A stretch of 64,000 bases of DNA from Bacillota bacterium (GTDB lineage: Bacteria; Bacillota; Ch66; Ch109): contig JABLWZ010000019.1 of NCBI GenBank assembly GCA_013178275.1, forward strand, positions 62,001 through 126,000, read 5' to 3'. How positions within the stretch are numbered: position 1 is the first letter of the stretch; every line of letters starts with the position of its first letter. The notes beneath the pieces were generated by a model. That model saw only the letters and a list, made by a program, of their open reading frames with translations. It was not told where the DNA came from and made no database searches. Below, piece by piece: positions 1 to 64,000 of the stretch. The translations under genes and the position numbers were made by a program.

Positions 1-2
1 AC

Positions 3-323
3 CTGCGCTTCCAGCGGGGCTGCCTGGCTGGGCTGTCTTACTGCATTATCGGGCCCCGGGGCATGGTACAGCCGTGCGCCTACCTGGACATGGAACTGGG
101 AAGCGTACGGGAGCGTCCCTTCGATGAGATATGGAGAGACAGCCCGGTGCTGAATCGACTGCGAACCCAGGAGTATGGCGGGAAGTGCCGCCTCTGCAAG
201 TATATCGGCGCCTGCGGCGGGTGCCGGGCTCGGGCCGCTTACTATCACGAGGGTGACTTCATGGCCGCTGACGACTGGTGCCGCTACCCCGGCGGTCTCG
301 CCCGGGACGAGGCCCAGGACTAA
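3..323 (+). CDS. radical SAM heme-biosynthesis protein, C-terminal SPASM part (AhbC/AhbD/NirJ-like), 5' truncated
   Basis: Frame 3 is open from the window edge to a TAA at 321-323. It encodes the C-terminal auxiliary-cluster (SPASM) region of a radical SAM enzyme: an early GCLAG...YC stretch, then PCAYLDMELG, then the block GKCRLCKYIGACGGCRARA and a final WCRYPGG. The cysteine pattern matches the AhbC/AhbD/NirJ group, which acts on siroheme-derived tetrapyrroles. The next two genes are ahbA- and ahbB-like, so a role in the siroheme-to-heme route is strongly suggested. The catalytic CX3CX2C domain lies upstream of the window, so AhbC (acetate side-chain removal) and AhbD (coproheme decarboxylation) cannot be told apart. 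The ATG of the ORF track (63) is internal. Confidence 0.85.
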   Translation: MRFQRGCLAGLSYCIIGPRGMVQPCAYLDMELGSVRERPFDEIWRDSPVLNRLRTQEYGGKCRLCKYIGACGGCRARAAYYHEGDFMAADDWCRYPGGLARDEAQD

Positions 324-358
324 ATTACCTGCTACAAAAGAGGAAAAGAGGGAGGGCG

Positions 359-817
359 TTGAGCGATACCGCTATGGACCAGGACGACCGAAGGCTTTTG
401 AACCTGCTCCAGTCCGACCTGACGTTTATCTCCCGACCGTTCGACGAAATCGCTAAAATGATGGGTTTGGAAGAGTCGGAAGTAATAGAGCGCATCAATA
501 AAATGAAAAAAAATGGTATAATAAGGCGGATAGGTGCTGTGCTGGATTCCCGCGGCATGGGCTTCAGCAGCACCCTGGTGGCCATGAAGGTGCCGCCCGA
601 GGACCTGGAAGCGGCTGCCATGCGTATCAATGCGTACTACGAGGTCACCCACAACTACCTGCGGGAACACGAATGGAACCTGTGGTTTACGCTGATAGCA
701 CCCGATCGGGAAAGGATCGCGGCTATACTGGACGAGATCAACCCTTCCCAAAGGTGGCCGATGATGAGCCTGCCGGCGGAAAGGGTTTACAAGATAAGGG
801 CCGAGTTTAAGATCTGA
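359..817 (+). CDS. ahbA: siroheme decarboxylase subunit AhbA (Lrp/AsnC-like fold)
   Basis: A 152-residue protein of the Lrp/AsnC-like NirD/AhbA family. It has an N-terminal winged-helix segment (DDRRLLNLLQSDL...SRPFDEIAKMMGLEESEVIERI, then GIIRRIGAVLD) and a C-terminal AsnC ligand-type domain with THNYLREHEWNLWFTL. With AhbB it forms the enzyme that decarboxylates siroheme to didecarboxysiroheme. I chose TTG 359 because AGAGGGAGGG lies just upstream; ATG 374 is possible, but its spacing to the SD is about 17 bases. The ORF-track start at 278 overlaps the upstream gene and looks too early. Annotation pipelines often mislabel this family as an AsnC transcription regulator; the neighbours argue against that. 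Confidence 0.85.
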   Translation: MSDTAMDQDDRRLLNLLQSDLTFISRPFDEIAKMMGLEESEVIERINKMKKNGIIRRIGAVLDSRGMGFSSTLVAMKVPPEDLEAAAMRINAYYEVTHNYLREHEWNLWFTLIAPDRERIAAILDEINPSQRWPMMSLPAERVYKIRAEFKI

Positions 818-854
818 CAGATTCTTAGCTTTTTTACACGAGGTGAATCCAGGG

Positions 855-1340
855 TTGGACGATCTGGACCGCGAAATACTCAAACGGCTGCAGGGCGACA
901 TCGCTGTCGCTCCACGGCCGTTTTTAGAGATGGCCGAAGCGATGGGGATAGATGAGGTTGACCTGCTGGACCGGGCTGCCCGGCTGCAGTCGCAGGGGGT
1001 GATCCGCCGCTTCGGGGCTATACTGCGTCACCGCCAGTCGGGGATCGGCGGCAACGCCATGGTGGTATGGGCCGTCCCTACTGACGAGGTTGACCGGCTG
1101 GGTGTGATGTTTTCCATGAACCCGTCGGTTACCCACTGCTACGCGCGCCCGACCAGGCCCGGTTGGAGATACAACCTATACACCATGATCCACGCCGCTG
1201 ATCCGGCCGGGTGCGAGAAGCTGGCGCGACAGATGGCGGATGAGGCCGGGGCCTATGATTTCGAGATGCTGTTCGGAACCAGAGAGTTCAAGAAGACCAG
1301 CATGAACTATTTTGCCCACCTGGACAAGCAGGACGAATAA
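855..1340 (+). CDS. ahbB: siroheme decarboxylase subunit AhbB (Lrp/AsnC-like fold)
   Basis: A 161-residue paralogue of the preceding gene: LDRAARLQSQGVIRRFGAILRH in the winged helix, then VTHCYARPTRPGWRYNLYTMIHA and FEMLFGTREFKKTSM. The two proteins are the usual partners of the heterodimeric siroheme decarboxylase. The start is TTG 855, nine bases after GAGGTG at 840-845; GTG 843 in the ORF track is part of that SD. It lies 37 bases after ahbA and 19 bases before hemL, so one operon is likely. The arrangement radical SAM-ahbA-ahbB-hemL links the start (5-aminolevulinate) and the end of alternative heme synthesis. Confidence 0.85.
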   Translation: MDDLDREILKRLQGDIAVAPRPFLEMAEAMGIDEVDLLDRAARLQSQGVIRRFGAILRHRQSGIGGNAMVVWAVPTDEVDRLGVMFSMNPSVTHCYARPTRPGWRYNLYTMIHAADPAGCEKLARQMADEAGAYDFEMLFGTREFKKTSMNYFAHLDKQDE

Positions 1341-1359
1341 CTTTTAAAGGGTGATTTGC

Positions 1360-2679
1360 GTGGAACAACCTTCTCAGGAGCGATCAAAGGCTCTCTATGA
1401 ACGGGCCCGGGAGGTTATACCCGGCGGGGTCAACAGCCCGGTTCGCGCCTTCCGCGCGGTAGGCGGCGACCCGCTGTTCTTCGCCCGGGGCGAAGGTCCC
1501 TACCTCTGGGACGTCGACGGGGTCCGGTATATAGACCTGGTCGGATCGTGGGGGCCGCTCATCCTGGGGCATCGTCCGCCAGCGGTCGAGAAGGCGCTGA
1601 TGGAGGCGATAAAGATCGGGACCAGCTTCGGGGCTCCCACCGAGCCCGAGGTGCTGCTTGCCGAGATGATACTTGAAGCCTTCCCCGACATGGAGATGGT
1701 GCGGATGGTGAACTCCGGCACCGAGGCGACCATGACCGCGCTTCGCCTGGCTCGGGCCTTCACCGGGAGGGAGCGGGTGGTCAAGTTCGAGGGCTGCTAC
1801 CACGGCCACTCCGACCCGCTGCTGATCAAGGCCGGTTCCGGGGCGCTGACACTCGGTGTGCCTACCAGCCCGGGGGTGCCGTTCGGCCTGCTGAACTCGA
1901 CAATCGTGGCGCAGTACAACAACCTATCAGGCCTGGAGGAGATTTTCAGCAGCGTGGGCAGCGAGATAGCTGCGGTCATCGTCGAGCCGGTGGCCGCGAA
2001 CATGGGGTTGGTGCTTCCAGCGCCGGGCTTCCTGGAGGGACTGCGTGAGATAACGAAGAAACATGGAGCGCTGCTGATATTCGACGAGGTGATAACCGGG
2101 TTCCGGATCGAGTATGGAGGCGCCCAGACCAGATACCGGATATCCCCCGACCTGACCTGCCTGGGCAAGATAATCGGCGGCGGCCTGCCGGTGGGGGCCT
2201 TTGGCGGTCGGAGAGAGGTCATGGAGATGCTGGCCCCGTCCGGGCCGGTGTACCAGGCGGGCACCCTCTCGGGGAACCCTCTGGCCATGGCGGCCGGGAT
2301 CGCGATGCTGAAGGAGCTTAAGCCGGAGAACGTATATCTGGACCTGGCCTCGAAATCCGAGTACCTGATCGGCGGGATGAAGCAGGCCGCGTCAGATGCC
2401 GGGGTCGGAGACATGGTGTGCTTCGCGGGAGTAGAATCCCTGCTGGGGATGTTCTTCACCCCCGGCCCGGTCACCGACTACGCCGCCGCCACGAAATCCA
2501 ATATCGAGGCCTACGCGAGATTCTTCCGGGAGATGCTGCGGCAGGGGGTATACATGGCTCCCGCGCAGTTCGAGGCATTTTTTGTGAACCTGGCGCTTAC
2601 CCGGGAAAACCTGGACTCGATAATAAAAGCGTCGCAATCAGCATTTAAGGAAGCGGGGATAGTTCTGCATGGAGGATAA
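1360..2679 (+). CDS. hemL: glutamate-1-semialdehyde 2,1-aminomutase
   Basis: A 439-residue PLP enzyme of the class III aminotransferase fold. It converts glutamate-1-semialdehyde to 5-aminolevulinate, the first committed tetrapyrrole precursor (C5 pathway). Diagnostic segments are [11 protein letters not shown] near the N terminus, VNSGTEATM, the GCYHGHSD block, [10 protein letters not shown], and the PLP-lysine region [16 protein letters not shown]. The length is normal for the family. GTG 1360 is preferred to the GTG at 1351 because AAAGGGTG sits at the right distance before it. It follows ahbB by 19 bases, and its end overlaps the start of cheR by 11 bases, implying translational coupling. 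Confidence 0.95.
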
Positions 2680-3442
2680 GTACCCGTGGCTGATCAGGAA
2701 GGTCAAGCAGATAACCGGGATCGACCTGGAAAGCTACAAGCGTCCCCAGATGGAGCGCCGGATAAACAGCTTCATCAACGTCCGCGGCATGAGAACCTAC
2801 GAGGAGTGCGTAAGAGAACTGACCGAAAACGAGGACTTCCGCCGCAAGTTCATAGATCACCTGACAATCAACGTCTCCGAGTTTTTCCGCAACCCCTCGC
2901 AGTGGAAGGTCCTGGCGGATGAGGTAGTCCCCCTGCTGCTCAAGGAGAGAGGCCGCATCAAGGCCTGGAGCGCCGGCTGCTCCACCGGCGAGGAACCATA
3001 CACCCTGGCCATGCTGTTGATGGAGATCGCCCCCGGCAGGTTCGACAACATCATGGCGACCGATATCGATAAACAGGTGCTGGCCAAAGCGCAGGCGGGC
3101 GTTTACGGTTCCCGCTCGGTGTCCGGTCTTACCCCGGCCCAGATCAAGAAGTATTTTAACCAGCAGAACGAAACCTACACCATCAAGGATGAGGTAAAGC
3201 GGAACGTCACCTACAAACAGCACGACCTTTTGAAGGACCCGTTCCCCGGCAGCTGCGACCTGATACTCTGCCGCAACGTTGTGATATACTTTACCGAAGA
3301 GGCCAAGACCGTCCTGTATGAACGTTTTTACCAGTCGCTCCGCCGGGGGGGAGTGCTGTTCATCGGCAGCACCGAACAGATATTCCAGGCCCGGGAGATA
3401 GGACTGCAGTCGCTCGCCACCTTCTTTTACCAGAAGCTGTAG
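2669..3442 (+). CDS. cheR: CheR-type protein-glutamate O-methyltransferase
   Basis: A 257-residue SAM-dependent methyltransferase. It has the small helical CheR N-domain (residues about 1-70, with [14 protein letters not shown]), the receptor/SAM region [15 protein letters not shown], the SAM-binding motif [16 protein letters not shown], and the late motif [13 protein letters not shown]. The usual role is methylation of glutamates on chemoreceptors. No other chemotaxis gene is nearby, and the ATG lies inside the end of hemL, so this copy is an orphan placed in a heme operon. Its target may be a chemoreceptor or another signalling protein; the sequence does not say which. Confidence 0.9.
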
Positions 3443-3591
3443 CAGCTTTCACCTCGGACCGTCTAGGATTTTAGATATTTACTTAAGGCTGTTTTTAATA
3501 TAATCTATATAAAGATTCACACACAAAACCGGTAGATATAGATAAAGTATCCAGCTTAGACATTACAGGATACTACAGGGGGTAGGGTAAA

Positions 3592-4509
3592 ATGACAGAG
3601 AGTTTTGTGGAGACGGTTTATAAGGACAACCGTCCGGGTTTTTTTGATGTCGTCCGCGCTTACCTGGAGGTTACCAAGCCGATATCCGTTCTGCTGCTGG
3701 TTTTCACCGCGGTAGCCACCATGGTGGTGGCCATCGCTTTCAATGGACCGATGGCCACCCGCGACATAGCCATCGCCATCGCTGCCGTTACCCTCGCCTG
3801 TGCCGGCTCAAACGCGGTAAGCTGCTACGTCGACCGCGACCTCGACGCCACCATGGAACGCACCCAAAAACGCCCAATCCCCCAGGGACGGATCAGCCCC
3901 CCCATACGGGCCCTGTACTGGGGGATGCTGCTGTTTATCGCATCCCTGGCACTGGCACTCCTGCTGAACCCGATTTCATTCGTCTGGCTTTGCGGGGGTA
4001 TGTTGGGATACGTCGGGGTGTACAGCCTCTGGCTGAAACGCAAGAGTTCCTGGAACATCATCCTGGGAGGCTTCTCGGGCGGACTGCCGGCCCTCTTTGG
4101 CTGGAGCGCGGCTACCGGAACCGTCTCCTGGCTGCCGCTCGCGATCGCGGCGCTGGTGGTGCTCTGGATACCGAACCACATCTGGAGCCTGGCCATCTAC
4201 TACCATGACGACTACGCCAAGGTGAAGGTACCGATGCTGCCGATAACCTGCGAGACCAAGCGGGCGCTGCACTGTCTGCTGAGCACGGTCGTGCTGATGG
4301 TTATCTGCTCGGTCCTGATATACTTTTTGGGCAGCTGGGGTATGGTATACCTGGTCACCGCGATCATCACCGGCATAACCGTGCTGCTGGTGAGTATATG
4401 GGTATACCTGCGGCCTACCCGGAAGAACGCCTGGGTCCTTTTTAAGTTTTCCAGCCCGTACCTTTTCTTTCTTTTTCTGGGTATGATGATCGATGTCCTG
4501 GCGAGATGA
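3592..4509 (+). CDS. ctaB: protoheme IX farnesyltransferase (heme O synthase)
   Basis: A 305-residue polytopic UbiA-family prenyltransferase. The first Asp-rich motif is in the segment NAVSCYVDRDLDATMERTQKRP and the second region is HIWSLAIYYHDDYAKVKVPMLPI; both are typical of CtaB/CyoE. The enzyme attaches a farnesyl group to heme b to give heme O, normally for terminal oxidases. A start at ATG 3592 follows GGGGGTAGGG. It stands alone, 149 bases after cheR. Finding it next to an anaerobe-type heme pathway is unexpected, because no oxidase subunit gene is in the window. An AT-rich -10-like TATAAT occurs in the spacer near 3500, but no convincing -35 was seen. Confidence 0.92.
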   Translation: MTESFVETVYKDNRPGFFDVVRAYLEVTKPISVLLLVFTAVATMVVAIAFNGPMATRDIAIAIAAVTLACAGSNAVSCYVDRDLDATMERTQKRPIPQGRISPPIRALYWGMLLFIASLALALLLNPISFVWLCGGMLGYVGVYSLWLKRKSSWNIILGGFSGGLPALFGWSAATGTVSWLPLAIAALVVLWIPNHIWSLAIYYHDDYAKVKVPMLPITCETKRALHCLLSTVVLMVICSVLIYFLGSWGMVYLVTAIITGITVLLVSIWVYLRPTRKNAWVLFKFSSPYLFFLFLGMMIDVLAR

Positions 4510-4730
4510 CCGGTCCTTTGGCTTATTCAACCATGAGGCTCCGAGACTGGCGTTTTACAACGGCTTAAGGATACGCACCAGTCTGCCCAACGCTTTTTGG
4601 CAATTATTACCAGCGATCTGCCTCAGATTTTTTGCTCAAAATAATCCCTTTAGGGACAAAAATTTTTCGTTCAGGCAGGAATTTTCCTTATAAATGTAGA
4701 AATAAATTTCGCGTAAAAACTTGATGAGGT

Positions 4731-4752
4731 GCCCTCCGATTGGGCTTTTTTT
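4731..4752 (+). terminator. intrinsic terminator-like hairpin after ctaB
   Basis: GCCC and GGGC pair around a 7-base loop and are followed by seven Ts. The stem is short (4 bp), so it may be weak. Confidence 0.5.
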
Positions 4753-4763
4753 GTGTAACTTAC

Positions 4764-4792
4764 GCCGAGGTCAACGTCGGCCTGAGTTTTTT
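4764..4792 (+). terminator. second terminator-like hairpin upstream of etfB
   Basis: GCCGA and TCGGC form a 5-bp stem with an 8-base loop, followed a few bases later by TTTTTT. With the preceding hairpin it may make a tandem terminator for ctaB or an attenuator in the etf leader. Confidence 0.4.
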
Positions 4793-5013
4793 AGTCTGTT
4801 TTAGGAATAATCGGGGGTCGCTTGTAATTGTTTTTATATTGGGAGTCTTGGTGAGTAAACCAAGGTTGGTTGCTTTTGATCAACCTTTATAAAGAATATG
4901 GGGGTGATTTAAGGCGTTCGTTCTTTAGAAGGAGGGTTAGACAAGATTTCTATTTAGGGTATGTTGGGGACTAATAGTTTAAGAGGTAAATCAATCCAAA
5001 GGAGGAAAGAGCT

Positions 5014-5757
5014 TTGAACATAGCTGTATGTGTAAAGCAAACTTTTGACACCGAAGCCAAGATAGCATTAAAAGATGGAAAAGTCAGTGCCGATGGGGTG
5101 AACCTGATCATCAATCCTTACGATGAAGTAGCGGTTGAAGAAGGACTTCAGATTAAAGAAAAGCTGGGCGGAGAGGTGACCGTGGTATCCGCCGGCAGCG
5201 AAAAGGCTCAGGACGCTATCCGTCAGGCTCTGGCGATGGGCGCCGACAAGGGCGTTCTCATCGATGCTCCCACCGATGCGGACGAGTACGCCAGGGCGGT
5301 TATCCTGGCCGAAGCGCTGAAGAAGCTCAACGCGGAACTCATCCTCTGCGGCCACGTGGCGGCTGACGACGGATCTTCCCAGGTGCCGACCCGGGTAGCC
5401 GAGATCCTTGGTCTCCCCCATGTAAACGTTGTACGCAAGATCGAACTCAACGGCAACACCGCTACCTGCACCCGTGAAACTGACGGCGGCAGCGAAGTCA
5501 TTCAGGTAACCCTCCCGGCCATTATCACCTGCCAGGTCGGTCTGAACGAGCCCCGCTATCCTTCCATGAAGGGTATCATGCAGGCCAAGAAGAAACCGGT
5601 TGACAAAGTAGCCGCGACCGCGATTGCCAACAAAGCCAATGTAGTCACCTACTTCATTCCTCCGCCAAAGGCTGCTGGCAAGCGGGTTGAAGGCGATGCC
5701 AAGGATACCGCCGCGGCACTGGCTAACTGGCTGAAGAACGAAGCCAAGGTTATATAA
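5014..5757 (+). CDS. etfB: electron transfer flavoprotein, beta subunit
   Basis: A 247-residue EtfB starting at TTG 5014 behind AAAGGAGGAAAG. Family segments include MNIAVCVKQTFDTEAKI, the NPYDEVAVEEGLQIKEK block, the AMP/FAD-contact stretch ALAMGADKGVLID, and LPAIITCQVGLNEPRYPSMKGIM. EtfAB takes electrons from acyl-CoA dehydrogenases. With the membrane FeS protein downstream it would pass them to menaquinone or the membrane. It is followed by etfA after 37 bases with a strong SD. In syntrophic butyrate oxidisers this electron route permits the uphill step from butyryl-CoA. Assignment to that role is inferred from the gene order. Confidence 0.95.
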   Translation: MNIAVCVKQTFDTEAKIALKDGKVSADGVNLIINPYDEVAVEEGLQIKEKLGGEVTVVSAGSEKAQDAIRQALAMGADKGVLIDAPTDADEYARAVILAEALKKLNAELILCGHVAADDGSSQVPTRVAEILGLPHVNVVRKIELNGNTATCTRETDGGSEVIQVTLPAIITCQVGLNEPRYPSMKGIMQAKKKPVDKVAATAIANKANVVTYFIPPPKAAGKRVEGDAKDTAAALANWLKNEAKVI

Positions 5758-5794
5758 TGGCCAAGAACAATTCGTAGAAGGAGGAGTTACTCTA

Positions 5795-6751
5795 ATGGCA
5801 AAAGGTACTTGGGTTTTTGTTGACCAGAGAGACGGAAAGATTCGTAAAGTCACCTTTGAATTATTAGCTAAAGCCATGAGCTTTGGCGATGAAGTAACCG
5901 CGGTAGTCATGGGCAAGGGAGTAGAGGGACTGGCTGCGGATCTCGGAAAATACGGCGCGGACAAGGTATTGGTCGTTGACGACGACAAGTTTGCCGCGTA
6001 CAACACCGGCGCGTTCGCTGCCCAGTTCGCCGCGATGGCGAAAGAACTGCAGCCCGCTGCCATCCTCTTCGGACACACCGCCATGGGCAAAGACCTGGCT
6101 CCCCGCCTAGCTCAGAAGCTGGAAGCCGGCCTGGCCACCGACTGCACCGCGGTCGATCTGGAAGGCGGCAAACTGGTATTCACCCGCCCGGTATACGCTG
6201 GTAAAGCCTTCGCCAAGGTTGTAGTGGAAGGCGAACCGGTCATGGGCACCATCCGCGCCAACATTTTCGACGTGGTCGAAGCCAACAAGGCTGGCGCCGT
6301 GACCAAGTATGACTTGAAAGTTACCGATGCCGACCTGTACCAGAAGGTTGTGGAATTCATCCCGATGGTATCCGCTCGTCCAGAACTCACTGAAGCGAAC
6401 TTCGTCGTATCCGGCGGCCGTGGCGCCAAGGGTGCCGAAGGCTTCGCAATGATCGAGCAGCTGGCTGACATCTTCGGCGCTGCCGTGGGCGCTTCCCGCG
6501 CGGCGGTAGACTCCGGCTGGATCGACAACCAGTTCCAGGTTGGCCAGACTGGTAAGGTCGTCAACCCGGTGCTCTATGTCGCAGCCGGTATCTCCGGGGC
6601 CATTCAGCACATTGCAGGAATGTCCTCCTCCAAGAACATCGTGGCCATCAACAAAGACCCCGAGGCCCCGATCTTCGCGGTGACTGACTTTGGCGTGGTA
6701 GGAGATATGTTCCAGGTTATCCCCGCTCTCATAGACGAACTCAAGAAGTAG
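5795..6751 (+). CDS. etfA: electron transfer flavoprotein, alpha subunit
   Basis: A 318-residue EtfA starting at ATG 5795 behind GAAGGAGGAG. The N-terminal EtfB-like domain is followed by the C-terminal FAD-binding domain, with SGGRGAKG, VGASRAAVDSGW, QVGQTGKVVNPVLYVAAGISGAIQH and the final INKDPEAPIFAVTDFGVVGD. It carries no N-terminal ferredoxin extension, so it resembles ordinary respiratory-type EtfA rather than the longer FeS-bearing forms. It partners EtfB just upstream. A strong hairpin lies between it and the next gene and could change the relative amount of EtfAB and the membrane protein. Confidence 0.95.
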   Translation: MAKGTWVFVDQRDGKIRKVTFELLAKAMSFGDEVTAVVMGKGVEGLAADLGKYGADKVLVVDDDKFAAYNTGAFAAQFAAMAKELQPAAILFGHTAMGKDLAPRLAQKLEAGLATDCTAVDLEGGKLVFTRPVYAGKAFAKVVVEGEPVMGTIRANIFDVVEANKAGAVTKYDLKVTDADLYQKVVEFIPMVSARPELTEANFVVSGGRGAKGAEGFAMIEQLADIFGAAVGASRAAVDSGWIDNQFQVGQTGKVVNPVLYVAAGISGAIQHIAGMSSSKNIVAINKDPEAPIFAVTDFGVVGDMFQVIPALIDELKK

Positions 6752-6760
6752 CATGGATGT

Positions 6761-6803
6761 GGAAGTTGGGCCGGCCTATAGATAAAAAACCGGTCCAACT
6801 TCC
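6761..6803 (+). other. intercistronic 14-bp hairpin between etfA and the FeS oxidoreductase
   Basis: GGAAGTTGGGCCGG (6761-6774) pairs with CCGGTCCAACTTCC (6790-6803) over 14 bp with one G-U pair and a 15-base loop. No T-run follows, so it is not a standard terminator. A role as an mRNA-stabilising or processing hairpin that keeps etfBA transcript high is a plausible inference. Confidence 0.7.
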
Positions 6804-6829
6804 AAACTTCCAATAAACAAGGGGGGTAA

Positions 6830-9034
6830 ATGATGGAGTGGTTATTGCATTTCTTTAGCTATTCGGCAAGCTTCAAAGAAAGCGCCGAAGAAGCGGTAAA
6901 GGTTATTACCCGTATCTCCCCCACCAACGTTCCTTGGGCCCACATCTACATGTTCATCATGTTGATTCCTATCCTCGCAGTGCTCTGGGGTTTTTACTGC
7001 AAATACCGGCTTTATAAAGTAGGCAAACCCACCAATCGCTGTGACAATATAGGGGCAAGGATCGGCTCGTGGTTCGGGTACACCTTCGGCCACAGCCGGG
7101 TGACCAAAGATACGGTTCCCGGGTGGATGCACTTTTTAGTATTCTGGGGATTCCTGCTGATGTTCTTCCTGACTGGCACAGTAGCCATGACCTCCACCGG
7201 CCGGGAGTTCGCGGAGCTTATCGGAATCCATATACCTAAATTCGCCGGCGGTTTCTATGTCGGCTTCAGTGCCCTGGGAGACATCGCCGGGGTTTTGGCT
7301 ATTGTAGGGGTGCTATTTTTTATCTATCGCCGTTACGTCACCAAGCCCGACCGTCTTAACGACACCAAGTCGGAAGACGGCTGGATCCTTGCCCTGCTGC
7401 TGATTATCCTGCTCACCGGCTTCCTGATCGAAGGTCTGCGGATAACCGGCCAGTTGATGGCGATCAGTGGAGGAGCAGGGGTCAGTGCTTACGCGCTGAG
7501 CCAGTTCTCCAACGAGATCGGTGCGGCGCCGGTAGGCTATTTTGTCGGCAAGATGTTCTGGGGGATACCATACGAAACCGTTGTCATCTGGCACCGGATG
7601 CTCTGGTGGTTCCACCTGTTCATCGCTTTCCTGGCCCTGGGCATGTCCCCCAACACCAAACTGTGGCATGTCTTCGCGGGCCAGTTAAACTACTTCTTCC
7701 GTTACCTTGGCGCCAAAGGCGGCATCATCCAGCCGATACCCAACATCGAAGAAGCCGAGACCTTCGGGGTAAGCTCTCTGGAAGAGTATACCTGGAAGGA
7801 CATGATGGACTTCGATGCCTGCATCCGCTGCGGCCGCTGCCAGGATAACTGTCCGGCCTACCTGACCGGGAAAGAACTCAATCCCAAGATGTTGATTCAG
7901 GACCTCAAGGCCCACTGGCTGGAAAAGGGCCCGTACCTGCTGGCCCAGAAGAAAGAAGCGGCGCCGGAAGAGGCCGGGGCTATGACCGACGACGCGGCCG
8001 CCGAGGTGATGGAAAAGAAACTGATCGGGGATGTCATCTCCGAGGACGTTATCTGGGCCTGCACCAACTGCCGCGCCTGTATGGAAGTCTGTCCGATGTT
8101 TATCGAGCACTTCCCCAAGCTCACCGATTTGCGGCGCAACCTGGTCATGTGGGAGAGCAACTTCCCCAGCGAGGCACAGTTGGTGTTCCGGGGCATGGAA
8201 AACAACAGCAACCCCTGGAACGTCGGTTGGGCTGACCGGGCGAAGTGGGCTGAAGGACTGGATGTCAAGCTCTGGTCCGAGATCCCAGAAGAAGAACGCA
8301 AAGACTACTACCTCTACTACACCGGTTGTTCGGGCGCCTACGATGATCGCAACAAGAAGGTTTCCAAGGCGATGGTCCAGATCCTCAACGCGGCGGGAGT
8401 CAAGTTCGCCATCCTGGGCGAAGAAGAGAAATGCTGCGGTGACTCTGTAAGGCGCTTAGGCAATGAGTACCTGTTCTACTCCATGGCTTATGAGTTTGTG
8501 GAGATCCTTAACGGCTATGGGGTTGAAAAGATAATTACCGCCTGCCCACACGGATACACCTGCTTGAAGAGCGAGTACCCGCAGTTTGGCGGTAACTACC
8601 AGGTATTCCACCACACCGAAATCATCGCTCAGCTGCTGAGCAGCGGCAAGCTCAAGCTGACCAAACCCGTCAGCATGAGTTTTGCTTATCACGATTCCTG
8701 CTTCCTCGGCCGTCACAACGACATCTATGAAGAGCCTCGGAAGATCCTGAACTCCATCCCGGGGTTGAAGACCCTGGAAATGGAGAGGAACCGTGACAAA
8801 GGCTTCTGCTGCGGTGCTGGCGGAGGTCGGATGTGGCTGGAAGAGCATGTCCACGAAGGACAAAAACGCATCAACATCGAACGTGCGGAACAGGCCCTGG
8901 CCTTGAATCCTGACGCGATCGCGGCCAACTGCCCCTTCTGCATCCAGATGTTCGAGGACGGGGTCAAGTCCAAGGACATGGAAGACTTCAAGGTCTTCGA
9001 CCTGTCTGAACTGGTTGTTCAAGCTATGGAGTAG
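6830..9034 (+). CDS. membrane-bound FeS oxidoreductase, EtfAB:quinone oxidoreductase type (DUF224/CCG family)
   Basis: A 734-residue fusion. Residues 1 to about 300 hold several membrane helices of the NarI/heterodisulfide-reductase-gamma type (MFIMLIPILAVLWGFY, WMHFLVFWGFLLMFFLTG, VIWHRMLWWFHLFIAFLA) with His residues suited to heme b. Two 4Fe4S motifs follow: CIRCGRCQDNCP near residue 330 and CTNCRACMEVCP near 411. Two cysteine-rich CCG domains end the protein: EEKCCGDSVRRLG near 533 and GFCCGAGGGRMW near 659. In Syntrophomonas and relatives such a protein sits beside etfAB and is thought to carry electrons from EtfAB to menaquinone. Its place behind etfBA here supports the same job. ATG 6830 and 6833 are both usable starts; the SD is GGGGGG. 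Confidence 0.88.
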   Translation: MMEWLLHFFSYSASFKESAEEAVKVITRISPTNVPWAHIYMFIMLIPILAVLWGFYCKYRLYKVGKPTNRCDNIGARIGSWFGYTFGHSRVTKDTVPGWMHFLVFWGFLLMFFLTGTVAMTSTGREFAELIGIHIPKFAGGFYVGFSALGDIAGVLAIVGVLFFIYRRYVTKPDRLNDTKSEDGWILALLLIILLTGFLIEGLRITGQLMAISGGAGVSAYALSQFSNEIGAAPVGYFVGKMFWGIPYETVVIWHRMLWWFHLFIAFLALGMSPNTKLWHVFAGQLNYFFRYLGAKGGIIQPIPNIEEAETFGVSSLEEYTWKDMMDFDACIRCGRCQDNCPAYLTGKELNPKMLIQDLKAHWLEKGPYLLAQKKEAAPEEAGAMTDDAAAEVMEKKLIGDVISEDVIWACTNCRACMEVCPMFIEHFPKLTDLRRNLVMWESNFPSEAQLVFRGMENNSNPWNVGWADRAKWAEGLDVKLWSEIPEEERKDYYLYYTGCSGAYDDRNKKVSKAMVQILNAAGVKFAILGEEEKCCGDSVRRLGNEYLFYSMAYEFVEILNGYGVEKIITACPHGYTCLKSEYPQFGGNYQVFHHTEIIAQLLSSGKLKLTKPVSMSFAYHDSCFLGRHNDIYEEPRKILNSIPGLKTLEMERNRDKGFCCGAGGGRMWLEEHVHEGQKRINIERAEQALALNPDAIAANCPFCIQMFEDGVKSKDMEDFKVFDLSELVVQAME

Positions 9035-9725
9035 TGTAACTGTTCTGTGCAAATGCATTATGTGGCGGCGCGCACCGTGACGTATACGATATCCAAAAGG
9101 TAATGCATGAAGTACTGCTGAGGTCGGTTTAAGTTAGTACAGGAATGCACCACCTTCAAACCTAGTCTGCAATAGTGCGGAGGCAGCAGCAGTTGACCTC
9201 GGTACGCGGAAGGGTAGCAGCGAACGGTGCGCTAAGAAAAGATCAGGTTAAAAAGAGAGAAATAGATATAAAGCCAGGGAAAATCAGAGATAACCTGATA
9301 CTTAGAGAAAAACCAGTGTAATGAGTTCAAAGCGTTCCGGGTTCAACTGACTTGGATGGGGAAATTTTAAAGGATTACCTGCTGTAGCTGTAAATAGAAA
9401 AAGGGCTGCAGCAGGGGTCCTGGAATCCCTAAAAACTAGTGGGCAAAGCGGGGATGATGTATTCCTTCTCTATCGGGTCAGGAACCAGACCATTGCCAGA
9501 CTAGTGAAGAAGGTAGGCGTGATGGTTTAACTTAATATCGGCTAGGTAAAACGAAGTAAAAATAATAATCTATATGCTAAGCAGGATATCGACGTCGCGG
9601 AGATTCATTACGCGTTTCGAGGGGCTAGGAGAAATAGAAGTTTAGACTAGAAATGCTTCCAGACGCTAGAAAAAGAGGGCTGTACCCTCTACTCGATCCA
9701 AAATTTTTGAACGGAGGTCGGGTTA
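9035..9725. other. 691-base decayed interval between FeS oxidoreductase and acyl-CoA dehydrogenase pseudogene
   Basis: No intact gene was found. All frames are broken by frequent stops, and base composition is more AT-rich than in the flanking genes. It contains a recombinase-like fragment (9372-9530) and inverted repeats (for example ATCAGGTT/AACCTGAT at 9243 and 9292, and CCTGCTGTAGC/GCTGCAGCAGG near 9378-9415). A short hairpin AGAGGG/CCCTCT at 9674-9690 lies before the SD of the pseudogene. The best reading is relic DNA from an old insertion. A structured RNA is possible, but I saw no promoter-terminator pair to support it. Confidence 0.5.
9372..9530 (+). pseudogene. possible tyrosine recombinase (Xer/integrase-like) remnant
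   Basis: A 52-codon open stretch with no start codon reads ...VNRKRAAAGVLESL...GDDVFLLYR...QTIARLVKKVG and then stops. Spacing and residues recall the part of tyrosine recombinases just before the HxxR box (VPVNRK...DDxFLSxRG...RLVKK). No HxLR or catalytic Tyr segment follows, so at most it is a fragment. The match is by memory of family patterns and is tentative. Confidence 0.3.
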
Positions 9726-10353
9726 TTGGATTTCATTCTCAGCGACGATCACAAATTGCTTAGGTAGACGGTAAGGGATTTTGCCGAAAAGGAAGTGGCA
9801 CCTACCGCAGCAGAACGGGACGAGCACAGCAAATTCGACCGTGAGATCTTTGACAAAATGGGGGCCCTGGGGGCGTACGCGATCGCAAGGTCCCCGCAGC
9901 GAATCTGCTGGGTAAAGAAGGAGAAGGTTTCCGCATCGCCATGCGCATCCTGGACGGCGGGCGCAACGGAATCGCTTCCCAGGCACTGGGTATCGCGCAG
10001 GGTGCCTTCGACTTCGCTTTGGACTACACCAAGACCAGGGTACAGTTTGGCAAACCGATCTTCGCCAACCAGGCGCTCATGGCGATCAAGATCGAAGCCG
10101 CAAGACTCCTGGCCTACCAGGCCGCATGGCTGGAAGGCGCTGGGGAACCCTACGGCAAACAGAGCGCAATGGCCAAGCTGTATGCCGGTGACATCGCTAT
10201 GGAAGTTACCACCGATGCTGTTCAGCTTCTGGGCGGGTAAGGCTATGTAAAGGAGTATCCGGTGGAGCGTATGATGCGCGACGCCAAGATTACTCAGATC
10301 AAGGGACCAACCAGATTCAGCGGATGGTTATCGCTGGTTTCCTGGCTAAGTAA
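9726..10353 (+). pseudogene. acyl-CoA (butyryl-CoA) dehydrogenase pseudogene
   Basis: Remains of an acyl-CoA dehydrogenase with several independent lesions. The TTG start at 9726 has a good SD (GGAGG, 8 bases upstream) and reads MDFILSDDHKLLR. An in-frame TAG follows at 9765, then [32 protein letters not shown]. About 180 codons of the middle domain are then missing. The frame changes and continues as [35 protein letters not shown], up to a second nonsense codon (TAA 10238, where a Tyr codon is expected in LLGGYGYVKEYP). A small indel near 10300 shifts the frame again before GTNQIQRMVIAGFLAK and TAA at 10351. The protein would have oxidised a short acyl-CoA using the EtfAB encoded upstream. 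Another functional copy elsewhere in the genome is expected. Confidence 0.92.
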
Positions 10354-10398
10354 ACAAGAAAAATCGAAATTACAAAAAAAGCTGGGAGGTATATTAGA

Positions 10399-11580
10399 AT
10401 GGCAGACGTGTTTATAGTAAGCGCAGCCCGTACCGCCGTAGGTAGTTTTGGCGGATCCTTGAAAGACGTTCCTTCCAGGACCCTGGGGGCCATCGTTATC
10501 AAAGAAGTTCTGAAGAGGGCAAACGTAGCGCCGGAAATGGTCGACGAAGTGATCATGGGCTGTGTGCTCCAGGGCGGCCTGGGCCAGAACATCGCCCGTC
10601 AGAATCTGATCGACGCTGGCATCCCGGTCAGCGTACCGGCCTACACCGTAAACCGGGTCTGCGGCTCCGGCGTACAGTCGGTCGCCACCGCTGCGATGGG
10701 GATCAAAGCTGGAGACTACGATATCGTGGTCGCCGGCGGTGTCGAGAACATGTCCCAGGGCATCTACTTCAACTCGGGAGCCCGCTGGGGACTCCGCATG
10801 GGCAATGCCCAACTCGTTGACGACATGGTCTTTGACGGCCTGACCGACATCTTCAACAAGTACCACATGGGTATCACCGCCGAGAACCTGGCGGAGAAAT
10901 ACGGCATCACCCGTGAGATGCAGGACCAGATCGCTCTGACCAGCCAGCTGAATGCGGTTGCCGCTATCGCTGCCGGCAAGTTCAAAGAAGAGATCGTTCC
11001 GGTCGAAATCGCTTCCAAGAAGGGCACCGTGGTGTTCGACACCGACGAGTTCCCCAAGGCTGGCGCCACCATGGAAGGTCTTGCCAAGCTGAAACCGGCG
11101 TTTAAGAAAGACGGGACCGTCACCGCTGGCAACGCTTCAGGGATCAACGACAGCGCTTCTGCGGTACTGGTAATGTCCGAAGCCAAGGTCAAAGAACTTG
11201 GCGTCAAGCCGATGGCCCGCATCGTTTCCTACGATGTAGGCGGATGCGATCCTTCCATCATGGGCTACGGCCCGGTTGAAGGGGTCACCAAGGCCCTCAA
11301 GAAGGCCGGCATGAACCTCGGCCAGATCGATCTGATCGAAGCCAACGAAGCTTTCGCGGCTCAGGCTGGGACGGTTGCCAAGGTGCTGGGCTTCAACATG
11401 GACATCGTCAACGTAAACGGCGGCGCGATCGCTATCGGTCACCCGATCGGTGCCAGCGGGAACCGCATCCTCAACACCCTGCTGTACGAAATGCCCAGAA
11501 GGAAAGCCAAGTACGGCCTGGCTACCCTCTGCATCGGCGGCGGGATGGGCATCGCTATGATCGTCGAGAATCTGAGGTAG
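10399..11580 (+). CDS. acetyl-CoA acetyltransferase (thiolase)
   Basis: A 393-residue thiolase of normal length starting at ATG 10399 behind CTGGGAGG. The acyl-accepting Cys is in [12 protein letters not shown] (near residue 88), the catalytic His in [11 protein letters not shown], and the second Cys in [20 protein letters not shown] is also present. It interconverts two acetyl-CoA and acetoacetyl-CoA, the last step of butyrate oxidation or the first of butyrate synthesis. It lies 45 bases after the dehydrogenase pseudogene and survives intact, so the cluster remains partly functional. A long hairpin follows it. Confidence 0.95.
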
Positions 11581-11616
11581 TATAGATAAAACTTAAGATC
11601 TAAATACTTAGAAAAA

Positions 11617-11667
11617 AGAGAGGGTATTCTCCTGATATGAGGTATCATTGCAGAGGATACCCTCTCT
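11617..11667 (+). terminator. long hairpin after thiolase gene
   Basis: AGAGAGGGTAT and ATACCCTCTCT pair over 11 bp around a 29-base loop that can itself form an alternative GGTATC/GATACC pairing. Only a few Ts follow, so termination is likely but not certain. Confidence 0.65.
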
Positions 11668-11747
11668 TAAAATCATTTAGTACTTGTACCAATCCGTAAT
11701 TATATTTACTATTTATAAAAGACAGGTATTTTGAAGGGGGATGCAAA

Positions 11748-12242
11748 TTGAGGATCGGCGTCTACCCGGGGAGCTTCGATCCGGTAACCAATGGACACCT
11801 GGATATACTGGAGCGTTCGTCCAAGCTGTTTGACCGGGTTGTTGTCGCGGTTATCCACAATCCGCAAAAACGCGGCTTCTTCACTATCGAAGAGCGGGTG
11901 GATATACTGAAGAACATCACCAGCCACAACCCCAAGGTTTCAGTCGACAGCTTCAGCGGCCTGCTGATGGACTACGTTAAAAACCAGGGGGCACAGGCTG
12001 TGATCCGCGGCTTGCGGGCAGTAAGCGATTTTGACTATGAAATGCAGATGGCGCTCATGAACAATAAACTGAGCCCAGAGATAGAAACAATCTTTATCAT
12101 CTCGTGTCCCCAATATATCTACCTTAGCTCTACCAAGATCAAGGAGGTAGCGATCCTGGGAGGTTGCATCCACGGTCTGGTGCCCTCGTTGGTTGAAGAA
12201 AGGCTCAAGGAGAAAATCAAGCTGCTTGGTTCGGGCAGTTAA
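11748..12242 (+). CDS. coaD: pantetheine-phosphate adenylyltransferase
   Basis: A 164-residue nucleotidyltransferase that adenylates 4'-phosphopantetheine, the penultimate step of coenzyme A synthesis. The N-terminal GSFDPVTNGHLDILERS contains the TxxH nucleotide-binding motif. RGLRAVSDFDYEMQMALMN and the SSTKIKE motif near the C terminus complete the family pattern. The start is TTG 11748 behind GGGGG; the ATG at 11741 is out of frame. It stands as a single gene with a good terminator 18 bases downstream. Confidence 0.95.
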   Translation: MRIGVYPGSFDPVTNGHLDILERSSKLFDRVVVAVIHNPQKRGFFTIEERVDILKNITSHNPKVSVDSFSGLLMDYVKNQGAQAVIRGLRAVSDFDYEMQMALMNNKLSPEIETIFIISCPQYIYLSSTKIKEVAILGGCIHGLVPSLVEERLKEKIKLLGSGS

Positions 12243-12259
12243 TCCAGGCATTATTTGAT

Positions 12260-12288
12260 GCGGGCTTGGGGAAGCCCGCTGAATTTTT
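12260..12288 (+). terminator. intrinsic terminator of coaD
   Basis: GCGGGCTT and AAGCCCGC form an 8-bp stem with a GGGG loop, followed by TGAATTTTT. Confidence 0.85.
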
Positions 12289-12310
12289 AATAATATAAAC
12301 CGGGATCACC

Positions 12311-12361
12311 CGATACCGGAGGGCGGATCGTACGATCTGAGTCTATCTGCAACCGGTATCG
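12311..12361. other. nested hairpin in leader of the following membrane-protein gene
   Basis: CGATACCGG (12311-12319) pairs with CCGGTATCG (12353-12361) over 9 bp, and the palindrome GATCGTACGATC (12326-12337) lies inside. It is about 110 bases upstream of the likely start of the next gene, with no T-run. Its role is unknown. Confidence 0.45.
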
Positions 12362-12472
12362 ACAGCAATGCCGTTTCGTTATTATTATGTTAACAATCAT
12401 TTTTACAGCAGGAAAATGTTCCCTTTTGTAGAATTTCAAATGGGTATCATTATTTTGGGGTTGAAGTTACCA

Positions 12473-13114
12473 GTGGAAGAAAAGGCAAGGCCCAGAAGAC
12501 GAAATGTCAGCATCAAGATCGACCAGACCTTAAACTACGATTTCCCGAGGGAAGAAAGAAAAAGACGGGGACCATCGGTTTCGCGCTCATTTTTCTCGGG
12601 CTTGACCCGTGCTATCAAGGCTCCGTTTTCCGCTATCGTAGAGGCCAGCCATTACCGAAAGGAGATTAAGCGGGCCGAGGCGAACTATCAGCGCCGGGAC
12701 CCCTCCCGGCAAGAACCGGTGAAGCTGATAAGCACCGATAACATCTACTGGAAACTGATATACCCCCTGCCGGTCAGTTCAGAACTGGAAAAGATATCTT
12801 CTGACCTGGAAAGGATAAGGTCCCGGCTCAAGGGATTCGACACCGAACAGCTGAGGTACCTGAGAATACACGCCCAAGGCGTGGAAAGCCGCTTCCAGGT
12901 GGTCTGGGCGATTTATGTCATACTCCTGTTCGCGATAGGGCTGTACGGTCACAGCTATATCAACCAGCCCTATTTTCTGGCCTTCTTTCTGCTGTGCCTG
13001 CTGGCGGTGATTGTACTGTTCTATAGATACGTCCGGTCCCGGTTCCTGGTGACCATCGTCAGGGAGGTCATCAACGACATACTGAGCGAGGATAAAAAAA
13101 CTACCGTGCAGTAA
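12473..13114 (+). CDS. hypothetical protein with two C-terminal membrane helices
   Basis: Not recognised. The conserved-looking part is about 213 residues: a basic N-terminal segment (EEKARPRRRNVSIKID, REERKRRGPSVSRS), a charged middle likely to be helical (SSELEKISSDLERIRSRLKGF), and two adjacent membrane helices near the C terminus (FQVVWAIYVILLFAIGLYG and PYFLAFFLLCLLAVIVLFYRYV). The ORF track starts at 12368, but the first 35 codons are AT-rich and look intergenic. GTG 12473 or TTG 12461 are likelier, though neither has a strong SD. The gene lies alone between coaD and tRNA-Leu. Confidence 0.6.
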   Translation: MEEKARPRRRNVSIKIDQTLNYDFPREERKRRGPSVSRSFFSGLTRAIKAPFSAIVEASHYRKEIKRAEANYQRRDPSRQEPVKLISTDNIYWKLIYPLPVSSELEKISSDLERIRSRLKGFDTEQLRYLRIHAQGVESRFQVVWAIYVILLFAIGLYGHSYINQPYFLAFFLLCLLAVIVLFYRYVRSRFLVTIVREVINDILSEDKKTTVQ

Positions 13115-13129
13115 ACATTATCCGGAGTC

Positions 13130-13158
13130 TTGACATCGGAAAGTGTAGCGTTTATACT
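13130..13158 (+). promoter_or_regulatory. sigma-A promoter of tRNA-Leu
   Basis: TTGACA (13130-13135) and TATACT (13153-13158) are separated by 17 bases and end 13 bases before the tRNA. Confidence 0.9.
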
Positions 13159-13171
13159 ATACCTTGTCGAT

Positions 13172-13259
13172 GCGGCAGTGGCGGAATTGGCAGACGCGCT
13201 AGATTCAGGGTCTAGTGATCTTTGGGGTCGTGGGGGTTCAAGTCCCTTCTGCCGCACCA
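13172..13259 (+). tRNA. tRNA-Leu (anticodon CAG)
   Basis: An 88-base type II tRNA. The acceptor stem is GCGGCAG/CTGCCGC with the discriminator A and an encoded CCA end. The anticodon stem CTAGA/TCTAG encloses the loop TTCAGGG, giving CAG. A long variable arm and a GGTTCAAGTCC T-arm follow. It reads CUG leucine codons, which are common in these genes. It has its own promoter and terminator. Confidence 0.97.
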
Positions 13260-13277
13260 ATCAATCTGAAAGACCGA

Positions 13278-13310
13278 GATAGAGCTTGCAAGAAGCTCTA
13301 TCTTATTTTT
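13278..13310 (+). terminator. intrinsic terminator of tRNA-Leu
   Basis: GATAGAGCTT and AAGCTCTATC form a 10-bp stem with a 5-base loop, followed by TTATTTTT. Confidence 0.92.
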
Positions 13311-13403
13311 ATGTAAATATTTCTCTCCTGCCGTGGATTATCTTTTCCGCATAGCGAGCCCTGTTTTCTCAAAAAATACAAGAGTCGAAATAACATCTCA
13401 CCT

Positions 13404-13419
13404 GGAGGATGACCAGATT
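13404..13419 (+). promoter_or_regulatory. ribosome binding site pointing to an ATT start
   Basis: GGAGG at 13404-13408 lies 8 bases before ATT 13417, which is in frame with the carboxypeptidase and begins a perfect signal peptide. No ATG, GTG or TTG is suitably placed. Confidence 0.65.
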
Positions 13420-14502
13420 AAACGCCTTATTCTCGCATTAACAGCAACCATACTGCTTATCGCCTCCCGGCCGGCCGTCGGGGCACCGCTCGTTACAGCG
13501 GATTCCGCTGTACTGATCGAGGCCTCCTCGGGTCAGGTGCTTTATTCGAAGAACGCCTATCAACCCCGTCCACCCGCCAGCACCACCAAGATCCTCACCG
13601 CGCTTATCGCCATCGAGACCTCGGACCCAGAGGAAGAAGTGATGATCGGCAAAAGGCCGACCAAGGTGAGCGGGAGCATTCTGGGAGTACGATACCAGCA
13701 GGTATTCGCGATGGAGGATTTATTGAAGGCGGCGCTTATCATCTCCGCAAACGATGCCTGTCTCGCGATCGGGGAGTATATCGGGGGGGATGAGGAAACC
13801 TTCCTCAGGATGATGAACCTCAAGGCCTTTACCCTCGGAGCGAGAAGCTCCGTTTTTAAAAACACCAACGGGCTTACAAACCCGGGGCATTACTCCAGCG
13901 CCTACGACCTGGCGATGATGGCCCGTTACGCGCTTAACAACCCCTACTTCGCTAATATCGTCAGATCCCCCCGCGAAAGCCTCCGATCCGGGCAGCCTAT
14001 AAACAATACCAACCTCCTGCTGCAGGGATTTCAGGGGGCTGACGGGGTAAAGACCGGGACCACCAATGCCGCCGGGCAGTGTCTGGTGGCTTCAGCTACC
14101 CGAGACGGCCGCCAGCTTATCTCCGTGGTGCTGCACAGCCGCCAAAGGTTTGTCGACTCGGCCCGGCTATTGGAGTACGGCTTTCAGAACTGGTCAGAGG
14201 AGGTAAATCTCCCGGCCGGAGGGGTGGTAGCGGTACTCCCGGTTAAAAACGGCAACCCCAGAACGGTGGAGGTGGTCCTAACCGAGCGGCTGGGGGCATC
14301 GATCCTCAAAAACAGCGGACCGGCCGTCTGCGAGCTGCTGCTCCCACGGAATGAAATCGACCCGCTGCCGGCGGGAAGCCAGGTGGGGGAAGCGGTTCTG
14401 ACCTGCCAGGGCCAGGAACTGCAGCGGGTGAGCCTGGTAACCCGGCAGGGGTCCGTCCCGACTTCCAGATTGCGGAAAATATTATATTGGAAGGATTTTT
14501 AA
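13417..14502 (+). CDS. D-alanyl-D-alanine carboxypeptidase (PBP5/DacF-like)
   Basis: A 361-residue exported serine peptidase of family S11 that trims peptidoglycan stem peptides. The catalytic triad motifs are STTK at residue 55, SAN near 110 and KTGT near 212. A C-terminal PBP5_C-like domain follows (VVAVLPVKNGNPRTVEVV). The N terminus, read from ATT 13417, is MKRLILALTATILLIASRPAVGA, a clean Sec signal peptide behind an ideal SD. The ORF-track GTG at 13333 adds 28 non-signal residues and has no SD, so the AUU start is preferred. Expression in the forespore or mother cell is possible (DacF-type) but not shown by the sequence. Confidence 0.9.
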   Translation: MKRLILALTATILLIASRPAVGAPLVTADSAVLIEASSGQVLYSKNAYQPRPPASTTKILTALIAIETSDPEEEVMIGKRPTKVSGSILGVRYQQVFAMEDLLKAALIISANDACLAIGEYIGGDEETFLRMMNLKAFTLGARSSVFKNTNGLTNPGHYSSAYDLAMMARYALNNPYFANIVRSPRESLRSGQPINNTNLLLQGFQGADGVKTGTTNAAGQCLVASATRDGRQLISVVLHSRQRFVDSARLLEYGFQNWSEEVNLPAGGVVAVLPVKNGNPRTVEVVLTERLGASILKNSGPAVCELLLPRNEIDPLPAGSQVGEAVLTCQGQELQRVSLVTRQGSVPTSRLRKILYWKDF

Positions 14503-14548
14503 GATATTTCGCGAATTAATCCGTGGGAGTTATTAAGGAGGATAATAG

Positions 14549-15805
14549 ATGCTGAATTACCAAAAAGAGGTATTTAACAACGGTATCCGACTGCTGACCG
14601 AGGAGGTTCCGCACGTCAGATCGGTATCCCTGGGCATCTGGGTGCAGGTGGGATCACGCGACGAGGACCCGGAGATCAGCGGCATCTCTCATTTTATCGA
14701 ACACATGCTGTTCAAGGGCACGGAGAAGAGGTCGGCCAAGGACATCGCCGAGTCGCTGGAGGCGGTGGGAGGCCAATTGAACGCTTTTACCACCAAGGAG
14801 TACACCTGTTTTTACATCCGGCTGCTGGACGAGCACCTCGATCTGGGGTTGGATGTCCTCAGCGATATGTTCTTCAACTCGCTTTTCAATCCCAAGGAGA
14901 TAGATACCGAACGCAATGTCGTTTTAGAAGAGATAAAGATGTACGAGGACTCTCCAGATGAGATAATCCACGACCTGTTCGCACGCACCGCCTGGAAGGG
15001 CCATCCCCTGGGCCGGCCGATCCTGGGCAGCGTCGATGCCATCAACGTTATCGATGAGTCAAAGATAAGGGAGTACTTCAGTCGCTATTACTGTCCCAGC
15101 AATACCATCATATCCGCCGCAGGCCGCATCGATCAGGAGATCCTGAATCAAAAGCTGCGCCGCGTCTTTGAGGGCTGGGAGCAGCCCCGGAAACCTAACC
15201 ACTATCATTCCCCGCTGTTTCAAAGCTCGGTCCTGGCTCAAAAAAAGGATACCGAGCAGGTGCAGATCTGTCTGGGGGTACCGGGCCTCAAGCAGAGCGA
15301 TGACCGCATCTACGAGCTGTATGTCCTGAACAATGTTCTGGGAGGCGGGGTCAGTTCCCGTCTGTTTCAGGAGGTGAGGGAGCAGCGCGGCCTTGCGTAC
15401 TCGGTCTACTCCTACCATTCCTCTTATCGGGACAGCGGCCTTTTCTGCGTCTATGCCTGTACCAGCCCGCGCAACCGCGACGAGGTGATCAGGCTGGTGA
15501 TCGATGAGCTGCAGAGCATCAAGACCTCCGGTATCACACCCGAAGAACTGAAACGCAGCCAGGACCAGATCAAGGGCAATATCTACCTGGGGATGGAGAG
15601 CGTCAGCAACCGCATGACCCGCCTGGGCAAGTCCGAAATATACCACGACCGGGTCATCGATCCCGACGAGGTGATCGAAAAGGTGAGCCGGGTAACCCGG
15701 GATCAGGTGACAGCGCTGGCTGAACAGATGATCAGACCTGAGAAGATGGTCCTGACCACCATCGGTCCCGAACAGGCGCCAGCGGTGCTGGAGGACTACT
15801 TTTAG
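14549..15805 (+). CDS. M16 family zinc peptidase (processing-peptidase-like)
   Basis: A 418-residue insulinase-family metallopeptidase. The inverted zinc motif HFIEH is at residues 48-52 in HFIEHMLFKGTEKRSAKDIAE, with the distal glutamate region LEEIKMYEDSPDE. The C-terminal half contains the second M16 domain (GLAYSVYSYHSSYRDSGLF). This matches the Bacillus YmxG/MlpA-type peptidases, which are often found before ylmC/ymxH and dapB/dpaAB, as here. The start is ATG 14549 behind AAGGAGG. Its substrates are unknown. Confidence 0.9.
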   Translation: MLNYQKEVFNNGIRLLTEEVPHVRSVSLGIWVQVGSRDEDPEISGISHFIEHMLFKGTEKRSAKDIAESLEAVGGQLNAFTTKEYTCFYIRLLDEHLDLGLDVLSDMFFNSLFNPKEIDTERNVVLEEIKMYEDSPDEIIHDLFARTAWKGHPLGRPILGSVDAINVIDESKIREYFSRYYCPSNTIISAAGRIDQEILNQKLRRVFEGWEQPRKPNHYHSPLFQSSVLAQKKDTEQVQICLGVPGLKQSDDRIYELYVLNNVLGGGVSSRLFQEVREQRGLAYSVYSYHSSYRDSGLFCVYACTSPRNRDEVIRLVIDELQSIKTSGITPEELKRSQDQIKGNIYLGMESVSNRMTRLGKSEIYHDRVIDPDEVIEKVSRVTRDQVTALAEQMIRPEKMVLTTIGPEQAPAVLEDYF

Positions 15806-15870
15806 CCGCTGGCTGCGGAGGACGGTTTTTTAATCCTGCCGAGCGTTCTTAAAAGAGGGTGGGAAATGTG

Positions 15871-15943
15871 GCATAGACAGCCGGAACGCGGTCGAATAAT
15901 CTGGGGTAACGGCATCCTTTGGATTCGACCGCACAGTCTGTGC
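15871..15943 (+). ncRNA. nested stem-loop in the leader of the Spo0E-like gene
   Basis: GCATAGAC (15871-15878) pairs with GTCTGTGC (15936-15943), and inside it GCGGTCGAAT (15888-15897) pairs perfectly with ATTCGACCGC (15923-15932), leaving a 25-base loop. It lies 68 bases before the ATG of the Spo0E-like gene. It could be a regulatory leader. No known riboswitch core was recognised. Confidence 0.5.
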
Positions 15944-16010
15944 TATCTTGCCGATTCAAAGCGGTAATTTTTTTTTATCCACTGCAATAGGGTTAATTGG
16001 GGGTGGTCGA

Positions 16011-16178
16011 ATGGATCGCAAGGCTCAGTTAGCCAGAGAAATCGAGGCGTTGAGAAAAAAGCTCAACCGCGAAAGCAGTGGGGAAAACCGAAAGTTCTCG
16101 CGAAGCCAGGAATCTCTCAGCTGCAAACTGGACCAGCTTATCGTCGAGTATACCCGGATCAAGGAAGGAAACCGATAA
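16011..16178 (+). CDS. Spo0E-like sporulation regulatory protein
   Basis: A 55-residue protein with an N-terminal helix (KAQLAREIEALRKKLNRES) and the Spo0E signature SCKLDQLIVEYTRIK (SxxLDxLI). Members of this family dephosphorylate Spo0A-P and restrain entry into sporulation; not all short members have been tested. ATG 16011 follows GGGGGTGG. The ORF-track start at 15948 lies in the leader and has no SD. The following gene is another sporulation-associated small gene. Confidence 0.8.
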   Translation: MDRKAQLAREIEALRKKLNRESSGENRKFSRSQESLSCKLDQLIVEYTRIKEGNR

Positions 16179-16207
16179 TTATAATTAGGAAGCTGGGGGT
16201 GATTTCA

Positions 16208-16477
16208 GTGCGGTTGAGCGAACTGGTGGGAAAACAGATTATCAACCTCTATGACGGTGGAAGATTGGGTACGGTGGGTGAATCCGATCTGGTGATCGAC
16301 CTGGAATCGGGACAGATCCGGTCGCTTATCCTCCCAAGCCGGTCCAATCTGGTCAGTTTTTGGGGTGATCAGCAGCAGATGATTATACCCTGGGAAGCGG
16401 TTCGGAAGGTGGGAACCGAGGTAATCATCGTGGACATCGACCAGACCAACCTCAGGAGCCGAAAGCACCTTTTATAG
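16208..16477 (+). CDS. YlmC/YmxH family PRC-barrel sporulation protein
   Basis: An 89-residue single PRC-barrel domain: RLSELVGKQIINLYDGGRLGTVGESDLVIDLESGQIRSLILP, then QMIIPWEAVRKVGTEVIIVDI. YlmC/YmxH proteins occur only in endospore formers; their biochemical role is not known. GTG 16208 is chosen because GGGGGTGA precedes it at proper spacing. GTG 16199 is inside that SD. It sits between the Spo0E-like gene and dapB, the same neighbourhood as ymxH in Bacillus. Confidence 0.85.
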   Translation: MRLSELVGKQIINLYDGGRLGTVGESDLVIDLESGQIRSLILPSRSNLVSFWGDQQQMIIPWEAVRKVGTEVIIVDIDQTNLRSRKHLL

Positions 16478-16552
16478 CAGCCAGGTTGACATGCATCCAC
16501 CATAATACGACAATAGATTAAGCAGCTTGTTCGAAAAGGGAGTGGGGATGCA

Positions 16553-17359
16553 TTGAAAGAGAGAGTCAAGGTGGCAGTGAGCGGTGCCCTGGGGAAGATG
16601 GGCCGGGAGTGTCTGCGGGCGATTATCGGCGATGAACAGCTCGAGCTGGTGGGAGGAATAGACATCCGGGGCAAAGGGGTCGACCTGGGGGTGCTTGCCG
16701 GCGGCACCGAGATCGGACACGCGATCGAGCTGGATCTGGATAACCTCCTGAAGCGGGGCGGCGTACAGGTGCTGGTGGACTTTACCAATCCCCAGTCGGT
16801 TCGCCGCAACATCAAGACTGCGCTGGAAAACCGGGTCTGCACCGTGGTCGGCACTACCGGCCTGACCGAAAGCGATATTCAGGAGATAGGGGCAGCGGCC
16901 GAGAAGAGCCAGGTGGGGGTGTTTATCGCTCCCAATTTTGCTTTAGGGGCGGTCTTGATGATGCGGTTCGCCCAGGAGGCGGCACGCTACTTCCCCAATG
17001 TTGAGATAATAGAGCTTCACCACGACCAAAAACTGGATGCCCCTTCCGGCACCGCGCTCAAGACCGCGGAGATGATCATGCAGAGCCGCGCCGTCTTCCG
17101 TCAGGGGGCGGAGAAGGAATACGAGAAGCTAGCCGGGGCCAGGGGCGCTGATTTCCAGGGGATGAGGGTTCACAGCGTCAGGCTCCCGGGACTGGTGGCG
17201 CACCAGGAGGTGCTCTTCGGCGGCTGGGGACAGACCCTCTCTATCCGACACGATTCTATCAACCGGGAGTCTTTTATGCCCGGTTTGATCCTGGCCATCA
17301 AGCAGGTTACCAGACTGAAGGGACTGGTGGTGGGCCTGGAACAACTGCTTGACCAATGA
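16553..17359 (+). CDS. dapB: 4-hydroxy-tetrahydrodipicolinate reductase
   Basis: A 268-residue enzyme of the lysine/diaminopimelate pathway that reduces the dapA product with NAD(P)H. The nucleotide-binding motif VAVSGALGKMGREC is at the N terminus, VVGTTG and APNFALGAVLM are in the middle, and the substrate motif EIIELHHDQKLDAPSGTA follows. The start is TTG 16553 after GGGAGTGGGG. The next genes make dipicolinate from the same branch, so lysine, cell-wall DAP and spore DPA synthesis are encoded together. Confidence 0.95.
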   Translation: MKERVKVAVSGALGKMGRECLRAIIGDEQLELVGGIDIRGKGVDLGVLAGGTEIGHAIELDLDNLLKRGGVQVLVDFTNPQSVRRNIKTALENRVCTVVGTTGLTESDIQEIGAAAEKSQVGVFIAPNFALGAVLMMRFAQEAARYFPNVEIIELHHDQKLDAPSGTALKTAEMIMQSRAVFRQGAEKEYEKLAGARGADFQGMRVHSVRLPGLVAHQEVLFGGWGQTLSIRHDSINRESFMPGLILAIKQVTRLKGLVVGLEQLLDQ

Positions 17360-17435
17360 TGTTCGCGCCGTACACATTAACATTAATTCCGCCATATACT
17401 ATCACGACTAGGGATAGTTTGGAGGGGGTGGTCTT

Positions 17436-18362
17436 TTGGAATTGTCAGGAGTAAAGATCGCCGTCCTTGGCGGTGATGACAGGGATCTGGTACTGATACC
17501 CGAGCTGATAAAATCGGGTATGAAAATAAATCTGGTTGGTTTTCCGGAGCTGCCCGAGCTGGCCGGGGTCAATCGATGCGAATCGATAGACGACGCGCTG
17601 CTCGACGTACAGGCGGTGCTCATGCCGATGCCGGGAACCGATGCCTCGGGGGTTGTACGAGCGGTCTACGCCAAACAGCCCCTGGTTCTGCATGAGAAAC
17701 ACATGCAGCAGCTTCCGCCGGATACACCGCTGATAATCGGGGTGGCCCGGCCTTTTTTACGCGAATGGACAGCCAGGTATCGCCTGCGGCTGACCGAGAT
17801 AGCTGAGCTGGATCACGTGGCGATAATGAACTCTATTCCTTCCGCTGAAGGCGCCATCCAGATCGCGATGCAGGAACTGCCGATAACCATCCATGGAAGC
17901 AGTTCGTGGGTGCTGGGTTTCGGCAGGGTGGGCCAGACCTTGGCCCGGATGCTCAGCGCATTGGGGGCCCATACCACGGTGTGCGCCCGTAAAAAGTCCG
18001 ACCTGGCGCGTATCTGGGAGATGGGATACCAGCCGGTCGGTTTCGATGAACTCGAGGAAAGGGTTGGTCAGGCGGAAATCCTTTTTAATACCGTCCCCTC
18101 CCTGGTGCTGAAGGAAAACGTCTTAAAGCGGTGTTCCCCGGAGGTCCTGATAATCGATCTGGCATCCCAGCCGGGAGGCACCGACTTCCAGGTCGCCGAG
18201 AGCCTGGGCATCAAAGCCATCCTGGCCCCCGGCCTGCCGGGCAAGGTCGCTCCCAAGACCGCAGGCCGGATACTGGCGCGGCTGCTTCCGGAGCTTATCT
18301 ACAACGAGATCAACCGGGGGAAAAAGACTTCAGCCGAGAGCGTCGAATCGGGAATAGTGTAG
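17436..18362 (+). CDS. dpaA: dipicolinate synthase subunit A
   Basis: A 308-residue SpoVFA protein. An N-terminal domain (VKIAVLGGDDRDLVLIPEL...) is followed by a Rossmann NAD(P)-binding domain with WVLGFGRVGQTLARMLSALGAH. With DpaB it oxidises the DapA product to dipicolinic acid in the mother cell; DPA then fills the spore core. The start is TTG 17436 after GGAGGGGGTGG. The partner dpaB lies 179 bases downstream, beyond a terminator-like hairpin, so the two may not be made in equal amounts. Confidence 0.95.
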   Translation: MELSGVKIAVLGGDDRDLVLIPELIKSGMKINLVGFPELPELAGVNRCESIDDALLDVQAVLMPMPGTDASGVVRAVYAKQPLVLHEKHMQQLPPDTPLIIGVARPFLREWTARYRLRLTEIAELDHVAIMNSIPSAEGAIQIAMQELPITIHGSSSWVLGFGRVGQTLARMLSALGAHTTVCARKKSDLARIWEMGYQPVGFDELEERVGQAEILFNTVPSLVLKENVLKRCSPEVLIIDLASQPGGTDFQVAESLGIKAILAPGLPGKVAPKTAGRILARLLPELIYNEINRGKKTSAESVESGIV

Positions 18363-18386
18363 AACCCAAGCAACGTTGTTCATCCA

Positions 18387-18415
18387 GACTGGGCTGCATA
18401 TCAGGCCCAGTCTTT
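18387..18415 (+). terminator. terminator-like hairpin between dpaA and dpaB
   Basis: GACTGGGC (18387-18394) pairs with GCCCAGTC (18405-18412) around a 10-base loop and is followed by TTTCT. It may be a weak or conditional terminator inside the dpa operon. Confidence 0.6.
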
Positions 18416-18541
18416 CTGCTCTCTGACGCGGGTTTGTCCTCCTGCACCGGGGAGGACTATTGTTCATATATTAGATTACCGAATCAACGAACGGGTCATT
18501 GATCCGATGTGATAACGCCTCTCAGCGAAGGAGGGTTGAAC

Positions 18542-19165
18542 ATGGCTTTAAACGGTTTGAAAATCGGGCTGGTGGTAACAGGTTCTTTCTGTACCCTGGA
18601 TGAACTGACCCCGCAGATAACTAAACTGGTTCAAGCCGGAGCGGAGATTTATCCTATCCTGTCCTATTCGATCAGCAGTATGGACACCCGGTTCGGCACC
18701 GCCGAAGAATGGCGCAGCACCTGGGAGACTCTGACGGGCCAGGAATGTATAACGACTATCCCGGAAGCGGAACCGATCGGCCCTAAAAAGCTTTTCGACG
18801 TGGTGGTGGTCGCTCCCTGCACCGGGAATACGATGGCTAAACTCGCCAACGGCATCACCGACACACCCGCCCTGATGGCGGTGAAGGCGCACCTGCGCAA
18901 TCAGCGCCCGGTGGTCCTGTCGATCTCCACTAACGACGGTCTGGGGATGAACGCCAAAAACCTCGGACTGCTGCTGAATGCCAAGAACATCTTTATAGTT
19001 CCTTTTGGGCAGGATAACCCACAGGAAAAAACCAACTCCCTTGTTTCATACCTGGAACTGCTTCCAGCTACCATCGAAGCGGCGATGGATAACAAACAGC
19101 TCCAACCGCTGCTGTTAAGTCCCCGCGAGGTCTGGCTGCATATTAAATCCGAGCCCTCCGCCTAA
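18542..19165 (+). CDS. dpaB: dipicolinate synthase subunit B
   Basis: A 207-residue flavoprotein-like subunit (SpoVFB) with KIGLVVTGSFCTLDEL at the N terminus, VVVVAPCTGNTMAKLANGITDTPALMAVKAHLRN in the middle, and STNDGLGMNAKNLGLLLNAKNIFIVPFGQD. It completes DPA synthase with DpaA. ATG 18542 is preceded by GAAGGAGGG. The ORF-track GTG at 18509 is upstream of this SD and is rejected. asd and an aspartokinase gene follow, so most of the DAP/DPA branch is clustered. Confidence 0.95.
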   Translation: MALNGLKIGLVVTGSFCTLDELTPQITKLVQAGAEIYPILSYSISSMDTRFGTAEEWRSTWETLTGQECITTIPEAEPIGPKKLFDVVVVAPCTGNTMAKLANGITDTPALMAVKAHLRNQRPVVLSISTNDGLGMNAKNLGLLLNAKNIFIVPFGQDNPQEKTNSLVSYLELLPATIEAAMDNKQLQPLLLSPREVWLHIKSEPSA

Positions 19166-19256
19166 AAAGTGAAAATAAGTTTTTTCTTCCCGCGTCCGGT
19201 TTGTGCTAAAATAGTGAGAAACGACGGGCAAGGCCTGTACGATGGGGGGTAATCGT

Positions 19257-20267
19257 ATGAAGAAGTATAACGTAGCTGTGGTTGGAGCAACCGGGGCGGT
19301 AGGGACGGAAATGCTTAAGGTGATGGAGGAGCGAAAATTTCCGGTCGCTGAACTTAAAGCCCTGGCAGACCCCAGAGAGGCGGGCGCGATTGTAAAGTTC
19401 CAGGGGCGTGATTACGTGGTCGAGGGTGCGTCGCCGGACTCTTTCGAGGGTGTTCAGATCGCCCTTTTCGCGGCCGGCGACGTGGTCAAGACCCTTGGGC
19501 CAGAAGCGGTCAAACGCGGCGCGGTGGTAATAGATAACAGCAGCACCTTCCGTATGGCCCCGGAGGTCCCCCTGGTGGTGCCGGAGGTAAATCCCGAGGA
19601 TGTGAGATGGCACAAGGGAATCATAGCCAACCCGAACTGTTCCACCATCATAATGGTGGTGCCTTTAAAAGCCATCCATGACGCCGCGCGCATCAAACGG
19701 GTCGTGGTCTCGACCTACCAGGCGGTGTCCGGGGCGGGGATAGCCGGGTTGAAGGAACTCGAACAGCAGACCCGACAGTGGGCCAACGGGGAAAAACTGG
19801 TTCCCGATGCTTTCGCTTATCAGATCGCCTTCAATGTGATACCGCACATCGATGTGTTCGAGCCCAACGACTATACCAAGGAAGAACTGAAGATGGTCTT
19901 CGAGACCCGCAAGATAATGCACGAACCCGAAATGAAGGTCAGTCCCACCGCGGTGCGGGTGCCGGTCTTCAGGAGCCACTCCGAATCGATCAACATCGAG
20001 CTGGAGAGCCCGCTGGATGTGGAAACCGTTAAAGAACTGCTCAGAAAAGCGCCGGGGATCGTGGTGCAGGATGAGCCTGCCAGCAAGGCCTACCCGATGC
20101 CCCTTTACACCGCCGACCGGGACGAGGTCTTCGTCGGGCGCATCCGACGCGACGATACGGTCGAGAACGGCATCAACCTCTGGGTGGTCGCGGACCAGAT
20201 CAGAAAAGGGGCCGCCACCAACGCTGTCCAGATCGCGGAAGTACTGATAGGCGAGAGGCTGATCTAA
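19257..20267 (+). CDS. asd: aspartate-semialdehyde dehydrogenase
   Basis: A 336-residue NADPH enzyme that makes aspartate semialdehyde, the branch point for lysine, DAP/DPA, threonine and methionine. The NADP motif VVGATGAVGTEML is at the N terminus, the catalytic Cys is in NPNCSTIIM, and the late substrate region RVPVFRSHSESINIE is present. ATG 19257 follows GGGGGG; the start at 19242 is upstream of it. It is 24 bases ahead of the aspartokinase gene. Confidence 0.95.
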   Translation: MKKYNVAVVGATGAVGTEMLKVMEERKFPVAELKALADPREAGAIVKFQGRDYVVEGASPDSFEGVQIALFAAGDVVKTLGPEAVKRGAVVIDNSSTFRMAPEVPLVVPEVNPEDVRWHKGIIANPNCSTIIMVVPLKAIHDAARIKRVVVSTYQAVSGAGIAGLKELEQQTRQWANGEKLVPDAFAYQIAFNVIPHIDVFEPNDYTKEELKMVFETRKIMHEPEMKVSPTAVRVPVFRSHSESINIELESPLDVETVKELLRKAPGIVVQDEPASKAYPMPLYTADRDEVFVGRIRRDDTVENGINLWVVADQIRKGAATNAVQIAEVLIGERLI

Positions 20268-20290
20268 ATACTCGAAAGAGGGGATGGCCC

Positions 20291-21514
20291 TTGCGTATAA
20301 TCGTTCAGAAGTTTGGGGGCACCTCGGTAGCGTCCGAGGAGAACCGGCGCCGGGTGGCCCAGAGGATCATCGAGGCCCGGGAGTCCGGCCTCGCCCCGGT
20401 GGTCGTTATCTCGGCCATGGGACGGTCGGGGGATCCGTATGCCACGGATACCTTGCTGTCACTGATAAAAGACTATGGCGAACTCCCGAAAAGGGATATC
20501 GACCTGCTGCTCTCCTGCGGGGAGATAATATCCTGTTCGGTCATCGCTGCCACCCTGAACCGGATGAACCAGAACACGGTGGTCCTGACCGGCCGTGAGG
20601 CGGGCATCATCACCGACGACCACTACGGCGACGCACGGATAGTCCGGATAGAACCCCACAAGGTGCTGAACCATCTGCGGGAAGGCAGCGTGGTCGTGGT
20701 GGCCGGGTTCCAGGGGGTCAACGACTCGGGCGAGGTCACCACCCTCGGCCGGGGAGGCAGCGACACCACCGCCTGCGCCCTCGGGTCGGCCTTAAACGCC
20801 GAGGTTATCGACATCTTCACCGACGTCGAGGGGATAATGACCGCTGACCCCCGGATAGTCGACAGCGCCCGTCTTTTGGACCGGATTACCTACAACGAGA
20901 TCTGCAACCTAGCTTACCAGGGCGCCAAGGTGATCCACCCGCGTGCTGTGGAGCTGGCGATGCAGAAGAATATCCCGATCAGGGTCCGCTCGACCTTTAC
21001 CGATACCCCGGGGACGCTGGTGTGCGCCCATGGAGAGGCGACTGAAAACGGCCACAGCATCCGCTGCGACCGGGTGATCACCGGCATTACCCAGATGGCC
21101 AACGTATTCCAGATCAAGGTGGAGACCGCCTCCTATCCAGACCCGGCCGCGGCCCCGTCGATGATCTTCCGCAGCCTGGCGGATGCGGGGATCAGCGTCG
21201 ACCTGATCAATATCCAGCCCGAGGTGGTCGCCTTCACGGTCGACAGTGGGGAAGGCCCGAGGTCCAAGGCGATCCTCGAAGCGCAGGGCTTCCAGGTCAG
21301 GGTGCTGCCCGGTTGCGCCAAGGTATCGGTGGTCGGCGGAGGGATGGCGGGGCTGCCCGGGGTAATGGCATCGATCAGTGAAGCCCTTCGCGAACAGGAC
21401 ATCGCCATCCTGCAGTCGGCCGACTCGCACACCACCATCTGGTGCCTGGTGAAGAACGAGGACATGAATCGGGCGGTGAAGGCTCTCCATGACAAGTTCT
21501 CCCTTGATAAGTAG
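20291..21514 (+). CDS. dapG: aspartate kinase, DapG-like
   Basis: A 407-residue aspartokinase with the KFGGTSVAS motif at the N terminus, VVISAMGRSGD, the GREAGIITDDHYGDARI region, and GRGGSDTTACALGSAL. Two ACT regulatory domains fill the last 150 residues (VDLINIQPEVVAFTV; KVSVVGGGMAGLPGVMASI). The length and its place after dpaAB-asd match Bacillus DapG, the DAP-inhibited isozyme. Which amino acid inhibits this one cannot be read from the sequence. The start is TTG 20291 behind GAGGGG. Confidence 0.92.
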   Translation: MRIIVQKFGGTSVASEENRRRVAQRIIEARESGLAPVVVISAMGRSGDPYATDTLLSLIKDYGELPKRDIDLLLSCGEIISCSVIAATLNRMNQNTVVLTGREAGIITDDHYGDARIVRIEPHKVLNHLREGSVVVVAGFQGVNDSGEVTTLGRGGSDTTACALGSALNAEVIDIFTDVEGIMTADPRIVDSARLLDRITYNEICNLAYQGAKVIHPRAVELAMQKNIPIRVRSTFTDTPGTLVCAHGEATENGHSIRCDRVITGITQMANVFQIKVETASYPDPAAAPSMIFRSLADAGISVDLINIQPEVVAFTVDSGEGPRSKAILEAQGFQVRVLPGCAKVSVVGGGMAGLPGVMASISEALREQDIAILQSADSHTTIWCLVKNEDMNRAVKALHDKFSLDK

Positions 21515-21766
21515 GCGGTCTAAAATAAAACGCTTTAACGTGATACCGATAAGGTAGATAAATAAACCAGATTGCCAATACCCGGTCGGATGCATTATAA
21601 TAATAATCAGATAGGCGTTCGGTGTACCTTTTTGCGTGTCCCGGAACTTCCGGGCTCATTTTTATTCTGGGATTCCAGAATCGACCGGGCGGAACGGCTG
21701 CGTCTGGTCAAGCAAATTCAAGGCACTATTCTAACGACGTCAGGTAGCCAAACTGGAGGTGTATTA

Positions 21767-23431
21767 TTGTCGTCTAACGGAAAACTGCATATCATCCCAC
21801 TGGGCGGCCTTGGAGAGATAGGAAAGAACATGACCGTTATCCGCTACGGTTCGGATATACTGGTCGTCGACTGCGGCCTGAAGTTCCCGGAGGATGAGTT
21901 GTTGGGTATTGACATCGTCATCCCCGATATATCTTATCTGAAGGAAAACCGCGAGATGGTCAGGGGCATCGTACTGACCCACGGCCACGAGGACCATATC
22001 GGCGCTCTGCCCTACGTCCTGAAGGAGTTGAACGTGCCGGTCTACGGAACCCAGCTGACGCTCGGGCTCCTGAAGCAGAAACTGACGGAGCACGAGATGC
22101 CGGAGGTAGAGCTGCGGACCGTCAGCTTCAAGGAAGAGCTGCGCCTGGGATGTTTCAAGGTCGAGTTCTTCAGGGTCAGCCACAGTATACCCGACTCGGT
22201 TGGCATCGCTATCCACAGCCCTATCGGAATGATCGTCCACACCGGGGACTTCAAGATCGACCAGACCCCGATCGACGGTGAGGTTATGGACTTTCACCGC
22301 CTGGCGGAGTTCGGCAACCAGGGGGTTCTGGTCCTGCTTTCCGACAGCACCAACGCTGAACGCCCCGGGTTCACCTTGTCCGAGCGGGTAGTGGGAGAGA
22401 CCTTTGACAATACTTTTAGAAAAGCCAGCGGAAGGATCATCATCGCGACCTTCGCCTCCAACATCCACCGCCTGCAGCAAGCCATTAAAGCCGCTGAAAG
22501 GTACGGACGCCAGGTAGCGGTGGTGGGAAGAAGCGTAGAGAACGTGGTCCGCATCGCGGAGGAACTTGGATACATCAAGCTGCCCCCCGGGTTATTGGTG
22601 GATATAGGAGATATCAGCCGATACCCGCCCGAACGTCTGGTCATATTGACCACCGGCAGCCAGGGGGAGCCGATGTCCGCGTTAACCAGAATGGCCATGG
22701 GAGACCACCGCTGGGTGGAAGTAATGCCGGGAGATACCGTTGTCATATCGGCGCTGCCGATACCCGGCAACGAAAAAATGGTGGCCCGCACCATCGACCT
22801 GCTGTTTAAACTGGGGGCCGAGGTTATCTACGAGGCTATGCTGGGGATTCACGTTTCCGGACATGCCAGCCAGGAAGAGCTGAAGCTGATCCTCAACCTG
22901 GTTAAGCCCAAGTACTTTATCCCCATCCACGGGGAGTACCGTCACCTGATCAAGCACGCCCGCATCGCGCAGTGCACCGGGATACCGCAGCAGAACGTGT
23001 TCGTGGCGGAAAACGGGCAGATACTGGAGTTTACCCGAAAAGGGGCTGCGGCGGCCAACGGCAGGGTCACCTCGGGCCGGGTCCTGGTGGACGGCCTGGG
23101 GGTCGGGGATGTTGGCAACATCGTACTGCGAGACCGCAAACAGCTTTCCGAGGATGGCATCATGATAGTCGTGGTGACCATTAACAAGGAAACCGGGGCG
23201 GTTCTGGCCGGGCCCGATATCGTATCCCGGGGCTTCGTCTACGTGAGGGAATCCGAGCACCTGATGGAAGAGGCCAGAGAGCGGGTACGACAGGCCCTGG
23301 ATAAGGGAGAAGGACAGGGCGTCACCGAATGGGCGGCGATCAAGAACAGCGTCCGCGACGCCCTGGGCAAGTTCCTGTTCGAGCGGACCCGCCGCCGTCC
23401 GATGATCATCCCGATAGTGATGGAGCTTTAA
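21767..23431 (+). CDS. rnj: ribonuclease J
   Basis: A 554-residue beta-CASP metallo-beta-lactamase nuclease with 5'-3' exonuclease and endonuclease activity in mRNA decay and maturation. The zinc motif is in LTHGHEDHIGALP; beta-CASP motifs include LLSDSTNAERPG, the central IHRLQQAIKAAERYGR, and HVSGHASQEELKL near the end. TTG 21767, behind GGAGGTG, gives the normal family length. The ORF-track start (21572) adds 65 residues translated from spacer. Its position between dapG and tepA matches Bacillus rnjB (ymfA). The sequence alone does not separate J1 from J2. Window genes rnj and rny suggest a Gram-positive-type degradosome. Confidence 0.95.
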   Translation: MSSNGKLHIIPLGGLGEIGKNMTVIRYGSDILVVDCGLKFPEDELLGIDIVIPDISYLKENREMVRGIVLTHGHEDHIGALPYVLKELNVPVYGTQLTLGLLKQKLTEHEMPEVELRTVSFKEELRLGCFKVEFFRVSHSIPDSVGIAIHSPIGMIVHTGDFKIDQTPIDGEVMDFHRLAEFGNQGVLVLLSDSTNAERPGFTLSERVVGETFDNTFRKASGRIIIATFASNIHRLQQAIKAAERYGRQVAVVGRSVENVVRIAEELGYIKLPPGLLVDIGDISRYPPERLVILTTGSQGEPMSALTRMAMGDHRWVEVMPGDTVVISALPIPGNEKMVARTIDLLFKLGAEVIYEAMLGIHVSGHASQEELKLILNLVKPKYFIPIHGEYRHLIKHARIAQCTGIPQQNVFVAENGQILEFTRKGAAAANGRVTSGRVLVDGLGVGDVGNIVLRDRKQLSEDGIMIVVVTINKETGAVLAGPDIVSRGFVYVRESEHLMEEARERVRQALDKGEGQGVTEWAAIKNSVRDALGKFLFERTRRRPMIIPIVMEL

Positions 23432-23447
23432 AAAGACATCCGAGCAG

Positions 23448-24050
23448 AAAAAGAGCAGCGGTCCGAATCGGACCGCTGCTCCATACTGTAGACCAAACTC
23501 AGCTCCGCAATTTGGTAGCTTCGCTACATCGCGGCGCGCAGTTCAGCTAACGGCTTAGATACGCTCTTTCCAGAATTATTAACGGCGTGCTTTTCCTAAT
23601 GCAGTTGGCGCTGCTGAAGGGCCTATTTTCAGCGGCTGTTATGGTGGTGCGGGACACGCCCCGGGTGTTTTAACGGCGGTTTAGGGCCCTAGCTCCGTAC
23701 TTGTTTACCATACCCCGCTGGAAACTCCGTTGCACCAGCATTCAATCAGCCTCAAATAGTGGGTGAGCCCTGCGGGGTCAGGAGCCCGTTATGGTGCTCT
23801 GCGTCTTACTGCCCTGCGAATGCTGACTGGTAGATGAGGGGCGAGCGACAGGAGGTCGCGAGAAGGCCGAGTGCATGGATTGCATATTCGCCTTATTACC
23901 CCATCTACCCGAAGCATGAGCAGTTGGCAGTACAGCAGAGGGAGTATGGAGCGACAGGACACCGCAGGGTGAGGCCCAGCCCTAACCAAGATTGAATGCG
24001 TCCTTGACCGTCGCCGCGTAAGTCCTAATCTTTTTCGTTTATTGTGGTGC
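23448..24050 (-). ncRNA. candidate large structured RNA between rnj and tepA
   Basis: A 784-base space without a credible gene. On the minus strand it ends in an ideal intrinsic terminator (23453-23481 plus five Ts). It is rich in nested complementarity: CAGCATTC (23736-23743) with GAATGCTG (23818-23825); GGTAGATGAGGGG (23829-23841) with CCCCATCTACC (23899-23909) enclosing GCGAC/GTCGC and AAGGC/GCCTT; GCTGCTGAA with TTCAGCGGC (23610-23636); and GTAGC/GCTAC near 23521. The size and complexity resemble large ncRNA classes such as OLE, ROOL or GOLLD, but I could not match any. The 5' end is unknown, and no strong minus-strand promoter was seen. A decayed mobile element is the main alternative. 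Confidence 0.5.
23453..23481 (-). terminator. strong intrinsic terminator on the minus strand
   Basis: GAGCAGCGGTCCGA and its complement form a 14-bp near-perfect palindrome. On the minus strand it is followed by TTTTT (23452-23448); on the plus strand no T-run follows. It points to a minus-strand transcript ending 17 bases past rnj. Confidence 0.75.
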
Positions 24051-24080
24051 CAATAGGTATGACGATTTGTAGACAGACTG

Positions 24081-24107
24081 GAGCAGCGGTCGATTCGACC
24101 GCTGCTC
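24081..24107 (+). terminator. second copy of the GAGCAGCGGTC hairpin, before tepA
   Basis: GAGCAGCGGTCGA pairs with TCGACCGCTGCTC over 13 bp. It shares its outer 11 bases with the hairpin at 23453, so the two bracket the non-coding interval. A weak T-rich stretch (ATAATTTTT) follows about 10 bases later on the plus strand. Confidence 0.5.
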
Positions 24108-24215
24108 TTCGTTCTATAATTTTTCCGTTTTAGGCAAATACTAAGCGGGAGATTGCATAGCCTTCATCTGAAAGGGGGTTGCGGTACCGTACCGTTTTGG
24201 TCGGTATCCAGGTTA

Positions 24216-25037
24216 GTGAGCGACAAGAGCAAAAGTTACGAGGAATGGGGTGAATATCCCAGCTTGATACCCTTCTGGGAGTTCGAAGACAAAGAGGCTC
24301 CGGCCCAGGAAGAGCCTTCGCCGTCGGAGGCGCCTCCCAGCCGCGACCGCAAGAAACAGACGGGAAAGAAACTGGAGTCGATCAAGGAACTGGGACAGAG
24401 CGAGATACCCGAGATGCGGGGGAACATCCACTGCCTGCCCATAGTCGGCCAAATCGAGGGCCATATCATAATGCCGCCGCAGAACAAGACCACCAAGTAC
24501 GAACACGTTATACCGCAGCTGGTGGCGATCGAACAGAACCCGGAGATTGAGGGGATGCTGGTCATTCTTAACACCATCGGTGGAGACGTCGAGGCCGGGC
24601 TGGCCATCGCCGAGATGATCGTCACCATGTCCAAGCCGACCGTATCTCTGGTCCTGGGCGGCGGCCATTCGATCGGGGTGCCTATCGCGGTGGCTTCGAG
24701 CTATTCCTTTATCGCGGAGACCGCCACCATGACCATCCACCCGATAAGGCTCACCGGACTGGTGATCGGGGTCCCCCAGACCTACGAGTATCTCGATAAG
24801 ATGCAGGACCGGGTCGTGAGGTTCGTGACCCGCCACTCCAAGGTGACGGAAAAGAAGTTTCGGGAATTGATGTTCCGCACCGGGGAACTGGCCCGGGATA
24901 TCGGTACGGTTCTGGTGGGTAAGGACGCGGTGGAGGTCGGAATGATCAACGAGGTGGGGGGGCTGGCCGAGGCGGTCGCGAAGGTTAAGCAGCTTATCAA
25001 CCAGACCAAGCCCGCCGCTGGGGGGAGGAAGCATTGA
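24216..25037 (+). CDS. tepA: ClpP-like translocation-enhancing protease TepA
   Basis: A 273-residue ClpP-fold protein of the TepA/YmfB group. After a charged, probably disordered N-terminal tail, the fold contains [15 protein letters not shown], then [17 protein letters not shown], the nucleophile region [16 protein letters not shown] (Ser in GGGHS, in place of GMAAS), and [11 protein letters not shown] with the His. Bacillus TepA is linked to protein export and degradation of signal-peptide remnants. The order rnj-tepA-ylzJ-ftsK matches ymfA-tepA-ylzJ-spoIIIE. The start is uncertain: GTG 24216 is chosen on protein content, but its SD is poor. Confidence 0.85.
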
Positions 25038-25291
25038 TCCACTACACCCTGCTCGATCCCGAAACCGTCTGGGAGGAGTGGCCATCCAAACCGATCCCCC
25101 TGGAGCAGCACACCATAAACGGCGTCCCGCTGCTGATGAGGCGCATCGACCAGCAGAGCTGGAGGGTGGAGCAGGTGCTCAGCACTGACCCCAGTGACTT
25201 CCTGCTTCCCCAGTACCAGCCGGGGGTGATCTACGGGCTGAACCCTGAGCTGCAGCCGGCTGAGGCTCCCGCGGTCCTCACGATGAGTTGA
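25034..25291 (+). CDS. YlzJ-like protein
   Basis: An 85-residue protein that begins [12 protein letters not shown] and contains [23 protein letters not shown], matching the small YlzJ family found between tepA and spoIIIE in spore formers. Its TTG start overlaps the tepA stop by four bases (TTGA), indicating translational coupling. Its function is unknown; membrane segments are absent. Confidence 0.8.
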
Positions 25292-25372
25292 GCACCGGGT
25301 TCCGAATAGTGACAGGCTTGTTTTAAACGAGAATCTGAACCCCAGTGTTAATGTTAGAAAAAATATCCTGTT

Positions 25373-25403
25373 AAAAGACATCCCGACGAAGGATGTCTTT
25401 TTA
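25373..25403 (+). terminator. intrinsic terminator of tepA-ylzJ operon
   Basis: AAAAGACATCC and GGATGTCTTTT form an 11-bp stem around a 7-base loop, with a T-run at the end. Confidence 0.9.
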
Positions 25404-25533
25404 TTTAAAATGGGGTATATATCCCGATGATAATATAACCGTGACCCGAAACCCTTGATGGTCTAAGATTTTTAAAAATAATTGTAGGTTTATGCCTATT
25501 ATTGTAAGTTTTATGTTAAAAACCCCTCTGGCA

Positions 25534-25562
25534 TTGGAGAGCCGGGAGGCATATGGTATAAT
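25534..25562 (+). promoter_or_regulatory. predicted sigma-A promoter of ftsK
   Basis: TTGGAG (25534-25539) and TATAAT (25557-25562) are 17 bases apart, about 90 bases before the ftsK start. Confidence 0.65.
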
Positions 25563-25654
25563 TAGCCATGAATAAAAACACGGGTATATCCGATTAAACA
25601 AAATGGAATAAGTAATTATTCCATAATTTCTTTTATTCCGGAGGGTGGGAAAAA

Positions 25655-27961
<2,307 letters not shown>

Positions 27962-28021
27962 TTCGAACCGGTATAATAAGCACAAGTTGTTAACTACTAA
28001 ACTATCATCAAGGTCAAAGGC

Positions 28022-29068
28022 ATGGAACGACTTACTGATAGGGAAAAGGAAATACTGGCTCACCTGCAGACCAACCCCATGATCACCCAGGACGAATTGG
28101 CCAGCCGTTTTAACATCTCGCGGTCTTCAGCCGCCGTACACATCTCCAACCTGATGCGTAAAAAGGCCATCCTGGGCCGCGGTTACGTCTTCAACGAGCG
28201 TACCAGCGTGGTGATCCTGGGCGAGATCTACAGCTGGATCGATGGACAGGTCAAGGACGCCATCGAGGTTATCTCCCAGCCCGCGGTGGCCGGGAGCATC
28301 GACCAGGAGTGGGGAGGGAGCGGCCTGCTTATCGCGGAGCGGCTGGCGGCGATGAAGGTCCCGGTGCTGCTGCTGAGTACCCTGGGGCTGGATGAAGAGA
28401 GCGAACAGGTACTGGGACAGCTGCGGAGGGCCGGCATCGATACCCGTTACATTGTCCGCTCCAACAGCTATCGAACTCCTCGCGTGATCAGGGTTGCCCG
28501 GCAGCAGGAAGAAAAGTCGGTCATAGAGATTCACGACCTGGAGGGGCTCAGCCTGGTATCCTCCGAGCTGGTGCAGCAGCGGGAAAACCTTTTCGAAGGC
28601 GCTCAGGCGGCTTTCGTGTCATCCTGCCTTCCAGCCGAAACCATAAACCAGTGCCTGAACATCGCCCGGGGCCGGGAGCTGGCTCTCTTTATAGCTGCCA
28701 CTGTGAATATCCAGCCCTTGAAAGAGGTATCCAGTTTCGATGGTCTGGACTACCTTATCATCGATTCTTTCCGCCTGGCCGAACTTACCCACATGAGGGT
28801 GGCGGGTGAAGACGGCATCCTTCGAGGGGCTGAATTCATGCGCGCGAGAGGGGTGTCTAATATCGTGGTGGTGGATTCCCAGGAGGGGGTCTTTTTGTTT
28901 TTCGCCGATGACTCGATACGGCTGCCGCGGCTTCCCGGCCAGGACCTGCTGTCCCGCGGCTTGATCCACGAACTCACCGCCGGCCTGATCTACGGCGCGA
29001 TCAACGGATACTCGATACGGCAGTCGGCAAGAATAGGTATGCGGGCGATAGCGGGATTAAGAAAGTAA
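28022..29068 (+). CDS. HTH domain fused to a degenerate PfkB/ribokinase-like domain
   Basis: A 348-residue protein. Residues 1-60 are a winged helix-turn-helix (LTDREKEILAHLQTNPMITQDELASRFNISRSSAAVHISNLMRKKAILGRGYVF), the arrangement seen in DeoR/YeiC-type sugar-kinase regulators. The remainder has a PfkB-like fold (GGSGLLIAERLAAMKVPVLLLSTLGLDEESEQVLGQLRRAGIDT). The catalytic anion-hole motif DTTGAGD is replaced by LLSRGLIHE just before LTAGLIYG, so kinase activity is unlikely. It may be a ligand-sensing transcription factor or a moonlighting relic. It lies alone between ftsK and selU with its own SD. Its target and ligand are unknown. Confidence 0.75.
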   Translation: MERLTDREKEILAHLQTNPMITQDELASRFNISRSSAAVHISNLMRKKAILGRGYVFNERTSVVILGEIYSWIDGQVKDAIEVISQPAVAGSIDQEWGGSGLLIAERLAAMKVPVLLLSTLGLDEESEQVLGQLRRAGIDTRYIVRSNSYRTPRVIRVARQQEEKSVIEIHDLEGLSLVSSELVQQRENLFEGAQAAFVSSCLPAETINQCLNIARGRELALFIAATVNIQPLKEVSSFDGLDYLIIDSFRLAELTHMRVAGEDGILRGAEFMRARGVSNIVVVDSQEGVFLFFADDSIRLPRLPGQDLLSRGLIHELTAGLIYGAINGYSIRQSARIGMRAIAGLRK

Positions 29069-29113
29069 AAAAACTGTAAAAACACACTGCTTTATAAAGG
29101 ATTTTATCCGATA

Positions 29114-30154
29114 GTGAAGAAAGACATAAGTACGACAGAGGCATTAAAACTAGGCAACGCTGTTTTTGTCGACCTGCGTTCAGAGGACGAGCACAATGAA
29201 GCTACCATCCCGGGAGCGATAAACCTGCCGCTTTTCAACAACCAGGAAAAAGCGGTCATTGCTGACGTATACAGAAACGTCGGGCCTTCGGCGGCCCGTT
29301 TCCTTGGCCTCGAGATTTCAGCACCCAAACTGCCGTCTATTGTCGGGCAGTTGAGCGAACTGGCCCATAAGCAGCCGGTAGTCATCTTCTGCTGGCGGGG
29401 AGGAATGAGGAGCGAATCCATCGCTACCGTGTGCCAGCTGATGGGGGTCCCGGTTTACCGCCTGGAGGATGGCTACAAGTCTTACCGGAAAGAGGTTTAC
29501 CGGTCGCTCTGGCAGACCCCGCTGCAGCGCGAAGCGGTTGTGCTGCACGGATTGACCGGGGTCGGCAAGACCGAGGTGATAGGAATCCTTAAAGAGAACG
29601 GGGCCGCGGCTGTAGACCTGGAAGGCCTGGCTGGCAACCGCGGTTCGGTTTTTGGCGGGATCGACCTGCCAGCCGCACCCAATCAGAAGCGGTTCGAATC
29701 GGCCCTAGCGTCGGAGGTCTGGGCGACCGAAGGTTTCCCCTATCTGCTGGTGGAGTGCGAAAGCCGGAAGATCGGGCGGGTCAACCTGCCCACCCCCCTT
29801 TTCGATGCGATGTCCCGAGGACGTAAGTTGCTGCTTTATGACACCCTGGAAAACCGTGTAAAAAGGTTGAACAATATCTACGCAAATAATCCGGAAAAGG
29901 TCTATAATGGTGTCATGAGGGCTCTGGACTGTTTGAAGGACCGTTTGGGAAAGTCCATGGTCGAAAAACTCCGCGGCAGATATCAGGCTGGAGATTACGA
30001 GTCCTTTACCAGAGACCTTTTGACATACTACTATGACCCATTATACCGTTACCCCAGCGGGCCAGACGACGCCTTCGAGTTGTGCGTCGACACCGGTGAT
30101 GCCCGGTCGGCGGCCATGCTGATTTTGGAGTACCTTAAGAGGGTTTACGGTTAA
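29114..30154 (+). CDS. selU: tRNA 2-selenouridine synthase
   Basis: A 346-residue SelU/MnmH/YbbB enzyme. The rhodanese domain has its active Cys in VIFCWRGGMRSES (near residue 96). The C-terminal P-loop domain has VVLHGLTGVGKTEVI. The enzyme exchanges sulfur for selenium at the wobble uridine of certain tRNAs, by way of a geranylated intermediate and selenophosphate. It therefore implies that selenophosphate synthetase (SelD) is encoded elsewhere. The start is GTG 29114; no strong SD is visible. This links to the probable selenoprotein at 48351-48554. Confidence 0.92.
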   Translation: MKKDISTTEALKLGNAVFVDLRSEDEHNEATIPGAINLPLFNNQEKAVIADVYRNVGPSAARFLGLEISAPKLPSIVGQLSELAHKQPVVIFCWRGGMRSESIATVCQLMGVPVYRLEDGYKSYRKEVYRSLWQTPLQREAVVLHGLTGVGKTEVIGILKENGAAAVDLEGLAGNRGSVFGGIDLPAAPNQKRFESALASEVWATEGFPYLLVECESRKIGRVNLPTPLFDAMSRGRKLLLYDTLENRVKRLNNIYANNPEKVYNGVMRALDCLKDRLGKSMVEKLRGRYQAGDYESFTRDLLTYYYDPLYRYPSGPDDAFELCVDTGDARSAAMLILEYLKRVYG

Positions 30155-30183
30155 TCCTAAACCATCCAGAAGGGGGAACAGTA

Positions 30184-30951
30184 TTGGAAATTGGAAGAAT
30201 ACTCCGAGAAACCCGCGAATATAAAAACCTGTCCCTGGCTGAGGTGGAGGAGGCTACCAAGATCAGGAAGTTTTACCTCTCCGCGCTGGAGAACGAGGAC
30301 TATCAGTCGCTCCCGGGACAGGTCTACACGATAGGCTTCATCAAGGCCTATGCCCGATACCTGGGGTTGGACCATACACCGATGGTGGAGCAGTTCAAGT
30401 CCCGCGGCGAGTCCCCGGTGCCGGTGGTGAACAAAACCCCGCGGAAAAAAAGGAAGCCGAATAAAAAGGAGGAGAACAAGGGATTCATCGAAAAACACGG
30501 CTGGAAGGTCCTTCTGCTTATAATCGCGGCCTTGATGGTCGTGTTCGTGATGTACCAGAACGGGGCCCTGACTTTGAGCCGCCAGTCCATAAACCCCGCT
30601 CCCGAGGCGGGGAATCCGACCGCGCCGAACGTTCCCTCGCCCACGCCCGGAGAACCGGCGGCCGAACCGAATACCCCGCCGCCCAATACAGAGGCAGCGG
30701 AAAAAGAGCTGCGCATAGAGATGGTAGCGCATGGCGACTGCTGGACAGTGGTGAGCGCCGACGGCAAGAACGTGTTCAACGGGACCCTCAAGAACGGGGA
30801 CAAGAAAACGATAACCGCCAAAAACAAGGTGGTTTTGACCCTGGGCAGCGCCGGAGCCGTCGAGGTTTTCAGGGACGGCAAGAGCCTTGGCTACCTCGGG
30901 GCTATAGGTGAAGTAGTAAGGAATAAGGAGTTTGTACTGGGTAGTGGATAA
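30184..30951 (+). CDS. RodZ/YmfM-like cytoskeletal HTH membrane protein
   Basis: A 255-residue protein with a cytoplasmic HTH_25 domain (residues 1-75: EIGRILRETREYKNLSLAEVEEATKIRKFYLSALE, QVYTIGFIKAYARYLGL), a basic linker, one membrane helix (VLLLIIAALMVVFVMYQ), a Pro/Ala-rich spacer, and a C-terminal DUF4115 domain. This is the RodZ/YmfM layout, a partner of MreB in cell shape. The neighbours rimO and pgsA match the Bacillus ymfM-pgsA region. The start is TTG 30184 after AAGGGGGAA. Confidence 0.85.
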   Translation: MEIGRILRETREYKNLSLAEVEEATKIRKFYLSALENEDYQSLPGQVYTIGFIKAYARYLGLDHTPMVEQFKSRGESPVPVVNKTPRKKRKPNKKEENKGFIEKHGWKVLLLIIAALMVVFVMYQNGALTLSRQSINPAPEAGNPTAPNVPSPTPGEPAAEPNTPPPNTEAAEKELRIEMVAHGDCWTVVSADGKNVFNGTLKNGDKKTITAKNKVVLTLGSAGAVEVFRDGKSLGYLGAIGEVVRNKEFVLGSG

Positions 30952-32287
30952 CCTTGAAGGAATAACGGTTTATTTGGAGAGCCTGGGGTGTTCTAAAAAC
31001 CTGGTCGATTCTGAGGTTATGCTGGGGTTGCTGGTCGGTTCCGGCTGCCGGATAACCTTTGACCCCGGTGAAGCTGACGCGATAGTTGTGAATACCTGTG
31101 GTTTCGTATCTGACGCCCAGCGGGAATCGATAAACACCATCCTGGAACTGGGGCTCCAGAAAAAGACCGGAAGGGCCCGCGCCCTGGTAGTGGCCGGGTG
31201 TCTAGCACAGCGTTTTGAAGACGAGTTAAGGCGTGAAATACCTGAAATAGACGTACTGGTGGGAACCGGTGAGTTTTATCGGATAGCGGAGGTTTTATCC
31301 AACACCCTAAGCGGCACAAATCAACGCTATGTCGCCGAGCCCGCTTTTATTTATGACCACCGGTCTCCCCGGATCATCTCCACCCCCGGCCATTACGCCT
31401 ATCTAAAGGTGGCTGATGGTTGTGACAATCGATGCAGCTTCTGCGCCATACCCTCTATTCGCGGCGCCTACCGCAGCCGGGATATGGACTCGGTGGTCCT
31501 GGAGGCTCAAAGACTCGCCGGGCAGGGGGCGAAGGAGTTGATCCTGATCGCCCAGGATACCAGCCGCTACGGCGAAGACCGTTATGGCCGCTACATGCTG
31601 CCCGAGCTGCTGAGGCGTATATGTGAAGTTCCCGAGGTATCCTGGGTGAGGTGGCTGTATGGCTACCCCGGCCGGATAAGCGACGAACTTATCCGGGCCA
31701 TGAGTGAAGAGGCGAAGGTCTGCCCCTATGTCGACCTTCCGCTGCAGCACGCTGCGCCTCAAGTTCTCAGGCGGATGAATCGACCTTCGGACCAGGGGAA
31801 GATGCTCAGGCTGATAGAGAAGCTGCGGAGGGAGATACCTGATCTGGCCCTGCGCACCACCTTTATGGTGGGGTTCCCGGGAGAGACCGATTCGGACTTT
31901 TCCCTGCTGCAGGACTTCGTCGCCGAGGTAGGGTTCGATCGGATGGGGGTTTTTAAGTACTCTCCAGAAGTTGGAACCCCGGCCTATATAATAGAAGGTG
32001 AGGTACCCGAAGAAATCAAGGAAATACGTTATGACGCACTGATGCGCCAGCAGCAGGAAATCTCAATGCGGCTGAACCAGAGGCTGATCGGGCGAGAGTT
32101 CGATGTTCTGGTCGAGGGTTCTGAGGACGGGCGTTTATACGGCCGCAGTGCAAGGGAGGCCCCGGAGATCGACGGGCTTATCTATTTCGATGACCGTCCA
32201 GAATGCGGCTGGCGGATTGGCGATATGATTAAAGTAAGGATAACCGCAGCGGACTTTTACGACCTGTCAGGGGAGGGTAAACCATGA
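30944..32287 (+). CDS. rimO: ribosomal protein uS12 methylthiotransferase
   Basis: A radical SAM methylthiotransferase of about 447 residues acting on Asp88 of ribosomal protein S12. The N-terminal UPF0004 domain has its three cluster cysteines in LGCSKN, NTCGF and AGCLAQ. The radical SAM motif is CDNRCSFCAIP, and a C-terminal TRAM domain follows. FCAIPSIRGAYRSR fits RimO rather than MiaB. The start is unclear: GTG 30944 overlaps the preceding stop by eight bases and lies 13 bases after AGGAG, whereas TTG 30932 is directly against that SD. The end overlaps pgsA by four bases (ATGA). Confidence 0.93.
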   Translation: MDNLEGITVYLESLGCSKNLVDSEVMLGLLVGSGCRITFDPGEADAIVVNTCGFVSDAQRESINTILELGLQKKTGRARALVVAGCLAQRFEDELRREIPEIDVLVGTGEFYRIAEVLSNTLSGTNQRYVAEPAFIYDHRSPRIISTPGHYAYLKVADGCDNRCSFCAIPSIRGAYRSRDMDSVVLEAQRLAGQGAKELILIAQDTSRYGEDRYGRYMLPELLRRICEVPEVSWVRWLYGYPGRISDELIRAMSEEAKVCPYVDLPLQHAAPQVLRRMNRPSDQGKMLRLIEKLRREIPDLALRTTFMVGFPGETDSDFSLLQDFVAEVGFDRMGVFKYSPEVGTPAYIIEGEVPEEIKEIRYDALMRQQQEISMRLNQRLIGREFDVLVEGSEDGRLYGRSAREAPEIDGLIYFDDRPECGWRIGDMIKVRITAADFYDLSGEGKP

Positions 32288-32844
32288 ACTTGCCTAATAT
32301 TCTAACCATAACCAGGGTTTTCCTGATTCCCATATTCCTCTTCGTGCTGTTTGTGAGGGTATTTCCACACCCGTACGGGCAGTACCTGGCCGCCCTGATC
32401 TTTATCGTCGCCGCGATCACGGATGGGCTCGACGGGTATCTGGCCCGTAGCCGCCGACAGATCTCACGCTTCGGTAAGTTCATGGACCCGGTCGCGGACA
32501 AACTGCTGATCTCCTCGGCCCTCATCTCCCTGCTGGCGCTGGGCAAGATCCAGTTTCTGCCGGTGATCATCATAATCAGCCGGGAGATAGCCGTGAGCGG
32601 TCTGAGGTCGATGGCGGCTTCCGACGGAAACATCATCGTCGCCAGCCGCTGGGGGAAGTACAAGACCATCTCCCAGGTGATTGCCATCACCGCGCTACTG
32701 GTGAACGATCTCTACCCGTTCGACCTGATAAGCCCCGTCGACCAGGTAGCCCTCTGGATAGCGGTTGTCCTTACCATCTTTTCGGGACTGGAGTACTTTT
32801 ACCGCTACAAGAGCACCATCATCCGCGACGGCGAAGTCCTCTAA
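32284..32844 (+). CDS. pgsA: CDP-diacylglycerol--glycerol-3-phosphate 3-phosphatidyltransferase
   Basis: A 186-residue CDP-alcohol phosphatidyltransferase with the signature DGLDGYLARSRRQISRFGKFMDPVADK (DGX2AR..GX3DX3D) and several membrane helices. It makes phosphatidylglycerol phosphate, the first step of anionic phospholipid synthesis. It is coupled to rimO by an ATGA overlap. The order rodZ-like, rimO, pgsA, then pncC and recA further down is a common Bacillota arrangement. Confidence 0.95.
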   Translation: MNLPNILTITRVFLIPIFLFVLFVRVFPHPYGQYLAALIFIVAAITDGLDGYLARSRRQISRFGKFMDPVADKLLISSALISLLALGKIQFLPVIIIISREIAVSGLRSMAASDGNIIVASRWGKYKTISQVIAITALLVNDLYPFDLISPVDQVALWIAVVLTIFSGLEYFYRYKSTIIRDGEVL

Positions 32845-32952
32845 CCCCTTCCGACCGCCGTTCGGCCGCGTATTCCCAGATGAATCCTAAGGTCCCATAA
32901 ACGCCTTTGTTGTATAATAATCGTGTTCTAAACGACACGGAGGTGGATCGGT

Positions 32953-33507
32953 TTGTCTTTCCGGGAACTGCGTTGGGCCCCGGTCCTGGTAATCCTTACG
33001 CTCACCGTCGGTCTGTTGATGGGGGCCAACAGTTTTTACCACCGGGCCTATATCGATACCCCAATGAAGCGCATAATGGATGCCCACCCCGAGGTAAAGT
33101 CGTGGTCGCTCGATAAAGAGGGAAAGCAGAACACCCTCACTGTGAAACTCGGGACCGTCGACAACCTTCTGGAGACCTGCACTATCATCCAGAAGGAGGT
33201 CGAGCCATACCTGGGCAAAGACGGATGGCAGATGCGGGTCACCGATGAGAGGTCCGACGATCTCGAACAGGTTTTCTACTCCATGCAGTACGTGGTTTAC
33301 GAAGCCCTGACCCAGGGCAACTTTACATTTTTGGCCGACACCTTAAAGCGGGAAGCGGCCAGGGCCGGATTGGACAGCAGCGCGATCTACGTCAACAGCT
33401 ACAACCTTTACATCCAGATGAAAAAGGACGGAGTCAGCCTGTACGAGGTACTCCCCCGCAAGGTGGATGATAAACCGCCGGTACTGATTATAGGCGGCAG
33501 CGAATAA
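32953..33507 (+). CDS. hypothetical membrane-anchored protein
   Basis: A 184-residue protein that I do not recognise. It has one N-terminal membrane helix (WAPVLVILTLTVGLLMGANSFYH) that may act as an anchor or signal, followed by a soluble alpha/beta region (TLTVKLGTVDNLLETCTIIQKEVEPYLG...). The start is TTG 32953, nine bases after GGAGG. It precedes the FtsH-like gene by only 18 bases, so the two are probably cotranscribed. A role as adaptor, inhibitor or substrate receptor for that protease is inferred from position only. Confidence 0.65.
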   Translation: MSFRELRWAPVLVILTLTVGLLMGANSFYHRAYIDTPMKRIMDAHPEVKSWSLDKEGKQNTLTVKLGTVDNLLETCTIIQKEVEPYLGKDGWQMRVTDERSDDLEQVFYSMQYVVYEALTQGNFTFLADTLKREAARAGLDSSAIYVNSYNLYIQMKKDGVSLYEVLPRKVDDKPPVLIIGGSE

Positions 33508-33525
33508 TAGGAGGATGGAAAGCCG

Positions 33526-35022
33526 ATGCAAAACCGGAGGGTGGGCGAGGTGCTCGTCGGTGCTGGTCTGGGAGTGCTTCTTTACCTGTTGGTAACTGGA
33601 TATAACATCATTCCGCTGCTGGCCGTAATCGGGCTCGGCGGGCTGCTGTACTTTTTCCTGGAACAGAAGGGAGTACTGCACAACTCCAGCATGGTCAACA
33701 GCGCCCCCCGGGTGGAACTCCCCTTCGAGGACATCGGCGGGCAGGAAACTGCCAAGCAGGAGATCAAGGAGGCCCTGGAGTTCATCCTGCACATGGACCA
33801 GGTACAGAAGATGGGTATCCGGCCGCTGCGGGGGATACTCCTGACCGGTCCGCCAGGGACCGGCAAGACCCTCCTGGCCAAGGCCGCGGCTTCCTATACC
33901 AACTCGGCCTACGTCGCCGTCAGCGGTAGTGAGTTCATAGAAATCTACGCGGGCGTTGGCGCGCAGCGGGTTCGCAACCTTTTTAAGTCTGCGCGTGAAA
34001 TGGCCAAGAAAATGGGGAAATCGAGTTCCATCATCTTTATCGACGAGATAGAGGTGCTCGGCGGCAAGCGTGGATCGCACGCCAGCCACCTGGAGTACGA
34101 CCAGACCCTGAATCAGCTGCTGGTAGAGATGGACGGCATCGCCACCGAGGACAAGACCCGCATCCTTTTGATAGGAGCAACCAACCGTATGGACCTGCTG
34201 GACCCGGCACTGCTCAGACCAGGCCGGTTTGACCGTCAGGTGAGGGTGGAACTCCCTGACCGGCACGGACGGCTGGAGATACTTAAGCTTCACTGCCGCA
34301 ACAAACCGCTGGCGGATGATGTGAACCTGGAACAGATAGCCAAGGAGGCTTTCGGGTTTTCCGGCGCGCACCTGGAGAGCGTGGCGAACGAGGCGGCGGT
34401 CCTGGCGCTCAGGGAGAACTCGCCCCAGATACACCAGGAACACCTGCGGGAGGCCATCGAAAAGGTTATCATGGGAGAGAAAATGGACCGCACCCCCTCG
34501 GACGAGGAGCTTCAGCGGGTGGCGGTTCACGAGGCGGGACACGCTATTATCAGCGAGCTGGTACGTCCGAACTCGGTGGCGAGGGTGACCATCACACCTC
34601 GGGGTTCGGCGCTCGGATACGTAAGGAGGACCCCGGAACAGGATCAGTACCTGTACACCCGCTCCTTCCTGGAGAAGCAGATCATGATCTGCCTGGGCGG
34701 GGCGATAGCAGAAGAGATAATCATGGGCGAGAGGAGCACCGGGGCGACCGGTGACTTCGAGGAGGCTGTACGAATGGCCCGGAGGATCATCACCTCCGGC
34801 ATCTCCCACCTGGGGATAATCTGTCAGGAGTCTATCTCGCAGGAGGTGCTGAGCCAGGCCATCCGATCCATCATCACCGCTCAGGAACAGGTGGTGCGGC
34901 AGCTGCTCTACAACTGCCGCAGCTGCAACGCCGCCATAGCCCGCCTGCTGGTCGAGAACGAGACCGTGGCCGGGGAACAGCTGCGCCAGTACCTGAGTCC
35001 CGGCCTGCAGATAGGCGCCTAA
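33526..35022 (+). CDS. compact FtsH-like membrane AAA+ zinc protease
   Basis: A 498-residue FtsH relative. Two closely spaced N-terminal helices (VGEVLVGAGLGVLLYLLV and IIPLLAVIGLGGLLYFFL) leave no room for the extracytoplasmic domain of standard FtsH (about 600-650 residues). The AAA+ domain has Walker A GPPGTGKT, Walker B IIFIDEIE and the second region of homology ATNRMDLLDPALLRPGRFDR. The M41 protease domain has HEAGH and the distal TGATGDFEEA with the third zinc ligand. All catalytic residues appear intact. It is probably a specialised membrane protease, working with the hypothetical protein upstream. A duplicated terminator element follows. Confidence 0.85.
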   Translation: MQNRRVGEVLVGAGLGVLLYLLVTGYNIIPLLAVIGLGGLLYFFLEQKGVLHNSSMVNSAPRVELPFEDIGGQETAKQEIKEALEFILHMDQVQKMGIRPLRGILLTGPPGTGKTLLAKAAASYTNSAYVAVSGSEFIEIYAGVGAQRVRNLFKSAREMAKKMGKSSSIIFIDEIEVLGGKRGSHASHLEYDQTLNQLLVEMDGIATEDKTRILLIGATNRMDLLDPALLRPGRFDRQVRVELPDRHGRLEILKLHCRNKPLADDVNLEQIAKEAFGFSGAHLESVANEAAVLALRENSPQIHQEHLREAIEKVIMGEKMDRTPSDEELQRVAVHEAGHAIISELVRPNSVARVTITPRGSALGYVRRTPEQDQYLYTRSFLEKQIMICLGGAIAEEIIMGERSTGATGDFEEAVRMARRIITSGISHLGIICQESISQEVLSQAIRSIITAQEQVVRQLLYNCRSCNAAIARLLVENETVAGEQLRQYLSPGLQIGA

Positions 35023-35040
35023 AATATTAGACCCGGCAGC

Positions 35041-35134
35041 AGATGATCCCGTATGCGGGATCATTTGTATTTTATGGAAGTTTTTCTATAGATGATCCCG
35101 TACGGATTATTTGTATTTTATGGAGTCTTTCTAT
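35041..35134 (+). repeat. tandem duplication of a terminator element (two 45-49 base copies)
   Basis: Copy 1 (35041-35089) and copy 2 (35090-35134) share AGATGATCCCGTA, TTTGTATTTTATGGA and TTTCTAT. Copy 1 keeps the full hairpin; in copy 2 the right arm has decayed to CGGATTAT. Confidence 0.85.
35043..35075 (+). terminator. intrinsic terminator after the FtsH-like gene
   Basis: ATGATCCCG and CGGGATCAT form a 9-bp stem with a TATG loop, followed by TTGTATTTTAT. Confidence 0.8.
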
Positions 35135-35175
35135 AAAATTAGGATAAAGTTGTTATTTCATTTCGAGGTGAATCG

Positions 35176-35673
35176 ATGCCGTTCTATGATGACCCTATAG
35201 ATGAACTAGCCTTGAGGCTGGGGGAGAAGCTGCGCTCCAGGGGGCTCACCATCTCCCTGGCCGAGTCCTGCACGGGCGGTTGGCTGTCGGCCGCTGTCAC
35301 CTCCGCTGCCGGCAGTTCGGACTACTTTTTCGGCTCCCTGGTCACTTACAGCAACCAGGCCAAAATCGGACTGCTGGGGGTTGACCCTCTCACCCTGGAA
35401 AGGCAGGGAGCGGTGAGCCCGGACACTGCGAGGGAGATGGCGGACAATGTGCGGGCGCGCTGCGGCACCGATATCGGCCTTTCCATCACTGGGATAGCCG
35501 GCCCCAGCGGAGGCAGCCCCGAAAAACCGGTCGGACTGGTCTACCTGGGTATCTCAGCCAAGGACTCCATCCTGGTGCGCCGGGAGCTGTTTCAGGGGTC
35601 GCGGCGGGAAATCCGCCGCTCCTCGGTAAAAACGGCCCTGTGCTGGCTTATAGAACTTGTAGACGGGTGGTGA
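35176..35673 (+). CDS. pncC: CinA C-terminal-type nicotinamide-nucleotide amidohydrolase
   Basis: A 165-residue protein that is only the CinA C-terminal domain, with SLAESCTGGWLSAAVTSAAGSSDYFFGSLVTYSNQAK and SITGIAGPSGGSPEKPVGLVYLGI. Such stand-alone proteins deamidate NMN to nicotinate mononucleotide and recycle NAD. The N-terminal COG1058 domain of full CinA is absent. It is the first gene of a run leading to recA, the same order as cinA-recA in Bacillus. It overlaps thpR by four bases (GTGA). Confidence 0.88.
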   Translation: MPFYDDPIDELALRLGEKLRSRGLTISLAESCTGGWLSAAVTSAAGSSDYFFGSLVTYSNQAKIGLLGVDPLTLERQGAVSPDTAREMADNVRARCGTDIGLSITGIAGPSGGSPEKPVGLVYLGISAKDSILVRRELFQGSRREIRRSSVKTALCWLIELVDGW

Positions 35674-36257
35674 AAGCTATTTCGAATCCACGTTTGTTTA
35701 TCGCCATCAACCCACCTTTAGCGGTCCGTGAGCTGCTTTTCAAATGGCAGTCGCGCCTACACGTATCCGGCCTCCTCGTCAAGTGGGTGGAGAAGCAGAA
35801 CCTTCACCTCACCCTGGAATTCCTCGGGGATACCGAGTGGGAGAAGGTCGAAGGGCTCAAGGAGGTATTATCGAAAGCGGCCGGTCAGTCCTCGGCTTTC
35901 TCGCTCGCTGTAAAGGGTATGGGCACCTTCCCCAACCTGAAACAGCCCAGGGTCATCTGGATGGGCCTGACCGGCCAGCTGGAAGAACTCACCCACCTGC
36001 AGCGGAATGTCCGCCAGGGGCTTACCGAGCAGGGATACTATTTCGATAAAAAACCTTTTCGGCCCCACCTTACCCTGGGCCGGGTCCGGGACGCGGCTCC
36101 CGCTTTCGACCGCCAACTGCTGCAGGAGGTATTCACCTCCGCTGGAGCCATCGATTCCCCGGAGTGGAGGGTCGAACGGATAGACCTGATGCAGAGCGAG
36201 CTGGGGAGGCCAGGCCCCAGGTACACCGTCCTGGAAAGTTTTCCGCTTCGGACTTGA
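35670..36257 (+). CDS. thpR: RNA 2',3'-cyclic phosphodiesterase (2H family)
   Basis: A 195-residue 2H phosphoesterase. The two catalytic HxTx motifs are in NLHLTLEFLG and RPHLTLGRVR. The family opens 2',3'-cyclic phosphate ends or ligates tRNA halves in vitro; the physiological target in bacteria is not established. The start GTG 35670 overlaps the pncC stop. The ORF-track start at 35640 lies inside pncC and is less likely. The recA promoter begins within its last codons. Confidence 0.88.
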   Translation: MKAISNPRLFIAINPPLAVRELLFKWQSRLHVSGLLVKWVEKQNLHLTLEFLGDTEWEKVEGLKEVLSKAAGQSSAFSLAVKGMGTFPNLKQPRVIWMGLTGQLEELTHLQRNVRQGLTEQGYYFDKKPFRPHLTLGRVRDAAPAFDRQLLQEVFTSAGAIDSPEWRVERIDLMQSELGRPGPRYTVLESFPLRT

Positions 36258-36283
36258 CAATACTATCCAGGGCTGTCTATAAT
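36254..36283 (+). promoter_or_regulatory. sigma-A promoter of recA
   Basis: TTGACA (36254-36259) and TATAAT (36278-36283) with an 18-base spacer. Confidence 0.88.
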
Positions 36284-36289
36284 ATACTA

Positions 36290-36304
36290 CGAACACATGT
36301 TTTG
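36290..36304 (+). promoter_or_regulatory. LexA (SOS) operator upstream of recA
   Basis: CGAACACATGTTTTG fits the Gram-positive LexA box CGAAC-N4-GTTCG in 8 of 10 defined positions (left half perfect). It lies just downstream of the -10 element, where bound LexA would block transcription. Confidence 0.75.
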
Positions 36305-36337
36305 TTTTAAGGTATAAATATTTGAGGAGATGAGGGC

Positions 36338-37366
36338 ATGTCAGATAAACAGAAGGCGCTGGACGCGGCACTGAGTTCCATCGAAAAGCAGTTTGGCAAG
36401 GGATCGATCATGAAGCTGGGAGAGTCCACCAAGTTGAACGTGGAGATAATCCCGACCGGTTCGCTTTCCCTCGATATGGCCCTGGGGGTGGGCGGGGTGC
36501 CCCGGGGAAGGGTGATCGAGATATTCGGCCCGGAGTCCTCGGGGAAAACCACGGTGGCCCTGCACGTGGTTGCCGAAGCGCAGAGGGCCGGCGGGCTGGC
36601 TGCCTTTATCGACGCTGAACACGCCCTCGACCCGATGTATGCCCGTAAGCTGGGGGTGGACATCGAGAATCTCCTGGTTTCCCAGCCCGATACCGGGGAA
36701 CAGGCCCTGGAGATCGCGGAAGCCCTGGTGAGGAGCGGCGCCATCGACGTTGTGGTGATCGACTCGGTCGCCGCACTGGTTCCACGGGCGGAGCTGGAGG
36801 GCGAGATGGGGGATTCCCATGTCGGGCTGCAGGCCCGCCTGATGTCGCAGGCCCTGCGCAAGCTCACCGGCTCCATCTCCAAGTCCAGAACCAGCGCCAT
36901 CTTTATCAACCAGATCAGGGAGAAGGTAGGGGTCATGTTCGGCAACCCGGAGGTGACCCCCGGGGGACGCGCACTCAAGTTTTACGCCTCGGTCCGCCTG
37001 GAGGTCAGGAAGGTGGAGTCGATAAAGCAGGGATCGGATATAGTGGGCAACCGGACCCGGGTCAAGGTGGTCAAGAATAAGGTTGCGCCTCCCTTTCGTC
37101 AGGCGGAGTTTGACATCATGTACGGCGAGGGTATCTCCCGGGAAGGCGGGATCATCGATATCGGGGTAGAACTCGACATTGTCAACAAGAGCGGGACCTG
37201 GTACTCCTACGAGGGCGACCGGCTCGGCCAGGGTAAAGAGAATGCCAAGGATTTCCTTCGGGAGCACCCGGAAACCGCCGCCCGAATCGAAGAAAAGATT
37301 CGACAGTCTATCGGTCACTCCAATGTAACGCTGATAGCCGGCGAGAGCGGTTCCTCCCCCGACTGA
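36338..37366 (+). CDS. recA: recombinase RecA
   Basis: A 342-residue RecA of normal length. Walker A is GPESSGKTT, Walker [11 protein letters not shown], the glutamine switch region [17 protein letters not shown], and the DNA-binding and polymer regions are intact. It catalyses strand exchange and stimulates LexA self-cleavage. The promoter and LexA box just upstream predict SOS induction. ATG 36338 follows TTGAGGAG. The C terminus is only mildly acidic. Confidence 0.98.
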
Positions 37367-37381
37367 TTAACGATTGCAGGC

Positions 37382-37410
37382 TTGACAGAATTTGCAAAAC
37401 GTTCTAAAAT
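37382..37410 (+). promoter_or_regulatory. sigma-A promoter in the recA-rny spacer
   Basis: TTGACA (37382-37387) and TAAAAT (37405-37410) with a 17-base spacer, only 15 bases after the recA stop. Confidence 0.85.
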
Positions 37411-37416
37411 AGCACG

Positions 37417-37670
37417 AGAGAGCGGGGGTTAGAATCCGAAAATCACCGGGTATGGTTTCTTATATATATACATTCCTTATATACGGCTATAAGAAGTTTT
37501 CTATCGGGGTCAGAGACCAGTGAATTGGCGAGTGCCGATAGAATAAGAATGTATGGTGGGGTATAATCATATAAGAACCGGACTAAGGCATAAATATATC
37601 CTTAGGTCGCTACGCAACCCTAGTGAAAGGCTTCTAACACAACCGAGTTCTGGCTCGGTTTTCCTTTTTT
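37417..37670 (+). ncRNA. candidate structured RNA (small RNA or rny leader)
   Basis: A transcript of about 250 bases is bounded by a strong promoter and an intrinsic terminator. It has no ORF and contains several stems: GTTAGAA near the 5' end with TTCTAAC near 37632 (closing stem); TTCTTATA with TATAAGAA (about 37459-37496); CTATCGG with CCGATAG (about 37500-37542); ATACATTC with GAATGTAT (about 37468-37555, alternative); and CTAAGG with CCTTAG (about 37583-37606). No known riboswitch core was recognised. 6S RNA, a novel riboswitch controlling rny, and a trans-acting sRNA are all possible. Confidence 0.55.
37641..37670 (+). terminator. intrinsic terminator of the recA-rny spacer RNA
   Basis: AACCGAG and CTCGGTT form a 7-bp stem with a TTCTGG loop, followed by TTCCTTTTTT. 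It stands 44 bases before the rny ribosome binding site, so it could also act as an attenuator. Confidence 0.88.
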
Positions 37671-37701
37671 CTCGAAACATTCGCCCATCAGGCTGTAGAA
37701 T

Positions 37702-37716
37702 AGGAGGTGAAGGATT
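37702..37716 (+). promoter_or_regulatory. ribosome binding site pointing to an ATT (or ATA) start of rny
   Basis: AGGAGGTGA begins at 37702. An in-frame TGA (37708-37710) lies within it, so translation must begin after that. ATT 37714 is 6 bases after AGGAGG and ATA 37717 is 9 bases after. The next ATG/GTG/TTG is ATG 37801, after the membrane helix. Confidence 0.75.
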
Positions 37717-39246
37717 ATAGACTTTCTTGTTTACGGAATAGTATTTTTAATTGCTATCGCACTTGGATACCTGGGTCGCAAGTTCCTGGCAGAGTCTAAG
37801 ATGAAGTCGGCCGAAGAGGCATCGAAGCGTTTGGTGGAGGAAGCCGAGAAGCAGGCGGAGGCCAAAAAACGCGAAGCCCTCCTGGAGGCTAAAGAAGAGG
37901 CTCACCAGTTAAGGACTGAGGTCGAACGCGAAAACCGCGAGAGACGAAGCGAACTGCAGCGACTGGAACGTCGCCTGCTGCAGAAGGAAGAGTCCCTGGA
38001 TCGAAAGACCGAGGCCATAGAACGCAAGGACGACGCATTACAGAAGCGTGAAACCGAGGTAGAAAAGATCAAGGAAGACCTTTCCCAGTTGCAGCAGAAA
38101 CAGTTGGTCGAGTTGGAGCGGGTATCGGGCCTTTCCTGGGAAGATGCCCGGCAGATGCTTTTGGATAAGGTCGAAAAAGAGATCCGGGTTGAAACCGCGG
38201 TGATGATCAAGGAACTGGAGAGTCAGGCCAAAGAGGAAGCGGATAAGAAGTCCCGTGAAATCGTGACCCTGGCGATTCAGAAGTGTGCTGCCGATGTGGT
38301 CGCGGAAACCACCGTTTCCGTGGTGGCGCTGCCCAACGATGAGATGAAGGGCAGGATAATCGGGCGCGAGGGAAGAAACATCCGTACCCTGGAGACCCTT
38401 ACGGGAATCGACCTGATAATTGACGATACCCCAGAGGCCGTGATACTGTCAGGTTTTGATCCCATCCGGCGCGAGGTGGCGCGGATCGCCCTGGAAAAGC
38501 TGATCCATGACGGCCGGATCCACCCGGCCAGAATCGAGGAGATGGTAGACAAGGCTCAAAAAGAGGTGGATCAGAAGATAAGGGAAGAGGGAGAACAGGC
38601 TGCATTCGATCTTGGTGTGCACAACCTGCATCCCGAACTCCTGAAACTCCTGGGCAGGCTGAAGTTCAGGACCAGTTACGGCCAGAATGTGCTCAAGCAC
38701 TCGGTCGAGGTCGCTCACCTGGCGGCTTCGATGGCGGCTGAACTGGGCGCTGACGTGGTTCTCGCCAAACGGGCCGGTCTGCTGCACGACATCGGGAAGG
38801 CGGTCGACCACGAGGTGAGCGGCCCGCACGTCACCATCGGCGGTGATCTCGCGAAAAAACACCGCGAGGGGCCGGAGGTCATCCATGCGATCATGGCTCA
38901 CCACGGGGACGTCGAGCCTCAGACCATCGAGGCGGTCCTGGTGCAGGCCGCAGATGCAATCTCCGCCGCTCGTCCGGGAGCGCGCCGGGAGACACTGGAG
39001 GCCTACATCAAGCGTCTGGAGAAGCTGGAACAGATCGCAGATTCCTTTGACGGGGTGGAGAAGTCGTACGCTATTCAGGCCGGTCGTGAGATCAGGATCA
39101 TGGTCAAACCGGAGCGCGTGGACGATGCCACTTCTATCCAGGTGGCGCGTGATATAGTAAAACGGATCGAGAGCGAACTCGAATACCCCGGTCAGATCAA
39201 GGTGATGGTGATCAGGGAGACCAGGGCGATAGATTACGCGAAATAG
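37714..39246 (+). CDS. rny: ribonuclease Y
   Basis: A 510-residue membrane endoribonuclease that starts bulk mRNA decay. Read from the AUU start it begins with a membrane anchor ([26 protein letters not shown]), then a long coiled coil rich in Glu, Lys and Arg (residues about 30-190), a KH domain ([30 protein letters not shown]) and an HD domain ([24 protein letters not shown]). The ORF-track start at 37801 would remove the anchor and give an unusually short protein; the 510-residue form has the family's normal length. The gene may be controlled by the structured RNA and terminator just upstream. Confidence 0.94.
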
Positions 39247-39290
39247 AACTGGCTTAGACCAAATCTAATATGTCTTAACTGGAAAACATT

Positions 39291-39323
39291 ACGGGGCGGG
39301 ACTGCTTTCGCCCCGTATTCTGT
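39291..39323 (+). terminator. intrinsic terminator of rny
   Basis: ACGGGGCG and CGCCCCGT form an 8-bp stem with a 10-base loop, followed by ATTCTGTTT. Confidence 0.8.
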
Positions 39324-39421
39324 TTCCAGCACCATTAAAAAAGAGGATTTTAAGCCGTTTTCGCGAATTTGTACAGGATGTCTTGTTATATTACTCGGTC
39401 TCGAAAGGAGCATTCGGTGGA

Positions 39422-39931
39422 ATGACAGCATTATTCAAGAACAACGGCGCCAGGGCTTTGAGCATGGATGACCTTTTAATCTCGATCATGCTTCGATATC
39501 CGGAGATCGGGACCGTGAAGTACAACCCCCGGTACAAGTTTCTGCAGTTTACCTTTATCATCCTGGAGAGTCTCGATAGGCAGCGGCTGGAGGATTTTGC
39601 CGTACTGCTTCCCAAGGCGCTCGATGCATACAGCTACTTGGAAAAGCGCCGGCCGGGTAAAATAAAGGTGGAGTACAGTATCGAAGGCGGTGTAACCCTC
39701 GTGATGGTGACACGCGATGTCGATACCCTTAACCCCGATGAGATAACCTTCGTGGTGGAGTTCTTCAAGGACTGGTTCGATACCGAATCGCGGGAAGACG
39801 TTTTCGAAGAGGAAATACTGTTCCAGGAAGAGATCATCCGCCAGTCCCTGGAGCAGACCAAAAAGACCAGGAACAGCAGGTCCACCATCGCCCTGAGGGA
39901 AGAAGGACAGGTTATTGTTTACAACAAGTAG
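39422..39931 (+). CDS. hypothetical protein between rny and ymdB
   Basis: A 169-residue soluble protein that I cannot assign. Its N-terminal part (SMDDLLISIMLRYPEIGTVKYNPRYKFLQFTFIILESLDRQ) looks like a mixed alpha/beta domain; the C-terminal 50 residues are very acidic and then basic (FDTESREDVFEEEILFQEEIIRQSLEQTKKTRNSRS). ATG 39422 is preferred to the TTG at 39383. The SD AAAGGAG is about 12 bases upstream, slightly long. It lies 30 bases ahead of ymdB, so it is probably in the same operon. A role in RNA or envelope signalling would be a guess. Confidence 0.7.
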   Translation: MTALFKNNGARALSMDDLLISIMLRYPEIGTVKYNPRYKFLQFTFIILESLDRQRLEDFAVLLPKALDAYSYLEKRRPGKIKVEYSIEGGVTLVMVTRDVDTLNPDEITFVVEFFKDWFDTESREDVFEEEILFQEEIIRQSLEQTKKTRNSRSTIALREEGQVIVYNK

Positions 39932-39961
39932 CTCCACCGGCTGGAATGGAGGAACGGTCTC

Positions 39962-40741
39962 TTGAACATAATGCTGATCGGTGACATCGTCGGTCGCCCG
40001 GGAAGAAGGATAGTCAAGGAACTCCTCCCCGGCCTGATAGACGAGCACCAGCTCGACCTGGTTATAGCCAACGGCGAGAACGCCGCCGGCGGGAGCGGCA
40101 TAACCGGCGAACTCGCGGAAGAGCTTTTTTCCAGCGGCATAGACGTGATCACCACCGGCAACCACGTCTGGGATAAAAAAGAAATCATCCCCTACCTGGA
40201 AACAGAAGAGAAGATAATACGCCCCGCCAACTACCCCCCGGGCACCCCCGGGCAGGGTAGTCTCGTCATAACCGTTAACCGCAACTCCCGGATCGGCATC
40301 ATCAATCTCTCGGGGAGGGTTTTTCTAAACGCCCTGGACTGTCCCTTCCGAAAGGCCGACACCCTGATCGAACAGATAAAACAGCAGACCCCGGTCATCA
40401 TCGTCGATTTCCACGCGGAAGCTACATCTGAAAAGCAGGCCTTTGGCTGGTACCTCGACGGGAGGGTGAGCGCGGTCGTCGGGACTCACACCCATATACA
40501 GACCGCGGACGAGAGGATTCTCCCCGGGGAGACCGCCTATATCACCGATGTGGGAATGACCGGCCCCCGCGATTCGGTCCTGGGGGTGAAAACCGAGATG
40601 GTTATCCAGCGATTCATCACCCAACTGCCCAACCGCTTCGAGGTAGCGGGCGGGGTCAACCAGTTGAACGCGGTGGTCGTCGGAGTCAATGCCGCCAACG
40701 GCAGGGCTCACTTCATAAAGCGCATTCAGCGCTACCTCTGA
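39962..40741 (+). CDS. ymdB: YmdB-type metallophosphoesterase
   Basis: A 259-residue member of the TIGR00282 calcineurin-like family. Metal-binding motifs are MLIGDIVGRPGR, NGENAAGGSG, TTGNHVWD, DFHAEATSEK and VVGTHTHIQTAD. Bacillus YmdB hydrolyses 2',3'-cyclic nucleotides and influences biofilm and sporulation choices; it lies beside rny there too. The start is TTG 39962, after GGAGGAACG. spoVS follows 156 bases later, again as in Bacillus. Confidence 0.92.
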   Translation: MNIMLIGDIVGRPGRRIVKELLPGLIDEHQLDLVIANGENAAGGSGITGELAEELFSSGIDVITTGNHVWDKKEIIPYLETEEKIIRPANYPPGTPGQGSLVITVNRNSRIGIINLSGRVFLNALDCPFRKADTLIEQIKQQTPVIIVDFHAEATSEKQAFGWYLDGRVSAVVGTHTHIQTADERILPGETAYITDVGMTGPRDSVLGVKTEMVIQRFITQLPNRFEVAGGVNQLNAVVVGVNAANGRAHFIKRIQRYL

Positions 40742-40803
40742 TGGTCTTATTTAAAAATATAAGCACTATTGTAATAAAATTATCTAAAAAACCACTGGTC
40801 GAA

Positions 40804-40832
40804 AAAGGATTTTTAAACGGTTCCTAGAATAT
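40804..40832 (+). promoter_or_regulatory. predicted sigma-H promoter of spoVS
   Basis: AAAGGATTT (40804-40812) and CTAGAATAT (40824-40832) are 11 bases apart and fit RnAGGAwww-N11/12-RnnGAATww except for the first base of the -10 element. spoVS is sigma-H dependent in Bacillus, which supports the call. Confidence 0.65.
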
Positions 40833-40897
40833 AATAAAGTGGGTGCAAACGTAGAAAAATTCGAACAATTATACCAAGTTCTGAGGAGGGCAGCCCG

Positions 40898-41158
40898 ATG
40901 GAAGTTTTAAAGGTCTCAGCCAAGTCCAGCCCCAACTCGGTAGCGGGCGCACTGGCCGGAGTTTTAAGAGAAAAAGGGTCGGCTGAAATCCAGGCCATAG
41001 GCGCCGGTGCCCTGAATCAAGCAGTAAAGGCTGTGGCTATCGCGAGGGGATTTGTCGCTCCGAGTGGTGTGGACCTGGTATGTATACCAGCGTTTACTGA
41101 CATAGTTATTGACGGACAGGAGAGGACTGCCATTAAGTTGATCGTTGAACCCCGATAA
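40898..41158 (+). CDS. spoVS: stage V sporulation protein S
   Basis: An 86-residue protein closely matching SpoVS: MEVLKVSAKSSPNSVAGALAGVLREKG, GAGALNQAVKAVAIARGFVAPSGVDLVCIPAF. It is an Alba-like fold protein needed for coat assembly and late sporulation. ATG 40898 follows GAGGAGGGC. A sigma-H-like promoter is upstream and a strong terminator follows, so it is monocistronic. Confidence 0.97.
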   Translation: MEVLKVSAKSSPNSVAGALAGVLREKGSAEIQAIGAGALNQAVKAVAIARGFVAPSGVDLVCIPAFTDIVIDGQERTAIKLIVEPR

Positions 41159-41176
41159 CCGTCCGTAATCAATAAA

Positions 41177-41212
41177 AATATTCCAGGGCGAAGAGCCTTG
41201 GGATATTTTTTT
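41177..41212 (+). terminator. intrinsic terminator of spoVS
   Basis: AATATTCCAGGGC pairs with GCCTTGGGATATT (13 bp with G-U or mismatched positions), followed by seven Ts. Confidence 0.88.
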
Positions 41213-41217
41213 ACGCT

Positions 41218-41247
41218 ATCAGAAAGTATATAAGGGAACTTTCTGAT
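41218..41247 (+). other. perfect 10-bp hairpin upstream of the dipeptidase gene
   Basis: ATCAGAAAGT (41218-41227) pairs with ACTTTCTGAT (41238-41247). It overlaps the start of the repeat described at 41241. Confidence 0.6.
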
Positions 41248-41311
41248 GCAAGTAAGTGCAACTAAGGCTCTCGCCTTCGTCAATGACTTGGCGAAAGACA
41301 AGTTTTTCTTT
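41241..41311 (+). repeat. spacer repeat, copy 1 (upstream of M19 dipeptidase)
   Basis: About 70 bases similar (roughly two-thirds identical by eye) to 46084-46154 upstream of guaB. Shared blocks include TTCTG, AGTGC, GACTA/AACTA, TCTCGCCTTC, TGGC and TTTTTCTTT. The frame from ATG 41246 could encode MQVSATKALAFVNDLAKDK..., but whether it is translated is unknown. Confidence 0.55.
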
Positions 41312-41331
41312 GCGTTCTATGGAGGTTTTTA

Positions 41332-42288
41332 ATGGATAAGACCAGACCGGTCGATTCTTATTTCATCTGCGACGCCCACGCCGATACCCTGAGCCGGGGG
41401 GTAAAAAAGCGGAGCGACCTGTACGATTTTCCCGAGGCCCAGCTCGATCTCCGGAGGCTCGAGGAGAGCGGGGTACGGCTCCAGTTCTTCGCGGTATTCG
41501 TAAACCCCGCCCAAAACCCGGCCGGGGAGAAAAAGCCTTACCTGGAACAGATAGACTACTACCGCGAACAGCTTATAAAACACCGTAAACGGCTGAAGCC
41601 GGTCCTGAGCAGCGACGACCTTCCGACACCTTCCTCGCCTTTCCTGGTCCACAGCCTGCTCTCGGTGGAGGGAGGGGAATGCCTGGAAGGTCAGGTTTAT
41701 AACCTGGATCTGCTGTACGAACAAGGGGTGCGCAGCCTGGGATTGACCTGGAACTACAACAACCAACTCGGTCACGGGGCCTCGGACCGCAGCGGCCAGG
41801 GGCTGACCGGATTCGGCCGCCGGGTCATCGCCGCCATGAACAACCGGGGCATGCTGGTCGACGCGGCCCACCTCTCGGAAGCGACCTTCTGGGAGACCCT
41901 GGACCGCTCTGAGGTGCCGATAATCGTCTCCCATTCCTGCTGTCGGGCCCTGAACGATCACCCCCGCAATCTATCCGACCGCCAAATGGAGGCGCTGGCA
42001 GGGCGGGGCGGCCTTATGGGCATAACCCTGGTCAACGATTTCTTAGGCGAGGAACCCGGCGTCGAGCGGTTTATCGATCACATCATTCATGCCGTGCGGG
42101 TCATGGGCCCAGAGCATGTGGCCATCGGCAGCGATTTCGATGGGGTGGAGGTGCCGGTGCCGGGCCTGGAGGACGCGAGCCGGCTGCCGTCGATAGCAAC
42201 GGGTATGCTCCGCCGGGGTATAAGGGCCGAAACCGCTGCCCAAGTACTGGGAGGCAACCTCTTACGCCTCCTGGGATCGATCATCTGA
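41332..42288 (+). CDS. M19 family membrane-dipeptidase-like protein
   Basis: A 318-residue zinc dipeptidase of the renal dipeptidase family. Metal and catalytic segments are ICDAHADTLSRG (HxD), HSLLSVEGGECL (bridging Glu), DAAHLSEATF, IVSHSCCRALNDHPRNLSDRQ and AIGSDFDGVE. Members cleave dipeptides, including D-amino-acid dipeptides and some beta-lactams; the natural substrate here is unknown. No signal peptide is visible, so it should be cytoplasmic. ATG 41332 follows GGAGG. Confidence 0.9.
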   Translation: MDKTRPVDSYFICDAHADTLSRGVKKRSDLYDFPEAQLDLRRLEESGVRLQFFAVFVNPAQNPAGEKKPYLEQIDYYREQLIKHRKRLKPVLSSDDLPTPSSPFLVHSLLSVEGGECLEGQVYNLDLLYEQGVRSLGLTWNYNNQLGHGASDRSGQGLTGFGRRVIAAMNNRGMLVDAAHLSEATFWETLDRSEVPIIVSHSCCRALNDHPRNLSDRQMEALAGRGGLMGITLVNDFLGEEPGVERFIDHIIHAVRVMGPEHVAIGSDFDGVEVPVPGLEDASRLPSIATGMLRRGIRAETAAQVLGGNLLRLLGSII

Positions 42289-42341
42289 TCCATACCCCCA
42301 AAAGGCTTGTAGTTTAAGATCTTTAGTGATAGATTGTTTTC

Positions 42342-42356
42342 GAGGTGGTAACTATT
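42342..42356 (+). promoter_or_regulatory. ribosome binding site pointing to an ATT start of the PHP gene
   Basis: GAGG (42342-42345), within GAGGTGG, lies 8 bases before the in-frame ATT 42354. The GTG used by the ORF track (42345) is part of the SD itself. Confidence 0.6.
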
Positions 42357-43202
42357 TCTGGATACAGTGACAAGGCGGACCTGCATACCCACACCTCCGC
42401 ATCCGACGGATCCAGCAGTCCCGAGCAGCTGATAGACGAGGCCATCAGGCTCGGTTTGAGGGCGGTTGCCGTTACCGATCACGACGTGATAGATGGCATA
42501 CCAGCGGCTCGGGCGAGGGCCAGGGGCACCGGCCTGGAGGTCGTCGACGGGGTGGAGATAAACACGGAGGGCCTGCAGCGGGAGGTCCATATCCTGGGTT
42601 ACTTCATCGACATCGACAACCGTGAACTGAAAGAACGCCTCAGGTCCCTGCGGTTGGCCCGTGAGGCCCGGGCGGAAAAGATCGTGCGGCGGCTTAAGGA
42701 ACTGGGCAAGGACATCGACCTTTACCGGGTCCTGGAGATAGCCGGTGATGGATCGGTGGGGAGGCCGCACATCGGTCTGGCGATGATGGAAAAGGGTTAC
42801 GTGGGATCGGTGGCCGAGGCCTTCCAGAGTTACATCGGTTACGGCGCCCCCGCGTACGTTCCACGGTATAAGATCGATCCCCTGGAGGCCATCGGGATGG
42901 TGCTCATTGCTGGCGGGGTGCCGGTTTACGCTCACCCGGGGCTGGCCGACCGTGACGAACTGATCCCGGACATGGTCAGGTCGGGGCTCAAGGGCATCGA
43001 GGTCTTTTACCCCGACCACGATGAACGGCAGCGTAGCCGATATAAAAAGATCGCCGATGATTATGGACTGATCATGACCGGGGGTTCCGATTACCACGGT
43101 CTGGGGGCGAACTTCCGCACCCACCTGGGGGACGAGGTGGTCGATTACCGGGTCGTCGAGGCGCTCGGAAATCTGTCCAATCAGCGACCCTGGCGGGTTT
43201 AA
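42354..43202 (+). CDS. PHP-domain phosphoesterase (TrpH/RNase AM-like)
   Basis: A 282-residue PHP hydrolase. Metal-binding segments are KADLHTHTSASDGSSSPEQL, VAVTDHDVIDG, VVDGVEINTE, VPVYAHPGLAD and MTGGSDYHG. The family includes 3',5'-nucleotide bisphosphatase and the 5'-3' exonuclease RNase AM. The short single-domain form fits that group, but substrates vary. ATT 42354 seems the true start (MSGYSDKADLHTHT). GTG 42345 is the conventional alternative and adds only three residues. Confidence 0.88.
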   Translation: MSGYSDKADLHTHTSASDGSSSPEQLIDEAIRLGLRAVAVTDHDVIDGIPAARARARGTGLEVVDGVEINTEGLQREVHILGYFIDIDNRELKERLRSLRLAREARAEKIVRRLKELGKDIDLYRVLEIAGDGSVGRPHIGLAMMEKGYVGSVAEAFQSYIGYGAPAYVPRYKIDPLEAIGMVLIAGGVPVYAHPGLADRDELIPDMVRSGLKGIEVFYPDHDERQRSRYKKIADDYGLIMTGGSDYHGLGANFRTHLGDEVVDYRVVEALGNLSNQRPWRV

Positions 43203-43266
43203 TCGCTTCTTCGATTGAATATAATATGACCAGGGCAAAAGTAGGCCAAGCTTGAGGTGTTTCTCT

Positions 43267-43509
43267 ATGCGGTCAGAAAACCGGGAATACGACCACCTGG
43301 TGGCCCGGGTCAGTGATCTGGAAAAGAAGGTCGAGTACCTGCGGGTCAGCCGCCGGGTTCTGATGAACCTGCTGATCGACCTGGAAAAGGAGAAGGGGAA
43401 GGAGATTCAGCGCCTCCAGGAAGAAAACCGCCGGCTGAAGAAGATCAACTCCCGGTTTGCCAAAAACCTCTGGCAGAAGAACGGGTTCCAGGTGGATGGA
43501 AGCTCTTGA
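43267..43509 (+). CDS. small coiled-coil protein, unknown function
   Basis: An 80-residue, highly charged protein with an almost continuous helix (DHLVARVSDLEKKVEYLRVSRRVLMNLLIDLEKEKGKEIQRLQEENRRLKKINSRFAKNL), compatible with a coiled coil. No family was recognised. ATG 43267 lies 7 bases after GAGGTG; the ORF-track TTG 43252 is upstream of that SD. The IS110 element lies 78 bases after its stop and separates it from a terminator that may once have been its own. Confidence 0.7.
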   Translation: MRSENREYDHLVARVSDLEKKVEYLRVSRRVLMNLLIDLEKEKGKEIQRLQEENRRLKKINSRFAKNLWQKNGFQVDGSS

Positions 43510-43590
43510 ACCAGATTCGCCTCAAAACCATTTAGGCCATCAACCTGGCCGGTCAATCGAACCGCATCAATGAAGCATTCTTTACCCTCG

Positions 43591-43596
43591 TATAAT
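43591..43596 (+). promoter_or_regulatory. left-end -10 half of the IS110 circular-junction promoter
   Basis: TATAAT lies two bases inside the left core. In the integrated state the -35 position upstream (CAATGA) is poor; after circularisation TTGACT from the right end takes that place. Confidence 0.75.
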
Positions 43597-43602
43597 AGAG
43601 TC

Positions 43603-43810
43603 AGTTAAATCCCCGCATAACAGCGGAAGGGTATCTACTAAGAAATATAGAATTCCTATCGCAAGTCAGAGGGCAGCGTCTTGACCTTTGAGGTTAGGCC
43701 TCGTGTGAAAGAGTGCTGCCTCGGCTTTGCGAGACTAGACCCGGATAAGTAGGTTGTCGCTTGGCGACGCATAACTAACGAGGCAGGGTTTGCTCCAAAG
43801 CTGAGGGTTC
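43603..43810 (+). ncRNA. IS110 bridge RNA
   Basis: The non-coding left end folds as expected for a bridge RNA. A 5' hairpin CCGC/GCGG (near 43614-43625) comes first. The target loop (43678-43714) is closed by GAGGGCAGC/GCTGCCTC. The donor loop (43730-43795) is closed by CCTCGGCTTTG/CAAAGCTGAGG and contains a GTCGC/GCGAC hairpin. Guides: UUGACCUU (43681-43688) against the left target TTTACCCT; GUGAAAG (43705-43711) against the right target CTTTTAT; AGUAGGU (43748-43754) identical to the right element end; ACGAG (43778-43782) complementary to the left end CTCGT. The 5' and 3' ends are estimates. Confidence 0.8.
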
Positions 43811-43846
43811 CCGATGACAATCATGCTGCTTTGGAGGCGGTTCCTG

Positions 43847-45010
43847 ATGTTTTTTATCGGCATCGACATTGGCAAGTACAAACACGAAGCCACGGTAATC
43901 AATGACTCCGGCCAACCAGCAGGCAAATCCATCCAGTTTAATAATGACGAAGAAGGATTTGCGCGGTTTTGGGACGCTATTCCCGCTAATCCTCGCCAAT
44001 TTGCCATGGAAGGCACTGGACACTACTGGCTCAACCTTTACACCTTCCTCACGGCCAATAACGAGCAGGTCTTGGTAATCAACCCGATTCAAACTGAAGC
44101 TTTCCGTCGGGGTCAAATCCGTAAGACCAAAACTGATCGTCGCGACTCCTGGGTAATTGCCGAATTGCTGCGGACCAACGCTCTCCACGCCAGTTACATC
44201 CCTGAACATAAGACCCAACAGATTCGGGAGTTATCTCGGTTCCGTTTTAACCTGGTAGACCAAGTAAGCGATCTCAAGCGCCAACTGCTAGCGGCATTAG
44301 ACCGGGTTTTTCCTGAATTCGAGCAGCTTTTCTCCAGCCCCTTTATTCAATCCGCACGCCAACTCTTGAAACAGGCTCCCTTACCGGAAGAACTCCTCGC
44401 CTTCGACTTGGCAGAATTGAGTTCCCTTTTAGCCACCGCCAGCAGAGGCCGATTTAAGGACGATAAGGCTCAGGAAATCAAGGAAGCTGCCCGCAAATCC
44501 ATCGGGGTCCGTTTCTGCCAGGATGCTGCTCGCCTTAAAATCCGATGCTTGCTAGAACACATAGATTTCCTACAGGGTCAGATTTCAGAGATAGAGTACC
44601 AGCTTGAGGAATTGGTGCAGGAAGACGATCAACACCTCTGCTCAATCCCAGGTATCAACAAGGTCATTGCTACTGTCCTAATGGGCGAGATAGGTGACAT
44701 AAACCGTTTCGAAAGAGTGGAACAGCTGGCAGCTTTTGCTGGTATTGACCCTACTACCTTTAATTCTGGAGAATTTACTGGTAGTAAGAACCGAATGTCC
44801 AAACGAGGTTCGCCTTATTTACGGCGAGCACTGTGGCTGGCAGCTACTCCTGCACGAAAAAGCGACTCCATTCTAAAGGCTTACTACGAGAAGAAACTGG
44901 CCGAAGGTAAGCATCCCAGTACAGCCACTGGTGCTGTCTGCCGTAAGTTACTTAACCGAATCTTTGTGATTCTCAAAGAACAAAGAAATTACGAAATTTC
45001 AACTACTTAA
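43847..45010 (+). CDS. IS110-family transposase/recombinase
   Basis: A 387-residue IS110 recombinase. The N-terminal RuvC-like DEDD domain shows FIGIDIGKYKHEA (D), FAMEGTGHYW (E) and KTDRRDSWVIAELL (D, D). A helical coiled-coil middle follows. The C-terminal Transposase_20 domain has LCSIPGINKVIATVLMGEIGDINRF, AAFAGIDPTTFNSGEFTGSKNRMSKRGSPYLRRALW, including the catalytic Ser region. The frame is intact. ATG 43847 has GGAGG ten bases upstream; the ORF-track start (43814) is in the bridge-RNA end. It is an RNA-guided recombinase that uses the RNA encoded just upstream. Confidence 0.93.
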   Translation: MFFIGIDIGKYKHEATVINDSGQPAGKSIQFNNDEEGFARFWDAIPANPRQFAMEGTGHYWLNLYTFLTANNEQVLVINPIQTEAFRRGQIRKTKTDRRDSWVIAELLRTNALHASYIPEHKTQQIRELSRFRFNLVDQVSDLKRQLLAALDRVFPEFEQLFSSPFIQSARQLLKQAPLPEELLAFDLAELSSLLATASRGRFKDDKAQEIKEAARKSIGVRFCQDAARLKIRCLLEHIDFLQGQISEIEYQLEELVQEDDQHLCSIPGINKVIATVLMGEIGDINRFERVEQLAAFAGIDPTTFNSGEFTGSKNRMSKRGSPYLRRALWLAATPARKSDSILKAYYEKKLAEGKHPSTATGAVCRKLLNRIFVILKEQRNYEISTT

Positions 45011-45012
45011 GG

Positions 45013-45018
45013 TTGACT
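45013..45018 (+). promoter_or_regulatory. right-end -35 half of the IS110 circular-junction promoter
   Basis: TTGACT is followed by 13 bases and the CT core. Joining the core to the left end gives TTGACT-N17-TATAAT. Confidence 0.75.
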
Positions 45019-45040
45019 TTTTATAGTAGGTCTTTTATGA

Positions 45041-45071
45041 AATTGGCAGGAAGCCAATTTTTAATTTTTTT
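45041..45071 (+). terminator. intrinsic terminator just outside the IS right end
   Basis: AATTGGC and GCCAATT form a 7-bp stem with a 5-base loop, followed by TTTAATTTTTTT. It may belong to the coiled-coil gene upstream of the insertion. Confidence 0.85.
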
Positions 45072-45168
45072 CTTGCCAAAAGAAGGAATATATGCCAACA
45101 TAATAGAATAAAGAACTGACAACTTGTAAAAGCTATACCTATTGGCGGATGACTCGAAAGGGGTAAAG

Positions 45169-45933
45169 ATGAAAAGAATCGGTTTGATCGTTTTCGCCGG
45201 ACTGATTATATTGGTTCTGGCTGTTAGTTTCAACCACCAAGACGAGGCGAACGCGACCATCGCCTGGACCAACGAGTACCGACCAGGGATGGGGGTGGAT
45301 GCCACCAACCTCACGGACGCGCTCCAGGAACTGAACCCCGACGCCTTAAAGGCGGACAAACCGCAAAATTCAGCTGTCGTAACGATCACCACCCCGGCGG
45401 TGGTCGTTGCCGAACCGGATAACCCCAGCAATAACGCTGACACCAAGAATACCCAGACTAAAAAAGAATCAAACAGCAAGCCCCTGGTTGTAGCGGAGGC
45501 CAATAATTCTTCGGCCAGTAAGGCTCCCGTATCCACGCCGACTCCCAGCCGGGCCGCTTCTGGTTCTTCGAGCGGGGTGCTGGCGACCGCTAAGAAGTAC
45601 ATGGGGGTCCGATACGTCTATGGCGGCGAGTCTCCCAGCGGGTTTGATTGTTCAGGTTTTACCCAGTATGTATTCGACAAATCCGGGGTCGACCTGCCCC
45701 GGACCGCCTCGGATCAAGCCTCCGTGGGGGTAAAGGTTTCCCGTTCCGAACTCGCTCCGGGTGACCTGGTGTTCTTCCACACCGGCGGGTCGAGTTCCAT
45801 CAACCACGTGGGCATATACGCGGGAAGCAACCAGTTTATCCACGCCAGCCGCACCAAGGGGATAACCCTCACCTCGATGGACGACAGCTACTACAAGAAC
45901 ATCCTTTCCACCTCCCGGAGGGTGGCCCGGTAA
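45169..45933 (+). CDS. NlpC/P60 family peptidoglycan endopeptidase
   Basis: A 254-residue secreted enzyme. The N terminus is a signal or anchor (KRIGLIVFAGLIILVLAVSF); a long Ala/Ser/Pro/Asn-rich linker follows. The C-terminal NlpC/P60 domain (residues about 140-254) has the catalytic Cys in SGFDCSGFTQYVF and His in SINHVGIYAG, with a third residue in FIHASR. It cuts D-Glu to DAP bonds in cell-wall peptides. ATG 45169 follows GAAAGGGG. It stands alone, with a clear terminator. Confidence 0.9.
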   Translation: MKRIGLIVFAGLIILVLAVSFNHQDEANATIAWTNEYRPGMGVDATNLTDALQELNPDALKADKPQNSAVVTITTPAVVVAEPDNPSNNADTKNTQTKKESNSKPLVVAEANNSSASKAPVSTPTPSRAASGSSSGVLATAKKYMGVRYVYGGESPSGFDCSGFTQYVFDKSGVDLPRTASDQASVGVKVSRSELAPGDLVFFHTGGSSSINHVGIYAGSNQFIHASRTKGITLTSMDDSYYKNILSTSRRVAR

Positions 45934-45970
45934 CCGCAGACACGTTTTATCGAGAACGTAATGACCGCAG

Positions 45971-45995
45971 CCCGGGTAACTACCCGGGTTTTTAT
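45971..45995 (+). terminator. intrinsic terminator of the NlpC/P60 gene
   Basis: CCCGGGTA and TACCCGGG pair over 8 bp and are followed by TTTTTATTT. Confidence 0.9.
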
Positions 45996-46083
45996 TTCGG
46001 TCTTCTGGCCGGGATTAAATTTTTAAAACCATTTTTTTCGATCAGAAATAGAGGCCCGCATTACCACAAACCATAATTTACCA

Positions 46084-46154
46084 TTCTGCTGCAGGCTGAG
46101 TGCGACTAGGGATCTCGCCTTCACCGAGTACCTGGCCGCTGCCAATTTTTCTTT
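46084..46154 (+). repeat. spacer repeat, copy 2 (upstream of guaB)
   Basis: Second copy of the element at 41241-41311. It carries the same TCTCGCCTTC and TTTTTCTTT blocks and ends ten bases before the guaB promoter. The matching frame reads SATRDLAFTEYLA, similar to SATKALAFVNDLA in copy 1. Confidence 0.55.
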
Positions 46155-46163
46155 ATTATAGCC

Positions 46164-46193
46164 TTGGTAGCTTTAATATTTTCGTGTTATAAT
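46164..46193 (+). promoter_or_regulatory. predicted sigma-A promoter of guaB
   Basis: TTGGTA (46164-46169) and TATAAT (46188-46193) with an 18-base spacer, 45 bases before the start codon. Confidence 0.65.
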
Positions 46194-46204
46194 ACTCAAA
46201 ATAA

Positions 46205-47695
<1,491 letters not shown>

Positions 47696-47776
47696 TCCGC
47701 TACAGCGAAAGCCCTCCATCACCCGGAGACTGGATAACCTTATCCAGTGCAATAATAGGTGGTGGAGGGATTTTAT

Positions 47777-48265
47777 TTGTTTAAGGACAAAAACTACCGG
47801 ATTGGACGTTGGGCGGATTACCTGGCCAGCCCTCACAACCGGAAGCCCCCGGCCGGAATGGGAAGGGCGGCCTGCCGGATGGATCGATTCTGGAAGCGGG
47901 TTCTGCTCTTCTTGATCGTGCTGATTTTCTGGCTGGGCTTGGGTTTGGGTCCCGGCTGGTCGATCGTGGCGTCTTTTTTCGTCATGGGGCTGTTAAACCG
48001 GTACCCGGTGGCCCCGCGCTCGGTCAGGATCCTGACGCGGGGGAAGAAGGTCTGGCAGGCTGTGCGCGGTCAGCCGGAGGCCGCCGCTTTCAACCACCGC
48101 TGCGCGGCGCTGACCGGCGTGGGAGTGCTGCTGATGGCGCTGTCCGCGGCCCTGGCGGGCCCCTGGGCCTGGTACTATGCCGCCCTGGGTGTCGTTAACC
48201 TCTTCAGCTCGATCGTGGTGCTCTGGCTTCGGGGGCGGGCGCTTGCGGAGACGGGAAAGAATTAA
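47777..48265 (+). CDS. hypothetical integral membrane protein
   Basis: A 162-residue protein that I do not recognise. A basic N-terminal region (FKDKNYRIGRWADYLASPHNRKPPAG...) is followed by two helices (VLLFLIVLIFWLGLGLGPGWSIVASFFVMGLL) and, after a basic loop, two more (LTGVGVLLMALSAALAGPWAWYYAALGVVNLFSSIVVLWL). TTG 47777 lies 8 bases after GGAGG and is preferred to GTG 47759. It follows guaB by 81 bases and ends at a strong terminator. Confidence 0.7.
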   Translation: MFKDKNYRIGRWADYLASPHNRKPPAGMGRAACRMDRFWKRVLLFLIVLIFWLGLGLGPGWSIVASFFVMGLLNRYPVAPRSVRILTRGKKVWQAVRGQPEAAAFNHRCAALTGVGVLLMALSAALAGPWAWYYAALGVVNLFSSIVVLWLRGRALAETGKN

Positions 48266-48299
48266 CCCGGCCGCGTATTATTTGCGGCCGGGTCCTTTA
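48265..48299 (+). terminator. intrinsic terminator between convergent genes
   Basis: ACCCGGCCGC and GCGGCCGGGT form a 10-bp stem with a 9-base loop, followed by CCTTTAT. On the minus strand TTAATTCTTT follows, so it may serve both directions. Confidence 0.85.
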
Positions 48300-48350
48300 T
48301 CCTGACTCCCCTTCGGAGGCCTCGATCATCTCCCCGGTGGAGGTATTGAT

Positions 48351-48554
48351 TTAAGCGTTTTTCTTCGGTTCCAGGAGGTTTAGGTCATCCATCAGGTTCT
48401 TGATGTTTATCCCATGCATTTGAGCACCCTGCTCAATACTCTCAAAGAGAGCGCCGCCTCAGCCTACGCACCGCAGGCCGTGTTTGGCGAATACCCTGAG
48501 TGACTCGGGGTACTTGTCGACCACATCTTTGATGATCATGTTCTTTTCGATCAT
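48351..48554 (-). CDS. DUF1858-like small redox protein with CxxU (probable selenoprotein; in-frame TGA)
   Basis: Missed by the ORF track because of an in-frame TGA. From ATG 48554 (SD GGAGGTG, 5-base spacing) it reads MIEKNMIIKDVVDKYPESLRVFAKHGLRCVG-TGA-GGALFESIEQGAQMHGINIKNLMDDLNLL and ends at TAA 48351. This matches the DUF1858 / hybrid-cluster-associated disulfide family (VLEKYPE...VFAKYGMHCLGC...), with TGA exactly at the second Cys of CxxC (codon 32, 48459-48461). A hairpin CTCTC/GAGAG begins about 7 bases after the TGA, where a bacterial SECIS would lie. selU in this window implies selenophosphate is made. Caution: the same frame stays coding-like for 17 codons beyond the TAA, so a decayed gene is possible. 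Confidence 0.65.
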
Positions 48555-48570
48555 TTGTTCACCTCCATTT

Positions 48571-48599
48571 GGTTATAAATTATGCACCGGGTTATAACC
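48571..48599 (-). promoter_or_regulatory. inverted repeat upstream of the CxxU gene (possible operator)
   Basis: GGTTATAA (48571-48578) and TTATAACC (48592-48599) are perfect inverted repeats separated by 13 bases, directly before the SD of the minus-strand gene. A -10-like TATAAT on the minus strand lies about 10 bases upstream. The regulator is unknown. Confidence 0.4.
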
Positions 48600-48633
48600 A
48601 TTATTTTTATTATAGGCCAAACGGGAAATAAAT

Positions 48634-48654
48634 GCCAGGGGATTAACCCCTGGC
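48634..48654 (-). terminator. terminator of the SASP gene (minus strand)
   Basis: GCCAGGGG and CCCCTGGC form an 8-bp stem with a 5-base loop. On the minus strand ATTTATTT follows. Confidence 0.7.
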
Positions 48655-48684
48655 CGGGTGCAGACAGTTTATAACCCTACCTGG

Positions 48685-48858
48685 TTACCGGTTACCTATG
48701 CTTCTTTCAGCTCGTTCAATGGCTGCACGAACCAGGCTTCCACACGCCCTCGAGCTCACTGAACCAAATCCCTCCGTACGGGCTATATTGCCCACACCGA
48801 GTTCATCCGCCAGTTCAAACTTCAGCTCATCCGACATGATACCACGCCGCCTTGCCAA
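48685..48858 (-). CDS. small acid-soluble spore protein, alpha/beta type (SspF-like)
   Basis: A 57-residue protein not in the ORF track. It reads MARRRGIMSDELKFELADELGVGNIARTEGFGSVSSRACGSLVRAAIERAERSIGNR and fits the alpha/beta SASP pattern (RRRGxMSxxLKxELAxELG...GFGxxxSRxxGxLVRxAIExAE). SASPs coat and protect DNA in the dormant spore and are made under sigma-G. The TTG start has GGAGG 8 bases upstream. It is divergent from the radical SAM gene and has its own terminator. No clear sigma-G promoter could be picked. The short length and RRRG start suggest the SspF-like subgroup. Confidence 0.85.
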   Translation of the reverse strand: MARRRGIMSDELKFELADELGVGNIARTEGFGSVSSRACGSLVRAAIERAERSIGNR

Positions 48859-49014
48859 AAAACCAGCCTCCTTTTTTCTGCACCCATTATAGCTTTTATC
48901 TTTTTATCACTTGTTATGTAGGGGAGAGCAAGGTACGATTGCTATTCTTTTCCGTTTTTGCTTGAAACCGAGGTTAGAATATGAGACACTAATTAGTTGA
49001 AGGAGGCTTTCTTG

Positions 49015-49899
49015 ATGCGTTACGAAGGAGCGGTTTTCAGACCACCCAGTGAAGCGTACAGCCTTATCCTGCAGGCTACCCTGGGCTGCTCCCAGAACAC
49101 CTGCACTTTTTGCGGCATGTACAAGGACAAGAAGTACCGCGAGCGAGACCTGAACGAAATAAAGGAAGACATACGCTCCGCCCGGATGCACTACGGCGAT
49201 GTGACGAGGGTGTTTCTGGCCGACGGGGACGCCCTGGCCCTGGATACCGAAAAGCTGCTGGAGATCCTCCAGGAGCTGTATACCGTGTTTCCGCACATCG
49301 ACCACCTTGGTATCTACGCGAGCCCCAAGAGTATTTTAAATAAATCGCCCGAGGAACTGAAAACCTTAAAAGAACACGGACTCACTATAGCCTACTACGG
49401 GGTCGAGACCGGTGACCCGGAGCTGTTGAAGGAGGTCAGAAAGGGCTTTACCCGCGATGAGATGGTGGAGGCGGGCAAGAAGGTAGTCGCCTCCGGGATC
49501 GACCTTTCCGTCACCCTGATCCTGGGACTGGCGGGGTCGGACCGGGAAAAATCAGAGCGTCATGCCCTTCACTCCGCGGAGGTGTGCAGCGAAATAAACC
49601 CGCAGTTCCTCTCCGCCCTGACCCTAATGCTGGTGCCCGGCACCGTGATGTACCGGAAGGCTCAGCGGGGAGAGTTCGTTCTCCCGAACCCTTTCGAGGT
49701 TCTGAGAGAGCTTCGGACCCTGGTCGAGGGCCTGTATATGAAAGACCCCTGTGTATTCAGGACCAACCACGCATCCAACTACTTGCCCATCAAGGGGACG
49801 CTTCCCCAGGATAAGGCGGCTATCCTGCAGGCCCTGGACATGGTCCTGCAGAAAAAAGACGATCGATACCTAAGACCTGATTATCTTCGGGGTTTGTAA
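49015..49899 (+). CDS. radical SAM protein of unknown function (CX4CX2C motif)
   Basis: A 294-residue radical SAM protein. The cluster motif is LGCSQNTCTFCGMYK, with CX4CX2C spacing rather than the usual CX3CX2C. YYGVETGDPELLKEVRKGFTRDEMVEAGKKVVASGIDLSVTLILGLAG is the Elp3/HemN-like core. There is no B12-binding or SPASM domain. Proteins with the ATLGCSxNxCTFCxMYK start are widespread in anaerobes but uncharacterised. ATG 49015 lies 8 bases after AGGAGG. degV follows after 15 bases, so an operon is likely. Confidence 0.88.
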   Translation: MRYEGAVFRPPSEAYSLILQATLGCSQNTCTFCGMYKDKKYRERDLNEIKEDIRSARMHYGDVTRVFLADGDALALDTEKLLEILQELYTVFPHIDHLGIYASPKSILNKSPEELKTLKEHGLTIAYYGVETGDPELLKEVRKGFTRDEMVEAGKKVVASGIDLSVTLILGLAGSDREKSERHALHSAEVCSEINPQFLSALTLMLVPGTVMYRKAQRGEFVLPNPFEVLRELRTLVEGLYMKDPCVFRTNHASNYLPIKGTLPQDKAAILQALDMVLQKKDDRYLRPDYLRGL

Positions 49900-49914
49900 G
49901 AGAGGAGGATGATT

Positions 49915-50781
49915 ATGTCCCAGGTTAAAATCATAACTGACAGCACTGCGGACCTACCTAGTGAACTGGTTGAGAAATTCGACGTTACGGTGGTCCCCCT
50001 GACCACCACCATCGACGGGGTGAATTACCGGGATGGGGTAGACCTTACCCCCACCCAATTCTATGAAAAACTGGCTGCCTGCAAGGAACTGCCGCAGACC
50101 TCCCAGCCCGCTCCCCAGACCCTGAGGGATGCGTATCAGAAGCGACTGGACATGGGACAGGAGGTCGTAGCCATCCACCTTTCGTCCGGGCTCAGCTCGA
50201 CGGTGGCGGCCGCCGACCTGGTGAGAGACGGCTACCCGGCCGACACCCCGCTGCGGGTGATAGATTCCAGGGCGGCATCCATGGGTGAGGGCATGCTGGT
50301 TATAAAGGCGCTGGAGCTGGCTGCCGCGGGTAAATCACTGGACGAAATCGTCGCCGGGGTCGAGAACTACCGCAAAGGACTTTTAAGCATTTTCGTGGTG
50401 GACACCCTGACCTACCTGCTTAAAGGCGGAAGGGTGAACAAGGCCCAGGCGGTGATGGGTTCCCTGCTCAATATCAAGCCGGTGCTTCAGGTCTATGACG
50501 ACGGGAAGATTTACCCGCTCGAGAAGGCGAGAGGCCGCAAGGCCGCACTCAAAAGGCTGGTGTCGCTGATGGAAGAACAGGGCCGGGACCTGAAGGGCCA
50601 GCCCATCGGCATCAGTCACGCGGTCTGCCTGGAGGACGCCCTCTGGCTGAAAGACACCCTGATACAGCAGTTTTCCGTGGGCGAGGTGGTCATCGGAGAG
50701 ATCGGTGCGGTCATCGGGACTCACGTTGGCCCGGGAACCCTGGCCCTGTTTTTCCATGGAGAGCAGATCGGCAACCACTAG
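49915..50781 (+). CDS. DegV family fatty-acid-binding protein
   Basis: A 288-residue DegV protein with KIITDSTADLPSELVEKFDVTVVPL at the N terminus, the lipid-contact segment QTSQPAPQTLRDAY, and VIDSRAASMGEG. Family members (FakB in Staphylococcus) hold a fatty acid for phosphorylation by FakA; whether this one serves such a kinase cannot be seen here. ATG 49915 is 6 bases after AGGAGG, while ATG 49909 touches the SD. It precedes the DUF47 gene by 18 bases. Confidence 0.9.
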   Translation: MSQVKIITDSTADLPSELVEKFDVTVVPLTTTIDGVNYRDGVDLTPTQFYEKLAACKELPQTSQPAPQTLRDAYQKRLDMGQEVVAIHLSSGLSSTVAAADLVRDGYPADTPLRVIDSRAASMGEGMLVIKALELAAAGKSLDEIVAGVENYRKGLLSIFVVDTLTYLLKGGRVNKAQAVMGSLLNIKPVLQVYDDGKIYPLEKARGRKAALKRLVSLMEEQGRDLKGQPIGISHAVCLEDALWLKDTLIQQFSVGEVVIGEIGAVIGTHVGPGTLALFFHGEQIGNH

Positions 50782-50799
50782 AGATATGGAGGGAGTCAG

Positions 50800-51426
50800 A
50801 TGTGGCCTTTTGGCAGGAAGGACTATAAACTGTTCGACCTCTTCAACCTGAGTGCGAACGTGGTGGTAAGGGCCAGCATCATAGTCCGGGACATCGTCAA
50901 CGACTACGAGGACCTGGATGATAAGATGAAGCAGTTGATGGCACTGGAGGATGAGGGCGACCAGATTATCGAGGAACTGGTACAGAAGCTGAACCAGTCA
51001 TTCGTTCTTCCATTTGACCGGGAAGACGCGTACGCGATGGTGCAGAAACTGGATTCGATCCTCGACTACCTGGCGGGGATAGTGGATCGGATCATCCTCT
51101 ACAAGGCGGTCCAGCTCAATACCGTCGTATGCCAGCTGGCCGATGTGTTACACCAGGCCATAATCCTGATGGAGACCGCTTTCAATATGCTCCTGGATTT
51201 CGAAAACAAGCGGAAAGAGATCATGGAGTGCTGCGACCTGATAATGGAGCTGGAGCGCAAAGGCGACAGCCTTTACCGCCAGGCCATGGCCGACCTGTTT
51301 CAGGGGGACCATGACGCGATGACCGTGATCAAGTGGAAGGAGATCTACGAACACATCGAGTCCACCCTGGACCGTTGTGAGGACGTGGGCAACCTGGTCC
51401 GCGGCATCTGCATCAAGTATTCCTGA
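50800..51426 (+). CDS. DUF47/PhoU-like phosphate transport accessory protein
   Basis: A 208-residue all-helical protein of the DUF47 (TIGR00153) family, beginning WPFGRKDYKLFDLFNLSANVVVRASIIVRDIV and containing EDEGDQIIEELVQKLNQSFVLPFDREDAYAMVQKLDSILDYLAGIVDRIILY. The D/E-rich helix pairs resemble PhoU metal sites. Such genes usually adjoin pit phosphate transporter genes, but none follows here because a terminator and a convergent gene do. The start is ATG 50800 after GGAGGGAG. Confidence 0.88.
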   Translation: MWPFGRKDYKLFDLFNLSANVVVRASIIVRDIVNDYEDLDDKMKQLMALEDEGDQIIEELVQKLNQSFVLPFDREDAYAMVQKLDSILDYLAGIVDRIILYKAVQLNTVVCQLADVLHQAIILMETAFNMLLDFENKRKEIMECCDLIMELERKGDSLYRQAMADLFQGDHDAMTVIKWKEIYEHIESTLDRCEDVGNLVRGICIKYS

Positions 51427-51453
51427 TCCGCTCCTTGCCTCTTACTATGCAGT

Positions 51454-51488
51454 AAAGCCTCCCCGGCTGGCAGCCGGTGAGGCTTTTT
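51454..51488 (+). terminator. intrinsic terminator of the DUF47 operon
   Basis: AAAGCCTC...CCGGCT pairs with AGCCGG...GAGGCTTT, a 14-bp interrupted stem, followed by TTTTT. The convergent minus-strand gene ends 25 bases later and may use the opposite strand. Confidence 0.9.
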
Positions 51489-51512
51489 ACGCTTATGGAG
51501 TGTATCTACCGG

Positions 51513-53813
51513 TCAGTATTCCCGGGTAATCGCGTGATAAACTGTCTCGTACACCAGCCGGAGATCCCGTTCCGAACGGGCAAGCCGGCTCAGGTAGTCG
51601 AAGCCCTGGAAACACCCCACCGGCGCAGACGCCGGCATGTTTCTGAATTCCCGGATGGTGTCGTAGAGCCTCGCCCGTACCGATACCGGCTCCACGTCAT
51701 AGGGCAGCTCGATCAGGAACCCGGTGTTCTCTTCCCGGGCGATGATCGAAGCCTCGTCCAGGAAGACCCGGGGATAACGCTGGGACGGTTCGTTAAACAC
51801 ATGGGAGGACTGTATCATAACGGTATCGTAACCGTCTTTTTTGAAGTTTAACGGGTAGGAGGAGGTGACCCCGGGTATGGCGATCGACTTTAAACCCAGG
51901 TACCGGCACATTAGGGGGAAGCTCTCCTGGACCGTATCTCCCGGGTATCCCTGCTCGGTCTGGTAATAGAACCCAGACAGCTTCAGGTGCTGGTACCCCT
52001 GCTTCTGAAAGCGCTCGTACAAACCTTGCATTCCCCACCACACGGCGTACACCTCCGGCACCCTGAAATCGTTCTTCACTGTCGGTACACCGACGGGGCT
52101 CAGTTCCTTCCAGTCCGATGCCTTGGGGTTGGGTGTGGGTATCCCGAGGTAAACCTCCACCTGATAGTCGTCACGTCCGATCGCCTTCGACACTTCCTCT
52201 ACCGTCGCCTCCAGCGCGTCAAGGTTCATCTGGTCGGCAAAATACTCGTCGAAGACCGCCTGCCAGTCCTTGGCCCCGGCCGGTCCACCTCCCAACTCGG
52301 GAAGGTCGCGCCCCAGCGGCCGCCCGTTGAGCAGCGGGGAGTACTGCGAAAGCATGATGAAACCGCTGAAGAAGGGTTTTTTGATCCTTCCCTCGGAGTC
52401 CACGTAAGCCGCCAGCGGCAGTATTTCCTCACGGGTGTATCTTTTTAATTCATCCTTTCCCATCCCGCCGCAGTAAAGCAGGCAGTAACGTCCCGGGCCG
52501 CTGCTGGATGCAGCAGCGGCTTCCTGATTCACCGGGGTGGAGGGGACGGATTTTTCCCCGGGAATCACCGCCGGTTCGGATTTACCCGCCTGGCCGCTGG
52601 AGGGCAGGGGGTAGTATATTGGACGCAGGCGGTACCACTCGTTCAGGGTCTGATTATAGGCGAGGATCGACCTGCCGTCGCCGGACAGGGTGTCTATCTT
52701 CAGCCACTCAGGAACCTCCAGGGTCTCACGGTGGGTCCCCCCGGTGTCAAAGAGGAAGATCTGCCGATGATAGGGGGCGTAAACCCAGAAGGCCCGGCCG
52801 TCGAACGCCACCGACCGGGGGCCCTGGATGGGGTATAGGTTGTGATACAGAAACGCGAATGGGGGGTCGGTAAGCTGCACCGCGTTGTCCGGTGCGTCCA
52901 TGGCGAGGACCAGGTAGTCGGCCACGTCCAGCCAGCCCTGGGTGGTCTCCGTCGCTTCGGCGACCTGGCCCGCATCGGATTCCAGCAGCTCCAGGTTGCT
53001 GACCTCCCGGTTGTCATGCAGCATCAGCAGGGCCGGTCTGCCGACGGCGATCTCCTCCAGCCCGATGTTCCTCCCCTGGTCGGTAATCGCGGCCCACTGG
53101 TTGAGGTAGTACCAATCGTTTTTCCCGCTTCCTTCTTCGGATATCAGGACGTTCCTCTGAATCACGGCAGCTACCCGGCCCTTCACTATCTGGCTGCCCT
53201 TCCCATGCCGGTAGGCGGTCCGGGTCAGAAGCCGCGCCAGGCTGTCGAAGCTTAGCGCCTCCGCTGGACGGAAACTGCCGTCGGGATATCCCGACATCAA
53301 ACCCAAATCCCGCGCCGCCGCGACGTATTCCCGAAACTCCGGGGTTATCTTACCCGAGTCGTTATAATCGGGCAGCGCCGGGCCGGCGCTGGACTTCTTG
53401 GCCTCCAGCAGGGTGACGATCCACTTAGCGGTCCATTCGCGGGACGCCGGTCGATCCCACCAGCCGGGCTCGTTTTTACCGGTCCCCGGACCCAGCCGGT
53501 CCAGGAGACCTATTTCACGGGCGGTCTCCAGGTAGCGGTCCGGGGATGAAGATCCGCCGGCCTTCCTTTCGAGGCCCAGAAGCCTTATACCGATAACCAC
53601 CGTGTCTCTTCGGGAGACCCACTGCCGGCCGGGATCATCCCTCGCCGGATAAACCCCGGCAAAGAGGTAGCTCCGCTGCATCCAGGAAAGAGATGCCAGC
53701 CCTTCTTCGGTATCGGTCACAGCGGCCGTTGATGTTCCAGGGGCCGAAGCGGTAAGTACTAAAAACAAAGAGATCCCGATAATTGCTTTCTTCCAGCACT
53801 GATTCAGGGACAT
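51513..53813 (-). CDS. secreted SLH-domain protein with C-terminal DUF4855
   Basis: A 766-residue exported protein. The signal peptide is MSLNQCWKKAIIGISLFLVLTASAPGTSTA. Three S-layer-homology-like repeats follow in the first 230 residues; the third is the clearest (AAARDLGLMSGYPDGSFRPAEALSFDSLARLL). A beta-rich middle region (residues about 230-430) is followed by a Ser/Ala/Pro linker. The C-terminal 330 residues match the DUF4855 type (YCLLYCGGMGKDELKRYTREEILPLAAYVD; VEVYLGIPTPNPKASDW; GFYYQTEQGYPGD). SLH repeats tether proteins to pyruvylated cell-wall polymers. The enzymatic role, perhaps glycoside hydrolysis, is unproven. ATG 53813 replaces the ORF-track start, which adds 21 residues before the signal peptide. 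Confidence 0.8.
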   Translation of the reverse strand: MSLNQCWKKAIIGISLFLVLTASAPGTSTAAVTDTEEGLASLSWMQRSYLFAGVYPARDDPGRQWVSRRDTVVIGIRLLGLERKAGGSSSPDRYLETAREIGLLDRLGPGTGKNEPGWWDRPASREWTAKWIVTLLEAKKSSAGPALPDYNDSGKITPEFREYVAAARDLGLMSGYPDGSFRPAEALSFDSLARLLTRTAYRHGKGSQIVKGRVAAVIQRNVLISEEGSGKNDWYYLNQWAAITDQGRNIGLEEIAVGRPALLMLHDNREVSNLELLESDAGQVAEATETTQGWLDVADYLVLAMDAPDNAVQLTDPPFAFLYHNLYPIQGPRSVAFDGRAFWVYAPYHRQIFLFDTGGTHRETLEVPEWLKIDTLSGDGRSILAYNQTLNEWYRLRPIYYPLPSSGQAGKSEPAVIPGEKSVPSTPVNQEAAAASSSGPGRYCLLYCGGMGKDELKRYTREEILPLAAYVDSEGRIKKPFFSGFIMLSQYSPLLNGRPLGRDLPELGGGPAGAKDWQAVFDEYFADQMNLDALEATVEEVSKAIGRDDYQVEVYLGIPTPNPKASDWKELSPVGVPTVKNDFRVPEVYAVWWGMQGLYERFQKQGYQHLKLSGFYYQTEQGYPGDTVQESFPLMCRYLGLKSIAIPGVTSSYPLNFKKDGYDTVMIQSSHVFNEPSQRYPRVFLDEASIIAREENTGFLIELPYDVEPVSVRARLYDTIREFRNMPASAPVGCFQGFDYLSRLARSERDLRLVYETVYHAITREY

Positions 53814-53931
53814 CGGTTCCGGTCTCCTTTTGGTTGCAGAATAGCCATTTTCTGGGCCTGGTGCCAGCACATTCATAATGCGCGACGGGTTGTCGTTATC
53901 TATAATGGTAACACAGACAATTTATTGAAAC

Positions 53932-53947
53932 GGAGGGGGAATATATT
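53932..53947 (+). promoter_or_regulatory. ribosome binding site pointing to an ATT start of the SleB-like gene
   Basis: GGAGG (53932-53936) lies 8 bases before in-frame ATT 53945. The next ATG (53972) lacks an SD and would cut off the basic start of the signal peptide. Confidence 0.65.
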
Positions 53948-54709
53948 AAATCTTGTTGGGCCTTCCTCGGCATGTTGATCCTGGTTCCGATTCTGACAGT
54001 CTTCCTTTTCGCGTCAACGGCTATGGCCGCAACCTGCCAGGTCCGACCCGGCGACACCCTGTACCTGGTTTCCAAGCGGGTCAATACCACGGTTACCGCG
54101 TTGAAGATGGTGAACCACCTGTCTTCAGAGATAATTTACCCGGGACAGTCGCTCGAGATACCTTTGTCTTACCAGGTCCGGCCCGGCGAAAGCTGGTACC
54201 TGATCGGGAAAAAATACGGTTTATCCCCGGATCAGTTGAAGCGGGCCAACGAAACCGGCAGCAACAGCCTGTATGCGGGTCAGACGATCACTATCCCGAT
54301 CAAGGGCGGCAGTTCCAGCCCTTCCACAGCAGCACCGAGCCGCGGTTCCAGCTACAGTCGTGAGGACACCAGCCTTTTGGCCCGTTTGATAAACGGCGAG
54401 GCGAGAGGGGAACCTTACGTCGGACAGGTCGCGGTCGGGGCGGTAGTGCTGAACCGTGCCAAAAACGGCAGGTTTCCAGGAAGCATCAACGGTGTCGTCT
54501 TCCAGCCCGGGGCTTTTACAGCGGTTGACGATGGACAGATCTGGCTCTCCGTAACCGACTCGTGCATGAAAGCGGCCGCGGCCGCCCTTAGCGGGTGGGA
54601 CCCCAGTGGGGGAGCGATATACTACTACAACCCCTGGACCGCTACCAACCAATGGATTAGGACCCGCCCGGTGACCGTTAAGATCGGAAATCACATCTTC
54701 GCTAAGTAG
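53945..54709 (+). CDS. LysM-domain cell-wall hydrolase, SleB/CwlJ type
   Basis: A 254-residue secreted protein. From ATT 53945 the signal peptide is MKSCWAFLGMLILVPILTVFLFASTAMA. Two LysM domains follow (CQVRPGDTLYLVSKRVNTTVTALKMVN... and YQVRPGESWYLIGKKYGLSPDQLKRAN...), then a Ser-rich linker and a Hydrolase_2 domain (LLARLINGEARGEPYVGQVAVGAVVLNRAKNGRFPGSINGVVFQPGAFTAV...YYYNP). The Glu in NGEARGE is the expected catalytic residue. SleB/CwlJ enzymes open spore cortex with muramic lactam during germination; LysM replaces the usual PG-binding domain. It is transcribed away from the SLH gene. Confidence 0.88.
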   Translation: MKSCWAFLGMLILVPILTVFLFASTAMAATCQVRPGDTLYLVSKRVNTTVTALKMVNHLSSEIIYPGQSLEIPLSYQVRPGESWYLIGKKYGLSPDQLKRANETGSNSLYAGQTITIPIKGGSSSPSTAAPSRGSSYSREDTSLLARLINGEARGEPYVGQVAVGAVVLNRAKNGRFPGSINGVVFQPGAFTAVDDGQIWLSVTDSCMKAAAAALSGWDPSGGAIYYYNPWTATNQWIRTRPVTVKIGNHIFAK

Positions 54710-54723
54710 CCATACATACCTTT

Positions 54724-54760
54724 AAAAGCTGAGAACCATGAGGTTCTCAGCTTTTTATTT
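54724..54760 (+). terminator. intrinsic terminator of the SleB-like gene
   Basis: AAAAGCTGAGAACC and GGTTCTCAGCTTTT form a 14-bp stem with an ATGA loop, followed by TATTTT. Confidence 0.92.
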
Positions 54761-54887
54761 TGAGGCCCGGCCGATTATCACCCTTAAGCGGGAGCTTTTG
54801 TAATCGTTTTTTATATTCTAGGTACTGTTTTAATTTTCCTCTCGTGTTTTCACTAAATCGATATTTTATTCATTACTCGACTCCTTT

Positions 54888-54916
54888 TTGATTATTCCGT
54901 CCGGGTACAATATAAT
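54888..54916 (+). promoter_or_regulatory. sigma-A promoter of miaB-mutS
   Basis: TTGATT (54888-54893) and TATAAT (54911-54916) with a 17-base spacer, 39 bases before the miaB start. Confidence 0.75.
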
Positions 54917-54954
54917 TAGGATGAGTTTTTAGAGAATTTTGGAGCTGATATCGA

Positions 54955-56277
54955 TTGCCTAAAAAATACCTGCTTCTGACCTACGGCTGTCAGATGAACG
55001 AGAGGGACTCGGAGACCATCGCCGGGATACTGGAAGTCCTGGGGTACCGGCCCGCAGACAACAAGGACGACGTCGATCTGGTCATACTGAATACCTGCAG
55101 CGTCCGACAGACCACCGAAAACCGCATCTTCGGCAAGCTGGGCGAGCTGAAGCAGTTTAAACGGCTGAACCCGGACGCCGTTCTCGCGGTATCGGGCTGT
55201 ATGGCCCAGCAGCCGGGGATACTGGACAAGATGAACCGCCTGGCTCCGCACGTGGACCTGGTCCTGGGGACCCACAACCTGCACCGGCTCCAGGAACTCC
55301 TGGCCCGGGTGAACTCAGGGGAGAAGGTGCGGGAGGTCTGGGAGCACGAGGGGGAGATCGTTGAAGAACTCCCCGCTGTCCGCGGCTCAGGAATCCGGGC
55401 CTATGTAAACATCATGTACGGCTGCGACAACTTCTGCTCCTACTGCATCGTCCCTTACGTGCGGGGGAGGGAGAGGAGCCGCGACCCGGAGGAGATCGTC
55501 AGGGAGGTCGACGGCTTGATCCAGCGGGGGTTTAAGGAGATTATGCTGCTGGGGCAGAATGTAAACTCCTACGGCAAGGGGCTCTGCGCCGGCATTGGAT
55601 TCGCGGGGCTGCTGCGGGAGCTGGACGGGCTGGAGGGTGAGTTCCGCATCCGCTACATGACCTCTCACCCCAAGGACTTCTCCCTGGACATCGTCGATGC
55701 GGTGGCCGGCTCCCGGCACATATGCGAGCACTTTCACCTCCCGGTGCAGGCGGGGAGCAACCGCGTACTGAAGCGGATGAACCGTCACTACAACCGGGAG
55801 GCTTACATGGACCTGATCAGTCAGGTCCGCGAGCGAGTCCCCGGGGCCAGCGTCACCACCGACATCATCGTCGGTTTCCCGGGTGAGGACGAGGCCGACT
55901 TCGCCGACACCATGGACCTGATAGAAAAGATGCGTTTCGACGCCGCCTACACCTTCGTCTACTCCCCGCGTGCCGGCACCCCGGCCGCCAGGCTGGAGGA
56001 CGCGGTTCCCCCGAAGGACAAAAAAGAAAACCTGGCCCGCCTGATGAATGCGCAGAACCGCATCAGCCTGGAGCTTAACCGTGAACTGGAGGGTAAAACC
56101 CTGGAGGTCCTGGTTGAGGGTGGGAGCCGCACCAACCCCAAGACCCTGAGCGGCCGGACCCGGACCAACAAGATCGTGCTGTTCGAGGGCCCCCCGGAGC
56201 TTGCCGGCCGTCTGGTGGACGTGATAATAACCGAGGCGCGGACCTGGACCCTTTTCGGTTCGCTCCCTCCCAAATGA
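54955..56277 (+). CDS. miaB: tRNA-2-methylthio-N6-dimethylallyladenosine synthase
   Basis: A 440-residue radical SAM methylthiotransferase modifying A37 of tRNAs that read UNN codons. UPF0004 cysteines are in LTYGCQMNERDSE, NTCSVR and SGCMAQ; the radical SAM motif is YGCDNFCSYCIVPYVRGRERSR, typical of MiaB; a C-terminal TRAM domain follows. The start is TTG 54955 after GGAG. It is followed by mutS after 51 bases; miaB-mutS-mutL linkage is common in Bacillota. Confidence 0.97.
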   Translation: MPKKYLLLTYGCQMNERDSETIAGILEVLGYRPADNKDDVDLVILNTCSVRQTTENRIFGKLGELKQFKRLNPDAVLAVSGCMAQQPGILDKMNRLAPHVDLVLGTHNLHRLQELLARVNSGEKVREVWEHEGEIVEELPAVRGSGIRAYVNIMYGCDNFCSYCIVPYVRGRERSRDPEEIVREVDGLIQRGFKEIMLLGQNVNSYGKGLCAGIGFAGLLRELDGLEGEFRIRYMTSHPKDFSLDIVDAVAGSRHICEHFHLPVQAGSNRVLKRMNRHYNREAYMDLISQVRERVPGASVTTDIIVGFPGEDEADFADTMDLIEKMRFDAAYTFVYSPRAGTPAARLEDAVPPKDKKENLARLMNAQNRISLELNRELEGKTLEVLVEGGSRTNPKTLSGRTRTNKIVLFEGPPELAGRLVDVIITEARTWTLFGSLPPK

Positions 56278-56328
56278 TGGTTCTCGTGCTATAATTACTT
56301 AAGCTTAACTTGTGCAGGGACTGATGAT

Positions 56329-59025
<2,697 letters not shown>

Positions 59026-59053
59026 GGCGTGCTATTTGAAAGGCGGTGAAGCG

Positions 59054-60766
59054 ATGTTAATTGGTATTGATGTGGGGGGTACTTTTACAGACGCGGCCCT
59101 GATCCAGGAGGGTCAGGTGAAGAAGTGGTCCAAGATTCCCACCCGCCCCGAGATTCTCTCCTCGCTGCTGGAAGCCCTGGACCAGGTGACAGAGGGGATA
59201 GACCCTGGGGACATCAGCCGGGTCGCCCTGAGCACCACCCTGATCACCAACCTGATAGCCGAAAACCGGTCTGACCCGGTCGGGCTGATCGCCATACCGG
59301 GACCGGGCGCCAACCCGCACGACTTTCCGGTGTTCGAAGAAGCCAGCATCATCAACGGGGCGATCGACTACCGGGGCCGGGAGACCCAGCCCCTGGATAT
59401 GCTGGAGGTAAAAACCGCCCTGCGCAGCTGCGAACTGAACGGGCTGCGGAAGGTTGCGGTGGTCGGCAAGTTCTCGGTCCGCAACAACCGCCACGAACAG
59501 CAGATCGCCCAGCTGGCGGAAAAGGAGTTTCCCCAGCTCGAACTGGAGCTTGGGCACCGTGCCGCCGGGCAGCTGAACTTCCCGCGCCGCGCCGCCACCT
59601 GCCTCCTCACCGCCGCCACCCGGGCGTCCTTCTCGAACTTCTCCGAGCAGGTTCGTACTGCGCTGAAAGAACGGGGCGTCAAGGCCCCGGTTTATATCTT
59701 GAAGGCTGACGGAGGGACCCTCCCGCTGGCCAACGCGGTCTCCTCGCCGGTAGAAACCATCTTCTCGGGACCGGCCGCCAGCACCATGGGGGTCATCGCG
59801 CTAACCACCCCGGGCCAGACCTCGGTAGTGGTGGATGTGGGAGGCACAACCACCGACCTGGCGTTGATCCTTTCTGGCAGGCCCCTGCTGTCGTCGAAGG
59901 GGGTCAGGATAAACCAGAACCTGACCCAGGTCCGGGGATTCGCTGTGAAATCGGTCGCGCTCGGGGGCGACAGCCAGGTCATGGTGGTGAACTCCCGGGT
60001 CAAGCTATCTCCGCAGCGGGCGGGGGTCGCCATGTGCCTGGGAGGACCCGAACCAACTCCCACCGACGCGCTGCGGCTGCTGGGGCTCACCGACCTGGGC
60101 GACCTGTCCCTGGCCCAGGCGGCCATGGAGAAGGTGGCTGACCAGCTGGGTGCCAAGTTATCCGCCGTGGAAGCCGCGGGCGAGGTCGTCAACCAGGTCA
60201 TCGAAACCCTGTCCGCCGAGATAAACGAGATGTTCCTGGAATGGGAACAGGAACCCGCTTACCGGGTCTGGGAGGTCATGCAGAAGGAGAAGGTCAAGCC
60301 CCAGAACGTGGTCGGAGTCGGCGGTTCCGCTCCCGCCCTGGTTCCCCTGGTGGCCAAGGAGATTGGCTGCCGCTCCCTGATCCCGCCCTACGCACCGGTA
60401 GCCAACGCGATCGGGGCGGCGGTCGCCCGTCCGACCATCTCCGCCTCTCTGCGCGCCGACACCGAGACCGGGGTCTGCACCATGGCGGAGGGCGGTTACC
60501 AGCATACCCTGCGGCCGGGAGAGAAGGAGAAGTTTCACCTGGATCAGGCCGAATCGCTGGCCCGGGTGCTGCTGGAGGAAAAGGCTGTGAGTATAGGACT
60601 GGGTGATTATCGAAGCGAGGCTGAGGTCACCCACCGCGAGGTCTTCAACGTCATCCGGGGATGGAGCCGGGCCGGCCGGATCATCGACATCAGCATCCAG
60701 GTGACCTCGGGACTGATCCCGGAGTGGAAGACCCCGGCGGAAGAAAAGGAGGGGGGACCGGCATGA
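59054..60766 (+). CDS. hydantoinase A/oxoprolinase-like ATPase
   Basis: A 570-residue protein of the hydantoinase/oxoprolinase (HyuA) family with an ASKHA-type ATPase fold. It has LIGIDVGGTFTDAALI at the N terminus, LSTTLITNLIAE, the central VVVDVGGTTTDLALIL, and VVGVGGSAPALVPLVAKEIG near the end. It is shorter than true HyuA (about 690-720 residues), and no HyuB partner is nearby. Known relatives hydrolyse or carboxylate small cyclic amides and ketones using ATP; no substrate can be given. ATG 59054 follows AAAGGCGGTGA. Its stop overlaps the HDAC-like gene by four bases, so the two proteins probably act together. Confidence 0.85.
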   Translation: MLIGIDVGGTFTDAALIQEGQVKKWSKIPTRPEILSSLLEALDQVTEGIDPGDISRVALSTTLITNLIAENRSDPVGLIAIPGPGANPHDFPVFEEASIINGAIDYRGRETQPLDMLEVKTALRSCELNGLRKVAVVGKFSVRNNRHEQQIAQLAEKEFPQLELELGHRAAGQLNFPRRAATCLLTAATRASFSNFSEQVRTALKERGVKAPVYILKADGGTLPLANAVSSPVETIFSGPAASTMGVIALTTPGQTSVVVDVGGTTTDLALILSGRPLLSSKGVRINQNLTQVRGFAVKSVALGGDSQVMVVNSRVKLSPQRAGVAMCLGGPEPTPTDALRLLGLTDLGDLSLAQAAMEKVADQLGAKLSAVEAAGEVVNQVIETLSAEINEMFLEWEQEPAYRVWEVMQKEKVKPQNVVGVGGSAPALVPLVAKEIGCRSLIPPYAPVANAIGAAVARPTISASLRADTETGVCTMAEGGYQHTLRPGEKEKFHLDQAESLARVLLEEKAVSIGLGDYRSEAEVTHREVFNVIRGWSRAGRIIDISIQVTSGLIPEWKTPAEEKEGGPA

Positions 60767-62166
60767 GCAGTCTCTTGAAGCCATGGAAACAGAGAAGGTT
60801 CAGCGGGGAGGAAAACGGAGGCCGCACCGGCCTGGTCTTCTTCCCGGCGTTCGACTGGGCGATCTCTCCGACCCATCCAGAAAGGGAGGAGCGGCTGCTC
60901 TACACCAAGGACCAGATCTTCGAGGAGGGCCTGATGGACCTTCCCCAGGTCATAGAGTACAAGGCCGGGGTGGCCGCCAAAAAGGACATCGCCCGGGTCC
61001 ATTTCTGCGTCCCCGATGTCCGCAGCCAGATCACCGACGCCCACCTGATAGCTGTAGGCGGGGCTCTGGTCCTGGCCGACGCCTTCATGCTGGGCGAGGT
61101 TAACAACGCCTTCGCGCTGGTCAGGCCCCCGGGACACCACGCCATGCAGGTGGTCCACGGAAACCGGGGCTTCTGCAACATCAACAACGAGGCGATAATG
61201 GTCGAGTACCTGAGGCACCACTACGGCATCCGGCGGATAGCCATCGTCGACACCGACGTACACCACGGGGACGGCACCCAGGAGATATTCTACCACGACC
61301 CCGACGTCCTGTTCATATCCTTTCACCAGGACGGCCGGACGCTCTACCCCGGCTCCGGTTTCATCAACGAGTTCGGCGGGCCGGGAGCCATCGGCTCGAC
61401 GGTGAACATCCCGCTCCCGCCAGGGACCACCGACGCGGGCATCCACTACGTCCTGGACAACCTGGTCATGCCCATGCTGAAAGAGTTCGACCCCGACCTG
61501 GTGGTGAATTCTGCGGGCCAGGACAATCACTTCACCGACCCCCTGGCCAACATGGCCTGGACCGCTGGCGGCTACGCCCTCTTGAACCAGAAGCTGCACC
61601 CCGACATCGCGGTGCTGGAGGGAGGTTACGCGGTAGAGACCGCGCTCCCCTACGTGAACACCGGGATAATCCTGGCCATGGCCGGTCTCGACTACTCCTG
61701 GGTCAAGGAGCCGGAGCTGATGTCGAACCGCCGTTCATCGAGCGACAGCGTAAGTTCCCAGGTCAAAAAGGTGGTCGAGGACATCCAGAAGCTCTGGGAG
61801 TCCAGAAAAGAGTTGGGAGCGGCGATGCGTGAAAAGGTAGGCAGCATGTACTTCCAGGAAAAACGGATCTACTACGATACCGACAACATCTCCGAGGAGC
61901 AGAAAGTCTGGGTCCGCATCTGCGAGCGGTGCCCCGGCTACATGAAGATACAGTCCCGGGCCTATCCCGGGCACGGGAGTTTCGGCCAGATACTGGGGAT
62001 CTCGGTGTCTAAGTACGCCTGCCCCCACTGTCAGGAAGAGGGGACGGCAGCTTACCAGGAGGCCAAGGAGAATCAGAGGAACACCGATTACCTGTACCTC
62101 CAGGATAAATCGACCGAGACCTACTTCAGGTATGACACCGAGATAAAACGCGAGGAAAAGTACTAG
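60763..62166 (+). CDS. histone-deacetylase/AcuC-superfamily hydrolase with C-terminal zinc-ribbon-like tail
   Basis: A 467-residue zinc deacetylase-fold protein. Catalytic segments are LVRPPGHHAM (tandem His), FCNINNEA, IVDTDVHHGDGTQEIFY (Asp and His ligands), FISFHQDG and SAGQDNHFTDPLANMAW. The fold acts on acetyl-lysine, acetyl-polyamines or amides. Residues about 330-467 form an added tail with CERC and CPHC pairs about 40 residues apart that may bind zinc. ATG 60763 overlaps the previous stop (ATGA); the ORF-track start 60661 lies inside the hydantoinase gene. Coupled expression suggests both act on one amide-like compound, or on a shared protein target. Confidence 0.85.
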   Translation: MSSLLKPWKQRRFSGEENGGRTGLVFFPAFDWAISPTHPEREERLLYTKDQIFEEGLMDLPQVIEYKAGVAAKKDIARVHFCVPDVRSQITDAHLIAVGGALVLADAFMLGEVNNAFALVRPPGHHAMQVVHGNRGFCNINNEAIMVEYLRHHYGIRRIAIVDTDVHHGDGTQEIFYHDPDVLFISFHQDGRTLYPGSGFINEFGGPGAIGSTVNIPLPPGTTDAGIHYVLDNLVMPMLKEFDPDLVVNSAGQDNHFTDPLANMAWTAGGYALLNQKLHPDIAVLEGGYAVETALPYVNTGIILAMAGLDYSWVKEPELMSNRRSSSDSVSSQVKKVVEDIQKLWESRKELGAAMREKVGSMYFQEKRIYYDTDNISEEQKVWVRICERCPGYMKIQSRAYPGHGSFGQILGISVSKYACPHCQEEGTAAYQEAKENQRNTDYLYLQDKSTETYFRYDTEIKREEKY

Positions 62167-62187
62167 TCCAGGATTCTCTGATTTACA

Positions 62188-62203
62188 GGGGGGATAACCT
62201 ATC
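62188..62203 (+). promoter_or_regulatory. ribosome binding site pointing to an ATC start of mutL
   Basis: GGGGGG (62188-62193) lies 7 bases before ATC 62201. An in-frame TAA (62195-62197) excludes any earlier start, and no ATG/GTG/TTG occurs before the essential ATPase motif I. Confidence 0.7.
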
Positions 62204-64000
62204 AAGCGCGCTCAGATCGCACTTTTAGACCGGGACACGGTAGCCCAGATAGCCGCGGGTGAGGTGATAGAACGTCCCGCCTCGGTCCTGAAGGAGTTGA
62301 TCGAAAACTCACTGGACGCTGGCTGCACCCAAATCGACGTGGACCTGCTGGACGGCGGCTTCAAGCTGATCCGGGTCAGGGACAACGGCTGGGGCATGTC
62401 GGAAGCGGACCTGCTTATGGCGGTGGAGCGTCATGCCACCAGCAAGATCAGGTCCGCCAGCGACCTCTGGCATATACAGACCTTCGGTTTTCGGGGGGAA
62501 GCCCTGCCCAGCATCGCCGCGGTATCGCGGCTGGAGATCGTCAGCCGCGAGAATGATTCTCCTTCCGCCACCCGTCTGTCCCAGGAGGCTAGCCAGCCTT
62601 TAAGGATTGAACCCGCGGGAGCTCCGGCGGGAACCACCGTGACCGTCAGGGATATCTTCTACAACACCCCGGCCCGCCGCAAGTTCCAAAAGTCACCGGC
62701 GGCCGAAAACACCGCTGCGGTCGACCTGGTTACCCGCCTGGCGCTGGCCAACCCGCAGGTGGCTTTTCGTCTGCGCCTGGGTGACCGTTTGGCCCTCCAG
62801 ACCAGCGGGAATAATAGCCTGATAGAGGTTATCGCTGGTGTCTACGGCGCGGACACGGCGCGGCAGATGCTGCCGGTCGGGGGAGACGGGGTGACCGGCT
62901 ACATCTCGCCGCCCGGCCTCACCCGCAACAACCGCCAGCGCCAGACCTTCATCGTCAACCGCCGTTATATCCACAGCCGGCTGCTGGGTTTCGCGGTCGA
63001 TGACGCGTACCGGGGCAGAGTGCCCGGCCACCGGTTCCCCATGGTGGTCCTGCACCTGGAGATCGATCCCGCCCTGCTGGACGTGAACGTCCATCCCTCC
63101 AAGCTGGAGGTCCGCTTCCGCGAGGAGGCCGAGACCCGTTCCCTGGTGCAGCGCGCCCTGTCCCGGACCCTGGGGGTGCAGCGGGGGATAAGCTCATTGA
63201 CCCCGCAAAGGTGGACCGTCTGGCCGAGCATGGAGGACCTGAAGGGATCCATCCCCGACTCCGAAGCCGGAGCGGCTGCACCAAAGGCGGCCCGGCCTGA
63301 GGGTGGTGAGGCGATCGCCTTCAAGTGGCCGGATCGGGTCTTTGAGAAGACGCCCGCCTATCCCGAGGCAGAGCCCGAAGAGGTGGCGCTGCCAGCGCCG
63401 GCCGAGGATTCGCTTCCGTCGGTGCCGGCCGAAGAAGCGAAGGTTTCGGTGAGCAGCTTCCATGACCTGGTGCTGTTGGGCCAGCTCGACAACACCTACC
63501 TGGTCGCGGAGGGGGGCGGAGATCTGTACCTGATCGACCAGCACGCCGCCCACGAAAGGATACTCTTCGAGCAGATAATGGACTCGCTGCAGGACCACCC
63601 CAACTGGAGCCAGCCGCTGCTCTTTCCCGAGGTGGTCGAACTGTCCCCGGACGAGAAGGAGAGCCTGGTGCAGTCGATACTGGTCTTCCGCGAGCTGGGT
63701 TTTATCGTCGAGGACTTCGGCAGCGGTTCGCTGCTGCTCAGAAGCGTACCGTCGATCATCGGCTCCGATGCCCGTGAGACCTTCCTGGACCTGATCGGCA
63801 TCCTGGGGAAGACGGCCCCGAACGCCCGGGACGGTCAGCTGCTGGAGCGCCTGGCCATGAAACTGTCCTGCCGGCAGGCGATCAAGGCGGGACAGAAACT
63901 TGAACGCGGGGAGATGGAGGCGCTGCTGGTCAGCCTGGAAAAGGCCCGGCAGCCTATGTCCTGCCCGCACGGGCGTCCTTCGGCGATCCTTTTTAAAAAG
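62201..64000 (+). CDS. mutL: DNA mismatch repair protein MutL, 3' end beyond window
   Basis: At least 600 codons of MutL. The GHKL ATPase begins LLDRDTVAQIAAGEVIERPASVLKELIENSLDAG, then VRDNGWGMS and HATSKI...TFGFRGEALPSIAAVS. A transducer domain and a Pro/Ala/Glu-rich linker follow (about residues 340-415). The C-terminal domain has the endonuclease motif DQHAAHERILFE and CPHGRPSAILF just before the edge. This is the nicking MutL type used by bacteria without MutH. The ORF track misses it because it has no stop in the window. Translation appears to start at ATC 62201 (MKRAQIALLDRDT). Confidence 0.95.
   Translation, partial: MKRAQIALLDRDTVAQIAAGEVIERPASVLKELIENSLDAGCTQIDVDLLDGGFKLIRVRDNGWGMSEADLLMAVERHATSKIRSASDLWHIQTFGFRGEALPSIAAVSRLEIVSRENDSPSATRLSQEASQPLRIEPAGAPAGTTVTVRDIFYNTPARRKFQKSPAAENTAAVDLVTRLALANPQVAFRLRLGDRLALQTSGNNSLIEVIAGVYGADTARQMLPVGGDGVTGYISPPGLTRNNRQRQTFIVNRRYIHSRLLGFAVDDAYRGRVPGHRFPMVVLHLEIDPALLDVNVHPSKLEVRFREEAETRSLVQRALSRTLGVQRGISSLTPQRWTVWPSMEDLKGSIPDSEAGAAAPKAARPEGGEAIAFKWPDRVFEKTPAYPEAEPEEVALPAPAEDSLPSVPAEEAKVSVSSFHDLVLLGQLDNTYLVAEGGGDLYLIDQHAAHERILFEQIMDSLQDHPNWSQPLLFPEVVELSPDEKESLVQSILVFRELGFIVEDFGSGSLLLRSVPSIIGSDARETFLDLIGILGKTAPNARDGQLLERLAMKLSCRQAIKAGQKLERGEMEALLVSLEKARQPMSCPHGRPSAILFKK

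Follow-up and report, generated by a model that had tools for sequence, protein, structure and literature searches.

Leaders that control RNase genes and related regulatory RNAs

RNase Y starts mRNA decay in many Gram-positive bacteria but, as far as we know and could find, how its level is set outside Bacillus subtilis is little described. In B. subtilis, rny has a sigma-A promoter directly upstream and is autoregulated, partly through its 164-nt 5' UTR: RNase Y lowers its own mRNA by cleavage, strongest within the first 100 nt of the ORF and, in the 5' UTR, mainly in the first 50 nt; cleavage in the 5' UTR opens entry sites for RNase J1 (PMC10303841). No terminator or antiterminator has been described there. 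The rne 5' UTR element of enterobacteria is another structured leader of a decay-initiating endonuclease gene, but it acts through mRNA stability, is not known to contain an intrinsic terminator, and is unrelated in structure and phylum to the leader described here. T-box, SAM-I and pyr leaders have the layout of promoter, structured leader, intrinsic terminator and alternative pairing; in the present case the candidate antiterminator strand is the extreme 5' end of the transcript, no known aptamer family is recognized and the gene that would be controlled codes for a nuclease. 6S RNA (RF00013) is also a rod-shaped RNA of about 200–250 nt with a closing stem, and RNA polymerase (RNAP) was found bound to rny mRNA in B. 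subtilis (PMC11077062); however, the leader described here does not match the 6S model, is tied to rny, and no open bubble or product RNA has been shown for it.

The spacer between recA and rny

We analyzed a stretch of 64,000 nucleotides (hereafter the window) from a Bacillota bacterium (GCA_013178275.1, contig JABLWZ010000019.1, positions 62,001 to 126,000, forward strand). A first-pass annotation of the sequence had described a promoter, a stretch without an ORF and an intrinsic terminator in the spacer between recA and rny, with the ends brought together by a closing stem, and this observation is confirmed. The flanking genes code for RecA (TIGR02012) and RNase Y (TIGR03319, 785.9 bits). 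The promoter matches the consensus at 11 of 12 positions; the region holds four promoter-like sites against 1.0 ± 1.0 in shuffled sequences, the other three scoring 9. Between promoter and terminator there are about 225 nt without a long ORF, and the terminator, AACCGAG-UUCUGG-CUCGGUU, is followed by a U-rich tail. With the probable AUU start of rny the spacer runs from 37367 to 37713. The features are collected in Table 1.

Table 1. Features of the recA-rny region, all on the forward strand, in coordinates of the window.
Position	Feature	Sequence or pairing	Basis
36338–37366	recA, upstream neighbor	TIGR02012	profile search
37382–37410	sigma-A type promoter	TTGACA-17-TAAAAT	promoter scan; equivalent promoter upstream of rny in relatives
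37417–37427	5' end of the leader RNA (start point about 37416–37418, inferred from the -10); candidate antiterminator strand P0	AGAG 37417–37420 and CGG 37423–37425 with UUCU 37648–37651 and CCG 37643–37645	folds and permutation tests over the family; weak in the window itself
37428–37434	P1 closing stem, 5' strand	GTTAGAA	fold; permutation test
37443–37450	P2, 5' strand	TCAC-C-GGG, pairs with CCC-TA-GTGA	sequence; centroid fold; cofold, with covarying equivalents in relatives
37457–37465	P3, 5' strand; part of the conserved ACC(A/G)..GGUUU..UAUAUA core near +43	TTCTTATAT	MFE fold; conservation of the core
37468–37475	inner stem, 5' strand, in an insert that the nearest relatives lack	ATACATTC	MFE fold
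37499–37543	inner hairpin, in the same insert	TTCTATCGG...CCGATAGAA	fold
37547–37554	inner stem, 3' strand	GAATGTAT	MFE fold
37569–37577	P3, 3' strand	ATATAAGAA	MFE fold; relatives
37582–37607	side hairpin	ACTAAGG...CCTTAGGT	fold
37618–37626	P2, 3' strand	CCC-TA-GTGA	sequence; centroid fold; cofold
37632–37638	P1 closing stem, 3' strand	TTCTAAC	fold; permutation test
37641–37669	intrinsic terminator with U-rich tail	AACCGAGTTCTGGCTCGGTT; stem core CCGAG/CTCGG (37643–37658)	terminator scan; stem core conserved upstream of rny across the phylum
37702–37709	Shine-Dalgarno of rny	AGGAGGTG	sequence; start-codon scan
37714–39246	rny, RNase Y, probable AUU start codon	TIGR03319	profile search; start-codon scan

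Folded alone, the RNA has an MFE of -70.9 kcal/mol (z = -2.26) and 4 of 200 shuffled sequences fold as well, so that single-sequence folding is only suggestive. A search against Rfam 15 at the gathering threshold returned only tRNAs in the window and in 20 loci of relatives. At E ≤ 10 there was no RF00013 hit between 37250 and 37800, and the one hit obtained, drum on the minus strand with 12.9 bits against a cut-off of 43, was rejected as chance. In contrast, a true 6S RNA (84.2 bits) is located on another contig of the same genome (G000:C4:147089-147272, G000 being the genome of the window). A distant blastn search against plasmids gave no match.

Conservation and linkage to rny

Lack of conservation in relatives had been named beforehand as one point on which the observation could fail, and conservation was found. 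A DNA search over 60 relatives detected the 5' end of the element (and in one of them the 3' end) in the two genomes of the same family (G001 and G002), in both cases between recA and rny. The one other genome of the order (G003) has the same layout, including GGGUUUCUUAUAUA and the CCGAGUUUCUACUCGG terminator. Named genomes recovered through their rny gene and further genomes of the phylum extend the pattern of a strong promoter, a leader, and a terminator a short way before rny. Counted with simple patterns, on which the figures depend, a CCGAG-type terminator with a nearly fixed stem (CCGAG...CTCGG) was present in 36 of 49 sampled families and 86 of 110 loci, 93% of them with at least 6 T in the next 10 bases; 80 have the exact CCG[A/G]G...CTCGG stem, and the median RNA length to the end of the stem is about 195 nt. 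Some families end in other terminators, and Negativicutes-type hairpins have short U tracts. In family f49 (loci L194, L200 and L202) the terminator loop is reversed (CCGAGUAGAAACUCGG or similar), as if complementary to the P1 3' strand instead of the 5' end. Minimal leaders, with only about 19–21 nt between the transcription start and the CCGAG terminator, were found at loci L047/L159, L184 and L206.

The clearest evidence of linkage comes from the 16-base terminator pattern CCGRGTTTCKRCTCGG, which has 32 matches in 259 genomes. Comparison with the coordinates of the rny matches places 31 of them just upstream of rny (two on the opposite strand, i.e., with the loop reversed) and one (G052:C14, a contig of another of these genomes) elsewhere, while the reversed control pattern has 5 hits. 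The 5' element GAGAAACTAG-N(4-20)-ACYACCA has 8 matches, all upstream of rny, although its reversed control has about as many hits, so that the location rather than the number is informative. Another promoter of 10/12 or better between terminator and rny was found in only 2 of 111 loci.

Predicted structure of the leader RNA

Plain MAFFT alignments of whole leaders put the P1 strands out of register, so instead of a covariance model or pair counts we used alignment-free permutation tests, in dereplicated sets whose sequences are nevertheless related and not independent. P1 closes the rod. In the window it is GUUAGAA/UUCUAAC, and its equivalents differ in sequence but pair, e.g., AUAGGAUUACUACCA/UGGUAGGUAUUCCUAU (leader L171), UCAGAACAACUACCAU/AUGGUAGAUAGUUCUGA (L123) and AUAGAACUUCUACCACA/UGUGGUGGGGUUUCUAU (L129). 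Over 59 dereplicated leaders the true 5'/3' partners give -21.7 kcal/mol against -12.9 kcal/mol when partners are permuted (z = -18), indicating strong support by species-specific complementarity. Between the P1 strands, a core ACCA...GGUUU...UAUAUA(GAU) recurs at about +30 to +63; UAUA[GU]A is present at +21 to +75 in 42 of 59 leaders against 5.9 expected from shuffled sequences. The window has UUCUUAUAUAUAUA there. Leaders L142, L152, L167 and L171 carry an extra conserved side element (about CCCAACAGGC...UCCUGGUUUUGAACC) before the P1 3' strand.

The first-pass annotation had proposed two alternative folds, on the basis of a competing pair of inner stems. However, the stem ATACATTC/GAATGTAT lies inside TTCTTATAT/ATATAAGAA, i.e., the two are nested and compatible, and both are in the MFE fold. 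Only the extra copy of TATAAGAA at 37488–37495 could compete. The better-supported alternative is that between the terminator and pairing of the 5' end of the RNA.

Predicted pairing of the 5' end with the terminator

In many leaders the first bases of the transcript (typically GGGAGAAACUAGG) are complementary to the 5' arm and loop of the terminator (CCGAGUUUCU), as would be expected of an antiterminator. Over the 59 leaders the 5' 16 nt pair better with their own terminator than with those of others (-8.75 vs. -7.59 kcal/mol, z = -5.4, none of 5000 permutations as low), whereas the reversed 5' end (not significant) and the P1 strand do not. Forbidding the terminator costs on average 3.2 kcal/mol, against 6.6 kcal/mol when the 5' 16 nt are shuffled (lower in 53 of 59; Wilcoxon 2e-10). 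The best upstream partner of the terminator starts in the first 12 nt in 26 of 59 leaders, where about 6% would be expected; taken over the whole leader, however, this duplex is hardly stronger than in shuffled sequences (-11.4 vs. -10.8 kcal/mol), so that only its position is remarkable. A paired change is seen in one clade, L165 and L193 having 5' CGG with CCG in the terminator and L218 having CAG with CUG. Some families with unrelated terminator sequences (f68, f11 and f103) carry other upstream complements, and leaders of this kind include L223, with UUCUGCCCUGGUG/GCCAGGGUAGAGC.

In the window itself the antiterminator is weak and would not prove the case alone. AGAG-CGG pairs with CCG-UUCU around a tandem GA mismatch in the whole-leader fold, and this pairing is predicted 2.9 kcal/mol less favorable than the terminator (P(terminator) 0.99 at equilibrium), so that readthrough would need help. 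Removal of the 5' 16 nt raises the predicted terminator probability to about 1 in leaders where it was low (L035, 0.10; L145, 0.05; L218, 0.00), while in others it is near 1 in either case. In Desulfotomaculum-type leaders (L041 and L057) the 5' end pairs mainly just before the terminator, and several short leaders show no such pairing. A complement at the very 5' end of L173 was discarded because it lies before the likely transcription start. The Paenibacillaceae do not share the design either: their rny leaders (L074, L084, L087, L101, L106, L109 and other loci) have a different 5' hairpin around CUUUUUCCUUCCAAAAAG and an SD-proximal CCAAGG..CCUUGG hairpin, and no 5'-end/terminator pairing was found.

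Possible mechanisms

Linkage, terminator, absence of another strong promoter in 109 of 111 loci and 5'-end complementarity make a cis-acting transcription attenuator of rny the best reading, which we hold with moderate confidence. In this view, RNA polymerase starts near 37417, makes a long rod-shaped RNA closed by P1 and reaches the terminator. If the hairpin forms, transcription would stop and a leader RNA of about 245–250 nt would be released; if the 5' end of the same RNA pairs with the 5' arm and loop of the terminator (P0, outside P1), the terminator could not form and transcription would continue into rny. Linkage to rny, the conserved terminator, P1 and the above-chance complementarity of 5' end and terminator across the family rest on direct comparison of sequences, whereas it is by inference that the two states compete during transcription, that readthrough varies with conditions and that RNase Y has any effect on the leader. 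The earlier interpretation was thus partly supported: an attenuator or riboswitch governing RNase Y agrees with the place and anatomy of the element, while a 6S-like small RNA is not supported as membership of that family.

Our first guess for the signal is the activity of RNase Y itself, by analogy with B. subtilis. Cleavage of the nascent leader, or loss of its 5' end, would remove the antiterminator strand and favor termination, the right direction for negative feedback, and a GA in an AU-rich context, as in AUAUAGAU, fits the reported weak preference of RNase Y (PMC11780869). However, the B. subtilis autoregulation works by mRNA cleavage, mostly within the ORF, and membrane-bound RNase Y may be too slow to act on a nascent leader.

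Other explanations appear less likely. P1 and the conserved core (ACCA, GGUUU, UAUAUA[GAU] near +43) could form an aptamer or protein site whose occupancy favors terminator or antiterminator, with a signal other than RNase Y activity; the fixed place of the core inside freely covarying stems and the riboswitch-like layout would fit, but the element is tied strictly to one nuclease gene and to no pathway, interior sizes and side hairpins vary widely, and the minimal leaders L047, L184 and L206 are too short for an aptamer, so that we consider this unlikely. Less likely still is a stable small RNA gene acting in trans, for instance as a decoy of RNase Y, with rny expressed by leaky readthrough or from upstream. 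The complete transcription unit with closed ends is consistent with it, and a terminated leader would accumulate, but in the genomes searched the signature elements were not found away from rny apart from one terminator match, and nearly all loci lack another strong promoter for rny. Equally doubtful is that 5'-end pairing shields the transcript from pyrophosphohydrolase/RNase J entry, the hairpin being mainly a barrier or RNase Y landing site rather than a working terminator. The RNase J1 entry sites opened in the B. subtilis rny 5' UTR (PMC10303841) and the short U tracts of Negativicutes-type hairpins could be taken in its favor, but most hairpins are followed by good U-runs and pairing with the terminator itself is not needed for protection.

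A more speculative and improbable possibility, which the data do not exclude, is that the leader senses the transcription machinery, the rod with its conserved UAUAUA core binding RNAP or sigma-A in a 6S-like way and setting readthrough into rny so that RNA decay capacity follows transcription capacity. This would give a molecular basis for the reported coupling of RNase Y and RNAP in B. subtilis, where RNAP binds rny mRNA (PMC11077062) and rny deletion is suppressed by RNAP mutations (PMC8266666).

Leaders of nuclease genes are already known, and what differs here is the proposed terminator/antiterminator design. Our literature searches brought up no rny attenuator, although they covered only open-licence papers and an earlier description in a subscription journal cannot be excluded. 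A leader RNA that is not in Rfam, present in most sampled families of a phylum and tied to this one gene, would add a transcription-attenuation layer to nuclease control and make feedback between RNA synthesis and decay directly testable with a simple reporter. The terminator pattern also gives an easy marker for finding rny leaders in genomes.

Start codon of rny

In the window, rny has no in-frame ATG, GTG or TTG near its strong Shine-Dalgarno (region 37702–37716). The candidate start is AUU (37714), and the first in-frame ATG, at 37801, is past the N-terminal membrane segment. By a simple scan, 66 of 140 non-Paenibacillaceae loci likewise offer only AUU, so that RNase Y may be an AUU-start gene like infC.
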